Assembly (NCBI GenBank): GCA_947039395.1
Contig: CAMQYS010000011.1
Location: 1 to 54,386, forward strand
Direction: 5' to 3'
From: an uncultured Deferribacteraceae bacterium
GTDB taxonomy: Bacteria > Chrysiogenota > Deferribacteres > Deferribacterales > Mucispirillaceae
Length of the DNA stretch: 54,386 nt
Made by a program: the position numbers and the translations under genes. Below, piece after piece: positions 1 to 54,386 of the stretch. The notes beneath the pieces were generated by a model. It made no database searches, had not been told where the DNA came from, and was given only the letters and a program-made list of their open reading frames with translations. Within the stretch, counting starts at the first letter, position 1. The number at the start of each line of letters is the position of its first letter.

Positions 1-1260
1 AGTGATAAAGTGACTAAAAGTGATAAAGTTGTTAAAAGTGATAAAGTTGCTAAAAGTGATAAAGTTGCTACAAACGTAAAGGTTATAAAAAATTCTAAAA
101 GTATACAAAGTATTAAGAGTAAAGATAGCTCTAAAATGAAAGTATTTATTTTAGCTGGAGAATTTTCAGGAGATATTCACGCATCTAATCTTGTAAAGGA
201 ATTAAGGTTAAAGTTTCCTAATATGGAACTGTATGGTACAGGTGGGGATAGATTAAAGGCAGAAGGACAGAAGCAGTACTATCATGTTAGAGAGATGTCT
301 GTCATAGGATTTGTTTCAGTCCTCAAATATTTAGGCAAGATTATCTCTATGTTAAGGGATCTTAAAAATAAGATTAAAGAGGTAAATCCAGACTTATTAA
401 TATTTGTAGATTATCCAGGTTTTAATTTAAGATTAGCTAAGATGGCGTTATCGTTAAAGATACCAACTGTTTATTTTATAGCACCACAATTTTGGGTTTG
501 GGGTAAAAACCGTATTTATAAATTGAGAGATTATACAGATAAGGTAATAACTATATTCCCATTTGAAGAGGATGTTCTTCGTGCAGCAGGAGTTGATGCT
601 GTATATGTTGGCAATCCAGTTGTCGATAATATAGTGTATGTTTACGAGTCTAAAGAGTCTTTTTTAGAGGATTGTAATTTAAGTACAGATAAGCCGATAG
701 TAGCTATATTTCCGGGTAGTAGATTTTTAGAAGTTAGTGAGTCTATTCCGTTGTTCCTTTCAGCTACTAAAAAGTTGAGAGATAAATATCAGTTTGTTAT
801 CTCAAGGTCAGAATATTTTAAAAAGGATCAATTTGAGAAATTAATGGGTTCGTACAAGATATCTGTTATGAATGGTAGTCAGTACGATATGATGAGATAT
901 TGCGATATAGCGTGGGCATGTTCAGGATCAATAACTTTAGAGATAGCTCTTTTTGAGAAGCCTATGGTTATTACATATAATTCACATAGATTAAATATTA
1001 TTATAGGCAAGCTTTTATCTAAGCTTAGAATGATAGGATTGCCTAATATTATAGTAGGGGAGAAGTTTTTACCTGAATTATTAGGAAAAGATTTCAAGGT
1101 AGATAAATTAATTAAGGCAACTAAATATATAGAGGAAAATAGAGAGAGTATAGTTGAAAAATTATCAGAAGTATCTAGTCTATTTGTAGGTAAAACTCCA
1201 TCAAAGTCGGCAGCAGAGGAAATTTTTTCCCTTTACGAAAGTATTAAGGGTAAGAAATAA
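1..1260 (+). CDS. lpxB: Lipid-A-disaccharide synthase, open at left window edge
   Basis: LpxB joins UDP-2,3-diacylglucosamine and lipid X to give the lipid A disaccharide at the inner face of the cytoplasmic membrane. The family's N-terminal motif MKVFILAGEFSGD begins at position 136, and the rest runs at normal family length (about 374 aa) with the expected FPGSR and ACSGSITLE segments. Upstream of that methionine the frame stays open to the window edge and encodes Lys/Ser-rich six-residue repeats (SDKVAK type). The first possible start inside the window is GTG at 10. I see no good Shine-Dalgarno before 136, so translation may begin upstream and give an extended or fused protein. The family call is firm; the true N-terminus is not known. 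Confidence 0.9.
   Translation, partial: SDKVTKSDKVVKSDKVAKSDKVATNVKVIKNSKSIQSIKSKDSSKMKVFILAGEFSGDIHASNLVKELRLKFPNMELYGTGGDRLKAEGQKQYYHVREMSVIGFVSVLKYLGKIISMLRDLKNKIKEVNPDLLIFVDYPGFNLRLAKMALSLKIPTVYFIAPQFWVWGKNRIYKLRDYTDKVITIFPFEEDVLRAAGVDAVYVGNPVVDNIVYVYESKESFLEDCNLSTDKPIVAIFPGSRFLEVSESIPLFLSATKKLRDKYQFVISRSEYFKKDQFEKLMGSYKISVMNGSQYDMMRYCDIAWACSGSITLEIALFEKPMVITYNSHRLNIIIGKLLSKLRMIGLPNIIVGEKFLPELLGKDFKVDKLIKATKYIEENRESIVEKLSEVSSLFVGKTPSKSAAEEIFSLYESIKGKK
16..69 (+). repeat. 18-bp in-frame tandem repeat before lpxB core
   Basis: Three near-identical 18-bp units (16-33, 34-51, 52-69) and a partial one at 1-15 encode the hexapeptide pattern KSDKV(V/A). The units differ at one or two bases. They are in frame with lpxB, so unit gain or loss would change the linker length without breaking the enzyme. 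Confidence 0.8.
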
Positions 1261-1293
1261 CATATTTTATAATTATGTTAGTTAGTTTTAGAT

Positions 1294-1321
1294 AAAAAAC
1301 AGGTTATCTGCCTGTTTTTTC
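1294..1321 (+). terminator. Rho-independent terminator after lpxB
   Basis: AAAAAACAGG (1294-1303) pairs with CCTGTTTTTT (1311-1320) around a 7-nt loop and ends in a T run. It separates lpxB from the flagellar genes. Confidence 0.8.
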
Positions 1322-1362
1322 AAATATTTTCAATAATTTTATTATAATATTACGTATTAGTT

Positions 1363-1379
1363 TTGGCATGGAATTTTCT
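1363..1379 (+). promoter_or_regulatory. Sigma54-like (-24/-12) promoter before fliK
   Basis: TTGGCATG, four bases, then TTTCT resembles the sigma54 consensus TTGGCACG-N4-TTGCT. The -24 GG is present and the -12 element is imperfect. It lies 27 bases before the fliK start and just after the lpxB terminator. Hook genes are sigma54-dependent in many bacteria, which makes the match more credible. Confidence 0.5.
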
Positions 1380-1405
1380 ATAGGATACCTGTGGAGGCTT
1401 AATGC

Positions 1406-4114
1406 GTGGATATATTAAATAATCAACAGATACCTTTTTCTAAAGATATTGTGTCAGATATGACATCTCTTCCTAATACTACAACAAGCCCTTCATCGGG
1501 TATCAGTTTTGAGAACTACCTTAAAGCTGTAAATGATAGTATTGAGAAACAAGAGCGTAGAGAGCGTAATGATTATAATGATAGAGAAGATTATCGAAAA
1601 GACCCATATATAGAGAGAAGAGAACCTTATACTAAAGATAGGTATAATGAAGATACTTCTCGTGGTGGGTTTGCATCTGCTGATAATTATAATAAACCAA
1701 CAAATAAGTCTATGTTTAACGTTGATAAGCAGCGTTCATCTGTGGTTGTTGCTAGTGGTAATAATGGCGATCACAACAACTATCATAATAACGAAACTAC
1801 AGTTGGACAAGAGTATGATAATGTAGAGAATAACCCTATTCAAATAGGTAACATCTATCAAAATCGTAGTAGAGATAAAGTTTTAGGAGAGACTGTTCTT
1901 ACAGGCTCAACAGATTTAGTTAACACACGTACATCATCTGGGAACTTATCAATAGCATCTCTTGCATATAAAATACACAGTTTATTAAATGTTGAAAGTT
2001 TAGGCGATGAAGCATTGTTAGCAGGTAAAACTCCATTAGATGAGATGTCTATGAAAGACCTTTTATCTATTATTAACAATATGTCTACAGATGAATTAGA
2101 TACGTTAAATAACTTAGTAGAGGCAGATAAATCTGGTATTTCAGAGCTTGAACTTAGTAATTTAGGCGAGATAGAAGATTTAATTACAACAGCACAACAG
2201 AACGGTACTGGTAATAATATTGAGACAAAAACGGATAGTGAAGTAGATGTAGGACTACCTATAGTTTCAGATAAATCAGGTTTGTTAGATGAACAAGATA
2301 TAATTAATTTTTATGAATCAAATGTGAAAGTAGAGAAGACGACTAATGATACTTTATTAGTAGAGTCATTAAAAGCTAATAAAGGTATGTTGCTTACAGA
2401 GGGTAATATTCTTTCTGCAGATGTAATTCTTAGTGGTTCAAAAAACAAAGATATTAATAATATAGATACATCAATTATAGATTTAATTAAGCAAGTATCA
2501 TCAAAAGATAACGATGAAGACTCTCTCCTTGATCTGATAAAAAAGATTGCAGGAGATATAGATACAGAAGAGTTAGATAACAGTAGTAAAAATTTAGTTC
2601 AATCAAATTTAAAAGATACAGCGTTAAATGTTGTTAGAGAAGAAGTTCTTAATAAAGAAGTTGTTAGTAAAGAAGTTGTTAGTAAAGATGTACAGTTAAA
2701 GGATAGCAAAACTATCAGTTTTAATGATCTTGCGAATATACTTAACGCTGATACGTCAAAAAATATTCCAGAAACTACTCAAGAGGTTTTAGTAGATAGT
2801 GGATCGGTTAATATTAAAAATGAAGGTATAGATATTATAAACTCATCTGTATTAGATGAACAAGCGACATCTTTAACTAAGAATGAAATTGTAACAACTT
2901 TAGAGGATGCGTTAAATAGATTAACAAAGAGTAATATAGTTGAAGAAGAGAAGGGTGTGTCAACTAATGAAACATCGGTTGATGAGGCTGCTCCAAAGAT
3001 TAATCTTACTGCAACATCAGTAAAGAGTAATGATGTTAGTTCTAAGGTAGATAAAGCGTTAATGATCACTGAAGAGGAAAATAAAGTGATTGATGCGATG
3101 AGGAAAAGTTTATATACAGAAACGAATGAATCAGATGATACACAAAACTCTCAAATGATAAATAAAGTTTCATCAGAGGAATCTTTATCTAAACTTAATA
3201 AAGATATGTTATTAGCTGCTAGCAGTCAGCCTAAAGATTTTAAAGATGTACTTAGACAAGATCTTCCTGAAGATAATTTAGAGTCAGAGATTGAGACAGA
3301 GTTAGAGTTTGCAAGTAAAGATTTACCTCAAGAAGAAGATGATACATCTAATGATCCATCAGGTAAAGGTAATCAGTTGTTAGAAGATATGGAAGAGGCA
3401 AATAAGAGTGATTTATTAACTGTTGAAGAGAGTGTAGTAGCTGACTCATCAGATAATGATGATGCTTCTTTTAGGTTAAATGATCAAGCTACAAAAAGTA
3501 CGGATAAAGTAGATATCTCTAAGCAAAGTTCGTCAAATATAACTGCTAGTAATGGTGGTAGTAAGAACGATAATTTAGTAAATAATTTTAATAATCAATT
3601 AAATCAAACTACAGAGAAAACTACAGAGAACAATAAAGGTGTTACGCAACAACGTGGTAATCCTGTTCCAGTTTATGATTTAAAAAATAGTAGTGATATA
3701 GGTAAATTAGTTAAGTCTATTGATCAATTGATGTTAAAAGGCGAGTCGAAACTTACAGTTAATTTATATCCAGAGCATTTAGGTAAATTAGAGATACAGC
3801 TTGCAGAGGTAGCTGGTAAGATGACTGCAAAATTTATTACAGAATCAGAATCATCTCATAAGATTATGATATCTCAGACAGAGGCTTTAAGAAATCATTT
3901 ATCAGAGAAAGGTATAGTTGTTGATAATATGGAATTTAAGTTTGATGATTCAAGTCGTCAACAGCAGCAGCAACAGCAACAACAGGCGGAGAGTGAGAGA
4001 CGTTCAGCTGCTAGAAATGAAGCAAACAAAAAAAATGAAAATAAAGATAGTCCTTTAGAACGAGACAATAACATTAACTTTCGTGCAAAAGCAAAACGGG
4101 GTATATATGCGTAA
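1406..4114 (+). CDS. fliK: Flagellar hook-length control protein FliK
   Basis: FliK measures hook length and switches export from hook to filament substrates. The C-terminal Flg_hook domain is clear at about residues 758-850, with the motif LYPEHLGKLEIQL followed by a segment on re-sensing Q/E-rich helices. It is followed by a run of nine glutamines and a charged tail. The preceding 750 residues are low-complexity, acidic and Ser/Asn-rich, with a small repeat (KEVVSKEVVSKDV near residue 420). The family is usually about 400-600 aa, so 902 aa is long. The start is GTG at 1406 with GGAGG at 1393-1397; the nearby ATG at 1402 is out of frame and stops within a few codons. It is first in the operon with flgD and flgE. 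Confidence 0.85.
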   Translation: MDILNNQQIPFSKDIVSDMTSLPNTTTSPSSGISFENYLKAVNDSIEKQERRERNDYNDREDYRKDPYIERREPYTKDRYNEDTSRGGFASADNYNKPTNKSMFNVDKQRSSVVVASGNNGDHNNYHNNETTVGQEYDNVENNPIQIGNIYQNRSRDKVLGETVLTGSTDLVNTRTSSGNLSIASLAYKIHSLLNVESLGDEALLAGKTPLDEMSMKDLLSIINNMSTDELDTLNNLVEADKSGISELELSNLGEIEDLITTAQQNGTGNNIETKTDSEVDVGLPIVSDKSGLLDEQDIINFYESNVKVEKTTNDTLLVESLKANKGMLLTEGNILSADVILSGSKNKDINNIDTSIIDLIKQVSSKDNDEDSLLDLIKKIAGDIDTEELDNSSKNLVQSNLKDTALNVVREEVLNKEVVSKEVVSKDVQLKDSKTISFNDLANILNADTSKNIPETTQEVLVDSGSVNIKNEGIDIINSSVLDEQATSLTKNEIVTTLEDALNRLTKSNIVEEEKGVSTNETSVDEAAPKINLTATSVKSNDVSSKVDKALMITEEENKVIDAMRKSLYTETNESDDTQNSQMINKVSSEESLSKLNKDMLLAASSQPKDFKDVLRQDLPEDNLESEIETELEFASKDLPQEEDDTSNDPSGKGNQLLEDMEEANKSDLLTVEESVVADSSDNDDASFRLNDQATKSTDKVDISKQSSSNITASNGGSKNDNLVNNFNNQLNQTTEKTTENNKGVTQQRGNPVPVYDLKNSSDIGKLVKSIDQLMLKGESKLTVNLYPEHLGKLEIQLAEVAGKMTAKFITESESSHKIMISQTEALRNHLSEKGIVVDNMEFKFDDSSRQQQQQQQQQAESERRSAARNEANKKNENKDSPLERDNNINFRAKAKRGIYA

Positions 4115-4138
4115 TGTTTTTATGAGTGAGGGAGAAAA

Positions 4139-4993
4139 ATGCAATTAAACAATAATTTAAATACACGTAATGCAGTAGCACCAGCAAATAACATGTCGAC
4201 TAGAACTGATGCAGAAGAGGGTATAGGTGACTCCGAGCTAACTCAAGAAGATTTTTTACATCTATTGATAACTCAACTACAAAATCAAGATCCATTATCT
4301 CCTATGGAGTCGAACGACTTCACAATGCAGACAACTGCATTTTCTCAATTAGGTGAAATGGTTGCGATGAATGAGTCAATAGGTAGTCTAGCTGATGCGC
4401 TGATTCAACAATCTAATAATAATAGTTCGTTACTACAAGGATCATCATTTTTAGGTAAAGAGATCGAGTACTCAACTAATACAATAACATTTGATGGTTC
4501 TCCAGTTACGAATTTCAATTTTTATCTAGGTGATACACCAGATATGACTAAATCAGAGATAAGAGTATATAATGAGGCAGGAGAATTAGTTAGTACATTT
4601 AAGCCAGAGGAAATGGTTTCAGGTCAAAACACAATTGCTTGGGACGGTGTTGGTGCAAGTGGAGTCCAATTAGCAGAAGGGACATACTTCTTTGAAGTTT
4701 CAGCAGTAACGGTTGATGGTACACCAGTAACATTTGAGGCATTTGGTTCAGGTATAGTTGAGTCAGTTAAGATGGCAAATGGTGTTCTCTTTTTTGGTAT
4801 TGATGGTGGAGTTGTTTCAAGTGAGCATGTTTACTCAGTTCGTGATCCAAAACCAGATGATCCAGATGATCCGGTTGATCCAGATAATCCAGATCCAGAT
4901 GTTCCAGTTGATCCAGATAATCCAGATCCAGATGTTCCAGTTGATCCAGATAATCCAGATCCAGATGTTCCAGAGGAGCCGGACACAGTTTAG
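4139..4993 (+). CDS. flgD: Flagellar hook assembly (cap) protein FlgD
   Basis: FlgD forms the scaffold cap on which hook subunits polymerise. The N-terminus has the typical LTQEDFLHLLITQLQNQDPL motif (about residues 34-53), followed by the FlgD Ig-like and Tudor-like region with WDGVGASGVQLAEGTY near residue 167. Family proteins usually end shortly after that fold. Here about 45 extra residues follow, rich in Pro and Asp and including three copies of VDPDNPDPDVP. The gene sits 24 bases after fliK with a GAGGGAG ribosome site, and flgE follows after 92 bases. Confidence 0.9.
   Translation: MQLNNNLNTRNAVAPANNMSTRTDAEEGIGDSELTQEDFLHLLITQLQNQDPLSPMESNDFTMQTTAFSQLGEMVAMNESIGSLADALIQQSNNNSSLLQGSSFLGKEIEYSTNTITFDGSPVTNFNFYLGDTPDMTKSEIRVYNEAGELVSTFKPEEMVSGQNTIAWDGVGASGVQLAEGTYFFEVSAVTVDGTPVTFEAFGSGIVESVKMANGVLFFGIDGGVVSSEHVYSVRDPKPDDPDDPVDPDNPDPDVPVDPDNPDPDVPVDPDNPDPDVPEEPDTV
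4874..4972 (+). repeat. 33-bp x3 tandem repeat in flgD
   Basis: Three identical 33-bp units encode the 11-residue peptide VDPDNPDPDVP near the C-terminus of FlgD. Exact identity at the DNA level indicates recent expansion or homogenisation. Confidence 0.9.
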
Positions 4994-5085
4994 GAAATTA
5001 TTAAAGTAGATTAGAGAAAGTAAAATAAATATTTATATTCAATTGATAAACGGAGGTATCTTTTGAGGTTAGGAGGTATTCTAGT

Positions 5086-8000
5086 ATGTTAAAATCGATG
5101 TATTCTGCAGTATCAGGGATGAGTGTTAATCAGACTTCTATGGATGTTATTGGTAATAATATAGCCAATGTCAATACTATAGGATTTAAAATGGGTAGAG
5201 CAGTGTTTCAAGACTTAATGAGTCAAACACTTTCTGGTGCAAGAGCTCCATCTGGTTCAATGGGAGGTATAAATCCTGTTCAAGTAGGTTCAGGTGCAAC
5301 TTTAGCGGGGATTGATACCATTTTTGAAGGAGGTTCACCTAATGCTACTCAAAGAGTAAATGATCTAGCGATTGCTGGAGAGGGTTTCTTTATAGTTAGT
5401 GGTGGTGGCGAACAGAACTCATATACTAGAGCGGGAGATTTTGAGTTTGATATATCAGGTACTTTAACAACTCCAACGGGGTATAAGGTTCAAGGTTGGA
5501 TGCATGATCCTGTAACAGGTGCAGTTATCAATGATGGTGTTACATCAGATATTGTTTTAGGAGAAGAGTATAAGGTAATGCTTTCAAAAGAGTCTACAGA
5601 GGTTAATATTGCGGGAGTATTAGATACAAGAGCCACTCCATCTACTTTAGAGTATCCGATGTTTATGACTCAAGCATTAGGTAATCAGTCGATTTTTGAT
5701 TTAGCAAATTCAACCGGTGTTGATCTAGGGATTAGTAAAGGCGACACAATTACGATAAAATCACATATTACAAATAATACTGATATGGGAGAGATTGTTG
5801 GTTCAAGTGGCCAAACAATAGGTTTACATAATGGGAACTTTATTCAGTTTAATATAGCTGGTATTTCGGCAGAAGTGTTAACGTATGATTCATCAGGAAC
5901 ACATAATCCAGGTGATGGAAAATTTACAACAGTTGAAGAATTCATTGAAGAGATGAATTTTATGTTAAAGCGAGTTGCAAAAGGAACGAGTACGGATTCT
6001 GTAGATTCCTTTACTCCAGCCGCAAATTTATCTATAGTTAATGGTCAATTTGAACTTGATTCAAACTTACCTTTTACAATAGATTCTATGTCAGGTACAG
6101 GTATTTTGACAGATCTATTAGGTGGTTTATCAGGTAGTTATGTTGCAGGACAAAAACGTAATACTAACGAACTATTTGTTCAACAAGATGTTGTTGCTGG
6201 AACGGATTTTGATTCGATGGATGATTTTGCTTCAGAGATTAATGGAGCTATAAATGGTCAAGTTGTTGATAACGGTTTTTTAGCTGAATTTTTAGATAAC
6301 AACTTCGGTATGTCAGATGGCGAAGGAATTAATATCGGTGCAAAAGTTATGGTAACAACAACATACGCTGGTGGAAATTTAGTAACATTGATTGATGCTA
6401 TGACACTGACTGCAACCCTAACTATTGCAGCTGGGACGAATGTTACTCTTGGTGATGACATGAACATCGCTAATAGTGGATTTAAAATAGGTGGAGATAA
6501 CTGGAGTATAAATGGTGGTAACGTAATTTTAGGTGGTTCATTACATACTAGTACTGCTACTCCTACTACGATTGCTGGTACAGATGGGATGACGATAGGA
6601 GAAAAGATTACTTTAAGCGCAGGCGCATCAATTATTAATCCAGCTGGAATAGCTGATATAAAACTTGGTGGACAAATGACTGTACCAACAACAGGTGCAG
6701 CTGCTACATGGTCTCCGTTTGGAGTAACAAACCCAGTAACGACTTCAGCATCAATTACAGGAACAATTGTATTACCAACTGCACTTACTTTACCAGCAAA
6801 CATGACGGTAACGGTACCTGGAACTCCAGCTGATACAGTTTATCCTGCTGGAAGCGCAATACCAGCAGGCACTACTCTTCCAGTAGGCACTATAATTGCA
6901 GGAGCTGATTTAACGGATTTTGAGATACCAGCAGGAGCAAGCGTTGGAGCAGGCTTTAATGTGACAGCAACAATTCCAACTGGATTCATTATACCAGCAG
7001 GAACACATATTTCTGCAGGGGCAGCGCTTACTGGTGGTGTGATGTTATCTAAAGGTACATCAATACCAGGTGGTACTACACTTAATTTTACAGAAGAAGC
7101 AGGTGGTGGGTTAACATTACCACAAGGTACTATTTTGACTGATGGCATGATTATAGATGGCGCTACACTAAGCCCTGCTAATTCACTTCCTAATACATTA
7201 ACTCTTCCAGCAGGCACAGAATTTACTCCAGCCAATACACTTTCTACGAATGGATATAGGGATATAGATATCCCTCTAAAGTATACTAGTCAACCTGGTC
7301 CTCAACAAGGTTCTGGATCATTTAATACTGTTTCTGAGTTGGCAAGAGAGTTAGCATTTAGATTATCTAATTTACAATCAAACCTAGCCCCAGGAGCTAT
7401 AGGGTACACACCAGGTTTTGATCAAGCTAGAGATGTAGTTCATGCTACGAATGTTAACTACTCTATGAACGGGAACGCATTTACTCTATCTTATGGTGGT
7501 GGTGCAGATATTCAGCTTAGTGAATCAGATATGGTTCCAGCGCCTGGTGGAGATGCGCCTAATCCATTTTTAAAGACTATTTTAGATGCGTCATTTACTA
7601 GAGTTAATACAGCAGGTGGAACGGTTTCAAACGTTGAATTAAACACAACGAACAAGAATGCTTCAACAGGAGATATAGATGGTACAGGAAGATTATCATA
7701 TACATATAGTGCAACAACGGAGAATTCATTGGTAGATCTTTCTAACCCAGGAACAGATTTAGGAATGAATAAAGGTACTACTGGAGTTCCTGGCGATAAG
7801 ATAACCTTTAACTTTGGAACAGATCAAATTGTGATAGAGTATACTGATGATCCAAATGTTAGTGGTGGCTTTAGTGATGTAAAGGGAGCAAATGGAATTG
7901 AGGCTGCAATTAACGAAGCATTACTTGCTAAAGGTGGAGTATACAGCGGACTTGATTTTCAAGGTAATTTTGATGAAACCCCTCCAACTTTTGAATTTTC

Positions 8001-9405
8001 AACAAGTACAGGTGCAGCGTATCCGTTTGGTAAGGTAACATCAACTTCATCAACTCCTTATTTAGCAGATATGTTTGATACAGCAGTAAGAGGAACGGTT
8101 GTACGTAATACTACACCTGTTGTTGGTTCTGCGATTGTAGCAAATGTTCCTAGTATAACAGGATTGGAGTTTATAAGTTCTCGTGCGAACGATAATTTTA
8201 CTAAAAATCTATTAGATGAAAATCTTGCAAATAATGGTATCTCTTTAGATAGATCAACAGTATCAGATGTGTTCTTAACTGTTGCTGATGAAGATACAGA
8301 AATATCTGATTTATATAGTGATCAAGGAATATATTTAGGTTTCTCTGAGACTAATACAAATATAACATTTGATGCATCAATAGATAGTGAAGATATCAAT
8401 AACCCTAACTTCTTTAATGTTACAACAGATACAACAGTACAAGATCTTATGGATGCAATGGAGGCATTTCTAAACTTAGGTAATGAGCATAATGAGTTTG
8501 GTAATGTATTTATGAAAGATGGTAAAATTAATATTGTTGGAGAAAAAGGAGCAGGTAATAATATTGATTTCTTTAAACTTGAAGGTCCAAGTACTCCTGG
8601 GTTTGCTAGTTTCAATAACTATATTTCAAGAGTAACTCAAACAACTGCAACTGGTGGGTTTGGTACTACAAGTTTTAATATTTATGATGAACAAGGTAAT
8701 CCACATCTACTATCTTTTGACTTTGCTTTATCTAATGAAAGTAATAATGAGTGGAAAATGAAAGTTTCAACTCCTGAAGAATTTAACACAGTTAGTATTG
8801 ATGGTGCTAGAACAAATGAGGTTACAATTAAATTTAATCCAGATGGTACGATAGCTTATGTGTTTGATGATACGCAAACTCCTGTTGCTATATTAAATGA
8901 TTTAAAACTTGATTATACTACATCAAATGGTACGAACTCAATTAATGATATCAGCTTAAACTTAGGTGCTGCTGGAGAACAAGATGGATTAATTATACAA
9001 GGATCACCTGGTTACTTTTCAAGATCAGATACAGATGGTTATCCATTAGGGACTTTAAAAGAGGCATCATTTAATACTGCAGGAGAGTTTGTTGGTACTT
9101 ATACAAATGGACAGATAAGAACTTTAGCACAATTAGCTTTAGCTACATTTGCGAATAATCAAGGGCTAACAAGAGCTGGAGATACTATGTTCCAAGAGAC
9201 ATCAAACTCAGGACAACCATCAATAGGCAGAGCTGAAACTGGATCTAAAGGTAAAGTTATGGCAGGTAACCTAGAGCGTTCGAATGTTGATTTATCTAGA
9301 GAGATGGTTGATATGATTATTACACAGAGAGGATTCCAATCAAACTCAAGAGTTGTAACAACATCTGATGAGATGATACAAGAAGTACTTAACATGAAAA
9401 GATAA
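5086..9405 (+). CDS. flgE: Flagellar hook protein FlgE, very large
   Basis: FlgE polymerises into the hook. The conserved ends are present: the N-terminal rod/hook domain (LKSMYSAVSGMSVNQTSMDV, NNIANVNTIGFK) and the C-terminal helix region (LERSNVDLSREMVDMIITQR to the end). The family is commonly 400-800 aa; this one has 1439. The extra length is surface-domain insertions. They include a stretch at about residues 570-720 built from IPAGT/LPAGT/VGAG-like turns, which looks like a beta-solenoid. Ribosome sites (GGAGG) occur at about 5053 and 5071; the ATG at 5086 gives the canonical N-terminus. It is third in the fliK-flgD-flgE unit. Confidence 0.92.
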   Translation: MLKSMYSAVSGMSVNQTSMDVIGNNIANVNTIGFKMGRAVFQDLMSQTLSGARAPSGSMGGINPVQVGSGATLAGIDTIFEGGSPNATQRVNDLAIAGEGFFIVSGGGEQNSYTRAGDFEFDISGTLTTPTGYKVQGWMHDPVTGAVINDGVTSDIVLGEEYKVMLSKESTEVNIAGVLDTRATPSTLEYPMFMTQALGNQSIFDLANSTGVDLGISKGDTITIKSHITNNTDMGEIVGSSGQTIGLHNGNFIQFNIAGISAEVLTYDSSGTHNPGDGKFTTVEEFIEEMNFMLKRVAKGTSTDSVDSFTPAANLSIVNGQFELDSNLPFTIDSMSGTGILTDLLGGLSGSYVAGQKRNTNELFVQQDVVAGTDFDSMDDFASEINGAINGQVVDNGFLAEFLDNNFGMSDGEGINIGAKVMVTTTYAGGNLVTLIDAMTLTATLTIAAGTNVTLGDDMNIANSGFKIGGDNWSINGGNVILGGSLHTSTATPTTIAGTDGMTIGEKITLSAGASIINPAGIADIKLGGQMTVPTTGAAATWSPFGVTNPVTTSASITGTIVLPTALTLPANMTVTVPGTPADTVYPAGSAIPAGTTLPVGTIIAGADLTDFEIPAGASVGAGFNVTATIPTGFIIPAGTHISAGAALTGGVMLSKGTSIPGGTTLNFTEEAGGGLTLPQGTILTDGMIIDGATLSPANSLPNTLTLPAGTEFTPANTLSTNGYRDIDIPLKYTSQPGPQQGSGSFNTVSELARELAFRLSNLQSNLAPGAIGYTPGFDQARDVVHATNVNYSMNGNAFTLSYGGGADIQLSESDMVPAPGGDAPNPFLKTILDASFTRVNTAGGTVSNVELNTTNKNASTGDIDGTGRLSYTYSATTENSLVDLSNPGTDLGMNKGTTGVPGDKITFNFGTDQIVIEYTDDPNVSGGFSDVKGANGIEAAINEALLAKGGVYSGLDFQGNFDETPPTFEFSTSTGAAYPFGKVTSTSSTPYLADMFDTAVRGTVVRNTTPVVGSAIVANVPSITGLEFISSRANDNFTKNLLDENLANNGISLDRSTVSDVFLTVADEDTEISDLYSDQGIYLGFSETNTNITFDASIDSEDINNPNFFNVTTDTTVQDLMDAMEAFLNLGNEHNEFGNVFMKDGKINIVGEKGAGNNIDFFKLEGPSTPGFASFNNYISRVTQTTATGGFGTTSFNIYDEQGNPHLLSFDFALSNESNNEWKMKVSTPEEFNTVSIDGARTNEVTIKFNPDGTIAYVFDDTQTPVAILNDLKLDYTTSNGTNSINDISLNLGAAGEQDGLIIQGSPGYFSRSDTDGYPLGTLKEASFNTAGEFVGTYTNGQIRTLAQLALATFANNQGLTRAGDTMFQETSNSGQPSIGRAETGSKGKVMAGNLERSNVDLSREMVDMIITQRGFQSNSRVVTTSDEMIQEVLNMKR
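6780..7240 (+). repeat. PAGT-type degenerate repeat domain inside flgE
   Basis: This region encodes many short turns of the form (I/L)PAGT, LPVGT, VGAG and LPQGT spaced roughly every 10-25 residues. The DNA is not an exact repeat, so the pattern is at protein level. The regular spacing suggests a solenoid fold exposed on the hook surface. Confidence 0.6.
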
Positions 9406-9427
9406 TAAATAATCCTTCATAGTAAGT

Positions 9428-9444
9428 TTGGCACGGTTTTTGAT
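9428..9444 (+). promoter_or_regulatory. Sigma54-like site at the 5' end of the RNA
   Basis: TTGGCACG, four bases, then TTGAT matches the sigma54 consensus except at one -12 position. If used, transcription would start near 9456 and drive only the RNA, because no plus-strand gene follows. The same bases form one arm of a hairpin, so either reading is possible. Confidence 0.4.
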
Positions 9445-9648
9445 ATACAAACAGTTGATAATGGCTTGTGATAGTAACCGTGAAGTATTTTTAATTTATC
9501 GAATTTCAAGTGGAACCCTTCGCTCCGGTGAAGCTTGGAATAGACTATAGTAGCGTGTTTATGACTTTCACCGCTATAGGTACATATGGAAGATAGGGGG
9601 CATGCTTTTTGGAAGTCGCGATCCGATTAGCTGTCCCCTACTTTTTTT
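9428..9648 (+). ncRNA. Structured RNA candidate, class unknown
   Basis: Several hairpins are packed into about 220 bases after flgE. CACGGTT (9432-9438) pairs with AACCGTG (9476-9482). CTTCGC and GTGAAG close a TCCG loop near 9518-9533. TAGCG pairs with CGCTA further on. TAGGGG (9594-9599) pairs with CCCCTA (9635-9640) before a run of seven T (9642-9648), which marks the plus strand and an intrinsic terminator. GC content is clearly higher than in the flanks. I could not match it to tmRNA, SRP RNA, RNase P or a riboswitch; a 6S-type RNA is possible but not shown. A sigma54-like site overlaps its 5' end. Confidence 0.55.
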
Positions 9649-10013
9649 ATCTATATTCCATAGATAAATTAAGTAGGTTTTATTTAATAATAGTAATTTA
9701 AAATTATTTTATTAGATTAAAATATCAACTTTATATTATAACAACACTAGATATTTAGTTTGTTTATATCTCTCATTAATCAATTCAAAAATATTTAGAT
9801 ATTCAAAAATAGATCGGATACTTATATCTTTTATTAATCAATTTTAAGTGTATTCAACTCTACTATTATCAAGGTAGCAATAATTGTAATAGTTATAATA
9901 ATATTACGTTCAATCAAATTAATATTCAATTTTATGAATAGATAACGATATAGTTTTATAGTTTAAATAGTTAGAAATGGGTATGGATATAAATTGATAA
10001 AATAATAGATTAT
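9649..10013. other. AT-rich gap without visible gene
   Basis: This gap separates the RNA (plus strand) from aspartase (minus strand). I see no ORF with a ribosome site and no clear repeat. Confidence 0.6.
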
Positions 10014-10056
10014 GATATAGCAGAGACACACATTCTAGATGTATCTCCACTATATC
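10014..10056 (-). terminator. Hairpin downstream of aspA
   Basis: GATATAGCAGAGACACA (10014-10030) pairs with TGTATCTCCACTATATC (10040-10056) with wobble pairs at two sites. It lies just past the aspA stop. The minus-strand tail is T-rich but not a pure T run, so termination is probable rather than certain. Confidence 0.55.
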
Positions 10057-10067
10057 TATATTATGTA

Positions 10068-11558
10068 TTACTTTTTAGTTTCAGAAGATTTTTCATCTTG
10101 TTTACTTTCAGACTTTTGAACATTCTTTTTATTCTTTAACTCTTCACCAGAGATACCAGGAGTAGTCATTCCTACTGGATCAAGAATAATAGAGATCTCT
10201 TCTTCAGTCAATATTTTATCTCTTAAGATAATATCTCTTATAGGCTGACCTGTTAAAATAGCTTCCCTTGCTAATTTAGAAGCAACTTCGTATCCTACAT
10301 GTGGGTTGATAGCTGTAACTATACCAACAGAGCGTTCAATATATGAAGTTAATCTCTCTTCATTTGCTGTAAGGTTTTTAAGTAAGAATTCGGTAAACAC
10401 TCTAAATCCGTTATTCATTATAGATATAGATTGAACAAGGTTAAATACAAATACTGGCTCCATTACATTAAGTTCAAACTGTCCAGCTTCTACTCCAAGT
10501 GTGACAGTTAGATCGTTACCGATTACTTGAAAAGCGATCTGATTTATAACCTCAGCCATAACAGGGTTCACTTTACCAGGCATAATAGAACTTCCAGGTT
10601 GACGAGGTGGAAGAGTTAACTCTCCAAGTCCACAACGAGGCCCAGATGCCATTAATCTTATATCATTACATATCTTAGACATATTGACCATACAAACTTT
10701 TAATGCACCAGATACTTCGGTATATATATCACAGTTCTGTGTTGCATCAACAAGATCTTGAGCTCCACGAATTGGAAATCCAGTAAACTTACATAGATAT
10801 TCAACAACTTTCACAATATAGTTCACATCAGCATTAAGCCCAGTACCAACAGCTGTTGCACCCATATTAACTTCATGCACATCATCTAATGATTGTGAAA
10901 TTCTTTTTATATCTCTACTAATAGCTCTTGAGTAAGCTTTAAATTCTTGCCCTAATCTGATAGGCACAGCATCTTGTAGATGTGTTCTACCCATTTTTAT
11001 CATATGATCAAACTCTGAAGCTTTCTTATCAAATTGATCTCTCATCATACGCATAGTTTTTAAAAGATCATTAAGAAGGAATATAAGAGTAAGATGTGCA
11101 GCTGTAGGAAAAGCATCGTTAGTAGATTGAGACATATTGACATGAGTGTTCGGAGAAACAATATCGTATCTTCCTTTATCATATCCTAAAATTTCTAACG
11201 CTCTATTACCTATCACTTCATTGGCATTCATATTTATAGAGGTACCAGCACCACCTTGAATCGGATCAACAACAAATGATGAGTTGTAATCACCGATCAT
11301 AACATCATCACATGCTTGCATTATTGCATCTGCTAAAGTTTTATCTAGTTCGCCAACATCAGCATTTGCAGCAGCAGCAGCTTTTTTTACTATTGCTAAA
11401 CTTTTTATCATCATCGGGTGAATATGAAACCCAGTTATAGGAAAATTTTCTATAGCTCTTAAAGTTTGTACTCCATAGTAAGCATTAATAGGAACTTGTT
11501 TATCACCTAGAAAATCATGCTCGGTTCTAAATCTAATTTTTTTATTACTGTCAGGCAT
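10068..11558 (-). CDS. aspA: Aspartate ammonia-lyase (aspartase)
   Basis: The enzyme deaminates L-aspartate reversibly to fumarate and ammonia in the cytoplasm, feeding fumarate respiration or amino-acid catabolism. The fumarase/aspartase superfamily signature GSSIMPGKVNPV is present, with GRTHLQDAVPI and the N-terminal EHDFLGDKQVP. A length of 496 aa is slightly above the usual 470, because of a Lys/Ser/Glu-rich C-terminal tail of about 20 residues. AAGGAGA precedes the ATG at a good distance. The gene stands alone between non-coding gaps. Fumarase class II is the main alternative, but the N-terminal sequence fits aspartase better. Confidence 0.88.
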   Translation of the reverse strand: MPDSNKKIRFRTEHDFLGDKQVPINAYYGVQTLRAIENFPITGFHIHPMMIKSLAIVKKAAAAANADVGELDKTLADAIMQACDDVMIGDYNSSFVVDPIQGGAGTSINMNANEVIGNRALEILGYDKGRYDIVSPNTHVNMSQSTNDAFPTAAHLTLIFLLNDLLKTMRMMRDQFDKKASEFDHMIKMGRTHLQDAVPIRLGQEFKAYSRAISRDIKRISQSLDDVHEVNMGATAVGTGLNADVNYIVKVVEYLCKFTGFPIRGAQDLVDATQNCDIYTEVSGALKVCMVNMSKICNDIRLMASGPRCGLGELTLPPRQPGSSIMPGKVNPVMAEVINQIAFQVIGNDLTVTLGVEAGQFELNVMEPVFVFNLVQSISIMNNGFRVFTEFLLKNLTANEERLTSYIERSVGIVTAINPHVGYEVASKLAREAILTGQPIRDIILRDKILTEEEISIILDPVGMTTPGISGEELKNKKNVQKSESKQDEKSSETKK

Positions 11559-12077
11559 AATATCTCCTTTAATTTTATTGGTAAAGCTCTATAAGACGTC
11601 TATGTGCCTTATAAATAAATGTAGATACATTTGTTTATAATCCATATTCCTTTTATTATTATAATAATATGATTTTTAGTAGAGTATTGCAAGTGTTAAA
11701 TCATCATATTTATAAACTTCATAAATTTATGATGTACTAAATAATATAACATAAATAAAATTATCTTTTAGCTTGTTAAAAGTGTAGTTATTAATTTATT
11801 GGAGAGAAAAAAATAGCTATATATTTATAAAAAGTGTTTTAAAGTTTATTTTCTTATAGCTATTATGTATATATGTAGCATTTATGTCAACTATATAACT
11901 TATAAAACTTTTATATTTTTATGTTGGCAAGATGTTAAAATCGGATAAACAATGTAAATTAATATTAATTATTTAAGTTATTAATTGGTTGAATTTATAT
12001 TTAGATATAGTACACTTTATATATCTGTAGATATGTTTTTATATGCACGTTGTTTTGTTGTTGTAAAAGGCAAATAA
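11559..12077. other. AT-rich gap, aspA promoter side
   Basis: This should contain the aspA promoter (minus strand) and the left boundary of the accessory island. I see no intact ORF, tRNA or attachment-site repeat. Confidence 0.5.
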
Positions 12078-12245
12078 TTTTATGATACTATATTATCTAA
12101 TCCTAAAAAGATGCCGAAAGAGGAAGATTTTGAAATTTTATTATCGGTTGCAAGTGATACGTATGAGCAGAAAACTAAACGTGGATTATATTATACAAGT
12201 GGATACGATTATGAAACTTTTTCTAATAAAGAAGGGTGGAGTTAA
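12078..12245 (+). pseudogene. Gene remnant, unknown family
   Basis: A frame open from 12078, following an in-frame TAA, encodes about 55 residues ending YDYETFSNKEGWS. The first ATG is at 12111 and has no convincing ribosome site. The peptide has ordinary protein-like composition and looks like the C-terminal end of a lost gene, in keeping with the broken genes that follow. The family was not recognised. Confidence 0.4.
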
Positions 12246-12254
12246 TTATAAATT

Positions 12255-12680
12255 ATGAAAGATAGCACATATAAATTATTAGATGAGTTTTATCAAGATA
12301 ATGAAATCGCAAAAGTAGTTCCAGTAACTGAAATAAGTAACGCTGAAAAATAGTTATGTATTTTATTTGATAATGATTATAAAGCATTTCAACTTAGGTA
12401 CGGTGGATCGGTTGTAAGTTCAATAGATGTGTACGGATTTCATAACACAGAGTTGATGGGTGGTGATAACATGACTGTTATGAGCTTAACAGAACTTTAT
12501 CGAAATTCAGAATGTAGCTTCGATGATTGATTAATTATCGGTAGCGATTACACAGGTAATTATATAGGTATTAATAGAGATGTAAAAGTTGTAATATACG
12601 ATCATGATATAGGTAGTGGCGAGTTAATTATATTAGCAGAAACATTTGAACAGTATATAATAGACGTACTTAATGAGTAA
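12255..12680 (+). pseudogene. SUKH (SMI1/KNR4) immunity-type gene with two nonsense codons
   Basis: Reading straight through from ATG 12255 to TAA 12678 gives 141 codons with a SUKH-like layout. There is an N-terminal helix, then DYKAFQLRYGGSVV, then the hallmark IGSDYTGNYIGI, YDHDIGSGE and a final AETFEQYI helix. The frame is cut by TAG at 12351 and TGA at 12528. Each would be restored by a single transition (CAG to TAG, TGG to TGA), and Gln and Trp would suit the family at those places. SUKH proteins are commonly immunity partners of polymorphic toxins. The gene appears dead, since TGA and TAG serve as stops elsewhere in the window. Confidence 0.7.
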
Positions 12681-12739
12681 GATATAAATGATCGCAGTAA
12701 CGGTTGTTACGGTACAAAAAAATATTGAATGGGAACACA

Positions 12740-13052
12740 GATGGTAACCGTACATTATATTAGTAAAGTATACGGTATTTTAGAGAAGCAACGGTATAGA
12801 ATAACTGTATCGTCTGTTAAAAAAGGTAGCTTTTTTATCTATTGTAACAATTAGATTTGATAAACAGAGTAATATAGTTTAAATATATTAATCTTGATTG
12901 AAGACCTAAAGGGGCTTTATATTACTATCCACTTTTAAATAAGTTTTACGGTTTTTTGGATAAAGTAGGTAAACGTGATTTAGAAAAAATGTAAAAAATG
13001 GTTAGATAAATTAGAGAGCGATGAAGCAAAGAAGAACGTAGTCGATAAATAA
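12740..13052 (+). pseudogene. Degraded small genes, frameshifted remnant
   Basis: Fragments of coding sequence lie in different frames. An ATG near 12741 opens about 37 codons and ends with TAG near 12853. From about 12911 a peptide GALYYYPLLNKFYGFLDKVG is followed by an A-run near 12987. Dropping one A there restores a continuation ending DEAKKNVVDK at the TAA near 13050. No ribosome site is evident. The family was not recognised; this is inferred to be one or two decayed island genes. Confidence 0.5.
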
Positions 13053-13100
13053 TAGATGTTAGATTTTACTTATTATGATATTAAGTTACGGAGTGTATAA

Positions 13101-13643
13101 ATGTTGAAAATAGATCATAAAAGTTACAAAACCGAAGAAAATGATATTGCACTTATAACTAACAAGAGAGAAGCTGAAAACCGTGAGCAGATGTTATATG
13201 ATATTATTGATCAGATTGATAACTACAATGAGTATGTAGAGCATTGCAAGTTAATGAAGTCGCAAGGTCTCAAGTTTATACAGGTAGAGAACGTAGATGC
13301 TATCAAAGCTAAATGGAGTAAAATATTTGCATCATCTATCTCAACTGTTGATAAAAACAGAGTTTATTTTAAGGAGTTTAGATGGCATCTATTTAGTTAT
13401 GAATTATTAAAGTGTGAAAATAATTATGATGCAAGAATCTGTTTTGATAAGGCTATAAAAACCGATGTGTATATCTTTTATCAACATAGTGATGATGTCT
13501 ATATAGTTGAAAATCCAAACTTACTGAAATCTACAGATTTTGATATTGATGAGGATATATATGTTTTTGATATTAAAGAGAAGTGGACATATATTCGTAC
13601 ACATGAAAGTGATTTTGGACCGTATTTTTATAGTGCGAAATAA
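13101..13643 (+). CDS. DUF4275 family protein
   Basis: This is a soluble protein of 180 aa. The second half shows the DUF4275 pattern: a W-K-x-F-A segment, FKEFRWHLFSYELL, then DVYIFYQHSDDVYIVENPNLL, and a C-terminal WTYIRTHESDFGPYF. The biochemical role of DUF4275 is unknown; such genes are often found in arrays with immunity proteins. ATG 13101 is preceded by ACGGAGTG. It is the first intact gene of the island. Confidence 0.72.
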   Translation: MLKIDHKSYKTEENDIALITNKREAENREQMLYDIIDQIDNYNEYVEHCKLMKSQGLKFIQVENVDAIKAKWSKIFASSISTVDKNRVYFKEFRWHLFSYELLKCENNYDARICFDKAIKTDVYIFYQHSDDVYIVENPNLLKSTDFDIDEDIYVFDIKEKWTYIRTHESDFGPYFYSAK

Positions 13644-13772
13644 ATCTGTCATTTATTATGTTGTTTGTAATAATGAGCTAAAAAGTTAGCAATTAATTTC
13701 ATTGAAACCATATTATGAGAGTACAGATAAAAGTATGTGATAGGATTACTGTTTTTAGTGGGTGGTTGTGGT

Positions 13773-14004
13773 ATGGTTCAAGAGCTATATGATAACTGTA
13801 ATGATGATATGTTATTTCCGTTTTTGCAAGTTACAAAGAGTGGAGTTGACTGTAAGGCAGAGTTTTTATGCAACGCTTAGCGAAGTAGAGTGTGATAGAG
13901 ATGAGTCTGATGAATGGTTAGTGAAGCGTATCGGCAGAAAATTTGAACGATATATTTTCTACTTGAAAAAACATAAAAATGAAATATTAGTTATAGCAGA
14001 ATAG
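13773..14004 (+). pseudogene. Frameshifted small gene
   Basis: ATG 13773 opens a frame (MVQELYDNCNDDMLFPFLQ) that stops at a TAG near 13878. The reading continues sensibly in another frame as SEVECDRDESDEWLVKRIGR to TAG 14002. The longer single-frame ORF from GTG 13762 starts with an implausible hydrophobic/Cys-rich peptide. I read this as one gene with an indel near 13855-13875. The family was not recognised; the length (about 75 aa) and context match the other island genes. Confidence 0.5.
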
Positions 14005-14040
14005 GTTAAATGATTATTGATAAAAAAGAGGGAAAGGGTT

Positions 14041-14442
14041 ATGGAAAATTTACAGAAGAACCCTATTGCACTTGTGAAACATTTAATTGATGAGAAAATT
14101 ATCACAGAAGATTTAAACGTATTTGAACAACTTAAAACTATCGAAGAGATTTTGCTTTTACTAAGGGAGAGTTTTAAAAAAACATATCCGAATATGAAAA
14201 TAAAAGTGACAAGTAAGAGCATTCATTATGCAAAAGAATTTAATGATGAACACATTAAAGAGGTTGCATATATTTTAGATGATTTAGATCAGTATCTTTC
14301 AGTTGGTGGGTTTATGGATCACGATGATTCTGTAGACTTTTTCAACGATAGAATAACAGAAGAGGGTTTTAAATATACACCGATATCGGCAGTCGATACG
14401 ATGGTGTTAAGCTTAATGCCTTCTAAATGTTTAGGTTTGTAA
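14041..14442 (+). CDS. Hypothetical protein, island member
   Basis: This small soluble protein has 133 aa. I chose ATG 14041 over an upstream TTG because GAGGGAAAGG lies just before it. The N-terminal half is helical (LVKHLIDEKIITEDLNVFEQ) and the C-terminal half is acidic (YILDDLDQYLSVGGFMDHDD). There is no signal peptide or membrane segment. The family was not recognised. Size, charge and neighbours are those of immunity-type proteins, which is an inference from context only. Confidence 0.6.
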   Translation: MENLQKNPIALVKHLIDEKIITEDLNVFEQLKTIEEILLLLRESFKKTYPNMKIKVTSKSIHYAKEFNDEHIKEVAYILDDLDQYLSVGGFMDHDDSVDFFNDRITEEGFKYTPISAVDTMVLSLMPSKCLGL

Positions 14443-14482
14443 AAAATCGCTAACAGTAAAATAATAAGCAGGATGTGTAGCT

Positions 14483-14899
14483 ATGAATGATGAAAAAAAT
14501 AAGTTGATAGACAGTAAGTTGATAAACAGGCTGGATAAGAGAGTTAAAGATAAGCAATCTCAAATGGGTAGTTGTATGAGTGATACAAAATGGAAGAAAT
14601 TATTTGAAGCGATTAATAGTGTTGATGTTGAGATTGTAAGTTCTAAAAACATATCTATGTATCAAGATGATGAGCCAGAAAATTTATTTAATATATCGTT
14701 AAAAATATGTGGAGATAAGTTTACAGCTGATGAAGATGGAGCGTGTCCAGAAAGACTTAGAGATATAGAGTTTATTATTATTACAGTACGATCGGTTGAT
14801 GATATGATGAAACTTAAAAATGCGATTGATAGCGTTGGATGTTTATTTGAGTATGAAATAGTAGATCAAATATCTATAAAAATTTATGGATATAAGTAG
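14483..14899 (+). CDS. Hypothetical protein, possibly DUF6678-like
   Basis: This is a soluble protein of 138 aa. A central motif CMSDTKWKKLFEAI near residues 32-45 recalls the small DUF6678 family, but I cannot confirm this without a profile search. After it comes an alternating beta region (VDVEIVSSK, NISLKICGD, IEFIIITVRS, VDQISIKIYGYK). There is no signal peptide. An AGGATG-type ribosome site lies near 14470. The gene is in the run of plus-strand island genes; function unknown. Confidence 0.6.
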   Translation: MNDEKNKLIDSKLINRLDKRVKDKQSQMGSCMSDTKWKKLFEAINSVDVEIVSSKNISMYQDDEPENLFNISLKICGDKFTADEDGACPERLRDIEFIIITVRSVDDMMKLKNAIDSVGCLFEYEIVDQISIKIYGYK

Positions 14900-14928
14900 A
14901 CGAAATATTATAGAGTAGGTATGGTAAG

Positions 14929-15203
14929 ATGATAGATCAAAAACATGTAGAGATGTTTAAAGGTGAGCTTAAATATATTTTAGATGATGAGATTTTAAAC
15001 GGTAATAAAATCGTTTAAACGTGTATGGGGGTTCTAAAGTATCGGATAAACATATAATTATATGGCTTGAAAAACCGTTTCTAACAGCTATTAGAAAAGA
15101 TAGTGAACAGATTAAATATAATGAACTGAACGATCCTCACTACTGGAAAGCTGATTATATGGATAGTAAGAACGATCAAACTTTAGCTTGTAAATTTGGC
15201 TAA
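14929..15203 (+). pseudogene. Frameshifted island gene
   Basis: ATG 14929 begins MIDQKHVEMFKGELKYILDD and runs 29 codons to TAA 15016. The frame two bases over, open from 15009, continues with a well-formed peptide (YGGSKVSDKHIIIWLEKPF ... LACKFG) to TAA 15201. The fit of the two halves suggests a single indel near 15010-15020 in one gene of about 90 codons. The second half alone (GTG 15021) has no ribosome site. The family was not recognised. Confidence 0.6.
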
Positions 15204-15222
15204 ATATATTGTAGAGGATAAA

Positions 15223-15810
15223 ATGAAAAGGTTGAATTTTGATGAAAAATTATTTTATATCACAGGAGAGATCCCTCCGATTAAACTTCTAATGAGTGAA
15301 GAGGAGTGTTTAGATATTCTGCCTCCTCCTCAAGATATATCTGAGTTTAATAAGGGGCGGATTTCTATATGGCGATACGGCAATAGACTTGAGTTGCATT
15401 TTACAGGTGATGATAAAAACAGCAGAAAACTATCTATGATTTACAGCGATACTTTTGAAGAGTTTGAAAGTATGGATAATTTTGAATTTATCCCGTGGTT
15501 GATAAATAGTTGTAGCGATCAAAAATATTCAACTAATATTTCTCTGCCGTATGTTTTGCAGAAATTAAAGAGTGAAAATATTGAAACAGTTGTAAGGTAT
15601 TCAAAAACTTTAGATATGGTTGAGATACGTTTAAGTAGAAGTAAAGTAGTGTTATCTTTTGAAAATATAAATCAAGATTACACAAATAAAATTGATTGCG
15701 ATTTAGAACAGATAAATAAAAATGAAGCGTATCATTTCACAGTTTTTTATCTTACTGTTATAGATCAGAGTGAATTAAATGATTATCAAATAGTTGATAT
15801 TATTTACTAA
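15223..15810 (+). CDS. Hypothetical protein, island member
   Basis: This is a soluble protein of 195 aa. I chose ATG 15223 because GTAGAGGAT precedes it; a TTG start at 15196 would overlap the previous broken gene. Visible features are an N-terminal MKRLNFDEKLFYITGEIPP, a proline patch ILPPPQD, and a mixed alpha/beta remainder. There are no membrane segments or catalytic motifs I recognise. Its place in the array suggests an immunity-like role, but this is not shown by the sequence. Confidence 0.6.
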   Translation: MKRLNFDEKLFYITGEIPPIKLLMSEEECLDILPPPQDISEFNKGRISIWRYGNRLELHFTGDDKNSRKLSMIYSDTFEEFESMDNFEFIPWLINSCSDQKYSTNISLPYVLQKLKSENIETVVRYSKTLDMVEIRLSRSKVVLSFENINQDYTNKIDCDLEQINKNEAYHFTVFYLTVIDQSELNDYQIVDIIY

Positions 15811-15858
15811 AAATAATACGATGTTTAGATGCTAACAATGATAAAATAGAGGGTTGAT

Positions 15859-16416
15859 ATGGGAACGATAAAATGTGGTTTTTGGATGTGTAGATTTTTA
15901 GTAACGGATAAAGAGTTTGCAGAGTTTGTAAATTTCTGTGCAGGTAAAGAGTTTCGTTTTCATGCTTCAATGCTAAATTACCCTCTTGCATCGCCTCAAG
16001 AAGTTATAGAGAATTATCGCTTGGCATACTCAAGAATAATTTCAAAAACAAGTTATGCAAATCATGGATACGATTGCTACTCTTTAAAAGCAGATTGGTT
16101 TAAGGGTGGATTAGGAACTACATCAAGACATTATGGTAATTATCCTTTTTTTCAGATAGACTCTCCTAAAGCATATAGCGTATCTGATGGTGATGGATAC
16201 TTTCACTATGAAGATATACACCAACAAGAACCGAGAGCGAAAGAGGTGTTTTCAGAGGTATCTTCTATAATTAAAAAAATATCAAGACCTATTTTTGAAA
16301 ACGGTAGACCTGTATACTCTATACGAATAAGTGAAGATGCTTGGAATGATTTAAAAGAAAGCTATTGGTATGAAACATTTGGTAAAGATAATAATGTAAC
16401 TACAAAGTGGAAGTAA
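15859..16416 (+). CDS. Hypothetical protein, aromatic-rich, island member
   Basis: This protein has 185 aa and begins MGTIKCGFWMCRFLVTDKEF after a GAGGG ribosome site. It is rich in Tyr, Phe and His, with segments such as GYDCYSLKADWFKGGLGTTS and DGDGYFHYEDIHQQEP. There is no signal peptide. The family was not recognised. The composition suggests a compact globular protein. Confidence 0.6.
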   Translation: MGTIKCGFWMCRFLVTDKEFAEFVNFCAGKEFRFHASMLNYPLASPQEVIENYRLAYSRIISKTSYANHGYDCYSLKADWFKGGLGTTSRHYGNYPFFQIDSPKAYSVSDGDGYFHYEDIHQQEPRAKEVFSEVSSIIKKISRPIFENGRPVYSIRISEDAWNDLKESYWYETFGKDNNVTTKWK

Positions 16417-16523
16417 GAGTTAGATAAAGTAATAGAATATTTTTGCTTTAGTTAATTGATTGTGAGTTTCATTTACTAGATTAATCAAGATACAATTAAT
16501 AAGAAATTTTAGGAGAAAGTGCT

Positions 16524-17213
16524 ATGAACTACACTTCATTTATAAAACATCTATACGATGATTACGTTGATATATGGGAGAAAGGATTTAAGAAAGAGGC
16601 GAATAAATCTATACGAGATTTCTTTCTTATTTTTGATAAGATTGATCAAGCTGAACAATATAAATTGTTCTATAAATTTTGTGAAGATTACTGTGATAAC
16701 AATGTTGAACAAGTAACAAAATTAAGGGAACGTGGAAACGGTGCTGTACCTTACGAACTTGCAAAAAGAATGTTATCATATCTTGAAAAGTGTTACGAAG
16801 AAAATCTGATGCCACAGATTCGTTGGTACTATGAAATGGCGTACGATATAGGTGTGAAATCTATTAATACAAGTGAGATAATTAGTAAAGCGTATAACCA
16901 TAAAGATAGTGATAAAAAATCTATAAACCTCATGTTCTCTAGTAAGGTTGGTACGCTTTCATGGGGTAGTCATCATTTTCCTGAAGGGTGTATTGTTGGA
17001 AAAGAAACGATTGAGAAAACGATTAAAAGTGCAAAAGAGATGATCGCAAAACATGAAATAAAAGATGAGCTGAAAAATGAGTTTTTCTACTACTGTAAAC
17101 TGTATGAATTATGGTGGGAGTTTGAAAAAAATGATGTTACAGATTTTATAGATTTTTGTAATAAAAACGGTTTGAAGTTTGACGAGATTAAGGCGTATTA
17201 TTACGATCGTTAA
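16524..17213 (+). CDS. Hypothetical helical protein, island member
   Basis: This is a mostly helical soluble protein of 229 aa. ATG 16524 follows TTTTAGGAGAAAG, a good ribosome site. Notable segments are HLYDDYVDIWEKGFKKEANK at the N-terminus and LYELWWEFEKNDVTDFIDFC near the C-terminus. No catalytic motif or membrane segment was seen, and the family was not recognised. It is followed at 17292 by the next gene in the same direction. Confidence 0.65.
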   Translation: MNYTSFIKHLYDDYVDIWEKGFKKEANKSIRDFFLIFDKIDQAEQYKLFYKFCEDYCDNNVEQVTKLRERGNGAVPYELAKRMLSYLEKCYEENLMPQIRWYYEMAYDIGVKSINTSEIISKAYNHKDSDKKSINLMFSSKVGTLSWGSHHFPEGCIVGKETIEKTIKSAKEMIAKHEIKDELKNEFFYYCKLYELWWEFEKNDVTDFIDFCNKNGLKFDEIKAYYYDR

Positions 17214-17291
17214 AAGTTGTCGTATTACAGTTACTATATTATTACAGTTAATATGTTATTACAGTTACGATATTATAAAGGAGCTAACAGA

Positions 17292-17774
17292 GTGGCTAGA
17301 TGGAGTAAATTACAGAAACAGATATATCTATTGATAGATAAAAATATCAACCTACAAATTCATTGTTCAGTTATAAGAATGAAAAGCGAGAGAGGTAGTG
17401 CAGGTTTGCCACGTTACTTTATTACTTTAGATAAAGATGTGATATTTGATTATCCGAAACAATTTATAAATAAAGAGATGCCTGATGAGGTTAGTAAATA
17501 TTCTTTTACAGAAAATATTACACCGAAAGTTCAAGAACTTTATCCGTATATAACAGAAATTTCAGATATATCAGATCTGTTTAGAGAGTATATTGATACG
17601 CCGATAAATGACCTGTATGAGAAAGAGTTTAAGAGTGATGAGTGGGGATTAACAGATATTTTAAAATCTGCTGATAGACGAATAGGTTTATCTAAGTTAA
17701 AACAGTTTATATCAAATACGCAGAACGATGTGATAGAGAAAATTATAACTGCACGTCAGATAGCAAGAGTGTGA
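17292..17774 (+). CDS. SF0329-like conserved protein
   Basis: The protein has 160 aa from GTG 17292, chosen because AAGGAGC precedes it and MARWSKLQKQIYLLI is the family-like N-terminus. The body shows NLQIHCSVIRMKSERGSAGL, then PRYFITLDKDVIFDYPKQF. I recall this pattern from small conserved proteins annotated as SF0329 family, whose function is unknown. The frame upstream of the GTG is open but encodes an odd Tyr-rich peptide over short TTACAGTTA repeats. It overlaps the next ORF closely. Confidence 0.6.
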   Translation: MARWSKLQKQIYLLIDKNINLQIHCSVIRMKSERGSAGLPRYFITLDKDVIFDYPKQFINKEMPDEVSKYSFTENITPKVQELYPYITEISDISDLFREYIDTPINDLYEKEFKSDEWGLTDILKSADRRIGLSKLKQFISNTQNDVIEKIITARQIARV

Positions 17775-17776
17775 TT

Positions 17777-18310
17777 ATGTATAATAGATTTAGTGATATA
17801 AGTAAATTTATATTACATTCTGATAGATTAAAAGTAGTTAATAATTATGAGGTGTATATATCGAATGAGGAAGATCATGATATCTATGTTGATATAGAGG
17901 ATTATAATTTTAAACCTACAGAAGATGAAAAGCTATCACAGTCGAAGTTAGATAAATATAGTAACAATTTAAATATTGTACCTCAAGCGTTTGACCTGCT
18001 AAAACCACTTATTATAGATGTTGCAAGAAGCATCTGTAAGCTTGATAATCTTGTTCAAGAGTATAATAAGGAGATGGATAATAGTTATGATTACTCTATA
18101 TATGGAGATGATGATTTTCATTATGAGTTACCGTATGTTCTTCTAAAAAAACCTAGTCTTGTGATACTTAATTATGTTGGGTGTCGTATAAATACTGAGT
18201 TTCATGTAATCTTTGAATACGAACATAATGCATTTTATTTTAAAAGTTTCGGACTTAACAAAACGCTTTTAGAGAAGTGGCAAAACTTTGAGATAAGGGT
18301 TGATAGATAG
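17777..18310 (+). CDS. Hypothetical protein, island member
   Basis: This is an acidic soluble protein of 177 aa. ATG 17777 lies two bases after the previous stop; a GTG at 17771 overlapping that stop is the alternative. The ribosome site is weak, so translational coupling is likely. Segments include NYEVYISNEEDHDIYVDIED and an internal FHYELPYVLLKKPSLVILNY. The family was not recognised. Confidence 0.6.
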   Translation: MYNRFSDISKFILHSDRLKVVNNYEVYISNEEDHDIYVDIEDYNFKPTEDEKLSQSKLDKYSNNLNIVPQAFDLLKPLIIDVARSICKLDNLVQEYNKEMDNSYDYSIYGDDDFHYELPYVLLKKPSLVILNYVGCRINTEFHVIFEYEHNAFYFKSFGLNKTLLEKWQNFEIRVDR

Positions 18311-18344
18311 ATAAGATAATGGTTTTTTGATGAGGTGATGTTTT

Positions 18345-19037
18345 GTGGATATTGATAATTTAGACTATTTTAATAAAGATGATCTAATTAAAATCCAGAA
18401 TGAATTAATAAGTAAAGTATCGAAGAAGAGTATGATTGGTTCTATTAATTATATAGCTGGTGTTGATCTTGCATATTTTAGTAAGAGTGATAAAGAGTAT
18501 GCTGTTTGTGTGATCGTGATATTAGATTATAGAACTCATGAAGTTATAGAGATTATATCAGAAGTTGATGAAATAAAATGTCCGTATATCTCAGGATATT
18601 TATCGTTTAGAGAGATTCCATTATTTTTAAAAACAGATAAGCGAGTAGTTAATACTCCAGATGTTTATATATTTGATGGAAATGGATATCTACATAAAAG
18701 ACATATGGGGCTTGCTACTCATGCAGGTATATTACTTGATAAACCTACGATAGGAGTTGCAAAAAGTTATTTTAAAACAGAGGATACAGATTTTGTTATG
18801 CCGATAAATGAGAGTGGTTCGTATAGTGATATTATTATAAATGATGATATTTACGGTTGTGCATTTCGTGCACATAAAGATGTGAAACCTATTTTTATTT
18901 CTACAGGAAATCATATAGATTTAGACACAGCAAAAAATATAGTTTCAAGTTTAATAACAGATGAAAGCAGAGTACCTATCCCTACACGACTTGCCGATAT
19001 TGAAGCAGGTAGAGTTAGAAAATTGATCGTTGAGTAG
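18345..19037 (+). CDS. nfi: Endonuclease V (deoxyinosine 3' endonuclease)
   Basis: Endonuclease V nicks DNA one base 3' to deoxyinosine, starting repair of deaminated adenine. The family motifs are in order: AGVDLAYF with catalytic Asp at residue 41, YISGYLSFRE, DGNGYLHKRHMGLATHAG and KPTIGVAKS. The last part is IPTRLADIEAGRVRKL. A length of 230 aa is normal. Start GTG 18345 follows GAGGTG; the ATG at 18337 is out of frame. A repair gene among immunity-type genes is unexpected, and whether it belongs to the island functionally is unclear. Confidence 0.88.
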   Translation: MDIDNLDYFNKDDLIKIQNELISKVSKKSMIGSINYIAGVDLAYFSKSDKEYAVCVIVILDYRTHEVIEIISEVDEIKCPYISGYLSFREIPLFLKTDKRVVNTPDVYIFDGNGYLHKRHMGLATHAGILLDKPTIGVAKSYFKTEDTDFVMPINESGSYSDIIINDDIYGCAFRAHKDVKPIFISTGNHIDLDTAKNIVSSLITDESRVPIPTRLADIEAGRVRKLIVE

Positions 19038-19074
19038 ACAGTTTAGATATGTAAGTTTATTATTTTAAGGAGAT

Positions 19075-19204
19075 AGATTTACGACACAAAAATATATATT
19101 GCAAAAATTTATAGATTTATTTAATGAAGCTGATGCTGAAAAATTTTCAGAACTTTATTCAGAGAGGATACAGGGATAAGCTTAGTTTCTCAAACAAGAA
19201 AGAG
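19075..19204 (+). pseudogene. NTF2-like gene fragment with lost start
   Basis: A strong ribosome site AAGGAGA (19066-19072) sits before ACG 19081, where an ATG would be expected. The peptide TQKYILQKFIDLFNEADAEK resembles the first helix of NTF2/SnoaL-like proteins. Small indels then move the reading between frames (FSELYSE, then DTGISLVS). I read it as a truncated relic. Confidence 0.4.
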
Positions 19205-19264
19205 TAGGTGATTACTAAAATGTTTGACTATAATAATTATGTGTTATTAATAAGAGAGGATAAA

Positions 19265-19750
19265 ATGTTGGCAAAACAGAGAGGCAAAAAAAGAAAGCTT
19301 AAATCACTTTTAAATTATATAGATGGGTTTGTACCGTTTTTAGAAACAGATGAAAAGTACGAACATTTTCATGTACCATGCAGTAGAAGCTTTATAGATA
19401 GTCCAAAAACTAAATTAAAACTTAAAGCTATGTTTTTAGAAAAATGGCTTAAAACAACTGAAAAATTTATAGAGATAAGTAAAATAAAATCATTACCATT
19501 TTGCAAAATAGTTGCAGTTACGATTGAAGATGATTATTGGGGATCACAGATAATAATTTTTTACTCTAAAGATTATTACGATAATTTTTTTAAAAGAAAT
19601 GATAAGTATCAAACATGGACAGAGGTAGATAACAGACCATCATTTATTAAACAACATGGACTTACTACACCACTTACAGAAAGGTGTATTAAGGAAACAG
19701 TTATTGATGATGATTATGAAGAGAGTAGCTTTATGTGGGTTTACTCTTAA
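19265..19750 (+). CDS. DUF3916 family protein
   Basis: The protein has 161 aa from ATG 19265 (GAGAGGAT before it). GTG 19208 and ATG 19220 are in-frame alternatives. The DUF3916 pattern is clear: KRKLKSLLNYIDGFVPF, then YEHFHVPCSRSFIDSPKTK, FCKIVAVTIEDDYWGSQIII, and a C-terminal ETVIDDDYEESSFMWVY. The domain's function is unknown. It sits in the array with other immunity-like genes. Confidence 0.75.
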   Translation: MLAKQRGKKRKLKSLLNYIDGFVPFLETDEKYEHFHVPCSRSFIDSPKTKLKLKAMFLEKWLKTTEKFIEISKIKSLPFCKIVAVTIEDDYWGSQIIIFYSKDYYDNFFKRNDKYQTWTEVDNRPSFIKQHGLTTPLTERCIKETVIDDDYEESSFMWVYS

Positions 19751-19813
19751 TACTATCTTGATCTACATATAAATTTCTGTAACGTAAAAAATATGAATTG
19801 AGGGTTGATAATT

Positions 19814-20458
19814 ATGCAACTAAATGCAACGTTGATACATGAAAGGATAGCGATCTTTATGAGAAACACCTTGCCTGATTTTACTTGTAATAAATCTATT
19901 AAAATTGCACAAAGAAAAAGTGATGCAAGAATTGATTATATCGGTTGGTCGGTTGGCAGGCGATATGGCGATAGTTATTTTGTAAGTTTTCACAGTAAGA
20001 TAAGTCATAGAGCAATTGATCATCTATATGATAAAATATTTGAAATCAGCTCAGAGCATGATCGGTATATATCTAAACATTATAATCAGTGTATATTTCA
20101 CCATTTTGATTTTATAGGAAAGTTTAAAGTTACAAATCAGCAAGAGTTAGATGATGCTTTGAACCGTCTTAGTGGATATTTGAAAGACGATCTTGAATGT
20201 TTTTTTAACAGTTTTAAATCGGATAATGATTACTTAACATACCTTTGCAATAAGGATTTGTTTTTTAGTTGGAGTGAAGTATTTGCATTGAAACGGATTT
20301 TATTATGTTTAAATATTGATAGAAAACTCTTGATAAAAACGCATCAATTTAATCTGTCTTTATGGGAAGATAGAACGGACAATTCTTACTCTAAACCGTA
20401 CTTAGATGGGCTTAAAAAAATCGCAAAATATTTTCCAGATGTAGAGTTTGTAATATAA
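19814..20458 (+). CDS. Hypothetical protein, island member
   Basis: This is a soluble protein of 214 aa. ATG 19814 was chosen over TTG 19805 because GAGGG lies ten bases upstream. Segments include YIGWSVGRRYGDSYFVSFHS and a helical C-terminal half (FFSWSEVFALKRILLCLNID). No signal peptide or catalytic motif was recognised. Confidence 0.6.
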   Translation: MQLNATLIHERIAIFMRNTLPDFTCNKSIKIAQRKSDARIDYIGWSVGRRYGDSYFVSFHSKISHRAIDHLYDKIFEISSEHDRYISKHYNQCIFHHFDFIGKFKVTNQQELDDALNRLSGYLKDDLECFFNSFKSDNDYLTYLCNKDLFFSWSEVFALKRILLCLNIDRKLLIKTHQFNLSLWEDRTDNSYSKPYLDGLKKIAKYFPDVEFVI

Positions 20459-20487
20459 AAAATAATGAAAACATACGAGGTTGAGAT

Positions 20488-20757
20488 ATGAGATTTCCAT
20501 TTAAAGATTCTGAAGATGTAGCGGTTTTTGCTTGTTGTCATATTATAGATGAAGGTGCAGATATCTGTTACGTTAGCCACGATGAAGATGATGGCGCATG
20601 GCAATTCTTATGTGATAGAGATAATCACGAAGATTTTGAAGGACGAGTTATATCACTTAAAGAAGCGTTTGAAATTGATAACTCTATAGGAGAGTTAGCA
20701 GATCTGAAACTAGGTTGTGAAGCGGTTAGAGATGGCAAAACTCTGTCTTGGAAATAA
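20488..20757 (+). CDS. Small conserved protein, Imm33/DUF2185-like
   Basis: This acidic protein has 89 aa. The central ICYVSHDEDDGAWQFLCD, followed by VISLKEAFEIDNSIGELADL and GCEAVRD, matches a widespread family of small proteins that I associate with immunity-type DUF2185/Imm33. That name needs a profile search. ATG 20488 follows GAGGTTGAG. The role is inferred from family resemblance and context. Confidence 0.6.
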   Translation: MRFPFKDSEDVAVFACCHIIDEGADICYVSHDEDDGAWQFLCDRDNHEDFEGRVISLKEAFEIDNSIGELADLKLGCEAVRDGKTLSWK

Positions 20758-20911
20758 TATAAACGTAACATGATTAAGAGTGTTAAATTGATAATAATAT
20801 TGTTTTATCCTTAATTTATTCTATAATATAGATGTAGTTATACAGATATAAAAATAAATAAAATATAAGTGTCTCTAAGTATAGTTACTATTTTATAAAT
20901 GAGGGATTGGT

Positions 20912-21490
20912 ATGAGCAGAGATCTATTTGTGAAATTTTTAAAAAAGTATGCTAAGAGTTCAGATACGATAGAACCGACTGAAGCTATACTAGACTGGTG
21001 TAGCGATAAATTGCCTAAAGTGTTATTAGATTTTTGGAGCGAGCACGGTTTCGGTAATTACGGTAATGGGCTTATAAAGGTGATTGATCCATCTAAATAT
21101 ATGAGCAGTTTCTACACATGGTTAGGTCGTAATGATTTTGATAAAATCCCGATACTTGTAACAGCGTTTGGAGATATATTTTACTACAGGAAACTATCTG
21201 AAACAGATAACGATATAAGTCTACTTAATATTCATCACCGACAAATATCTGTATGTACTTACAGTCTTGAAGAGTTCTTTGAAAAGTTTATAGTAGATGA
21301 TGAAGTAGCTAAAGAGGTATTAAAAGTAGATATATTTAATGAGGCGATTAAATTAAAAGGTGATCTTGCATTTGAAGAGATATTCTTCTTTACACCAGCA
21401 TTAATTTTAGGTGGTGGAGAGGATATTAAGCATATAGATAAAGGTGATGGTTTTACTCATCAACAGGTTTTATTTCAACTAGGAAATTAG
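20912..21490 (+). CDS. Tdi1-type (GAD-like/DUF1851) immunity protein
   Basis: The protein has 192 aa. The N-terminal GAD-like part contains KLPKVLLDFWSEHGFGNYGN, and the C-terminal DUF1851-like part ends FTPALILGGGEDIKHI and then HQQVLFQL. This two-part layout is that of Tdi1, the immunity protein against the type VI secretion DNase Tde1. ATG 20912 follows a GAGGGA ribosome site. No Tde-like toxin or T6SS gene is adjacent, so it looks like an orphan immunity gene. Confidence 0.72.
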   Translation: MSRDLFVKFLKKYAKSSDTIEPTEAILDWCSDKLPKVLLDFWSEHGFGNYGNGLIKVIDPSKYMSSFYTWLGRNDFDKIPILVTAFGDIFYYRKLSETDNDISLLNIHHRQISVCTYSLEEFFEKFIVDDEVAKEVLKVDIFNEAIKLKGDLAFEEIFFFTPALILGGGEDIKHIDKGDGFTHQQVLFQLGN

Positions 21491-21496
21491 AAGAGT

Positions 21497-21595
21497 ATGA
21501 ACGGCGAGATGAGTGATTTAACTGCTATTTTTTGGATGGTTAAAATTGATGAAAATAATTTCACTGTAAAATTTAATAATCTGCATGTGATGTAA
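21497..21595 (+). other. Very short ORF, doubtful
   Basis: ATG 21497 opens 32 codons (MNGEMSDLTAIFWMVKIDEN ...) with no clear ribosome site, directly after the Tdi1-like gene. It may be the start of a truncated gene rather than a real peptide. Confidence 0.2.
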
Positions 21596-21632
21596 GTGTT
21601 AGATAAGATTATGCTCATAATAAGAAAAATTA

Positions 21633-21962
21633 TTAATCATGATAGTCGAATGTAGTTTCTATTTCTACAACCTTTCTACAAATTACGTCATTCATATCAA
21701 TGTTATTGGACATTTCAACAATTAGCTGAAACAACTGTTGTTTTGCTCCAGCATCATCGAGCATACCTTCTTGTCTTATTATCCATAATAGCCAATAATA
21801 TTCGCTCAACCATAAATCTTCTTTTGAAAATCTATTAATTTTAGATAAAATTTCTGATTTATTTACAGATAAGAAGTTTAATATAAATTGTTCATCAGAA
21901 ATATTCTCTGATTTTTTATAACTAATAATAGAATTCAAATGTTTTAGCTCAAATAAAATCAC
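21633..21962 (-). CDS. Hypothetical protein (minus strand)
   Basis: This helical soluble protein of 109 aa is one of the few genes of the island on the minus strand. GTG 21962 overlaps the TAG of an upstream coding remnant by one base and follows GAGGTG. Segments include SKEDLWLSEYYWLLWIIRQE. The family was not recognised. The tight overlap implies it was once the second gene of a two-gene unit. Confidence 0.5.
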   Translation of the reverse strand: MILFELKHLNSIISYKKSENISDEQFILNFLSVNKSEILSKINRFSKEDLWLSEYYWLLWIIRQEGMLDDAGAKQQLFQLIVEMSNNIDMNDVICRKVVEIETTFDYHD

Positions 21963-22105
21963 TATAATTTCACCTCTGCATCAAATATAATCTTTATGGC
22001 ATTGCACCGTATTCTTTGTTTTTCGTTATTATCAAAATAACCTGTACCATACATTATACAGCAATCATCTTTATAATTAAATCCAAAATATGTGAGTTTT
22101 ATATT
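21962..22105 (-). pseudogene. C-terminal remnant of a minus-strand gene
   Basis: Reading on the minus strand, about 47 residues (including YFGFNYKDDCCIMYGTGYFD and IKIIFDAEVKL) precede the TAG at 21962-21964. The frame is closed upstream by TGA at 22106-22108, with no start codon at a sensible place. It resembles the tail of a larger protein whose front was deleted. The downstream gene begins within its stop. Confidence 0.4.
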
Positions 22106-22214
22106 TCAGCTTGCATATTTTTGGTTTTAACATTTTGCACTACATATATTATTGATTTATTAATGGATCAATTTATTGTATAATTTTTATTAGTACTACG
22201 ATATGGAGTTTAAT

Positions 22215-24110
22215 GTGCAATCAAAATTTAATAGTATAATAGCTACTCATGAAAGTAGTTTAGTAGATGATAATAAGATATTTAATTTTCTAGGATATTT
22301 TAAATTGGTACTTATAGTGATACTACTGCTTACATGTTTCAAGGCGTATAGATCTAGTTATGAGTTGAGTTTTGTTATACCTAGTTTAGTAGAGTTTATT
22401 ACGCTCGTTGTTGTATGGGTATATCATTATAAGTTACAAGGACGAATAAAATACTCGCTAAAAATAATTGAAATAAATAAGCGACATTTAAGTCGTATAT
22501 CTGGCGATTGGATTAAGTTCGATGATATCGGTGAGGAGTTTATTTCAGTTAATCATCCGTACGCTAGTGATCTTGATATTGTCGGCAAGAAATCATTGTT
22601 TCAACTTTTAAATCTTACGAACACTTGGCACGGTAGGGTTGCGTTTGCGAATGATTTATTGAATGCGAACGGTGGGGATAGTATTAATGTAAACTACAAT
22701 GGAACAGATGCTAATGTAACTACTGATATGAATTATAATACAGCTTCTAATACGAACGATGATACAGTATACAATCAAAACTACAACACTACTGAAATAA
22801 ATTATAGACAACAAGCTATATTAGAACTTAGCGAGAACATCAAGTTTTCAAATAGTATCGAATATCAGACATCTAAAATAGGTATAAGTAACTCAATACA
22901 AAAGCTTGTGACTACTCTTAAAAATAAAGATATATTTCTTAAAAGTAAATTTCTAAAAATGATATTAAATTATCTACCTCTTATCACATTGCCATTGATG
23001 TTTATTGTTTCAACTTTTCAACTTAGTGAGTACTATATATTTGTAGCAGTAACTATCTCAACTTATTTGGTATTATGGGTTATCGGAGCATATAGAACTC
23101 AAAAATATCTAAAAGATTTAGATGATATCCCCTCAAAACTTAAGGCATATAGCTGTATGATTAAATTAATTAGTGAGAGCGATTTCACTTCAGTTAAATT
23201 AGTTGATATCAAATCTAAACTTGTAACATCAACTTTATCTGCGGAACAGGCGATAAAAAGTTTAGGTAGAATATCAGATAGATTAAATGTTAAAGGCAAT
23301 GCGATTATCTACTTTCTTTTAAATGTTCTATCTTTATGGGATTACAGAACTGTGATTAAACTTGATAACTGGAAAGAAAGTTATGCAGATAAATCTGAAC
23401 AGTGGTTTTTGCTACTTGGAGAGTTAGAAAGTTTACTAAGTTTCTCAAACCTTGCAAATATTTGTAATAATGTTTCTATACCAACTGTTATGGATATTGA
23501 TAAGAGTATTAAGGCTGTTAAGGTAGGACACCCTTTACTTATAAATGAAAATAGGATTGATAATGATATTGAGATTAATGATAAAATATTAATTATCTCT
23601 GGTTCTAATATGTCTGGTAAAACTACTTTTTTAAGAACTGTTGGAATTAATTTAATATTAGCACAAGCTGGCTCATTTGTATGTGCAGTTGAGATGAAAT
23701 TTTCACCTATGAAGATAATGACATCTATGAGAGTAGCAGATGATTTAAATGCAGGAGTATCTACATTTTATGCAGAGTTAAAACGTATTAGCGATATCGT
23801 GAAAGAGTCGGAAAAACATAAAGATACGATTTTTCTAATTGATGAAATTTTTCGTGGTACAAATTCAGAGGATAGATTAGTCGGTGCAAAATCAGTAATA
23901 TCAAAATTAAATGATTTTGGTGTTATCGGAATAATATCAACTCACGATTTAGAACTTTGTGATTTAGGTAACGATCACTCGCGAATTAGAAATTATAATT
24001 TTTCAGAGTATTATCAAGATAATCAGATACATTTCAGTTATAAAATAAATATGGGCAAATCAACAACAACTAATGCAAAATATTTAATGCAGCTGGTAGG
24101 TATTTATTAA
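22215..24110 (+). CDS. Membrane-anchored MutS-like ATPase
   Basis: The C-terminal third is a MutS-type ABC ATPase: Walker A GSNMSGKTTF at about residue 462, Walker B FLIDEIFRGTNSEDR, and the switch STHDLELC. Unlike MutS1 there is no mismatch-recognition domain. The N-terminus has two hydrophobic segments (about residues 25-75) and a second pair near 255-300, so it should be membrane-bound. An Asn/Thr-rich low-complexity insert lies near residues 150-195. GTG 22215 is preceded by GGAG (22205-22208) at ideal distance; ATG 22203 in the same frame lacks a ribosome site. Such short MutS homologues are known in many bacteria, but their role is not settled. Confidence 0.8.
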   Translation: MQSKFNSIIATHESSLVDDNKIFNFLGYFKLVLIVILLLTCFKAYRSSYELSFVIPSLVEFITLVVVWVYHYKLQGRIKYSLKIIEINKRHLSRISGDWIKFDDIGEEFISVNHPYASDLDIVGKKSLFQLLNLTNTWHGRVAFANDLLNANGGDSINVNYNGTDANVTTDMNYNTASNTNDDTVYNQNYNTTEINYRQQAILELSENIKFSNSIEYQTSKIGISNSIQKLVTTLKNKDIFLKSKFLKMILNYLPLITLPLMFIVSTFQLSEYYIFVAVTISTYLVLWVIGAYRTQKYLKDLDDIPSKLKAYSCMIKLISESDFTSVKLVDIKSKLVTSTLSAEQAIKSLGRISDRLNVKGNAIIYFLLNVLSLWDYRTVIKLDNWKESYADKSEQWFLLLGELESLLSFSNLANICNNVSIPTVMDIDKSIKAVKVGHPLLINENRIDNDIEINDKILIISGSNMSGKTTFLRTVGINLILAQAGSFVCAVEMKFSPMKIMTSMRVADDLNAGVSTFYAELKRISDIVKESEKHKDTIFLIDEIFRGTNSEDRLVGAKSVISKLNDFGVIGIISTHDLELCDLGNDHSRIRNYNFSEYYQDNQIHFSYKINMGKSTTTNAKYLMQLVGIY

Positions 24111-24140
24111 TTGTTTTATCAACTATATCAATAAGTATTA

Positions 24141-24183
24141 TCTCTAATATTTATATTTAAATAATAACTATAAATATTAGAGA
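24141..24183. terminator. Perfect 15-bp inverted repeat after the mutS-like gene
   Basis: TCTCTAATATTTATA (24141-24155) and TATAAATATTAGAGA (24169-24183) form a long AT-rich stem just past the stop codon. There is no clean T run, so it may act as a terminator or only as an mRNA 3' hairpin. Confidence 0.45.
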
Positions 24184-24793
24184 GTTAATTGTTTAATAAA
24201 AGCAATATAATCTTTTAAGTAATTTTAAGGTATTATATTTTTTAACTATCTATCAAGATCATGATATACATCATTAAAAATACTTTATAATCTATACCAC
24301 TCTACTGTTTTTAATATTTTGGTTACAACTTTAACACTATGTTTTATTTTATATATGAGTTACGATATAGCTATCTTCTAATAAGTTAATTAAATTACTT
24401 TAATAGATTATAGATATTTATTGCTTTATTAAGGGTTTATTTGAAATACTTTATAAATGAGGGTTATTCTTATTTTTGTAAAGTAATATTTTTTATCAGA
24501 TAGTTACAAATGTAAATGTAATATTGTTTTAATTTTAATTTAAATAATTTGAGATAACAGAAAGATATTGACATATATTCAAAACATTGTTACTTTTTAT
24601 TTAAAATATATATCAATTATGTTGTATTTTATATAGTTTTTGTTTCTTTAAAAATTACATTTATTGTTATCTGTTTTAAAGATATATTTTGTGCGACTAT
24701 ATATATGTTTTGATCTAACTTATTAATTATTTATGGATTAATATATTTATTGTGTTGCTCATGGGATTTTAAAAAAATATGCTTGGGGGTTGT
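24184..24793. other. 610-bp AT-rich gap before the SLC13 gene
   Basis: No ORF with a ribosome site was found. A promoter-like pair occurs at TTGACA 24568-24573 and TACTTT 24591-24596 (17-base spacer), about 200 bases before the transporter. It is only a weak candidate in such AT-rich DNA. Confidence 0.4.
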
Positions 24794-26197
24794 ATGAGAG
24801 TTAAATTTTTATCTAGTGCGAGGATATTCACATTAGTGACTTCATTCGTTCTGCTTTCCACTTCTTCTGCGTTTGCAGCAAAGTCAAAAGGTGTTTTACA
24901 GTTTACAACAGTTCCTGATGAGTATAAAGCGATTGCGACATTAGTAATATTGCTTTTAGCAGCGGTGTTATTTTTTACAGAAGTCATACCATTACCAGTA
25001 ACAGCGATGCTTGTTCCGATAACACTTTCTATTACGGGTGTAATTGGAGCTAAAGAAGCATTTGCTAATTTTGGTAATCAATGGGTAGTTATATTCATGG
25101 CTATGTTTATTGTTGGTCATGCTGTTTTTATTACTGGTTTTGCAGAAAAAATAGGTAATTTAACAATGGTTATATCAAAAGGTAGTGAGAAACGTCTTCT
25201 TATCTTTTCTATGGTTGTTGTTGGTCTTCTTTCAAGTTTATTAAGTAACACAGGTACTATAGTTGTTGCAATACCGATGATATTAGCAATGTGTTCATCA
25301 TCAAAAATAGATCCACGTAGAATTCTTATGCCAGTAGCGTTTGCCTGTTCAATAGGTGGAACTATAACATTAGTTGGAACACCACCTAATGGTTTTATCA
25401 ATACACAGCTTGATATTATTCCAGGTATTGAGCCGTTCGGTTTTTTTGAGTTTGCGTTAATAGGTGTTCCATTGTTTTTAGTAACGATAGGTTTATACAC
25501 TCTTCTTGGTGATAAAATCCAACCTAAATCATTGCCAGCAAGTGATGGTTCTAGTGCTTTAGATGAGTTTGAAGGTAAAGATAGCGATGGGAAATCTCAC
25601 TATCGTTATAATAAGATGCCAGTTGCGACAGTTATTTTTGCAGGTATAATTATTTTTATGGCTACGTCATGGTTACCGTTAATTGTTGCAGCGATGTTAG
25701 GTGCGTGCTTAATGATTATAACACGTTGTATTACGATGAAAGAGGCGTATGAGGGTATTGATTGGACAACTATCTTCTTATTTGCAGGTATGTTATCAAT
25801 GAGTACAGCTATGGATAAGTCGGGTGCTGCGAAACTGGTAGCAGATATCGTAGTAAGTAATATTTCATCACCATACCTGTTACTAGCTGCGGTATGTTGT
25901 ATAACAGTTCTTATAACCAATTTTATGTCAAACACTGCTACAGCAGCGTTAATGGCACCTCTTGCTATACCAATAGCTCTTGGTGCGGGTATATCTCCAT
26001 TACCGATGGCAATGGGGATAGCGATGTCAGCATCGGCATGTTTTTTAACTCCAGTTGCTACTCCACCTAACACTATTATTTTAGGTTATGGTCGATATAG
26101 TTTTGTTGATTATATTCGTTACGGTTGGATATTACAGGTTGTTGCAGTTGTAACAATAGTTGGACTTGTTCCATTAATATGGCCATTCATGCCTTAA
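24794..26197 (+). CDS. SLC13 (DASS) family anion/dicarboxylate transporter
   Basis: This polytopic inner-membrane carrier has 467 aa and about a dozen hydrophobic segments. Two internally similar halves each carry an SNT motif: LSNTGTIVVAIPMI near residue 150 and MSNTATAALMAPLA near 385. These are followed by LVGTPPNGF and PVATPPNT loops, as in the DASS/SLC13 fold. Substrates of the family are C4-dicarboxylates, citrate or sulfate, and which applies here cannot be told. ATG 24794 follows GGGGGTTG and gives a signal-like leader ending SAFA-AK. A terminator follows. Confidence 0.85.
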   Translation: MRVKFLSSARIFTLVTSFVLLSTSSAFAAKSKGVLQFTTVPDEYKAIATLVILLLAAVLFFTEVIPLPVTAMLVPITLSITGVIGAKEAFANFGNQWVVIFMAMFIVGHAVFITGFAEKIGNLTMVISKGSEKRLLIFSMVVVGLLSSLLSNTGTIVVAIPMILAMCSSSKIDPRRILMPVAFACSIGGTITLVGTPPNGFINTQLDIIPGIEPFGFFEFALIGVPLFLVTIGLYTLLGDKIQPKSLPASDGSSALDEFEGKDSDGKSHYRYNKMPVATVIFAGIIIFMATSWLPLIVAAMLGACLMIITRCITMKEAYEGIDWTTIFLFAGMLSMSTAMDKSGAAKLVADIVVSNISSPYLLLAAVCCITVLITNFMSNTATAALMAPLAIPIALGAGISPLPMAMGIAMSASACFLTPVATPPNTIILGYGRYSFVDYIRYGWILQVVAVVTIVGLVPLIWPFMP

Positions 26198-26231
26198 GTA
26201 AGTATGTAGTTTAGGATATTTATAATATATT

Positions 26232-26275
26232 AACCTGCTATCTATAAGTAATATATAGGTAGCAGGTTTTTGTTT
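26232..26275 (+). terminator. Rho-independent terminator after the SLC13 gene
   Basis: AACCTGCTATCTATA (26232-26246) pairs with TATAGGTAGCAGGTT (26254-26268) with one wobble pair, followed by T-rich sequence. Confidence 0.85.
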
Positions 26276-26376
26276 TATTGGTACTTAGATATATATTCGA
26301 TTATATCCCTTCAATTTCTAATAATGTAATATCGGTTAAGAGTAGATACAAATACAAATATTTAAGGTGTAGCTTT

Positions 26377-26841
26377 ATGTTTAAAGATATGAAACAGTAC
26401 CGTAGTTTCACAAAAATAATATGGGATCGTAGTGCAGTGATTTACTATGCAATGATATTATTATCGTCGATATTGATATCAGCAAGTGTAGTGTTTATAC
26501 GGTTTAATAGCGATATATCTATTGAGTTGCTGTTTATAATCATTTCATACACGTTATTTTACTCATTTTTGATATCAATAAATAAGTATACATTTACTTT
26601 AGGTTTACTGTTTGGTGTTATCAACCCTTATATCAATTTAGAGTTTATTAATAGCTATACTCTTCTAGTTGTTCTAATAGTTGTCTCAATTGTAGCTATT
26701 TATATAAGAGTTTACTATGCATCAGATGATTCTAATAGACGTAAGGGACAGGTATTTGGATTTATAACTGTTCTTTTTGCTATAGGACTTAGATTAAAAT
26801 ATCAGAATTATCAAGATATAAATATTTTATTTATTTTTTAA
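26377..26841 (+). CDS. Small multi-pass membrane protein, unknown
   Basis: The protein has 154 aa from ATG 26377 (AAGGTG upstream); the longer frame begins inside the preceding terminator and is unlikely. About four hydrophobic segments follow a short basic N-terminus (MFKDMKQYRSFTKIIWDR). No family was recognised. It is monocistronic between a terminator and a non-coding gap. Confidence 0.6.
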   Translation: MFKDMKQYRSFTKIIWDRSAVIYYAMILLSSILISASVVFIRFNSDISIELLFIIISYTLFYSFLISINKYTFTLGLLFGVINPYINLEFINSYTLLVVLIVVSIVAIYIRVYYASDDSNRRKGQVFGFITVLFAIGLRLKYQNYQDINILFIF

Positions 26842-27149
26842 TATTATCATTTTTTTAACAAAAATATAACAATATCATTTGTTGGTTTATTTTTCAATTT
26901 TCTATTAAAAAGCCTTTATTTATATGGTATTTACGATGGTTGTTATTGCTATATATATATGTTAATAGGTGTGTATTAGCTATTTAATTAATATTATACT
27001 ATTGATACACTGGGATAAATATGTTAGATTACAAAACGATATTCATTTATAGTATTTTTTTTGATAAAATTTATATTTCGGTTCATTTTAAATTCAAAAC
27101 TTCTTTTAATTTATTCTAAATGTTTTAAATATGTATTGGAGGCGGTACA
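26842..27149. other. Gap with presumed promoter of the lactate operon
   Basis: About 300 bases of AT-rich sequence without a gene. It must hold the promoter for the five-gene lactate operon, but I could not pick a convincing operator. Confidence 0.45.
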
Positions 27150-28541
27150 ATGTCAATAGAATCATTAGCAAAAGATATAGCTAAAATTATAGGTAAAGAA
27201 AATGTTTTAACAAAAGATGCAGATAGGCAATCATATTCATATGATTCAGCTGTGTTAGAGCCAGTTATCCCAGCAATGGTTGTAAGACCAACGAATGTTG
27301 ATCAGTTGGGTTTATTAACTAAGCGTTTCTACGATGCTGGTGTACCTATGACGGTAAGAGGTGCTGGAACTAATCTATCAGGTGGGACAATTCCAGATAG
27401 CACAGATAGTGTTGTTATATTAACTAATTCATTGAACAAGGTTTTGGAGATCAATGAAGAAGATTTATATGCAGTAGTTGAGACAGGAGTTATTACATCA
27501 GTATTAGCATCAGCTGCGGCTAAGAAGAACTTATTTTATCCTCCAGATCCTGGATCACAGTCTATCTCAACAATAGGTGGCAATATTGCTGAAAACGCGG
27601 GTGGTTTACGTGGATTAAAGTATGGGGTAACGAAAGATTACGTTATGGGTATAGAGTTTTTTGATGCAGAGGGTGAGTTTATTAAATCAGGATCAAGAAC
27701 TGTAAAAGGTGTTACAGGATATAATCTTGCAGGTTTAATGGTTCAATCAGAGGGTACATTAGGAGTTATATCTAAGGCTGTATTAAAGTTAGTACCTCCA
27801 CCTAAAGCGTCTAAGGCTATGATGGCGGTATTTGATGATTTGATTAAAGCATCAGAAGCGGTTGCAGCGATTATTGCGGCTCATGTTGTGCCATGTACAA
27901 TGGAGTTTTTAGATAACACTACAATAGTTATGGTTGATGATTATACAAAAATAGGTTTACCTCGTGATGCAGCGGCTATACTTTTAATAGAGGTTGATGG
28001 ACATCCAGCACAGGTAGAAGATGAGGCAAATACAGTTGTAGAAGTTTTAAAGAAATGTGGTGCAACTAATGTAAATATAGCTAAAGATCAAGCAGAGAAA
28101 ACAAAACTTTGGGAAGCAAGGCGTATGGCTTTACCTGTTTTAGCTCGTGCAAAACCAACAACAGTTTTAGAAGATGCAACAGTACCTCGTTCAAGAATAC
28201 CAGATATGATGAGAGGGATAGAGAGCATATCTAAGAAATACAATTTAATTATCGGAACTTTTGGACATGCAGGAGATGGAAATCTTCATCCAACTATATT
28301 ATGTGATAAACGTGATACAGCAGAGTTTCATAAAGTTGAAGAAGCGATAGATGAGTTATTTGATATCGCATTAAAACTAGATGGTACATTATCTGGAGAG
28401 CATGGAATAGGTACAGCAAAATCTAAATGGTTAGAGAAAGAAACATCTAAAGGCACTATATTATTCTCTAAGAAATTAAGAAGAGCGTTAGATCCTAAAT
28501 CTCTTCTAAATCCTACAAAACAGGTGAATATGTATGAGTAA
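27150..28541 (+). CDS. FAD-linked 2-hydroxyacid (D-lactate/glycolate) dehydrogenase, GlcD type
   Basis: This flavoprotein oxidises D-lactate or glycolate and passes electrons to a partner Fe-S protein. The FAD-binding PCMH domain is seen at residues 40-220 (VRGAGTNLSGGTIP, PPDPGSQSISTIGGNIAENA). The C-terminal GlcD/DLD cap has GTFGHAGDGNLHPT with metal-ligand histidines, and LSGEHGIGTAK. A length of 463 aa is normal. ATG 27150 follows GGAGG. It overlaps the next gene by 8 bases, so the two are translationally coupled. With the lactate permease downstream, lactate is the likelier substrate. Confidence 0.88.
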   Translation: MSIESLAKDIAKIIGKENVLTKDADRQSYSYDSAVLEPVIPAMVVRPTNVDQLGLLTKRFYDAGVPMTVRGAGTNLSGGTIPDSTDSVVILTNSLNKVLEINEEDLYAVVETGVITSVLASAAAKKNLFYPPDPGSQSISTIGGNIAENAGGLRGLKYGVTKDYVMGIEFFDAEGEFIKSGSRTVKGVTGYNLAGLMVQSEGTLGVISKAVLKLVPPPKASKAMMAVFDDLIKASEAVAAIIAAHVVPCTMEFLDNTTIVMVDDYTKIGLPRDAAAILLIEVDGHPAQVEDEANTVVEVLKKCGATNVNIAKDQAEKTKLWEARRMALPVLARAKPTTVLEDATVPRSRIPDMMRGIESISKKYNLIIGTFGHAGDGNLHPTILCDKRDTAEFHKVEEAIDELFDIALKLDGTLSGEHGIGTAKSKWLEKETSKGTILFSKKLRRALDPKSLLNPTKQVNMYE

Positions 28542-29832
28542 ACTAAATATATTAGCAAATAAGTTAGAGAGTTTAGATGATAAAATAATATCATGTATGA
28601 AATGTGGATTATGTCAACCTGTGTGTCCGATATTTAGTTCTACAATGCAAGAAGCTGATGTAGCTAGAGGAAAATTAGCATTAATTGATAATCTATCTAA
28701 ACATATTCTAACTGACGCTGACGCTCTTGCTGAAAAACTTGAGAGATGTTTACTGTGTGGTTCATGTCAAGCTGCATGTCCTCCTGGTGTTAATATAATG
28801 GATATTTTTATGGAAGCTAGAGAAGTAGTTTTCGGTTATGTAGGTTTATCACCAATAAAGAAATTTATATTTAGAAAGATGCTTTCTAATACATGGTTAT
28901 TTAATTTATCTATGCGTATAGGAGCTCCGTTATCAAGACTTGTTTTCTGGAAAACTAATAAAGTTCATGGAACATATTCAGCGCCGTTACTATCTCCTAT
29001 TATAGGTAAACGCCATGTTCGTCCTCTACCACTTACTCCGTTGCATGCAGCAGTAGGAGAGATGAATACCCCTGCTGGCAGTAGTGGAATAAAGGTAGCC
29101 TTTTTTTCAGGTTGTGTTGGAGATAAGATGTATGTTGATATGTCTAAAGCTTGCTTAAAAGTTTTAGATCATCATGGAGTGGGTGTATATATGCCTAAAT
29201 CATTTCCATGTTGCGGACTTCCAGCTATAGCATCAGGAGATGCGGAGGGAGTTCTAAAACAGTTAAAACCTTCACTTGACCTTTTAATGAAGGGAGAGTT
29301 CGACTATCTAATTACTCCATGTGGCTCATGTACTGCAACATTGAAAGAGTTTTGGCCAAAATATGCTCCTAGATTATCAGAAGAGTATGGTGCATATGCT
29401 AAAGAGTTAGAGCATAAAGTAATGGATATAAATGCTTTTCTTATAAATGTTTTAAAGGTTGAAGCAAAACCTACTAAACCTAATGCTGTTAAGGTTACAT
29501 ACCATGACTCTTGTCATTTAAGAAAATCTCTAGGTATTATTGCAGAGCCACGTCAAGTTATAGGGCTTAGTGGTGAGTATGAGTTTATAGAGATGGCTAA
29601 CGCTGAGAAATGTTGTGGATCAGGAGGAAGTTTTAGTATTGCGTATCATGATATTTCAAAAGATATCGGAATGCGTAAGCGTGATGATATTAATGAGAGT
29701 GGAGCGGATATCGTTACTATGGGTTGCCCTGCATGTATGATTCAAATAGAAGATATGTTATCTCAAAAAGGAGATAAAGTTAGGGTAAAGCATACTATTG
29801 AGCTTTATGCGGAATCTTTAGACAATAAGTAA
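28534..29832 (+). CDS. GlcF-type iron-sulfur subunit with CCG domains
   Basis: The protein has 432 aa. Two ferredoxin-like [4Fe-4S] motifs (CMKCGLCQPVCP, CLLCGSCQAACP) lie in the first 90 residues. Two cysteine-rich CCG domains follow (FPCCGLPAI near 230 and CCGSGGSFS near 360), each after an SGC or DSCH segment. This is the electron-transfer partner of the flavoprotein encoded just upstream, and the 8-base overlap supports a complex. A 177-base gap follows before lutC, which may hold an internal promoter. Confidence 0.88.
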   Translation: MSKLNILANKLESLDDKIISCMKCGLCQPVCPIFSSTMQEADVARGKLALIDNLSKHILTDADALAEKLERCLLCGSCQAACPPGVNIMDIFMEAREVVFGYVGLSPIKKFIFRKMLSNTWLFNLSMRIGAPLSRLVFWKTNKVHGTYSAPLLSPIIGKRHVRPLPLTPLHAAVGEMNTPAGSSGIKVAFFSGCVGDKMYVDMSKACLKVLDHHGVGVYMPKSFPCCGLPAIASGDAEGVLKQLKPSLDLLMKGEFDYLITPCGSCTATLKEFWPKYAPRLSEEYGAYAKELEHKVMDINAFLINVLKVEAKPTKPNAVKVTYHDSCHLRKSLGIIAEPRQVIGLSGEYEFIEMANAEKCCGSGGSFSIAYHDISKDIGMRKRDDINESGADIVTMGCPACMIQIEDMLSQKGDKVRVKHTIELYAESLDNK

Positions 29833-30009
29833 GATGTATTTTTATAAAGTATCTATGTAAAAAAAATGAAGCATTTCTAATTATTTAATTAGTTAATTTT
29901 ATAGTATGTTTGCTTGCATATTTGATAAGAGTTTTGATGCTTGTACAGAGTTATTAAATTAGTTGATTTTATATAGGTAGAAAGACTGTAATAATTTTTG
30001 GAGGATAAA

Positions 30010-30639
30010 ATGGTTGGAGAAAAAACAAAGACAGATTTAGTCGCACTGTTCTGTGAGAAAGCAGAAGTTGTTTCTGCTAAAATTTATGAAGCAGATGATA
30101 TGAAAGCTGCTGCAAGTTATATTGCTAAAGTGGTTTTAGAGAAAGATCCATGTGAACTTTTAGCTGAAGAAGCAGGGACAGAGAAAGGTCCACTTAGCAA
30201 GAATGGAGTACCAACTAGATTAGATCGACATATTGCACTTTCTGGACTACCTGTAGCTAAAGCTAAGGTTATAGAGAAAGAGTGTGCAGATCAAGGCATA
30301 AAAATTATTTATGATGGAGTACGCAATTATTTAGCAGGATTTGATGCATCAGTCGCTGAGGCACAGTTTGGTATTGCAGATAGTGCTACATGTTTTGTTG
30401 TAAGTGATGATGAGAATATGCGTTTATCGACAATGATGTGTGAAATTAGTTTTCTTTTTCTTGATAAGAAAAATATTCGTAAAGATCTATTAGAAGTTGC
30501 TAGTGATCTTCGTACAATCCAGAAGAAAGGGCCTGCGTACACAGCATTTATTACAGGACCAAGTAGAACGGCTGATATTGAAAGAGTGTTAGCGATAGGT
30601 GCTCATGGGCCTTTAGAATTGCACGTTATATTATTTTAG
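30010..30639 (+). CDS. lutC: Lactate utilization protein C (LUD domain)
   Basis: LutC is a subunit of the LutABC L-lactate oxidising complex. The protein has 209 aa with a LUD domain, including FGIADSATCFVVSDDENMRL and the C-terminal TGPSRTADIERVLAIGAHGP, which are typical of LutC/YkgG. ATG 30010 was chosen because GGAGG (30000-30004) precedes it; an earlier TTG lacks one. It is followed after 13 bases by the LutB-type gene. Confidence 0.85.
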   Translation: MVGEKTKTDLVALFCEKAEVVSAKIYEADDMKAAASYIAKVVLEKDPCELLAEEAGTEKGPLSKNGVPTRLDRHIALSGLPVAKAKVIEKECADQGIKIIYDGVRNYLAGFDASVAEAQFGIADSATCFVVSDDENMRLSTMMCEISFLFLDKKNIRKDLLEVASDLRTIQKKGPAYTAFITGPSRTADIERVLAIGAHGPLELHVILF

Positions 30640-30652
30640 GAGGTATAAGAAA

Positions 30653-32809
30653 ATGCACGTTGTTGAAAGAAAAAGTATGTCTAAATATAGAAAAGAAGTT
30701 AAAGAAAGTCTTGATGATAAATTTTTAAGAAAATCATTAGATAAGTTTTTTACAGATTATAGAGCTAACCGTGAAAGAATATTTACTGATTTTGATGAAA
30801 AAGGAGTTATAGATAAGATTGCTATATCTAAAGATGCAGCGATGAGTCGTCTTGAAGAGCTTTATCTACAATTTAAAGAAGAGGCTGAAAAACGTGGCGT
30901 AACTGTTCATAGGGCAGACACAGCCGAAGATGCTAATGCGATAGTTGCAGATATCGCTAAAAAGAATAATGTTAAACGTATCGCTAAGTCGAAATCTATG
31001 ACAACTGAAGAGACTCAACTTAACACATATTTAATTGATAGAGGATATGATGTTATTGAAACTGACTTAGGTGAGTGGATTATACAGTTAAGAGGTGAAG
31101 GTCCTTCTCACATGGTTATGCCAGCAATACATCTATCTCGTGATCAAATTGCTAAGGATTTCACAAAAGAAACTGGTATCGAACAAGATAATGATATTCA
31201 AAGATTAGTTAAAGTTGCAAGAGCAAGATTAAGAAAAGAGTTTATCGCAGCTGATATGGGAATATCTGGAGCAAATGTTGCAGTTGCAGAGAATGGCTCT
31301 ATAGCAACATTAACGAATGAAGGAAATGCTCGTCTTGTTACTACATTACCTAAAATACATGTTGCATTTACAGGATTAGATAAACTTATCCCAACATTAG
31401 AAGAAGCGTTGACAAGTATGTTGATCTTACCAAGAAATGCAACTGCACAACTATTAACATCGTATGTTAGTTGGATATGTGGTGCTACTAATAGTGAGAT
31501 AACAGAAGATAAAAAACGTCAAGTGCATATTATTTTTGTTGATAATGGTAGAAGCAAAGTAGCGCTTGATCCTGTATTTAGTGAAGTTATGCGTTGTGTA
31601 CGTTGTGGTGCGTGTGCAAATGTATGCCCAGTCTATCGTTTAGTTGGTGGACATAAGATGGGATATATATACATAGGTGCAGTTGGCTTAATTTTAACAT
31701 ACCTATATCACGGGCATGATAATGCAAAAATATTAGCTCAAAACTGTATTAACTGTGAAGCGTGTAGAACGGTTTGTGCAGCAGGCATTGATCTACCTAA
31801 ACTTATTAGAGAAGTTAGATTGAGATTAGTTAAAGAGTACGGCTCATCAGTTGATAGAAAGTTAATGAAAATGGTTATGGGAGATAGAAAAATGTTCCAT
31901 AGATTATTGAAGTTTGCAAGTTATGCACAACTTCCAATCACAGCTGGAACAAAGTTTCAACGTCATCTTCCATTAATGTTATTTCCGAGTCATAATTTTA
32001 GAGCACTACCTGCTATAGCGTCTAAATCATTTAGAGATCAGTGGTCTAAAGTTAAGCCGAAGGTATCAGCTAAACCTAAAGCTAATATAGCTATTTTTGC
32101 AGGTTGCGCACAAGATTTCATGTATCCAGAGCAACTGATTGCAGCCTTAAAAATATTTGAATCAAAAGGTGTGAATGTTTCTTTTCCTGAGGATCAAGGT
32201 TGTTGTGCATTACCTCTTGAGATGGTTGGAGAGAGAGAGACAGTGAAAAGTGTTGCTAGAAGAAATATGGATTCATTTGTTGATGGTAATTACGATGCGA
32301 TTGTTACTTTATGTGCATCTTGTGGGTCATTTTTAAAGAATGTTTATCAAGAAATATTTCATGATGAGCCAGAATATGCAGAAAAAGCAACCAACTTTTC
32401 ATCAAAAATCCAAGATTTTAGTTCATTTATGCGTAATACATTAGGAATAACAGCTGATGATTTTAATAAATCAGATGAGAAAGTAACATATCATGCAGCA
32501 TGTCATGAGTGTAGGGGGTTAGAAGTTACAGAAGAACCAAGAGAGTTAATCTCATTTGTGGCCGATTACGTTCCAGCAGCAGAAGAAGATACTTGTTGTG
32601 GATTTGGTGGAACATATTCTGTAAAATTTGCTGATATATCTGGTTCAATTGTAAACAGAAAACTTGATAATTTTGAGGCAACAGGAGCAACAAGATTAGT
32701 TATGGATTGTCCAGGTTGTGTTATTCAGCTTAAGGGTGGAGCTAAAAAGAGAAAAATGACGATGAATGTAGGACACATCGCAGAACTTTTAGCAGAAAAC
32801 ATGAAATAA
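30653..32809 (+). CDS. LutB-type Fe-S protein with C-terminal LutA-like CCG half
   Basis: At 718 aa this exceeds LutB (about 470 aa). Residues 1-290 are a LUD domain. Two [4Fe-4S] motifs follow near 318 and 370 (CVRCGACANVCP, CINCEACRTVCA; the second ends in Ala-Gly rather than the usual Cys-Pro). From about 480 come two CCG domains of LutA/GlcF type (FAGCAQDFMYP with GCCALPLE; HAACHECRG with CCGFGGTYS). It therefore joins LutB and LutA in one chain, which explains why no separate lutA is seen. Similar long proteins occur in lactate operons of sulfate reducers. GGAGG precedes the ATG. Confidence 0.85.
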   Translation: MHVVERKSMSKYRKEVKESLDDKFLRKSLDKFFTDYRANRERIFTDFDEKGVIDKIAISKDAAMSRLEELYLQFKEEAEKRGVTVHRADTAEDANAIVADIAKKNNVKRIAKSKSMTTEETQLNTYLIDRGYDVIETDLGEWIIQLRGEGPSHMVMPAIHLSRDQIAKDFTKETGIEQDNDIQRLVKVARARLRKEFIAADMGISGANVAVAENGSIATLTNEGNARLVTTLPKIHVAFTGLDKLIPTLEEALTSMLILPRNATAQLLTSYVSWICGATNSEITEDKKRQVHIIFVDNGRSKVALDPVFSEVMRCVRCGACANVCPVYRLVGGHKMGYIYIGAVGLILTYLYHGHDNAKILAQNCINCEACRTVCAAGIDLPKLIREVRLRLVKEYGSSVDRKLMKMVMGDRKMFHRLLKFASYAQLPITAGTKFQRHLPLMLFPSHNFRALPAIASKSFRDQWSKVKPKVSAKPKANIAIFAGCAQDFMYPEQLIAALKIFESKGVNVSFPEDQGCCALPLEMVGERETVKSVARRNMDSFVDGNYDAIVTLCASCGSFLKNVYQEIFHDEPEYAEKATNFSSKIQDFSSFMRNTLGITADDFNKSDEKVTYHAACHECRGLEVTEEPRELISFVADYVPAAEEDTCCGFGGTYSVKFADISGSIVNRKLDNFEATGATRLVMDCPGCVIQLKGGAKKRKMTMNVGHIAELLAENMK

Positions 32810-32819
32810 TTTAAACTAG

Positions 32820-32935
32820 ATAAATTAGACTATATTAAGTTAAGTAAAGAATTAAATTAAACTAGATTAAATTAAGCAAATAATTAAGTTAAGAGTTAAA
32901 CTAGGTTAAGTTAAGGATTAGGTTTAAGAAATAGT
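32820..32935 (+). repeat. Degenerate TTAAGTTAA-type repeat between lutB and lctP
   Basis: The gap is made of imperfect short units such as ATTAAGTTAAG, ATTAAATTAAACTAG and GTTAAGTTAAGG. No gene or hairpin dominates. Confidence 0.5.
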
Positions 32936-32952
32936 AGAAGAGGGAGAGATTT

Positions 32953-34647
32953 ATGTCGATAACAGTTTTAGCAATTTTTGCAATGCTACCTATTCTTGTG
33001 GCATTAGTTTTAATGGTAGGTTTACGTTGGAGTGCGATGAGAGCTATGCCGCTTGCATGGTTAACAGTAGCCTTAGCTGGTGTTTTTGTTTGGGGATTAG
33101 ATTTTAAATATATAGTTGCACTATCTCTTCAAGGAACAGTAACTGCAGTTGGTGTGCTATATATAGTATTTGGAGCTATTCTTATTCTATACACACTACA
33201 GATGAGTGGTGGTATGGAGACGATACAGTATGGTATGCAGAATATAAGTAAAGATAAGCGTGTACAAGCGATTATTATCGGTTATATGTTTGCAGCATTT
33301 ATTGAAGGATCTGCTGGTTTTGGTACTCCTGCAGCACTTGCAGCACCATTACTACTAGCATTAGGTTTTCCACCTTTTGCAGCAGCAGTAATCTGTTTAG
33401 TTTTCAACTCGTTCCCAGTAACATTTGGAGCTGTTGGAACACCGATTTTAGTTGGATTAACTCCATTAACAAGTTTAGTTAATAACGCAGTGGCTACAGG
33501 CGCACCGGGTGTTAATTTTATTGATTATAGTTCATTTGCAAAAGTTATTGGAGAGTGGTCATCAGTAATGCATGCTCCTATGGCATTTATTTTACCTATC
33601 TTTATGTTAGGTTTCTTAACTAGGTTTTACGGTGAGAATAAATCTTGGAAAGAAGGTTTCGCTTTATGGAAATATTGTCTATTCGCAGGTTTAGTATTTG
33701 TTGTACCGTATCTATTTATGGCATGGTTTGTAGGGCCTGAATTCCCATCTATGATCGGTGGATTATTAGGTCTTGGTATATTAGTATTCACAACTAAAAA
33801 AGGTTTATTTGTACCTAAAGATACTTGGGATTTTCCTTCTCAAGATAAATGGGAGCCAGAGTGGACAGGTATTATATCAACAGACACAACAAAAGTTTTT
33901 GAGCCACACATGAGTCAGAGTAGAGCATGGTTACCTTATGTATTAATAGGAGCACTTCTTGTTATTACTCGTATACCTCAACTAGGGTTAAAAGGTTGGT
34001 TAACACAACAGAAGATACCTTTTACAGATATTTTAGGTTTTAGTGGAGTATCGGCATCAATAGATTATTTATATCTACCAGCGACACCATTTGTAATTGT
34101 GTCACTATTTACTATACTTTTACATAAGATGAGTAAAGAGAAAGTTGCGACTGCATGGAAGACATCATTCTCAAAAATGAAATCACCAACAGTAGCATTA
34201 GTATTTGCGATTGCCTTAGTATCAATATTTAGAGGATCAGGTACCAATGCAGATGGACTTCCATCTATGCCATTGGCACTTGCAGAGACAGTTGCTGCAA
34301 TTACAGGTAGTGCATGGCCATTCTTTGCAGGATTTGTAGGAGGGCTTGGATCATTTATTACAGGTTCTAATACTGTATCGGATCTATTGTTTGGAGAGTT
34401 TCAGTGGAATATGGCAACAGCACTTAATTTACCACATCAGATAATTGTTGCCTCTCAAGCAGTTGGTGGTGGATCGGGTAATATGATTTGTATACATAAC
34501 ATTGTTGCAGCCTGTGCGGTTGTTGGATTAAGTGGAAAAGAAGGATTGATATTACGTAAAACTTTTTGGCCATTTATGATATATACTTCTTTTGTAGGTA
34601 TATTAGCATTACTATTTTCGTATATATTTTTCCCAAATTTATTTTAA
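32953..34647 (+). CDS. lctP: L-lactate permease
   Basis: This is a proton-coupled lactate/glycolate carrier of the inner membrane. At 564 aa with about twelve to fourteen hydrophobic segments it has the normal LctP/LldP length. Family segments include [20 protein letters not shown] near residue 115 and [20 protein letters not shown] near 460, followed by [30 protein letters not shown] precedes the ATG. It is the last gene of the lactate operon and is followed by a strong terminator. Confidence 0.93.
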
Positions 34648-34682
34648 TTAATAACGTAAAGTTATTTGTTTGATATGAAGCG

Positions 34683-34713
34683 AAGAGGAGATAATTTTTA
34701 TCTCCTCTTTTTA
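34683..34713 (+). terminator. Rho-independent terminator after lctP
   Basis: AAGAGGAGATAA pairs with TTATCTCCTCTT around a short T-rich loop, followed by a T run. Confidence 0.9.
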
Positions 34714-34720
34714 ATACCTA

Positions 34721-34765
34721 AATTACCACTATTCAAGTTACAAGCCAAAAATTACCACTATTCAA
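34721..34765 (+). repeat. 16-bp direct repeat
   Basis: AATTACCACTATTCAA occurs at 34721-34736 and again at 34750-34765, 29 bases apart. It lies in the otherwise empty 284-base gap before the tolC-like gene, so it could be a binding site or a chance duplication. Confidence 0.6.
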
Positions 34766-34997
34766 ATACTTACCTTGTAAATTATAAAACTAAATTGAAC
34801 TTACTTATACGTAGGTCAATCCTTATATCTATTAATGAGAGATAGTAGTTTGTTAAGAGAGTAAGTTGTCCAACTATTTAATGATAAATAATTAACAAAA
34901 AGAACATAGAGTAAAAACTATTTTACATTATTACACAAATGAGTTACAATTAAAGCTTAATTTTATCCACAATTATCTAAGAGGTTTATTTAAGACT

Positions 34998-36311
34998 ATG
35001 ATTCGCATTCTACTTTCAATATTACTAATGTCTCTTTTTACGGTAAATCTATATTCAAGAGATATTTCATTAGAGAACGCTATACAGTTAGGTATAGAAA
35101 ATAGTGATGATTTAAATGCTGCCATGAAACAGATAGAAAAGGTTGAAGAAGTATTAAATGAAATTTCTGCAAATAGACTTCCTACGATTTCGTTAAATGG
35201 ACAGTATCGAGTAGGTTCGGATCTATTTTTTAGTAAGAATTTAACATCTAGTAACTATATTGGTAACCTTGGGTTAGAAGCGAACTACCTACTTTATGCT
35301 TTTGGAGCAATTAGCGACTCTATTAATGCTGTTAAGTTTACAAAAGAGGCGATAGCAGTACAGAGAGATATTGTTGAGACAGAGTTAGTTTATTCAATTA
35401 AACTAGCATATTTTTCTGCGCTTGTATCAGATCTTTTTCTAGAGATAGCTAAAGAATCTTACGCCAATGCAGTAAAGAGTAAAAAATTGATTGAAACTCA
35501 AGCAGCGGTAAGAGCTCCACAAGCTGATTTAATAAAAATATCTTCTGATATAGCAAGTAGAAAAATTGAGGTTGCAACAGCGAATATTGATAGATCTAAC
35601 GCTTATAGACTTCTTAAAACATTAATATATATAGAACCAAATGAAGATATTAATTTATCTACTTTATTTAAGCAAATGAATAAACCGATATTAACAGAGG
35701 GAATGATAACCGCGAACTTAAGTAATAGTGATGGGTTTGAGCTTATCAATCAATTGAAAATATATGATATTCAGATAGAGTCAGATATGTATAATGCTAA
35801 ATCAGTTGGAAAGGGTATTCTTCCTAAATTGAGTATTGCAGGTGGTTATGGGTTAAGTAATTATGGTAACTTTTCAGAGACATCAGAACTAGGATTACCA
35901 GCAGGTAATATAACAAGCGATGAAGGATATATCGGATTATTCTTAAGTTTTCCATTTTTTGATGGATTTAAGTCAAAATCTCAGAAGAAACAATTTATCG
36001 TTGATAGTCAAATAAAAGGTTTTCAAAAAAATTCAGAAAGAAGAAATATAACAAGTGAACTTTTAGACTCTCTTCTAGTATATAACCAGTATCAGAACAT
36101 ATTAACGCTTAATAATGAAGCGATAGTTTTAGGACAGCGTTCATATGAACTGTCACTTGCAAGGTTTCTTAATGGACAAACATCTGCAACAGAGTTAAAT
36201 GATGTTGAAAGAACTTTATCACTGCTTAAACGAGATAGAGCATTAACGATGAATAATATATTTACTTCGTTAGCAGTTATCGGAAGATATTTACCGGGAG
36301 TATCACAATAA
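34998..36311 (+). CDS. TolC-family outer-membrane efflux protein
   Basis: This is an outer-membrane channel of a tripartite exporter, 437 aa. A signal peptide (MIRILLSILLMSLFTVNLYS) precedes two repeated OEP halves with long helices, DISLENAIQLGIENSDDLNA at the mature N-terminus, and beta-barrel strands such as ISLNGQYRV and LSIAGGYGLSNYG. It ends one base into the ATG of the next gene, so translation is coupled with the adaptor and pump. Confidence 0.82.
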   Translation: MIRILLSILLMSLFTVNLYSRDISLENAIQLGIENSDDLNAAMKQIEKVEEVLNEISANRLPTISLNGQYRVGSDLFFSKNLTSSNYIGNLGLEANYLLYAFGAISDSINAVKFTKEAIAVQRDIVETELVYSIKLAYFSALVSDLFLEIAKESYANAVKSKKLIETQAAVRAPQADLIKISSDIASRKIEVATANIDRSNAYRLLKTLIYIEPNEDINLSTLFKQMNKPILTEGMITANLSNSDGFELINQLKIYDIQIESDMYNAKSVGKGILPKLSIAGGYGLSNYGNFSETSELGLPAGNITSDEGYIGLFLSFPFFDGFKSKSQKKQFIVDSQIKGFQKNSERRNITSELLDSLLVYNQYQNILTLNNEAIVLGQRSYELSLARFLNGQTSATELNDVERTLSLLKRDRALTMNNIFTSLAVIGRYLPGVSQ

Positions 36312-37048
36312 TGTTTAGATGGATAAAGCTATTAGTTATATTTGGAGTCATAGGATTTCTAATTTATTTCTCTTTTAAAAAAATAGATGAAATAATTTTA
36401 AGAGATATTGAAGTTGTAAATTTAGAGAAGATATATAATGAGAAAGGTTTTCCTGTAGATGTAAAAGAAGTTATATTGCATGATAAGTCTGTATTTATTA
36501 AAGATTTATCGTTTGTGAAGCTACCCAATAGTAAGTTATACCGAGCATACTCTGATGCTGATTTATTTAAAAATATTAGAGTGGGAAGTGATGTTTTATT
36601 ACCACGAACTATTAAAGTAGATGGAAGAGATGTTCTTGAGGATGAAAGTTCTAAAATCATATTAGGTAAAGTTGTACGTGTATCTAATACTAAAGATTGG
36701 AGAACAGGTTTCTATGCTATAGATATATCATTTGATGAGAAATTAGAAAAAAGTACATTCTATTCAGCGAAAGTTGTATTTTTAGAATATAAAAATGTTA
36801 TTGTTGTTCCAAGAACATATTTACAGGTTTTAGATGATAAATATTACGCATGGATAGTTCAAGATAATGTTTCAGAAGAAGTAAAGTTAAATGTTCCATT
36901 ATGTGATGGTTACTCTTGTTATGTTAAGTCAGGTTTAAAAGTTGGCGATCTAATTATATCAAGTGATACTAAAAAATTGTATGACGGTAAAAAAGTTTTG
37001 ATTGCTAATGATAAAGAATCTCAAAAGATGGAAAGCTTTAAATATTAA
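36311..37048 (+). CDS. Atypical membrane-fusion (adaptor) protein
   Basis: The protein has 245 aa with an N-terminal membrane anchor (LLVIFGVIGFLIYFSF). The C-terminal half has the membrane-proximal beta pattern of RND adaptors (VVVPRTYLQVLDDKYYAWIV, then GLKVGDLIISSDTKKLYDGKKV). Typical adaptors are 350-400 aa with a paired lipoyl domain and a helical hairpin that meets TolC. Neither is evident here, so it is a shortened or divergent form. Its position between tolC and the pump gene supports the role. Confidence 0.65.
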   Translation: MFRWIKLLVIFGVIGFLIYFSFKKIDEIILRDIEVVNLEKIYNEKGFPVDVKEVILHDKSVFIKDLSFVKLPNSKLYRAYSDADLFKNIRVGSDVLLPRTIKVDGRDVLEDESSKIILGKVVRVSNTKDWRTGFYAIDISFDEKLEKSTFYSAKVVFLEYKNVIVVPRTYLQVLDDKYYAWIVQDNVSEEVKLNVPLCDGYSCYVKSGLKVGDLIISSDTKKLYDGKKVLIANDKESQKMESFKY

Positions 37049-37063
37049 ATAAGGACTGATTAG

Positions 37064-40000
37064 ATGATAAAAGCGTTTGTTAGGCGGCCTGTAACCACAT
37101 TAATGTTAGTATTATTTTTTGTGTTAATGGGTATGGTATCAGTGTTTACTATAAATATTGAAGAGTATCCAAAAGTTGATCTACCGATTGTATCTGTAGA
37201 AATCGTTTATCCGGGTGCAACTCCGTTAGAGATAGAGTCGGAAATACTTGAGATCGTAGAAGATGCAGTAAGTGAAGTATCGCAAATAGATAAAATTACT
37301 GCACAAGCATTTGATTCTATGGCACTCATAATGATTGAGTTTGATATCTCTGCTGATATTAATATACAACTACTTGAAGTTAAGGATAAAGTTGAAGCTG
37401 TATTAGATGAATTTCCTAAAGATATTGAAACACCTCTTATATCAAAGGTGGATGTTCTTGCGTCTCCTGTACTTATTTTATCTTTATCATCTGATAACCA
37501 TTCTTTAAAAGATTTATATGAATTTGCTGATAATGATCTAAAACCAGTTTTCAACTCTGTTCGTGGAGTTTCATCTGTTGATGTTAACGGTGGTGATATA
37601 AGGGAGATAAGAGTTACCTTAGACGCTGAACTTATGAAACAGAATTTTGTTACAATTGCAGATATTATTGATGGAGTATCTAACTCTAATGTTAATGTAT
37701 CTGGTGGTGAGATTAAACAGTTGGGTCGTGCAACAAACGTTAAGTTCAATACTGAATTTACATCTATGGAGGATATTAGAAACCTTGTTTTCACAACATC
37801 AGAGGGTAGAAACTTTAAACTAGGCGATATAGCTAATGTTGAAGACTCTATAGCTGATCGTGATAGCGGTGGTACATATAACGCTGAAGACTCAGTAATT
37901 CTGTTACTAAAAAACTCAAGTGATGGTAATGCAATTGAGATATCTAAAGAGGTAAACACAAAACTTCCATCTATTAGAAAACTTAGATTAGAACCTGGAA
38001 TGGAACTTGAGATAGTTAAAGATACCTCTACATATATATATAATGAGACAGTTTCAACTGTTGAAGGTATCATTATGGGTATGATTTTAACTATTATAGT
38101 TATCCTTATTTTTACTGCAAATATATCATCAACGTTAGTTACAACAATCATTATTCCTACATCGCTAATCGCAACAATGTTTCTTGTATCTCAAGCAGGT
38201 TTTACAATAAACTCAATGACACTGCTTGCAATAGCATCTGTTTTAGGAACACTTATTGCAAATGCAATCATAATATTAGAGAGTGCAACATCTAAACTTG
38301 CTGAAGGCTTATCTCCTGAAGATGCAGCTATTGAAGGTACTAAATCTGTTATTTTACCTGTTTTTGCAGGATCTGGAACAAACTTAGCCGTATTTATTCC
38401 TATCGCATTTATGGGAGGAATTGCTGGTAAGTTTTTTGTACAGTTTGGTATGACAGTAGTTTTTGCAACAATAATATCTATTATAATATCTTTCTCATTA
38501 GCACCTATGCTTATTGCGAAATTATTTAAACAACACAGCAAGAAAAATATATTTGAGAGAGCGTCAGACGCTTTCAATAACTTTATTATATCAAACTACT
38601 ACACTGTGTTTAAATTTCTTTGGAGATTTAAAGTTATCGGATTAGGTATATCGTTGGCTATAATGATATCATCAATTATGCTTATAAAATATCTAGGTTT
38701 TGAATTTCAACCATCTTCAGATCAAGATGAATTGAATGTGAGACTTGTAACACCTCAAGGATCTACTATTGAAACAACAACAGAGAAATTAAGGTTGATT
38801 GATGAGATAGTTTTAGCACATCCTGAAGTTGAGTCCTCTACAGGACAAATAGGTGAAAATGGACCTACAAATGCACAATTATTTGTCAACTTAGTGCCAG
38901 CAGAAGATAGAGAGTTGTCAGATCTTGATCTAGCTGTACTTATTACAGAAGAAGTTTCTGGTATCCCTGATGTAGAAGTTTCTGCACTTAGGGGAGGAGG
39001 AAGAGTAGATTTAACTTTAAATGTTTATGGTCTAGATTACGATAAACTAGTTGACTACTCTAGAGAAATTGAAGATGTATTAGTGAAAGCTGATGTATTT
39101 AGATCTATTCAGTCGAGTTATAGTATACCAAAAACAGAGAGCAGATTTATCCCTAATCAAGAAATATTAAATGAATATGGAATTAATAATGCTCAGATAG
39201 CAAGAGTAATAAGAGCCTCTATATACGGTAATGATGATAATCAATATAAAGAAGATGGTAATCGTTACGATATAAATATTCTATTAAATCCTCATTCACG
39301 TAACTCTGCAAAAGTTTATGAGAATATATTTGTTTCATCTCCAAAAGGATTAATTCCTATTAGTACGCTTGGAGAAATTAAAGATGTTCAGTCTACATCA
39401 GATCTCCTAAGAGTTGATAGAGAGAGAGTTGTTGAAATTGAATTAACATTAGGTAAAAGTTCATTAGGCAAGGTACAATCGTTACTAGTTGAAAAGTTAG
39501 AAGCAATAAATTTTGATGATGGTTACGGTTATTATTTTGCAGGTAATGCAGAGAATGCTGCTGAAACAAATGCAGAGATGGGTAAAGCTTTTATTCTTGC
39601 AATTATATTAACTTATATGGTTTTAGCTGCTGTATTAAATAGTTTTATTCATCCATTTACTATTGCGGTATCTATTATTACATCATTTGCAGGAGTATTT
39701 GTTTTCCTATTTTTTACAGATTCAAGTATAAATATAGGATCAATGCTAGCTATGATTATGCTTGTTGGTTTATCGGTTAACAATGCGATATTAGTTGTCG
39801 AATATGCAATAGCTAAAATTAAAAATGATGGGGCTAGTATACATGATGCAATGTGGGAAGCGTTATCGTATAAGATGAGAACGATAATGATGACTTCAAT
39901 AGCAATTATTCTTAGTATGACTCCACAGCTATATTCTTCTAATATGATGAAGTTATCAATGGGTTCAGTTTTAATTGGTGGAATGACAGCATCGGTTTTA

Positions 40001-40102
40001 TTCACATTGATACTAACTCCTTTAACGTTTTACTTTTTAGAAAGAATGATTGAATTTACAGCTAAGATAACTTCTAAATTTAGTAAAAAAACAGATGGTT
40101 GA
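37064..40102 (+). CDS. RND (AcrB-type) inner-membrane transporter lacking proton-relay residues
   Basis: The protein has 1012 aa with twelve membrane segments and two large periplasmic loops, the HAE-type RND layout. The start is RRPVTTLMLVLFFVLMGMVS, and the porter-domain text is regular (YPGATPLEIESE, VSSVDVNGGD). In TM4 the AcrB sequence around Asp407-Asp408 (LVDDAI) reads LIANAI here (Ala399-Asn400). In TM10 the Lys940 position (SAKNAIL) reads SVNNAIL (Asn906). The rest of both helices is well conserved, so the changes look specific. Proton coupling of the known kind is therefore doubtful. Stop-to-start distance from the adaptor is 15 bases. Confidence 0.9.
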   Translation: MIKAFVRRPVTTLMLVLFFVLMGMVSVFTINIEEYPKVDLPIVSVEIVYPGATPLEIESEILEIVEDAVSEVSQIDKITAQAFDSMALIMIEFDISADINIQLLEVKDKVEAVLDEFPKDIETPLISKVDVLASPVLILSLSSDNHSLKDLYEFADNDLKPVFNSVRGVSSVDVNGGDIREIRVTLDAELMKQNFVTIADIIDGVSNSNVNVSGGEIKQLGRATNVKFNTEFTSMEDIRNLVFTTSEGRNFKLGDIANVEDSIADRDSGGTYNAEDSVILLLKNSSDGNAIEISKEVNTKLPSIRKLRLEPGMELEIVKDTSTYIYNETVSTVEGIIMGMILTIIVILIFTANISSTLVTTIIIPTSLIATMFLVSQAGFTINSMTLLAIASVLGTLIANAIIILESATSKLAEGLSPEDAAIEGTKSVILPVFAGSGTNLAVFIPIAFMGGIAGKFFVQFGMTVVFATIISIIISFSLAPMLIAKLFKQHSKKNIFERASDAFNNFIISNYYTVFKFLWRFKVIGLGISLAIMISSIMLIKYLGFEFQPSSDQDELNVRLVTPQGSTIETTTEKLRLIDEIVLAHPEVESSTGQIGENGPTNAQLFVNLVPAEDRELSDLDLAVLITEEVSGIPDVEVSALRGGGRVDLTLNVYGLDYDKLVDYSREIEDVLVKADVFRSIQSSYSIPKTESRFIPNQEILNEYGINNAQIARVIRASIYGNDDNQYKEDGNRYDINILLNPHSRNSAKVYENIFVSSPKGLIPISTLGEIKDVQSTSDLLRVDRERVVEIELTLGKSSLGKVQSLLVEKLEAINFDDGYGYYFAGNAENAAETNAEMGKAFILAIILTYMVLAAVLNSFIHPFTIAVSIITSFAGVFVFLFFTDSSINIGSMLAMIMLVGLSVNNAILVVEYAIAKIKNDGASIHDAMWEALSYKMRTIMMTSIAIILSMTPQLYSSNMMKLSMGSVLIGGMTASVLFTLILTPLTFYFLERMIEFTAKITSKFSKKTDG

Positions 40103-40137
40103 TTAGTAGTTATTATATAATTTATTGAGGTAGAGAT

Positions 40138-40689
40138 ATGTATAAATTAGATAGAGAAAGTACAGTTTTATTAGTTGTTGATATGCAGACAAAGTTGGCT
40201 GCGGCTATGAATGATGAGATGCTTGATACAATTGTAACAAATATTGATATCTTAGCAACATCGTTTCATATGATGGGACTACCAGTATGTGAGTCTCTTC
40301 AATATCCACAAGGATTAGGTGAGACACTTGAAGAATTAAGTGGAGTTATTAAGCCTCATTATCGTTTTGAAAAGAAAGAGTTTAGTTGTGCAAATGATGT
40401 GGGATTTAATAAATTATTAGAAGATAAAAAAATAAAGTCAGTTGTAATAGTCGGTATGGAGACTCATGTATGTGTTCTGCAAACAGCTATTGATCTTCTT
40501 CAAAAAGGTTATAAAGTGCATATTGTTTCAGATGCAGTTATCTCACGTAATGAGTTTAACTGGGAGATAGGAATAGATTATATGCAAAATGCTGGAGCAT
40601 TAATATCTGTAACTGAAGTAGTGTTGTTTCAATTATTGAAAACAAGTGCTGCTAAAGAGTTTAAAGAAATATCTAATCTTATTAAGTAA
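40138..40689 (+). CDS. Isochorismatase-family cysteine hydrolase
   Basis: This is a soluble hydrolase of 183 aa. The catalytic triad of the family is present: Asp in LLVVDMQTK (residue 16), a Lys in RFEKKEFSC (about residue 80), and Cys in GMETHVCVLQ (about residue 111). Members hydrolyse amide or vinyl-ether bonds (nicotinamide, N-carbamoyl compounds, isochorismate). The substrate cannot be set by sequence alone. The next gene encodes an N-carbamoyl-type amidohydrolase, so a shared role in ureido-compound breakdown is possible. GAGGTAGAG precedes the ATG. Confidence 0.82.
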   Translation: MYKLDRESTVLLVVDMQTKLAAAMNDEMLDTIVTNIDILATSFHMMGLPVCESLQYPQGLGETLEELSGVIKPHYRFEKKEFSCANDVGFNKLLEDKKIKSVVIVGMETHVCVLQTAIDLLQKGYKVHIVSDAVISRNEFNWEIGIDYMQNAGALISVTEVVLFQLLKTSAAKEFKEISNLIK

Positions 40690-41122
40690 GATGTTTTTAT
40701 AATATATCTATGATGATACTAAAATATATTTGAATTTATAACTTGTATAGTATGAGATAACTTTATTAAATTTATTATATCTATTTCTGATATCTAGTAT
40801 AATATTTTGAGTATACTTAATATGCTATTAAATTTATTATTTTGTATTTTATTAAAGTATCGTATGTGTATATCAAAATATAATTTGTATAGTGGATAAT
40901 TATATGATCATTATATCTAAAATTTCAATCACCTATTTATTAACTATCAATTATCAATGATATCAATAAAAATAGATCAAGCACTACTTGTTTTGTATTA
41001 AAAATAAAAGATTATAATTTTATTTTTTGTAGCAGAAGCTATACTGATTAAGGTTGGAGATTTATATAATCTCTATCAATCTATTAGGCATAGTAGTAAT
41101 TAATATTAATGAGGGTTATGTA
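40690..41122. other. AT-rich gap
   Basis: About 430 bases with no ORF of note and no clear hairpin. It probably carries the promoter of the M20 gene; the in-frame ORF start at 41054 has no ribosome site. Confidence 0.45.
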
Positions 41123-42355
41123 ATGTATGAAGATTTTACTTTAAAAATAGTTGAAGACTTATCAAAGATAGGTATAACATCAGAAGGTGGTTCAAATAGA
41201 TTAGGTTTTTCAAAGAGTGATATTGAAGCAAGAGAGTACATTTTAAATTTAATAAAAGAGATGGGTTTATCATCAAGAATAGATGGATTTGGTAATATCA
41301 TTGCAAGATACGATGGTGGAAGCAAAGATCTAGCAGCAGTTGCAACAGGTTCGCATATAGATACTGTTCCTAATGGTGGACATTACGATGGTATTTTAGG
41401 AGTAGCTGTTTCACTATCTGCGATTAAATCTATTAAAGATGAAGATATTAAACTTAAACGCCCGTTAGAACTTATTGTTTTTCAGTTGGAAGAATCAAGC
41501 AGGTTTGGACATGCAACTATGGGTAGTAAAGTTATGGTTGGTAGAGATGTTCTGTCTAAGTTTAAGGAAGCAACAGATAAAGATGGCAATACATTAATTG
41601 ATGTGTTGCTAGATAACGGTTTAGATTTTAATAAGTTAGGCGAGTCAAAAAGATCATCAGATGAGTTCCATTCATTTGTAGAAGTACATATAGATCAAAG
41701 TAGGGATCTTCTTGATGCGGGTAAACCTATAGGTATCGTTGAAGCGATATCAGCACCGATCCGTTATAAGATTAATATTGTGGGCGAAGCTGCTCACTCT
41801 GGAGCTACAAAAATATCTGATAGAAAAGATGCTCTTGTTGCAGCAGCAGAGATTATATTAGCTGTTAGAAATTTAGCAATAGCATACGCTGAAAAGAATG
41901 TTATAGCAACAGTTGGTGATGTTAAAGTTTATCCGGGTGCGATGAATGTTGTTCCAGGTAAGGCAGAGGTGTCATTAGATTTAAGAGGGAGTATTAGGGC
42001 TTTTAGAGATGAAGCATCTAGACTGATTGAAGATGAGTGTATGAAAATTGCTACTAGAAACTCTGTTGAGGTTGAGATGAATAAAATATCAGATGAAGAT
42101 CCTGTGCCTATGGATTCGGTTGTATCATCAGCGATAATTAATGCTACACAGAAGTTAGGAGTTGACGCTATTAACGTAGTTAGTGGTGCAGGGCATGATG
42201 CTATGAATATGACAGAGATTACAAGAGCAGGAATGATATTTGTTAGAAACACAAACGGTATGAGCCATACACCTGAAGAGATGGTTGATCCTCAAGATAT
42301 AAAATTATTGTATAAAGTTTTAAGGGAGACATTGGTTGATCTTGCAACTCAATAA
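41123..42355 (+). CDS. M20 hydantoinase/carbamoylase-family amidohydrolase
   Basis: The protein has 410 aa from ATG 41123 (GAGGG upstream). This metalloenzyme family includes N-carbamoyl-L-amino-acid hydrolase, beta-ureidopropionase and allantoate amidohydrolase. Two-metal motifs are seen: GSHIDTVPNGGHYDG near residue 77, FQLEESSRFG near 120, VEVHIDQS near 190 (the family usually has Glu where this has Asp), and GAGHDAMNM near 355. The dimerisation lid HSGATKISDRKDALVAA is present. The exact substrate is unknown. A small gene (NTF2-like) follows 48 bases on. Confidence 0.82.
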   Translation: MYEDFTLKIVEDLSKIGITSEGGSNRLGFSKSDIEAREYILNLIKEMGLSSRIDGFGNIIARYDGGSKDLAAVATGSHIDTVPNGGHYDGILGVAVSLSAIKSIKDEDIKLKRPLELIVFQLEESSRFGHATMGSKVMVGRDVLSKFKEATDKDGNTLIDVLLDNGLDFNKLGESKRSSDEFHSFVEVHIDQSRDLLDAGKPIGIVEAISAPIRYKINIVGEAAHSGATKISDRKDALVAAAEIILAVRNLAIAYAEKNVIATVGDVKVYPGAMNVVPGKAEVSLDLRGSIRAFRDEASRLIEDECMKIATRNSVEVEMNKISDEDPVPMDSVVSSAIINATQKLGVDAINVVSGAGHDAMNMTEITRAGMIFVRNTNGMSHTPEEMVDPQDIKLLYKVLRETLVDLATQ

Positions 42356-42402
42356 CAGTTATTGTTGAGAAACAGTAACTATCTATAGATAGGAGATCTA
42401 TC

Positions 42403-42783
42403 ATGAACAGAGATGACCTTATAAATAATTATTGGAATGATGTCGCAACACAGAATGCAGAAAGATTATCAACATATTTTACAACAAATGCTACAATAAA
42501 GTGGCATGATAGTAATGAGTGTTTTAATGTTCAAGAGTATGTAAGAGCAAACTGTGAATATCCATTAGAATGGAAAGGTGAAGTTGAGCGAATAGAACAT
42601 ACTGGAGATTTATCTATATCTGTAACTAGAGTTTGGTCAAGTGATGGAACAATCTCTTGTCATGTCACTTCATTCATTAAATTTAAAGATAACAAAATAT
42701 GTGAGTTAGATGAATATTGGTGTGAAGATGAAACTGCTCCAAAGTGGAGATTAGATATGTGTATCGGTAAGGCGATAAAATAA
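42403..42783 (+). CDS. NTF2/SnoaL-like protein
   Basis: The protein has 126 aa. An N-terminal helix (LINNYWNDVATQNAERLSTY) followed by FTTNATIKWHDSNECFNVQE and a curved beta sheet (SISVTRVWSSDGTISCHVTS, FIKFKDNKICELDEYWCEDE) is the NTF2-like cone fold. Small ligand-binding or isomerase roles are common in the family. TAGGAG precedes the ATG. It is probably co-transcribed with the M20 gene. Confidence 0.72.
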   Translation: MNRDDLINNYWNDVATQNAERLSTYFTTNATIKWHDSNECFNVQEYVRANCEYPLEWKGEVERIEHTGDLSISVTRVWSSDGTISCHVTSFIKFKDNKICELDEYWCEDETAPKWRLDMCIGKAIK

Positions 42784-42954
42784 TGATTTTGTAAAGTAGA
42801 GGATAGTAAAATAAACAGATAGAAAAATATAGTTGCAAGAATGGCATGATATATCTTAGAGTTAGAGACGGGATACATGGTATTCAAGAGTGGATAGCTT
42901 ACTCTAAAGATATCAAATGGATAATATGAAATTTTATAAGCTTAGCACACAAAG

Positions 42955-43136
42955 TTTTATAAGCTAGTGTATAAAGTTTTATATGTATAGAACAGAGAGT
43001 TTTGCAAGCATTGTGTATGTGGTTTTATAAGTTTAGTATTGAAAATTTTATAAGCTAGTATATAAAGTTTTATATGTATAGAACAGAGAGTTTTGCAAGC
43101 ATTGTGTATGTGGTTTTATAAGTTTAGTATTGAAAA
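42955..43136 (+). repeat. 91-bp tandem repeat, two copies
   Basis: Copy one is 42955-43045 and copy two 43046-43136; they differ at a single base. A partial third unit follows, and shorter copies of TTTTATAAGCTTAGCACA flank the pair at 42932 and 43137. No ORF crosses it. It fills most of the gap (42784-43202) between the convergent ends of the NTF2-like gene and phoR. Confidence 0.9.
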
Positions 43137-43202
43137 TTTTATAAGCTTAGCACATCAAGTTTTATAAGCATACTATAAAAAGTTTGTAGAAATGGATATC
43201 AA

Positions 43203-44927
43203 TTATTTCTCATTAATCACACGTTTTTCAATTAATATTATTTCAAAACAGTTACCGCCACCTTTTTCACTTTCTTTCAAATTAATAATTCCACTATAAA
43301 TATTTGTGATATGTTTAACGATTGATAAGCCAAGTCCTGAACCTGATAGATCTCTTGATCTAGATTTATGAACTGTATAGAATCTTTCAAATATTTTATT
43401 TCTCTCTTCAACAGGTATTAATGGTCCTTCGTCTTGAACCCTAATAGTAATTTTGTTTTTCTCCTTTATAATATCTACAAGAATGTTATCTCCAGTAGAA
43501 TATCTTGAAGCGTTAGAGATAAGATTGATCAATATTGATAGAAGATCGAAATGTCTAATATTCACATTCCCGTTATCAACGTTTATATTGTATGCAATAT
43601 TTTTATTACTATCTTTTGGTAGATAGTTATATATATCCTCGATAAGATTAGAAATGATAGTACTTTCATCTATATACTGCATATCTTCTTCTGAATCAAG
43701 TTTACATAGTTCAATAGTATCATTAATAATATTATTTAATCTATTAGCGTTATTATTTATCTGTTGCAGAAATTTATTTCTTATATCATTGTCCATATTC
43801 GTATCATTGATAATTGTTTCTGATGCACCGATAATCAACGATAGAGGAGTTTTTAGCTCATGTGTAATATTTTCAACTAAATTATTTTTATAATCATCAT
43901 AATTATTTTGATCAGTGTTATCATAGAAAACAATTAGAGATTGATCGTTAATTTTTTTAACATAGCTATTAAATGTTCTTTCATTTAATTTAGTTAAAAA
44001 CGGTTTGCTATCGGTATTTTGTAGTGCATGGCTAATAAAGTTAATGATATTTATATTCATAATATCACTTTTAATATTGATCCCTTCTTTAAGGTTTATT
44101 CCTAGATATTTTTCAGCCTTACCATTGAAGTATATCAACTTACTACTATTATCAATAAGTAATATAGCCTCATTCATTACCTCAAAAACTGTGTTTATTT
44201 TTTCTTTTTCAATATCTAAAAGAGTTTTATGTTTAGCTAAATTTTTATGAGTTATTAAAATAGCATCAGATATTTTATTCATTGTAGCATCAGTAAATTC
44301 TGGTATGCTTTCATTTTTATCATATAATAATATATCAGACATTTTATTTAATTTTCTAATAGGATCAGATAATCTTATAGCAGTTATAATTGTAGCAATC
44401 GCAACTAATATCAATATAACATTAAGAAGTATCAATGCTTGATACTCTGTATAATCATTAGTTGAGTTTAAATATTTTGTATCGTAGGCGATTCTTAATG
44501 TCGCATTATCGTTTAACATTTTAGCGTAATATACAGTTTCATTACCTGTTGTTTCGCTAGTGCGTATAGAGAAGTTAGGGATGTTAAACATAGCGTTACG
44601 TATTTCATCTCTATTTATATGGTTAGACATTTTTGATATATTATCGTAAGTGATATCGGTATCTAAAAGTACAATACCTTGATTATTTACAATCGTAAAA
44701 CGCATATTGGATTTATCAGCGATAGATTTTAATTTTTGGTACTGCTTAACAGATTTAATATCATTAAGACTGATATTTGATATGAGATCCCAGTTACTAC
44801 TCATAACTGCTTTTAATTGTTTATAATTATTATCTTTTATTATTTCAGATGAGATATAATGATTTGCAAGTACGATAAATGCTATAGGTATAAAAATGAT
44901 CAAAAAGATTTTAAGTAAAGATTTCAC
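43203..44927 (-). CDS. phoR: Phosphate regulon sensor histidine kinase
   Basis: This membrane kinase has 574 aa. TM1 is at residues 5-26, then a periplasmic domain of about 125 residues and TM2 near 155-180. A PAS-like region (VFEVMNEAILLIDNSSKLIY) near 250 precedes the H-box VENITHELKTPLS near 350. The N-box LINLISNASRYS and G-box GSGLGLSIVKHI complete the HATPase. The GTG start overlaps the phoB stop by four bases. It lies in the pst-pho operon, so PhoR is the clear assignment. The periplasmic sensor domain is larger than in Escherichia coli PhoR. Confidence 0.85.
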   Translation of the reverse strand: MKSLLKIFLIIFIPIAFIVLANHYISSEIIKDNNYKQLKAVMSSNWDLISNISLNDIKSVKQYQKLKSIADKSNMRFTIVNNQGIVLLDTDITYDNISKMSNHINRDEIRNAMFNIPNFSIRTSETTGNETVYYAKMLNDNATLRIAYDTKYLNSTNDYTEYQALILLNVILILVAIATIITAIRLSDPIRKLNKMSDILLYDKNESIPEFTDATMNKISDAILITHKNLAKHKTLLDIEKEKINTVFEVMNEAILLIDNSSKLIYFNGKAEKYLGINLKEGINIKSDIMNINIINFISHALQNTDSKPFLTKLNERTFNSYVKKINDQSLIVFYDNTDQNNYDDYKNNLVENITHELKTPLSLIIGASETIINDTNMDNDIRNKFLQQINNNANRLNNIINDTIELCKLDSEEDMQYIDESTIISNLIEDIYNYLPKDSNKNIAYNINVDNGNVNIRHFDLLSILINLISNASRYSTGDNILVDIIKEKNKITIRVQDEGPLIPVEERNKIFERFYTVHKSRSRDLSGSGLGLSIVKHITNIYSGIINLKESEKGGGNCFEIILIEKRVINEK

Positions 44928-45601
44928 ACTTCAACTCCATATCCTATTTTAGGAATAGAAACAATTATATTAGATGCAGTACCTAATTTTTTTCTTAAAG
45001 AGGCGATATGTGAGTCGACTGTTCTTGTCATAGCTTCACTATCGTAACTCCATATTGAGTTGAGTAGCTGGTTTCGTGTAAAGATTTTGTTTTTATTAGT
45101 TAAGAAAAGTTTTAAAACATCATACTCTTTTAATGTTAGTTTTATCTCATTATTATCTACAAATACTTTATGTTTATTATCATCAATAGATATATTATTT
45201 ACTTCAATAATTTTATCAGTTATATTTACAGATTCTGCTCTTCTAAGTATAGAATTTATCTTAGCAACTAACATTTCAATTGAGAACGGTTTAGGAAGAT
45301 AATCATCAGCTCCATCATCTAGTGCAGCGATAATATCTTCTTCTCTATTTTTTGCTGATATTATTATTATAGGAATATTTTTAGAAGCTTGTTTATCTCT
45401 AACTATTTTAAGAAATTGTGTTCCTTTTAATCCTGGTAGCATTATATCGAGCAATATTATATCTATTGCTACATCTTCAAGCGTTATAAGAGCGCTATTG
45501 GCATTATCGTGATCAATAACTGTATGAGAACGTTTTTCTAAGTTATATTTAATCAACTCTCTTATATCGTTATCATCTTCGATAAGTAGTATTCTAGTCA
45601 T
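44924..45601 (-). CDS. phoB: Phosphate regulon response regulator (OmpR family)
   Basis: The protein has 225 aa. The receiver domain has the acidic pair EDDND near residue 8, phospho-acceptor Asp52 in LLDIMLPG, and the Lys of YLPKPFS. The winged-helix DNA-binding domain has LTLKEYDVLKLFLTNKNKIF and TRTVDSHIASLRKKLG. It should bind the Pho box found upstream of pstC. The gene overlaps phoU by 8 bases and phoR by 4. Confidence 0.9.
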   Translation of the reverse strand: MTRILLIEDDNDIRELIKYNLEKRSHTVIDHDNANSALITLEDVAIDIILLDIMLPGLKGTQFLKIVRDKQASKNIPIIIISAKNREEDIIAALDDGADDYLPKPFSIEMLVAKINSILRRAESVNITDKIIEVNNISIDDNKHKVFVDNNEIKLTLKEYDVLKLFLTNKNKIFTRNQLLNSIWSYDSEAMTRTVDSHIASLRKKLGTASNIIVSIPKIGYGVEV

Positions 45602-46265
45602 TATTATCCCGTTGCACTTCAGTATGTCTCAAGATTTTTCCAGTCAACATAAATGAAACTAGTTCAGCGATATTTTTTGCATGATCAGCAATTCTTTCAA
45701 TTCTTCTTGTTATGTTAATTAATCTTATAATGTTTTTAATATTAGATACATCTTCGATAACGTAAGTTATAAGCTCTCTATTGATTTGTTTTTGTAGTGC
45801 ATCAATTTCATCATCCAGTATAGCTATCTCTAATGCTTTTTTCTCATTTTTTTCAAAATAAGCTTCTAATGCACCTTGTACCATTTTAGATGCTTTCTCA
45901 GCCATTCTTGGTAGATCAACATACTCTTTTATTGTTTCAAATGGAGAAAGTTTAATAGATAGTTTAGCGATCCGTTTTGCATGATCTCCAACTCTTTCTA
46001 GGTCAACTATAATACGTAGACATGTTATGATATATCTTAAATCAGCAGCTTTAGGTTCAAAGAGTGCGATTATTTTCATACATGATTCATCTATTTTGAT
46101 ATCAAGTTCATCAACGATAATATCTCTATCAATAACATTTTGTGCAAGTTGATTATCTTTATTCTGTAACGCTTTTATTGAGTCGTTAATCATACTAATC
46201 GTTACTTCAGACATTTTTGCTAGATTTGATTTTAACTCATTATAATCTATTTCAGCTCTTTTCAT
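45594..46265 (-). CDS. phoU: Phosphate transport regulator PhoU
   Basis: The protein has 223 aa and is all-helical with two repeated three-helix bundles. Each bundle carries the family's metal-cluster pattern (DLERVGDHAKRIAKLSI near residue 93, RRIERIADHAKNIAELVSF near 195). PhoU links the Pst transporter to PhoR and shuts down the regulon when phosphate is plentiful. ATG at 46265, 69 bases after pstB. Confidence 0.92.
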   Translation of the reverse strand: MKRAEIDYNELKSNLAKMSEVTISMINDSIKALQNKDNQLAQNVIDRDIIVDELDIKIDESCMKIIALFEPKAADLRYIITCLRIIVDLERVGDHAKRIAKLSIKLSPFETIKEYVDLPRMAEKASKMVQGALEAYFEKNEKKALEIAILDDEIDALQKQINRELITYVIEDVSNIKNIIRLINITRRIERIADHAKNIAELVSFMLTGKILRHTEVQRDNND

Positions 46266-46334
46266 TATATTTCACCCATGTTAATATTATTTATATTCTA
46301 TCAAGGAATTATAGATTTACAATTATATTATTTA

Positions 46335-47102
46335 TTATCCAAACCTACCAGTGACATATTTTTCAGTAAGCTCATTATCAGGATTAGTAAATATTTTATC
46401 TGTAATATTATATTCTATTAATTCTCCAAGATATAAGAATGCAGTTTTATCAGATATCCTTGCAGCTTGTTGCATATTGTGTGTAACGATTATGATAGAT
46501 ACAGTTGACTTTAGTTCAGAGATCAGCTCTTCAATTTTAGATGTAGATATAGGGTCAAGTGCAGATGTTGGTTCATCAAAAAGTATAACAGAAGGCTCAA
46601 CTGCGAGTGCACGAGCAATAACTAATCGTTGTTGTTGTCCTCCAGATAATCCGTTAGCATTTTTATCTAATCTATCGTGAACTTCATCCCATAGAGCTGC
46701 TTCTTTTAAAGCTTTCTCTATTCTATCTTTCTGTTCAGTTTTATTTTTTATACCTTTAAGGCTTAATCCGTAAGCTATGTTTTCAGATATGCTCATCGGA
46801 AATGGTGTAGGTTTTTGAAACACCATACCGATCTGCTCTCTAAGTTGTGTTGCGTCAGTTTCTTTAGTCAAAATATTTTCATTATGAAAAAGCACTTCGC
46901 CTTCATATTTTATACCTTTATAAAGATCGTGCATACGGTTAAAACATCTAAGTAGAGTTGTTTTTCCACATCCTGAAGGGCCTATTAACGCTATCACCAT
47001 ATTCTTAGGAAATTGCATAGTGATATTTTTTACGGCTAATTTCTTACCGTAATAAAAATTTAAATCTTTTGTTTCTAAAACTATCTCTTGTTCAGTATTC
47101 AA
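46335..47102 (-). CDS. pstB: Phosphate ABC transporter ATP-binding protein
   Basis: The protein has 255 aa. Walker [10 protein letters not shown], signature [16 protein letters not shown] and Walker [14 protein letters not shown] are present, along with PstB-typical text ([17 protein letters not shown]-like C-terminus YVTGRFG). The TTG start overlaps the pstA stop (TTGA), so the two are coupled. It energises phosphate import through PstC-PstA. Confidence 0.94.
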
Positions 47103-47944
47103 CTCTTGTACCTCCAGTTGATTAACAGTTTACCTATAAGGTTAAGAATAAGTATCGCTACAGTTATAATAAGAGCCGCTGCCCATGCCATATTGATCCA
47201 AGATGAATAAGGCGATGATGCATATTGATATATTGATACAGTAAGTGACGGCATCGGTTTTGTTAGATCAAATGATAACTGTGTATTATTAAAAGATGTA
47301 AACAGTAATGGAGCAGTTTCACCAGCTACTCTTGCAATAGCTAAAAGTATGCCTGTGAATATTCCAGTTGCAGCACCTCTCCAAACTACTTTAACTATTA
47401 AATTATTGTAGCTAGCACCGAGTGCGAATGCAGCCTCTCTTAATGTCCATGGCACAAGTTTAAGCATCTCTTCAGTTGTTCTAGTGATTACTGGTAGCAT
47501 GATTATCGCAAGTGCGACAGCTCCAGCGTATCCGTTATATCCACCAAGTGGTTTAACTAATATTGCGTATACAAATGTTCCTACAATTATTGATGGCATA
47601 GAAACAGATATATCGGCTAACATAGATATAACTCTTCCTATTCTTTTATTTCTACCGTATTCTGCAAGATAAGTTCCACCTAATAATCCGAGTGGTACAG
47701 CGATTAATGTTGCAACAACTGTTAGAATTATCTGTCCGATGAAAGCGTGACGTAACCCGCCTTTTACATCATCAAGTATTGGAGGTGTTTGATCTACAGT
47801 AAATAGTTCTATATTGATTGATGCAAACCCTTTTGATATAAGATCGAAAAGGATAAATCCTAAAAAGAATAAACCTATCCCAGTTGCTACAAGTGAGAGA
47901 GATAGAATAACTATATTTTTTATTTTTCTTAGTTTATAATTCAT
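47099..47944 (-). CDS. pstA: Phosphate ABC transporter permease PstA
   Basis: The protein has 281 aa from the ATG at 47944, which gives [15 protein letters not shown]; the longer frame to 47977 lies inside pstC. Six membrane segments are present. The ABC coupling loop is [20 protein letters not shown] near residue 160. It overlaps the end of pstC by 11 bases. Confidence 0.92.
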
Positions 47945-48878
47945 TACGGAGCCCTCTTCTAGAGTATATTTTCGCAATTGCTAATGTTATAAAGTTAGCT
48001 ATGAAAAGTATAAACGCTAATAAGAATAATGTTGATAATTGAGTTCCAACAGCTTCGTTGAATTCATTTGCAAGTACCGATGTTATAGTTGTGTATGGAT
48101 CAAATATAGAGTTTAATGGTCCATGTCTATTTCCGATAACGTAAGCTATAGCCATAGTTTCACCTAATGCTCTACCTGCTGCTATTATTATTCCACTTTG
48201 TACGCCAGTCTTGCTGTATGGTAGAACTATGTATCTTATCACTTCCCATTTAGTAGCACCAAGTCCGTAAGCAGATTCTTTTAATATATCTGGAGTTTGA
48301 GTGAAAGTATCTCTTGCGATCGCTGCTATGAACGGTACAACCATTATTGATAGTACGATTGATGCAGTAAATATAGATACTCCTCCAGCATACTCAGATT
48401 GAAAGAATGTTCCTATTACTGGTAGTAATCCGATCGTTGATGACACACCTTTTTGAACAGTTCCCTCAATAAGAGGAGCAAGAGTAAAAAGTCCCCACAT
48501 GCCATATATGATTGATGGAATAGCTGCTAGTAGTTCTATAGCTGATGAAATTATGTTACGTAAAAAGCTTGGACATATTTCAGTTATAAATATAGCAATA
48601 CCTAACGCTATTGGGATTGCAAGCAACAACGCTCCAATAGATGTTAATATCGTTCCAGATAACGGTCTAAGTGCTCCATAAATATCTTTATTAAACGACC
48701 ACTCTTTAGTAAAAATAAAATCTATAAATCCAAATTTTTGAATTGCAGGAATAGATTGATAAAATAATGAAATAACCATAGAGATAATTATTATAATTGT
48801 TAAAGAGGACGCAGAAAATGTGAGAAACTTAAAAATGGAGTTCGAGGTATTTTTTTGATTTCTTTTTTTATTTTTCAT
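47934..48878 (-). CDS. pstC: Phosphate ABC transporter permease PstC
   Basis: The protein has 314 aa from the ATG at 48878 (MKNKKRNQKN, then the first membrane segment). The frame is open further upstream to 49007, but that stretch covers the Pho box and reads as non-coding. The family coupling motif DILKESAYGLGATKWEVIRY lies near residue 215. It is first in the operon. No pstS binding-protein gene lies before it, though that is the usual order. Confidence 0.92.
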   Translation of the reverse strand: MKNKKRNQKNTSNSIFKFLTFSASSLTIIIIISMVISLFYQSIPAIQKFGFIDFIFTKEWSFNKDIYGALRPLSGTILTSIGALLLAIPIALGIAIFITEICPSFLRNIISSAIELLAAIPSIIYGMWGLFTLAPLIEGTVQKGVSSTIGLLPVIGTFFQSEYAGGVSIFTASIVLSIMVVPFIAAIARDTFTQTPDILKESAYGLGATKWEVIRYIVLPYSKTGVQSGIIIAAGRALGETMAIAYVIGNRHGPLNSIFDPYTTITSVLANEFNEAVGTQLSTLFLLAFILFIANFITLAIAKIYSRRGLRNEL

Positions 48879-48912
48879 AACATGCCTATTATTACAGGTA
48901 ACCGCAATTAAA

Positions 48913-48941
48913 ATGTTATGTTGATGTAAGAAAAATGTAAA
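48913..48941 (-). promoter_or_regulatory. Pho box before pstC
   Basis: On the minus strand three 7-base direct repeats (TTTACAT, CTTACAT, ATAACAT) occur at exactly 11-base spacing, one helical turn apart, 35-63 bases before the pstC start. Tandem TTACA/CTGTCAT-like repeats at this spacing are the binding pattern of PhoB-type regulators. phoB is in the operon itself, so autoregulation is expected. Confidence 0.65.
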
Positions 48942-49033
48942 ATAATTTTTGATTAGTAATAAGAGTGTATTTATGATATTCTTAGACTTAATTATTATAT
49001 ACACCATTTAATTTATAGTTATACGAGGATGAT

Positions 49034-50257
49034 ATGTCATTAAAGTTTACTGAAGCGTTAGATATTATTTTGAATAAATTAGATAAAGGAAGTTATGAAA
49101 AAGTATCAGTATATGAATCTTTAGGAAGGGTTATAGCTGGTAAAGTTTTATCAACAAGATCTCTTCCACCACTTGATAACTCTGCAATGGATGGATATGC
49201 TATAATTCATTCAGATATAAAAAAATATCCGATGAAACTTGATGTTGTTGGTAATATCGCAGCAGGAAGTAATATTGATGGATTAAAACTTGAAACAGGT
49301 AAAGCGTTTAGAATTATGACAGGTGCTTTTATACCAGTTGGTGCTGATACAGTTATCCCGCATGAATTAACTGATAACGGTAAAGAGGTTGTAACTCTTA
49401 ATGATGAGATCAAAGCTGGTGCAAATATTCGTAACGCAGGAACGGATATCAAGATCGGTGATGAGATAGATTTTATAGGTGAGACGGTTACTGCATATCA
49501 TATCGCAAGACTTGTATCTGCTGGGATATTCTATATATCAGTTTACCGTAAAATAAATATAGCTGTGATATCAACAGGTGATGAGATTACAGATCTATCA
49601 GATTATAACTCTCCACTGAAAACATTTGATTCAAACGGAGTTGGAATAAAACAGTTACTTCCTAAATCACAATGTAATGTTGATTATTTAGGAGTTGTGG
49701 AAGATGATCTTGAAAAACTTTTAGCAGTTTTTAAAAGTGCAGAGAAGTATGATATGATAGTAACATCTGCGGGTATATCGGTTGGTGATTTTGATCTATT
49801 GCACGAGGTTGCAGATACCTTAAAAATAGAGTGGTTATTTAATAATATTAATCAGAAACCTGGACAGCATTTTGCGTTCGGATATTATAACTCTACGCCG
49901 ATTTTTGCAACACCGGGTAATCCAGTATCGGCTATGTTCTGTACATATTTATATGTGCTATCTGCCATTAGAAAGATGGGTGGGGTATCTAACTTTTATC
50001 CAAAACCTGTTAAAGCTAGACTTACAAAAGAGATAATTAAGAAGAAAGGAAGAACAGAGTTTGAACGAGTTACAGTAGCGATAGATGAAGAGGGCTTAAT
50101 AGTAACTCCATTATCTAATCAAGAATCGTATAAAATATCTAGCTTAACAACAGGTAATGCATTTGCACTTTTCGGTTCTGATCTTGTAGGTGATATTAAA
50201 GTTGGTACGATGATAAATTGTTACATATATAATTCGGATAAACTGTTTTATGTATAA
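49034..50257 (+). CDS. moeA: Molybdopterin molybdenumtransferase MoeA
   Basis: MoeA inserts molybdate into adenylylated molybdopterin. The protein has 407 aa with the family order: SLPPLDNSAMDGYA near residue 40, MTGAFIPVGADTVIPHE near 95, then a MoCF-like domain (VISTGDEI, NGVGIKQLLP, TSAGISVGDFD, PVSAM) and a C-terminal beta domain. GAGGAT precedes the ATG. It is divergent from pstC across a shared intergenic region and overlaps mobA by 8 bases. Confidence 0.92.
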   Translation: MSLKFTEALDIILNKLDKGSYEKVSVYESLGRVIAGKVLSTRSLPPLDNSAMDGYAIIHSDIKKYPMKLDVVGNIAAGSNIDGLKLETGKAFRIMTGAFIPVGADTVIPHELTDNGKEVVTLNDEIKAGANIRNAGTDIKIGDEIDFIGETVTAYHIARLVSAGIFYISVYRKINIAVISTGDEITDLSDYNSPLKTFDSNGVGIKQLLPKSQCNVDYLGVVEDDLEKLLAVFKSAEKYDMIVTSAGISVGDFDLLHEVADTLKIEWLFNNINQKPGQHFAFGYYNSTPIFATPGNPVSAMFCTYLYVLSAIRKMGGVSNFYPKPVKARLTKEIIKKKGRTEFERVTVAIDEEGLIVTPLSNQESYKISSLTTGNAFALFGSDLVGDIKVGTMINCYIYNSDKLFYV

Positions 50258-50858
50258 AGATCTATCAGTTGCGATCCTCTCAGGAGGTAAAGGAAGACGT
50301 TTTGGATGTGACAAAACATTAACGATGTTAAGAGATAAGCCGTTATACTCTTATCCACTACTATTTGCACAAACAATATCTGATGATGTTATCTTTATCT
50401 CAAGAGATAAAGATAAGTATAAACCGTTTGAAAATAATGTTAGGTATCTTGAAGATGATTATGAAAATCAATCTGCACTTGCTGGTGTGCTAACTGCACT
50501 TGATAGAGCGAAGCACGATAAGATACTTATAATCGCAGCCGACATGCCTTTTATTAATAGTAAAGTTGTGGAGATATTGATGAACTCATTAGATAGGTTT
50601 GATATAGCGACGCCTATAATAGATAATAAACTGATGCCGTTAATCTCTATCTATAATAAAAATGTGAGAGAGATCTTTCTAAACTTTTATACTAATAAGA
50701 TTTATAGACTAAATGATGTTTTCAATGAACTAAACTACTGTGCAGTTTATGAGAGTACTTTCAATAGTGCAGGCGTTCTAAATGAGCAGTTTATAAATAT
50801 CAATAGAAATGAAGATTTAATAGTTGCTGAAACTGTTTTTGATAAATTGGTTAAATAG
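50250..50858 (+). CDS. mobA: Molybdenum cofactor guanylyltransferase MobA
   Basis: The protein has 202 aa. The nucleotidyltransferase fold shows the GTP-binding loop VAILSGGKGRRFGCDK at the N-terminus and the metal site IIAADMPFI near residue 95. It converts molybdopterin cofactor to the MGD form used by molybdo-oxidoreductases. Translation is coupled with moeA. CobY/CobU-like nucleotidyltransferases are an alternative because cobalamin-type genes follow, but the loop and neighbours favour MobA. Confidence 0.85.
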   Translation: MYKDLSVAILSGGKGRRFGCDKTLTMLRDKPLYSYPLLFAQTISDDVIFISRDKDKYKPFENNVRYLEDDYENQSALAGVLTALDRAKHDKILIIAADMPFINSKVVEILMNSLDRFDIATPIIDNKLMPLISIYNKNVREIFLNFYTNKIYRLNDVFNELNYCAVYESTFNSAGVLNEQFININRNEDLIVAETVFDKLVK

Positions 50859-50879
50859 ATAGATAATTATATTTGAGTA

Positions 50880-50990
50880 TAATAGATGAGTATAACAGAT
50901 GAGTTATGTGTAGATTGGTATGATAGATTAGTATGATAGATTAGTATAACAGATGAGTTATGTGTAGATTGGTATAATAGATGAGTGCTG
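50880..50990 (+). repeat. 54-bp tandem repeat with 13-bp subunits
   Basis: The sequence AGTATAACAGATGAGTTATG begins copies at 50889 and 50943, 54 bases apart. Within it a 13-base unit like AGTAT(A/G)ATAGATT recurs. It fills the gap between mobA and the CobS-like gene and ends at the latter's start. Confidence 0.8.
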
Positions 50991-50993
50991 TAT

Positions 50994-51794
50994 ATGATAA
51001 ATAGATTCATAATATTGTTGATAGATTTTTTTTCAAAACTTAAATCTATGTTTTCTAGCAAAAGTAGATTGTTAAAACTTCCTTACGATTACAGATATCT
51101 AACTCTTCCTATTCAAGGTTTAATAATCGGTTTATCTTTATTTTCATGGTATTTTATAGCACATAAAGTTGACTCATCAGCGTTACTATTTTCAGTTATC
51201 GTTTTTACTATTCCTATTATTTTAACGAGAAATATTTATATTGATAATTTTCTACATACATTATACGCTGTATTTTCATCACCTATATCCTCATCAAACG
51301 ATCATAGATTACAAAAACTTATAGAAGCTAAAACCGATTATTCAAGAGCTGGAACAGTATGTGGAGTGATCTATACATTTCTATATCTGTTCTTATTTTT
51401 AGAGTTTTATAAATCAGAAATCACTCCTCTAATATTAATTTTAACACCGATAATTTCAAGAGTAATAGGACTATTGCTAATTGTTACAGTAAAGCCAGAT
51501 AAACAATATATTAAATACACTAGCTCATATATTTCTTTATCTAAGTACTCAATTAATAGATTGATTTTAATTTTTGTAACATATATATTTTTACTCTCAA
51601 TATCTATCTATATATTTTACGGTTTTATATCAATGATAATTATCTATATCTTTATAGCAATAATTTATTTTATTTTTAAAATATTTAATAAAAAACTATT
51701 TAGAGGAGTAACAGATGATACATTAGGGTTTTGTATATTATCTATAGAGCCTTTAATATTTTCTATTTTTATGTTACTATTTATAGTAAACTAA
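50994..51794 (+). CDS. Divergent CobS-like membrane protein (cobalamin synthase family)
   Basis: The protein has 266 aa with about seven hydrophobic segments. CobS condenses adenosylcobinamide-GDP with alpha-ribazole phosphate. Supporting features are an N-terminal LTLPIQGLIIG, a middle HTLYAVFSS segment in the place of the family's HLDGLAD, an Arg in IISRVIGLL, and a C-terminal RGVTDDTLGF that matches the GxTGDxxG motif. The acidic residues of the HLDGLAD motif are missing, so activity is uncertain. The next gene encodes a CobC-like phosphatase, which supports the pathway. The start at 50994 has no strong ribosome site. Confidence 0.6.
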   Translation: MINRFIILLIDFFSKLKSMFSSKSRLLKLPYDYRYLTLPIQGLIIGLSLFSWYFIAHKVDSSALLFSVIVFTIPIILTRNIYIDNFLHTLYAVFSSPISSSNDHRLQKLIEAKTDYSRAGTVCGVIYTFLYLFLFLEFYKSEITPLILILTPIISRVIGLLLIVTVKPDKQYIKYTSSYISLSKYSINRLILIFVTYIFLLSISIYIFYGFISMIIIYIFIAIIYFIFKIFNKKLFRGVTDDTLGFCILSIEPLIFSIFMLLFIVN

Positions 51795-51821
51795 TAAAGT
51801 ATAGTAAATCTTATTTTATAC

Positions 51822-51836
51822 AAGGAGGTTATCATT
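51822..51836 (+). promoter_or_regulatory. Strong ribosome site before an AUU start
   Basis: AAGGAGG (51822-51828) is followed by five bases and ATT (51834-51836). No ATG, GTG or TTG occurs in this frame between the upstream stop (51795-51797) and the catalytic motif, so the ribosome site decides the start. Confidence 0.65.
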
Positions 51837-52421
51837 TTAAGTTATAATATTTATTTAATAAGACATGGATTAACTCTTTGGAATAAAGAGAGAAGATATC
51901 TAGGTAGAACTGATCTATCATTAACCGAAGATGGAAAAAAAGAGCTACTCTCTTTATGGTTAGATAGGGATATCTGTTTTAGTAAATTATATGTAAGCCC
52001 TATGAGACGTTGCATTGAAACAGTTACAACGATCTTTCCTGATATGTCATACACCATACTAGATGAACTAAAAGAACGTGATTTTGGTATATTTGAAGGC
52101 AAAAGCTATGATGAACTTCAAAATACTGAAGAGTATCAAGCATTTATTAACTCTGAAGATAGAGAGATCGTTGGTGGAGAGAGTAAGGTTGATTTATTTA
52201 ATCGTATAAAAGAGTGTCTAGAGATTATTATTGCAGATTTAAGCGATAACAATATTGAGAATATCGCAATAGTCACACATGGTGGAGTTATCATGCATAT
52301 GCTGGCAAAATATCATAGAGGTGATGGTACAATTTATGATTATACTGTTGAAAATGGAAAAGGTTTTTTAGTTAAGTTTTTTCCAGAAACTATGGAAATG
52401 CAGGTTATTAAGAGTATCTAA
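51834..52421 (+). CDS. Histidine phosphatase (alpha-ribazole phosphatase, CobC-like), AUU start
   Basis: The protein has 195 aa. The N-terminal IYLIRHGLTLWNKERRYLG holds the phospho-accepting His (RHG at residues 10-12). SPMRRCIETV near 53 gives the second Arg, FGIFEGKSYDEL near 85 is typical, and VTHGGVIMHM near 150 gives the second His. A start at the internal ATG 52002 would remove the RHG motif, so I place the start at ATT 51834. Next to a CobS-like gene, alpha-ribazole phosphate is the likely substrate; a general phosphoglycerate-mutase-like phosphatase is the alternative. Confidence 0.8.
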   Translation: MLSYNIYLIRHGLTLWNKERRYLGRTDLSLTEDGKKELLSLWLDRDICFSKLYVSPMRRCIETVTTIFPDMSYTILDELKERDFGIFEGKSYDELQNTEEYQAFINSEDREIVGGESKVDLFNRIKECLEIIIADLSDNNIENIAIVTHGGVIMHMLAKYHRGDGTIYDYTVENGKGFLVKFFPETMEMQVIKSI

Positions 52422-53268
52422 ACTACTCATTTCAATTGTCAAATGAATTATAAAATTGATCGCATACAAAAGATAAATTAATTGATAATCTGCAAATAGA
52501 TCAATTTTCGTTATAATAATTTTATATAAAGTTATTTCCAATCTAATGTGTATATTTGAATACTTTTATATTGTTTTTGCAGATAAATATATTGCTGTAG
52601 AGACAGTGTTCTATTTTTCTAAAACTTCAAATTAATCTGATATTAGTTTCTATAACTATTCCTATAACTATGTAAATTAATATCTAGCTATATCTAGACA
52701 GTAATATATTAATTATTATAAATATAAAAATTATATAAACTTAATAATGAAATATAACATTGTTTTGCTATATCAACTATATTGATGAATTTAAACATTA
52801 AATCTAAAAAAATAATCTTAGATAATCTTAATATACAGACAAAACAACGTTATGAAAATTTTCAAAATGCTAATATTTTCTAGCATTTTTACGATAAGTA
52901 TTATGTAAGTGAATACTGAATAAATATAAATTTAGTATTTTTGTTATTAGAGGTAACTTATTGATAAGCTTAGATTAAATTTATAGAGTTTCTCGTTGTT
53001 GACAGAAAGTGAATAAGAATATAATCTTTTATTAGTTAGAAAGTTAATTTTTATACTTATTTTTAGAGTAAAAATTAATAAAAGTAATTAAAACAGAATA
53101 TTCTTAAAAGCAGTATGTTAGATATCTTTTATAGATTTTTTGATGAGGTATTTATTTCTAAGATGAGTAGGTTATACATTAAGAATATGTGTAATAACAG
53201 AGATAAGCACTTAAAATTTATTTAAATTAGCAATTAAAAACAGGATATTACAAAATTGAGAGGTTTTT
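52422..53268. other. 847-bp AT-rich gap
   Basis: I find no ORF with a ribosome site. A promoter-like pair, TTGACA 52999-53004 and TATAAT 53020-53025, has a 15-base spacer (short of the usual 17) and lies about 245 bases before the next gene. The rest is featureless AT-rich sequence; an RNA gene cannot be excluded. Confidence 0.45.
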
Positions 53269-53817
53269 ATGGCTTTAAAACAGAAAAATATCGGTAAGTA
53301 TGACAAATGTATGAAAGAACTAGATTCAATACTAGAGCAGAAGATAATTTCTTATGCTCAATTCACAAAACATGTAGGTTGGCAGACGGTTGCATTTTAT
53401 AATAGATATAAGGTTTATGGATTTGATATTGAAGAAATGGAACGATTTGTTGCTGTTGCAAAGCTTTTAAAGACTAATATGATCACATGTATAAGATGTG
53501 GGAGTAAGGTTGTACCTAAGGCTAAATCGGTTAGAAGAGTTTTATGTGAAGGCTGTAAACAAGAGATTGCCGAGATGAAGGAGAATGATTCTCTTAAGTA
53601 TAAATATCCTGATTGGGTAAATGGAATCAAAAACGATTCTTTAAGAGATCTAGTTGAACAAGAGTTTCATATTGATGAGAAAACAGCTTATCAGATGTCG
53701 TTATGTCAAACTACTGATAAAGCAAAAGAGGTTAGAGCTTTAAGATGGGAAGTTCCAAGCTTAAATATATCTTCTTCTTTATCAGGTATAAGTGTATTGG
53801 TTAGTAAGGTACATTAG
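53269..53817 (+). CDS. Unknown protein with zinc-ribbon motif
   Basis: The protein has 182 aa. The N-terminal third is helical (KCMKELDSILEQKIISYAQF, then VAFYNRYKVYGF) and could be a DNA-binding helix bundle. Residues 74-96 have two CxxC pairs (CIRCG ... CEGC) 17 residues apart, a likely zinc ribbon. The C-terminal part is Ser-rich. GAGAGG precedes the ATG. The family was not recognised; a regulatory role is possible but not shown. Confidence 0.6.
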   Translation: MALKQKNIGKYDKCMKELDSILEQKIISYAQFTKHVGWQTVAFYNRYKVYGFDIEEMERFVAVAKLLKTNMITCIRCGSKVVPKAKSVRRVLCEGCKQEIAEMKENDSLKYKYPDWVNGIKNDSLRDLVEQEFHIDEKTAYQMSLCQTTDKAKEVRALRWEVPSLNISSSLSGISVLVSKVH

Positions 53818-53877
53818 TGTATGTATTAATATTTAAGTATTATTTAGTTTAGTTGTAATATTTTTATATTCATGAGT

Positions 53878-53950
53878 CTTGTATGGAGTAGTGATTATTA
53901 CAGGTGTTGTAAAAGGGTATGTGTTACTGTGGTAATCGGCTCCATGCAAG
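53878..53950. ncRNA. 73-nt imperfect hairpin, possible structured RNA
   Basis: CTTGTATGGAG (53878-53888) pairs with CTCCATGCAAG (53940-53950), one wobble. Inside, GATTATTACAG (53893-53903) pairs with CTGTGGTAATC (53927-53937), two wobbles. A small internal loop separates the two stems, and the apical loop is 23 bases. No T run follows on either strand, so it is not a simple terminator. The neighbouring genes converge on it. Confidence 0.45.
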
Positions 53951-54068
53951 TTAATATTTTGCTATACGATAAGTAGTGTATAGATATGAAAGATTTTTAA
54001 TTTTAGAAGAGTTGTATAGTTATTGAAGAGATAGAATATATTTTTCTATTAATTTTATATCTATTAAT

Positions 54069-54386
54069 TTAAGTACCATTATTCTCAAGCAGTTTAATTA
54101 CCTCTATATGATTTTTTTCTGATGCATATCTTAGAGCTGTTTTATCTCCCTTACTTATAATATTAAGATCGGCATTATTTCGTATAAGTAACCTTACAAT
54201 TTCTGTATATCCTTTTTCTGATGCATAGATCAAAGCAGTTTTATTATAATAATCTTTAACATCAACATCCGCATTATGTTTTAAAAGTAGCTCAACGATA
54301 TCAATATATCCATTTTCAGATGCGTACAGTAAAGGTGTTCTGTCGGAATTATCAGTGATATTTACGTTAGCGTTATTTTGTATAAG
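54069..54386 (-). CDS. Ankyrin-repeat protein, C-terminal part (cut by window edge)
   Basis: On the minus strand the frame is open from the window edge to the stop at 54069-54071 and gives 105 residues. They form three 33-residue ankyrin repeats with the typical pattern: DRTPLLYASENGYIDIVELL, then NKTALIYASEKGYTEIVRLL, then DKTALRYASEKNHIEVIKLL. Ankyrin arrays bind proteins; nothing here shows the target. The start lies outside the window. Confidence 0.88.
   Translation of the reverse strand, partial: LIQNNANVNITDNSDRTPLLYASENGYIDIVELLLKHNADVDVKDYYNKTALIYASEKGYTEIVRLLIRNNADLNIISKGDKTALRYASEKNHIEVIKLLENNGT

Follow-up and report, generated by a model that had tools for sequence, protein, structure and literature searches.

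A clade of RND permeases without the relay Asp residues and with a conserved uncharged pocket in the membrane core

An RND operon with a shortened adaptor

The window, a stretch of 54,386 nucleotides, comes from an uncultured Deferribacteraceae bacterium with a genome size of 2.1 Mb; uncultured Deferribacteraceae MAGs are its closest relatives among named records. On its plus strand, which carries all the features described for the operon, a TolC-family gene, an adaptor gene and a permease gene follow one another in this order. The first (34998–36311) encodes an outer-membrane factor of 437 aa (Pfam OEP, 129 bits), and its stop overlaps the start of the adaptor gene (36311–37048) by one base. 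The permease gene (37064–40102) lies 15 bases beyond the adaptor. Its frame of 1012 codons, which the sequence-only reading had described as intact, is indeed open throughout and contains zero internal stops. Pfam ACR_tran (PF00873) matched the permease over its full length (641 bits, residues 1–992, profile positions 1–1020 of 1021), which assigns it to the HAE-type RND permeases. The curated NCBIfam RND subfamilies (RND_permease_1, RND_permease_2, MdtB, MdtC, AcrB and CusA/CzcA) all scored below their cut-offs; the best score, 624 bits, falls short of the 1250 set for RND_permease_2.

The permease is encoded alongside a TolC-family channel and a periplasmic adaptor, the latter being shortened to 245 aa. 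This adaptor has kept the beta-barrel and membrane-proximal parts and has lost the lipoyl and alpha-hairpin domains. The RND_mfp profile covers only its C-terminal half, and the domain loss, seen by alignment with AcrA and with full-length adaptors of the clade described below, is shared by four species. Adaptors of the wider clade are mostly full-length (about 340–390 aa), while those of the sub-branch to which the query belongs measure 222–245 aa, the lipoyl and hairpin regions being gone. Within this sub-branch, the TolC and RND genes of G037 (L039:5447–9867) have no adaptor between them, and in G329 (L063:1–3588) neither an adaptor nor a TolC gene is adjacent to the permease in the available sequence. 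An RND adaptor devoid of the alpha-hairpin, BesA of the BesABC system of Borrelia, functions in a working pump (PMC3807786), although BesA retains the lipoyl domain that the query adaptor has lost.

Between this genome and G001, the TolC gene showed a dS of 0.50 and the adjacent permease gene a dS of 0.15, a difference that points to recombination affecting the former. Elsewhere in the window, positions 13101–21490 hold small, mostly same-strand ORFs of about 180–230 aa which by eye resemble an immunity-gene array, and positions 5086–9405 encode a very long protein of 1439 aa, judged by eye to be flagellar hook-like.

Relay residues in the permease and its relatives

Alignment of the permease by MAFFT with AcrB, MdtB, MdtC and CusA of E. 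coli K-12 placed A399 and N400 of TM4 (38258–38263) at D407 and D408 of AcrB, and N906 of TM10 (39779–39781) at K940. The three codons are GCA at 38258, AAT at 38261 and AAC at 39779. The flanking helix text was gap-free (GTLIANAIIILE / GLLVDDAIVVVE; VGLSVNNAILVVE / IGLSAKNAILIVE). HMMER alignments of the permease to MdtB, 7wlv and CmeB gave the same placement, and none of the alignments shifts the relay to another place in the helices. Both methods confirm the earlier assignment of these residues within a conserved helix context.

Several relay-associated residues are still present, namely E406 (AcrB E414), S472 (S481), T944 (T978) and N907 (N941). The first of these (TM4, 38279–38281) is invariant across all classes and is a remaining titratable residue, and the position of R971 is held by K937 (TM11, 39872–39874). 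For AcrB-like proton-driven RND pumps, reviews specify the motif GX3DX6E in TM4 (PMC5719797) and one or more acidic residues in the centre of the transmembrane relay (PMC8277102). In the query, G395 and E406 are kept and the Asp of the motif is replaced by A399. The protein is an RND permease by profile, yet it fails both the motif and the one-central-acid rule of these reviews.

The same A-N/N triad was found in all four species of the genus (92–98% identity) and in an orthologue of 46% identity that comes from a different family within the order; no orthologue carries DD/K. Among the four species all frames are intact, the codons for A399 and N906 differ only synonymously, and the dN/dS values are low for the permease (0.06–0.08), the adaptor (0.08–0.12) and TolC (0.07–0.09). 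Judged from these comparisons, the triad is more than a product of chance.

The distribution of the triad was then evaluated in 385 genomes. A protein search gave strong matches in 20 of them, 18 being [A/S/T]-N/N and two DD/K. At the DNA level, a strict pattern that requires [A/S/T]-N within TM4 context matched 29 genomes, and the reversed control pattern matched zero in the same search. Removal of one false match in TM10 and of two non-clade cases from the pattern matches, and addition of three genomes detected by the protein search only, resulted in 29 carriers of the 385 genomes, distributed over 22 families. In G381, the source of the false match, the pattern had hit TM10 text belonging to a DD/T pump. 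The S-N/N protein of G163 (L109:4737–7859) was likewise rejected as a clade member: it clusters with DN/N proteins, does not have the Asn found at position 440 in the clade, and represents an independent case in which an RND of the DN/N type has lost D407. A fragment in G174 has TM4 text similar to the clade and was left out of the tree.

All 29 carriers have Asn at the position of D408 and Ala, Ser or Thr at that of D407. The member from G319 is a fragment, and the 28 full-length proteins were used for K940 and for clade-wide counts. Asn occupies the K940 position in 28/28 of them, Lys or Arg the R971 position in 27/28, and neither Asp nor Glu occurs at the D407 or D408 positions in any (0/28). 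Two maximum-likelihood trees, one computed with the triad columns removed and the other under a mixture model with eight pocket columns removed, both recovered the Asp-free proteins as a single clade (SH-aLRT 99 and 98, respectively). No relatives were found among viral contigs. Plasmids gave no match at the DNA level, and the three protein-level matches examined were DN/N or DD/K. A literature search of open-licence papers yielded no description of RNDs lacking the central Asp.

An uncharged pocket at the site of the relay

The 28 clade members were compared over their whole length with 19 DD/K proteins for columns that hardly vary within the clade and whose residue is uncommon elsewhere. Only seven such diagnostic columns were obtained: N400 (TM4), N440 (TM5), T469 (TM6), L849 (TM8), V905 and N906 (TM10), and P697 in the porter domain, so that six of the seven belong to the membrane core. 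T439 and N440 (38378–38383) correspond to V448 and L449 of AcrB, and each is found in 28/28 members. T469 (38468–38470; 27/28) corresponds to M478 and is located one turn from S472. In inhibitor co-structures of AcrB, L449 lines the relay pocket with D407, D408 and K940, and S481 and T978 are members of the relay hydrogen-bond network (PMC8749003). The S481 position is invariant in the clade, while that of T978, the partner of D407, is relaxed to T/S/A/I/M.

When the two membrane repeats were compared by profile, D407 paired with K940, I445 with T978 and V351 with V884. The last pair corresponds to T343 in TM2 (38090–38092; Thr in 28/28) and its pseudo-symmetric partner T850 in TM8 (39611–39613; Thr in 23/28). 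AlphaFold2 models, built from alignments of four near-identical sequences, reached a mean pLDDT of 32 for the permease and 35 for the adaptor, too low for use. The presumed geometry of the pocket was instead deduced from publications on AcrB and from the repeat within the protein. As read from the conserved columns, an uncharged and conserved Asn/Thr pocket has taken the place of the charged relay; the pocket was rewired as a unit.

The proteins of the clade resemble the HAE-1 pumps of the AcrB/MexB type in the ACR_tran fold, in the TM4 frame G-X3-X-X6-E, in the invariant E414 and S481 positions and in the operon with adaptor and TolC. They differ from them in having no acid at D407/D408 and no Lys at K940, and in carrying N440 and T469 where AcrB has the hydrophobic L449 and M478; the identity is about 22–33%. 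A second comparison is with the DN/N class of RNDs, which is common in the same and in related genomes. D407 is better conserved than D408, and many RND members have one acidic residue only (PMC5719797). DN/N proteins share with the clade Asn at D408 and K940, Thr at V448 and a polar residue at L449. However, this residue is Thr and not Asn, D407 is retained as the single acid, and the class stands apart in the tree. Because the change of D408 to Asn together with K940 to Asn also occurs in this separate class, the step that sets the clade apart is the loss of D407 together with the gain of N440.

Possible energy coupling of the Asp-free pumps

Substitutions that alter charge put AcrB and MexB out of action: the AcrB variants D407N and D408A do not function (PMC13139501), and MexB ceases to transport when the charges of its cluster are changed (PMC5719797). 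An ordinary proton relay can therefore not operate in the clade pump, which is probably energised in another way than the RND pumps investigated to date. The sequence-only reading had favoured a coordinated change, either of function or of energy coupling, over decay. The coordinated change is borne out, being clade-wide, under purifying selection and accompanied by further fixed substitutions in the pocket; sequence does not separate a changed ion from a lost coupling.

The explanation that we favour, tentatively, is that the permease is the inner-membrane part of a TolC-adaptor-RND exporter whose charged proton relay has given way to a polar pocket devoid of charge, and that the pump still cycles and exports. 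The strong purifying selection, the single clade obtained after removal of the relay columns, and the presence of TolC, adaptor and RND genes together in most clade members support this explanation. The switch from the T to the O state, which AcrB performs via protonation of D407/D408, would here be driven by an ion other than the proton, most likely Na+. Such an ion would enter and leave the Asn/Thr pocket between TM4, TM5 and TM10; its identity as Na+ is the least certain step. Since the Asn/Thr set is fixed, a binding site is suggested rather than an empty pocket. In transporters unrelated to RND pumps, Na+ can be bound by hydroxyls and backbone carbonyls with no protein carboxylate, as at the Na2 site of LeuT. 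Known Na+-coupled members of the RND superfamily, for example SecDF and Patched, use acidic residues, which counts against the Na+ proposal. In an exploratory comparison uncorrected for phylogeny, which covered genomes of other phyla, Rnf/Nqr (PF02508) was detected in 20/24 carriers versus 38/136 of the non-carriers that have DD-type RNDs (Fisher p 4e-7). This enrichment agrees with Na+ coupling, but an anaerobic lifestyle may explain the association too, and PF02508 complexes are able to pump H+ as well as Na+. With somewhat more reserve than for the query pump, the reading may be extended to a tripartite RND clade of many families, without any relay carboxylate, in which the invariant pocket formed by N400, N440, N906, T439 and T469 binds a non-proton ion such as Na+.

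The permease could instead be uncoupled. It would then resemble a pseudo-transporter, with the RND fold and the tripartite contacts kept, and would act passively as a conduit, a gate or a scaffold. The inactive AcrB and MexB variants fit this rather unlikely, still serious, alternative, and its strongest point is the degradation of the partners, with the short adaptors, the missing adaptor in G037 and the solitary permease of G329. This degradation is, however, confined to one sub-branch, and full-length adaptors and TolC are kept in the operons of the wider clade. Moreover, fixation of N440, T469, N400 and N906 across 22 families would be unnecessary in a passive protein.

Somewhat less probable is a pump still driven by protons through other titratable residues, for instance E406, E913 (AcrB E947) and K937. 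E406 is invariant, the positions of R971 and E947 are charged in 27/28 members each, and CusA-type RNDs already differ in relay composition (DA/E in the alignment). These same residues are nevertheless equally conserved in DD/K pumps and hence represent no compensating gains, and no new carboxylate is fixed inside any TM core.

One RND subunit of MdtB/MdtC reportedly does not need the relay, and the clade can be likened to it on that point. A non-protonating subunit in a mixed trimer, with the relay on a partner RND as proposed for MdtB2C, would accord with the existence of MdtBC-type heterotrimers (PMC8277102). We regard this as very improbable and reject it as a general explanation: MdtB and MdtC are encoded side by side and both retain DD/K, whereas the clade operons contain one RND gene each, and 15/29 carrier genomes, including all four species of the genus, are without any DD-type TM4 motif by the strict pattern. 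The genome of the window has only two other RND matches (G000:C3:23634-26534, L002, and G000:C19:17539-20628, L003), both DN/N, so that the DD/K relay is absent from every RND found in it. A local mutation or the early decay of an ordinary pump can be practically dismissed, since nothing favours it beyond the missing residues themselves, and orthologues down to 46% identity and throughout the clade share the triad, with intact frames and purifying selection in the four species.

Some inhibitors of the relay pocket form a salt bridge with D408 (PMC8749003), and these are expected to fail on the Asp-free pumps of the clade. Present in about 7% of the sampled genomes, the clade is a natural counterexample that makes the need for a titratable carboxylate in the RND cycle testable. 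If the clade-wide reading is true, binding of a non-proton ion by a pocket of Asn and Thr would give RND pumps a second energising chemistry.
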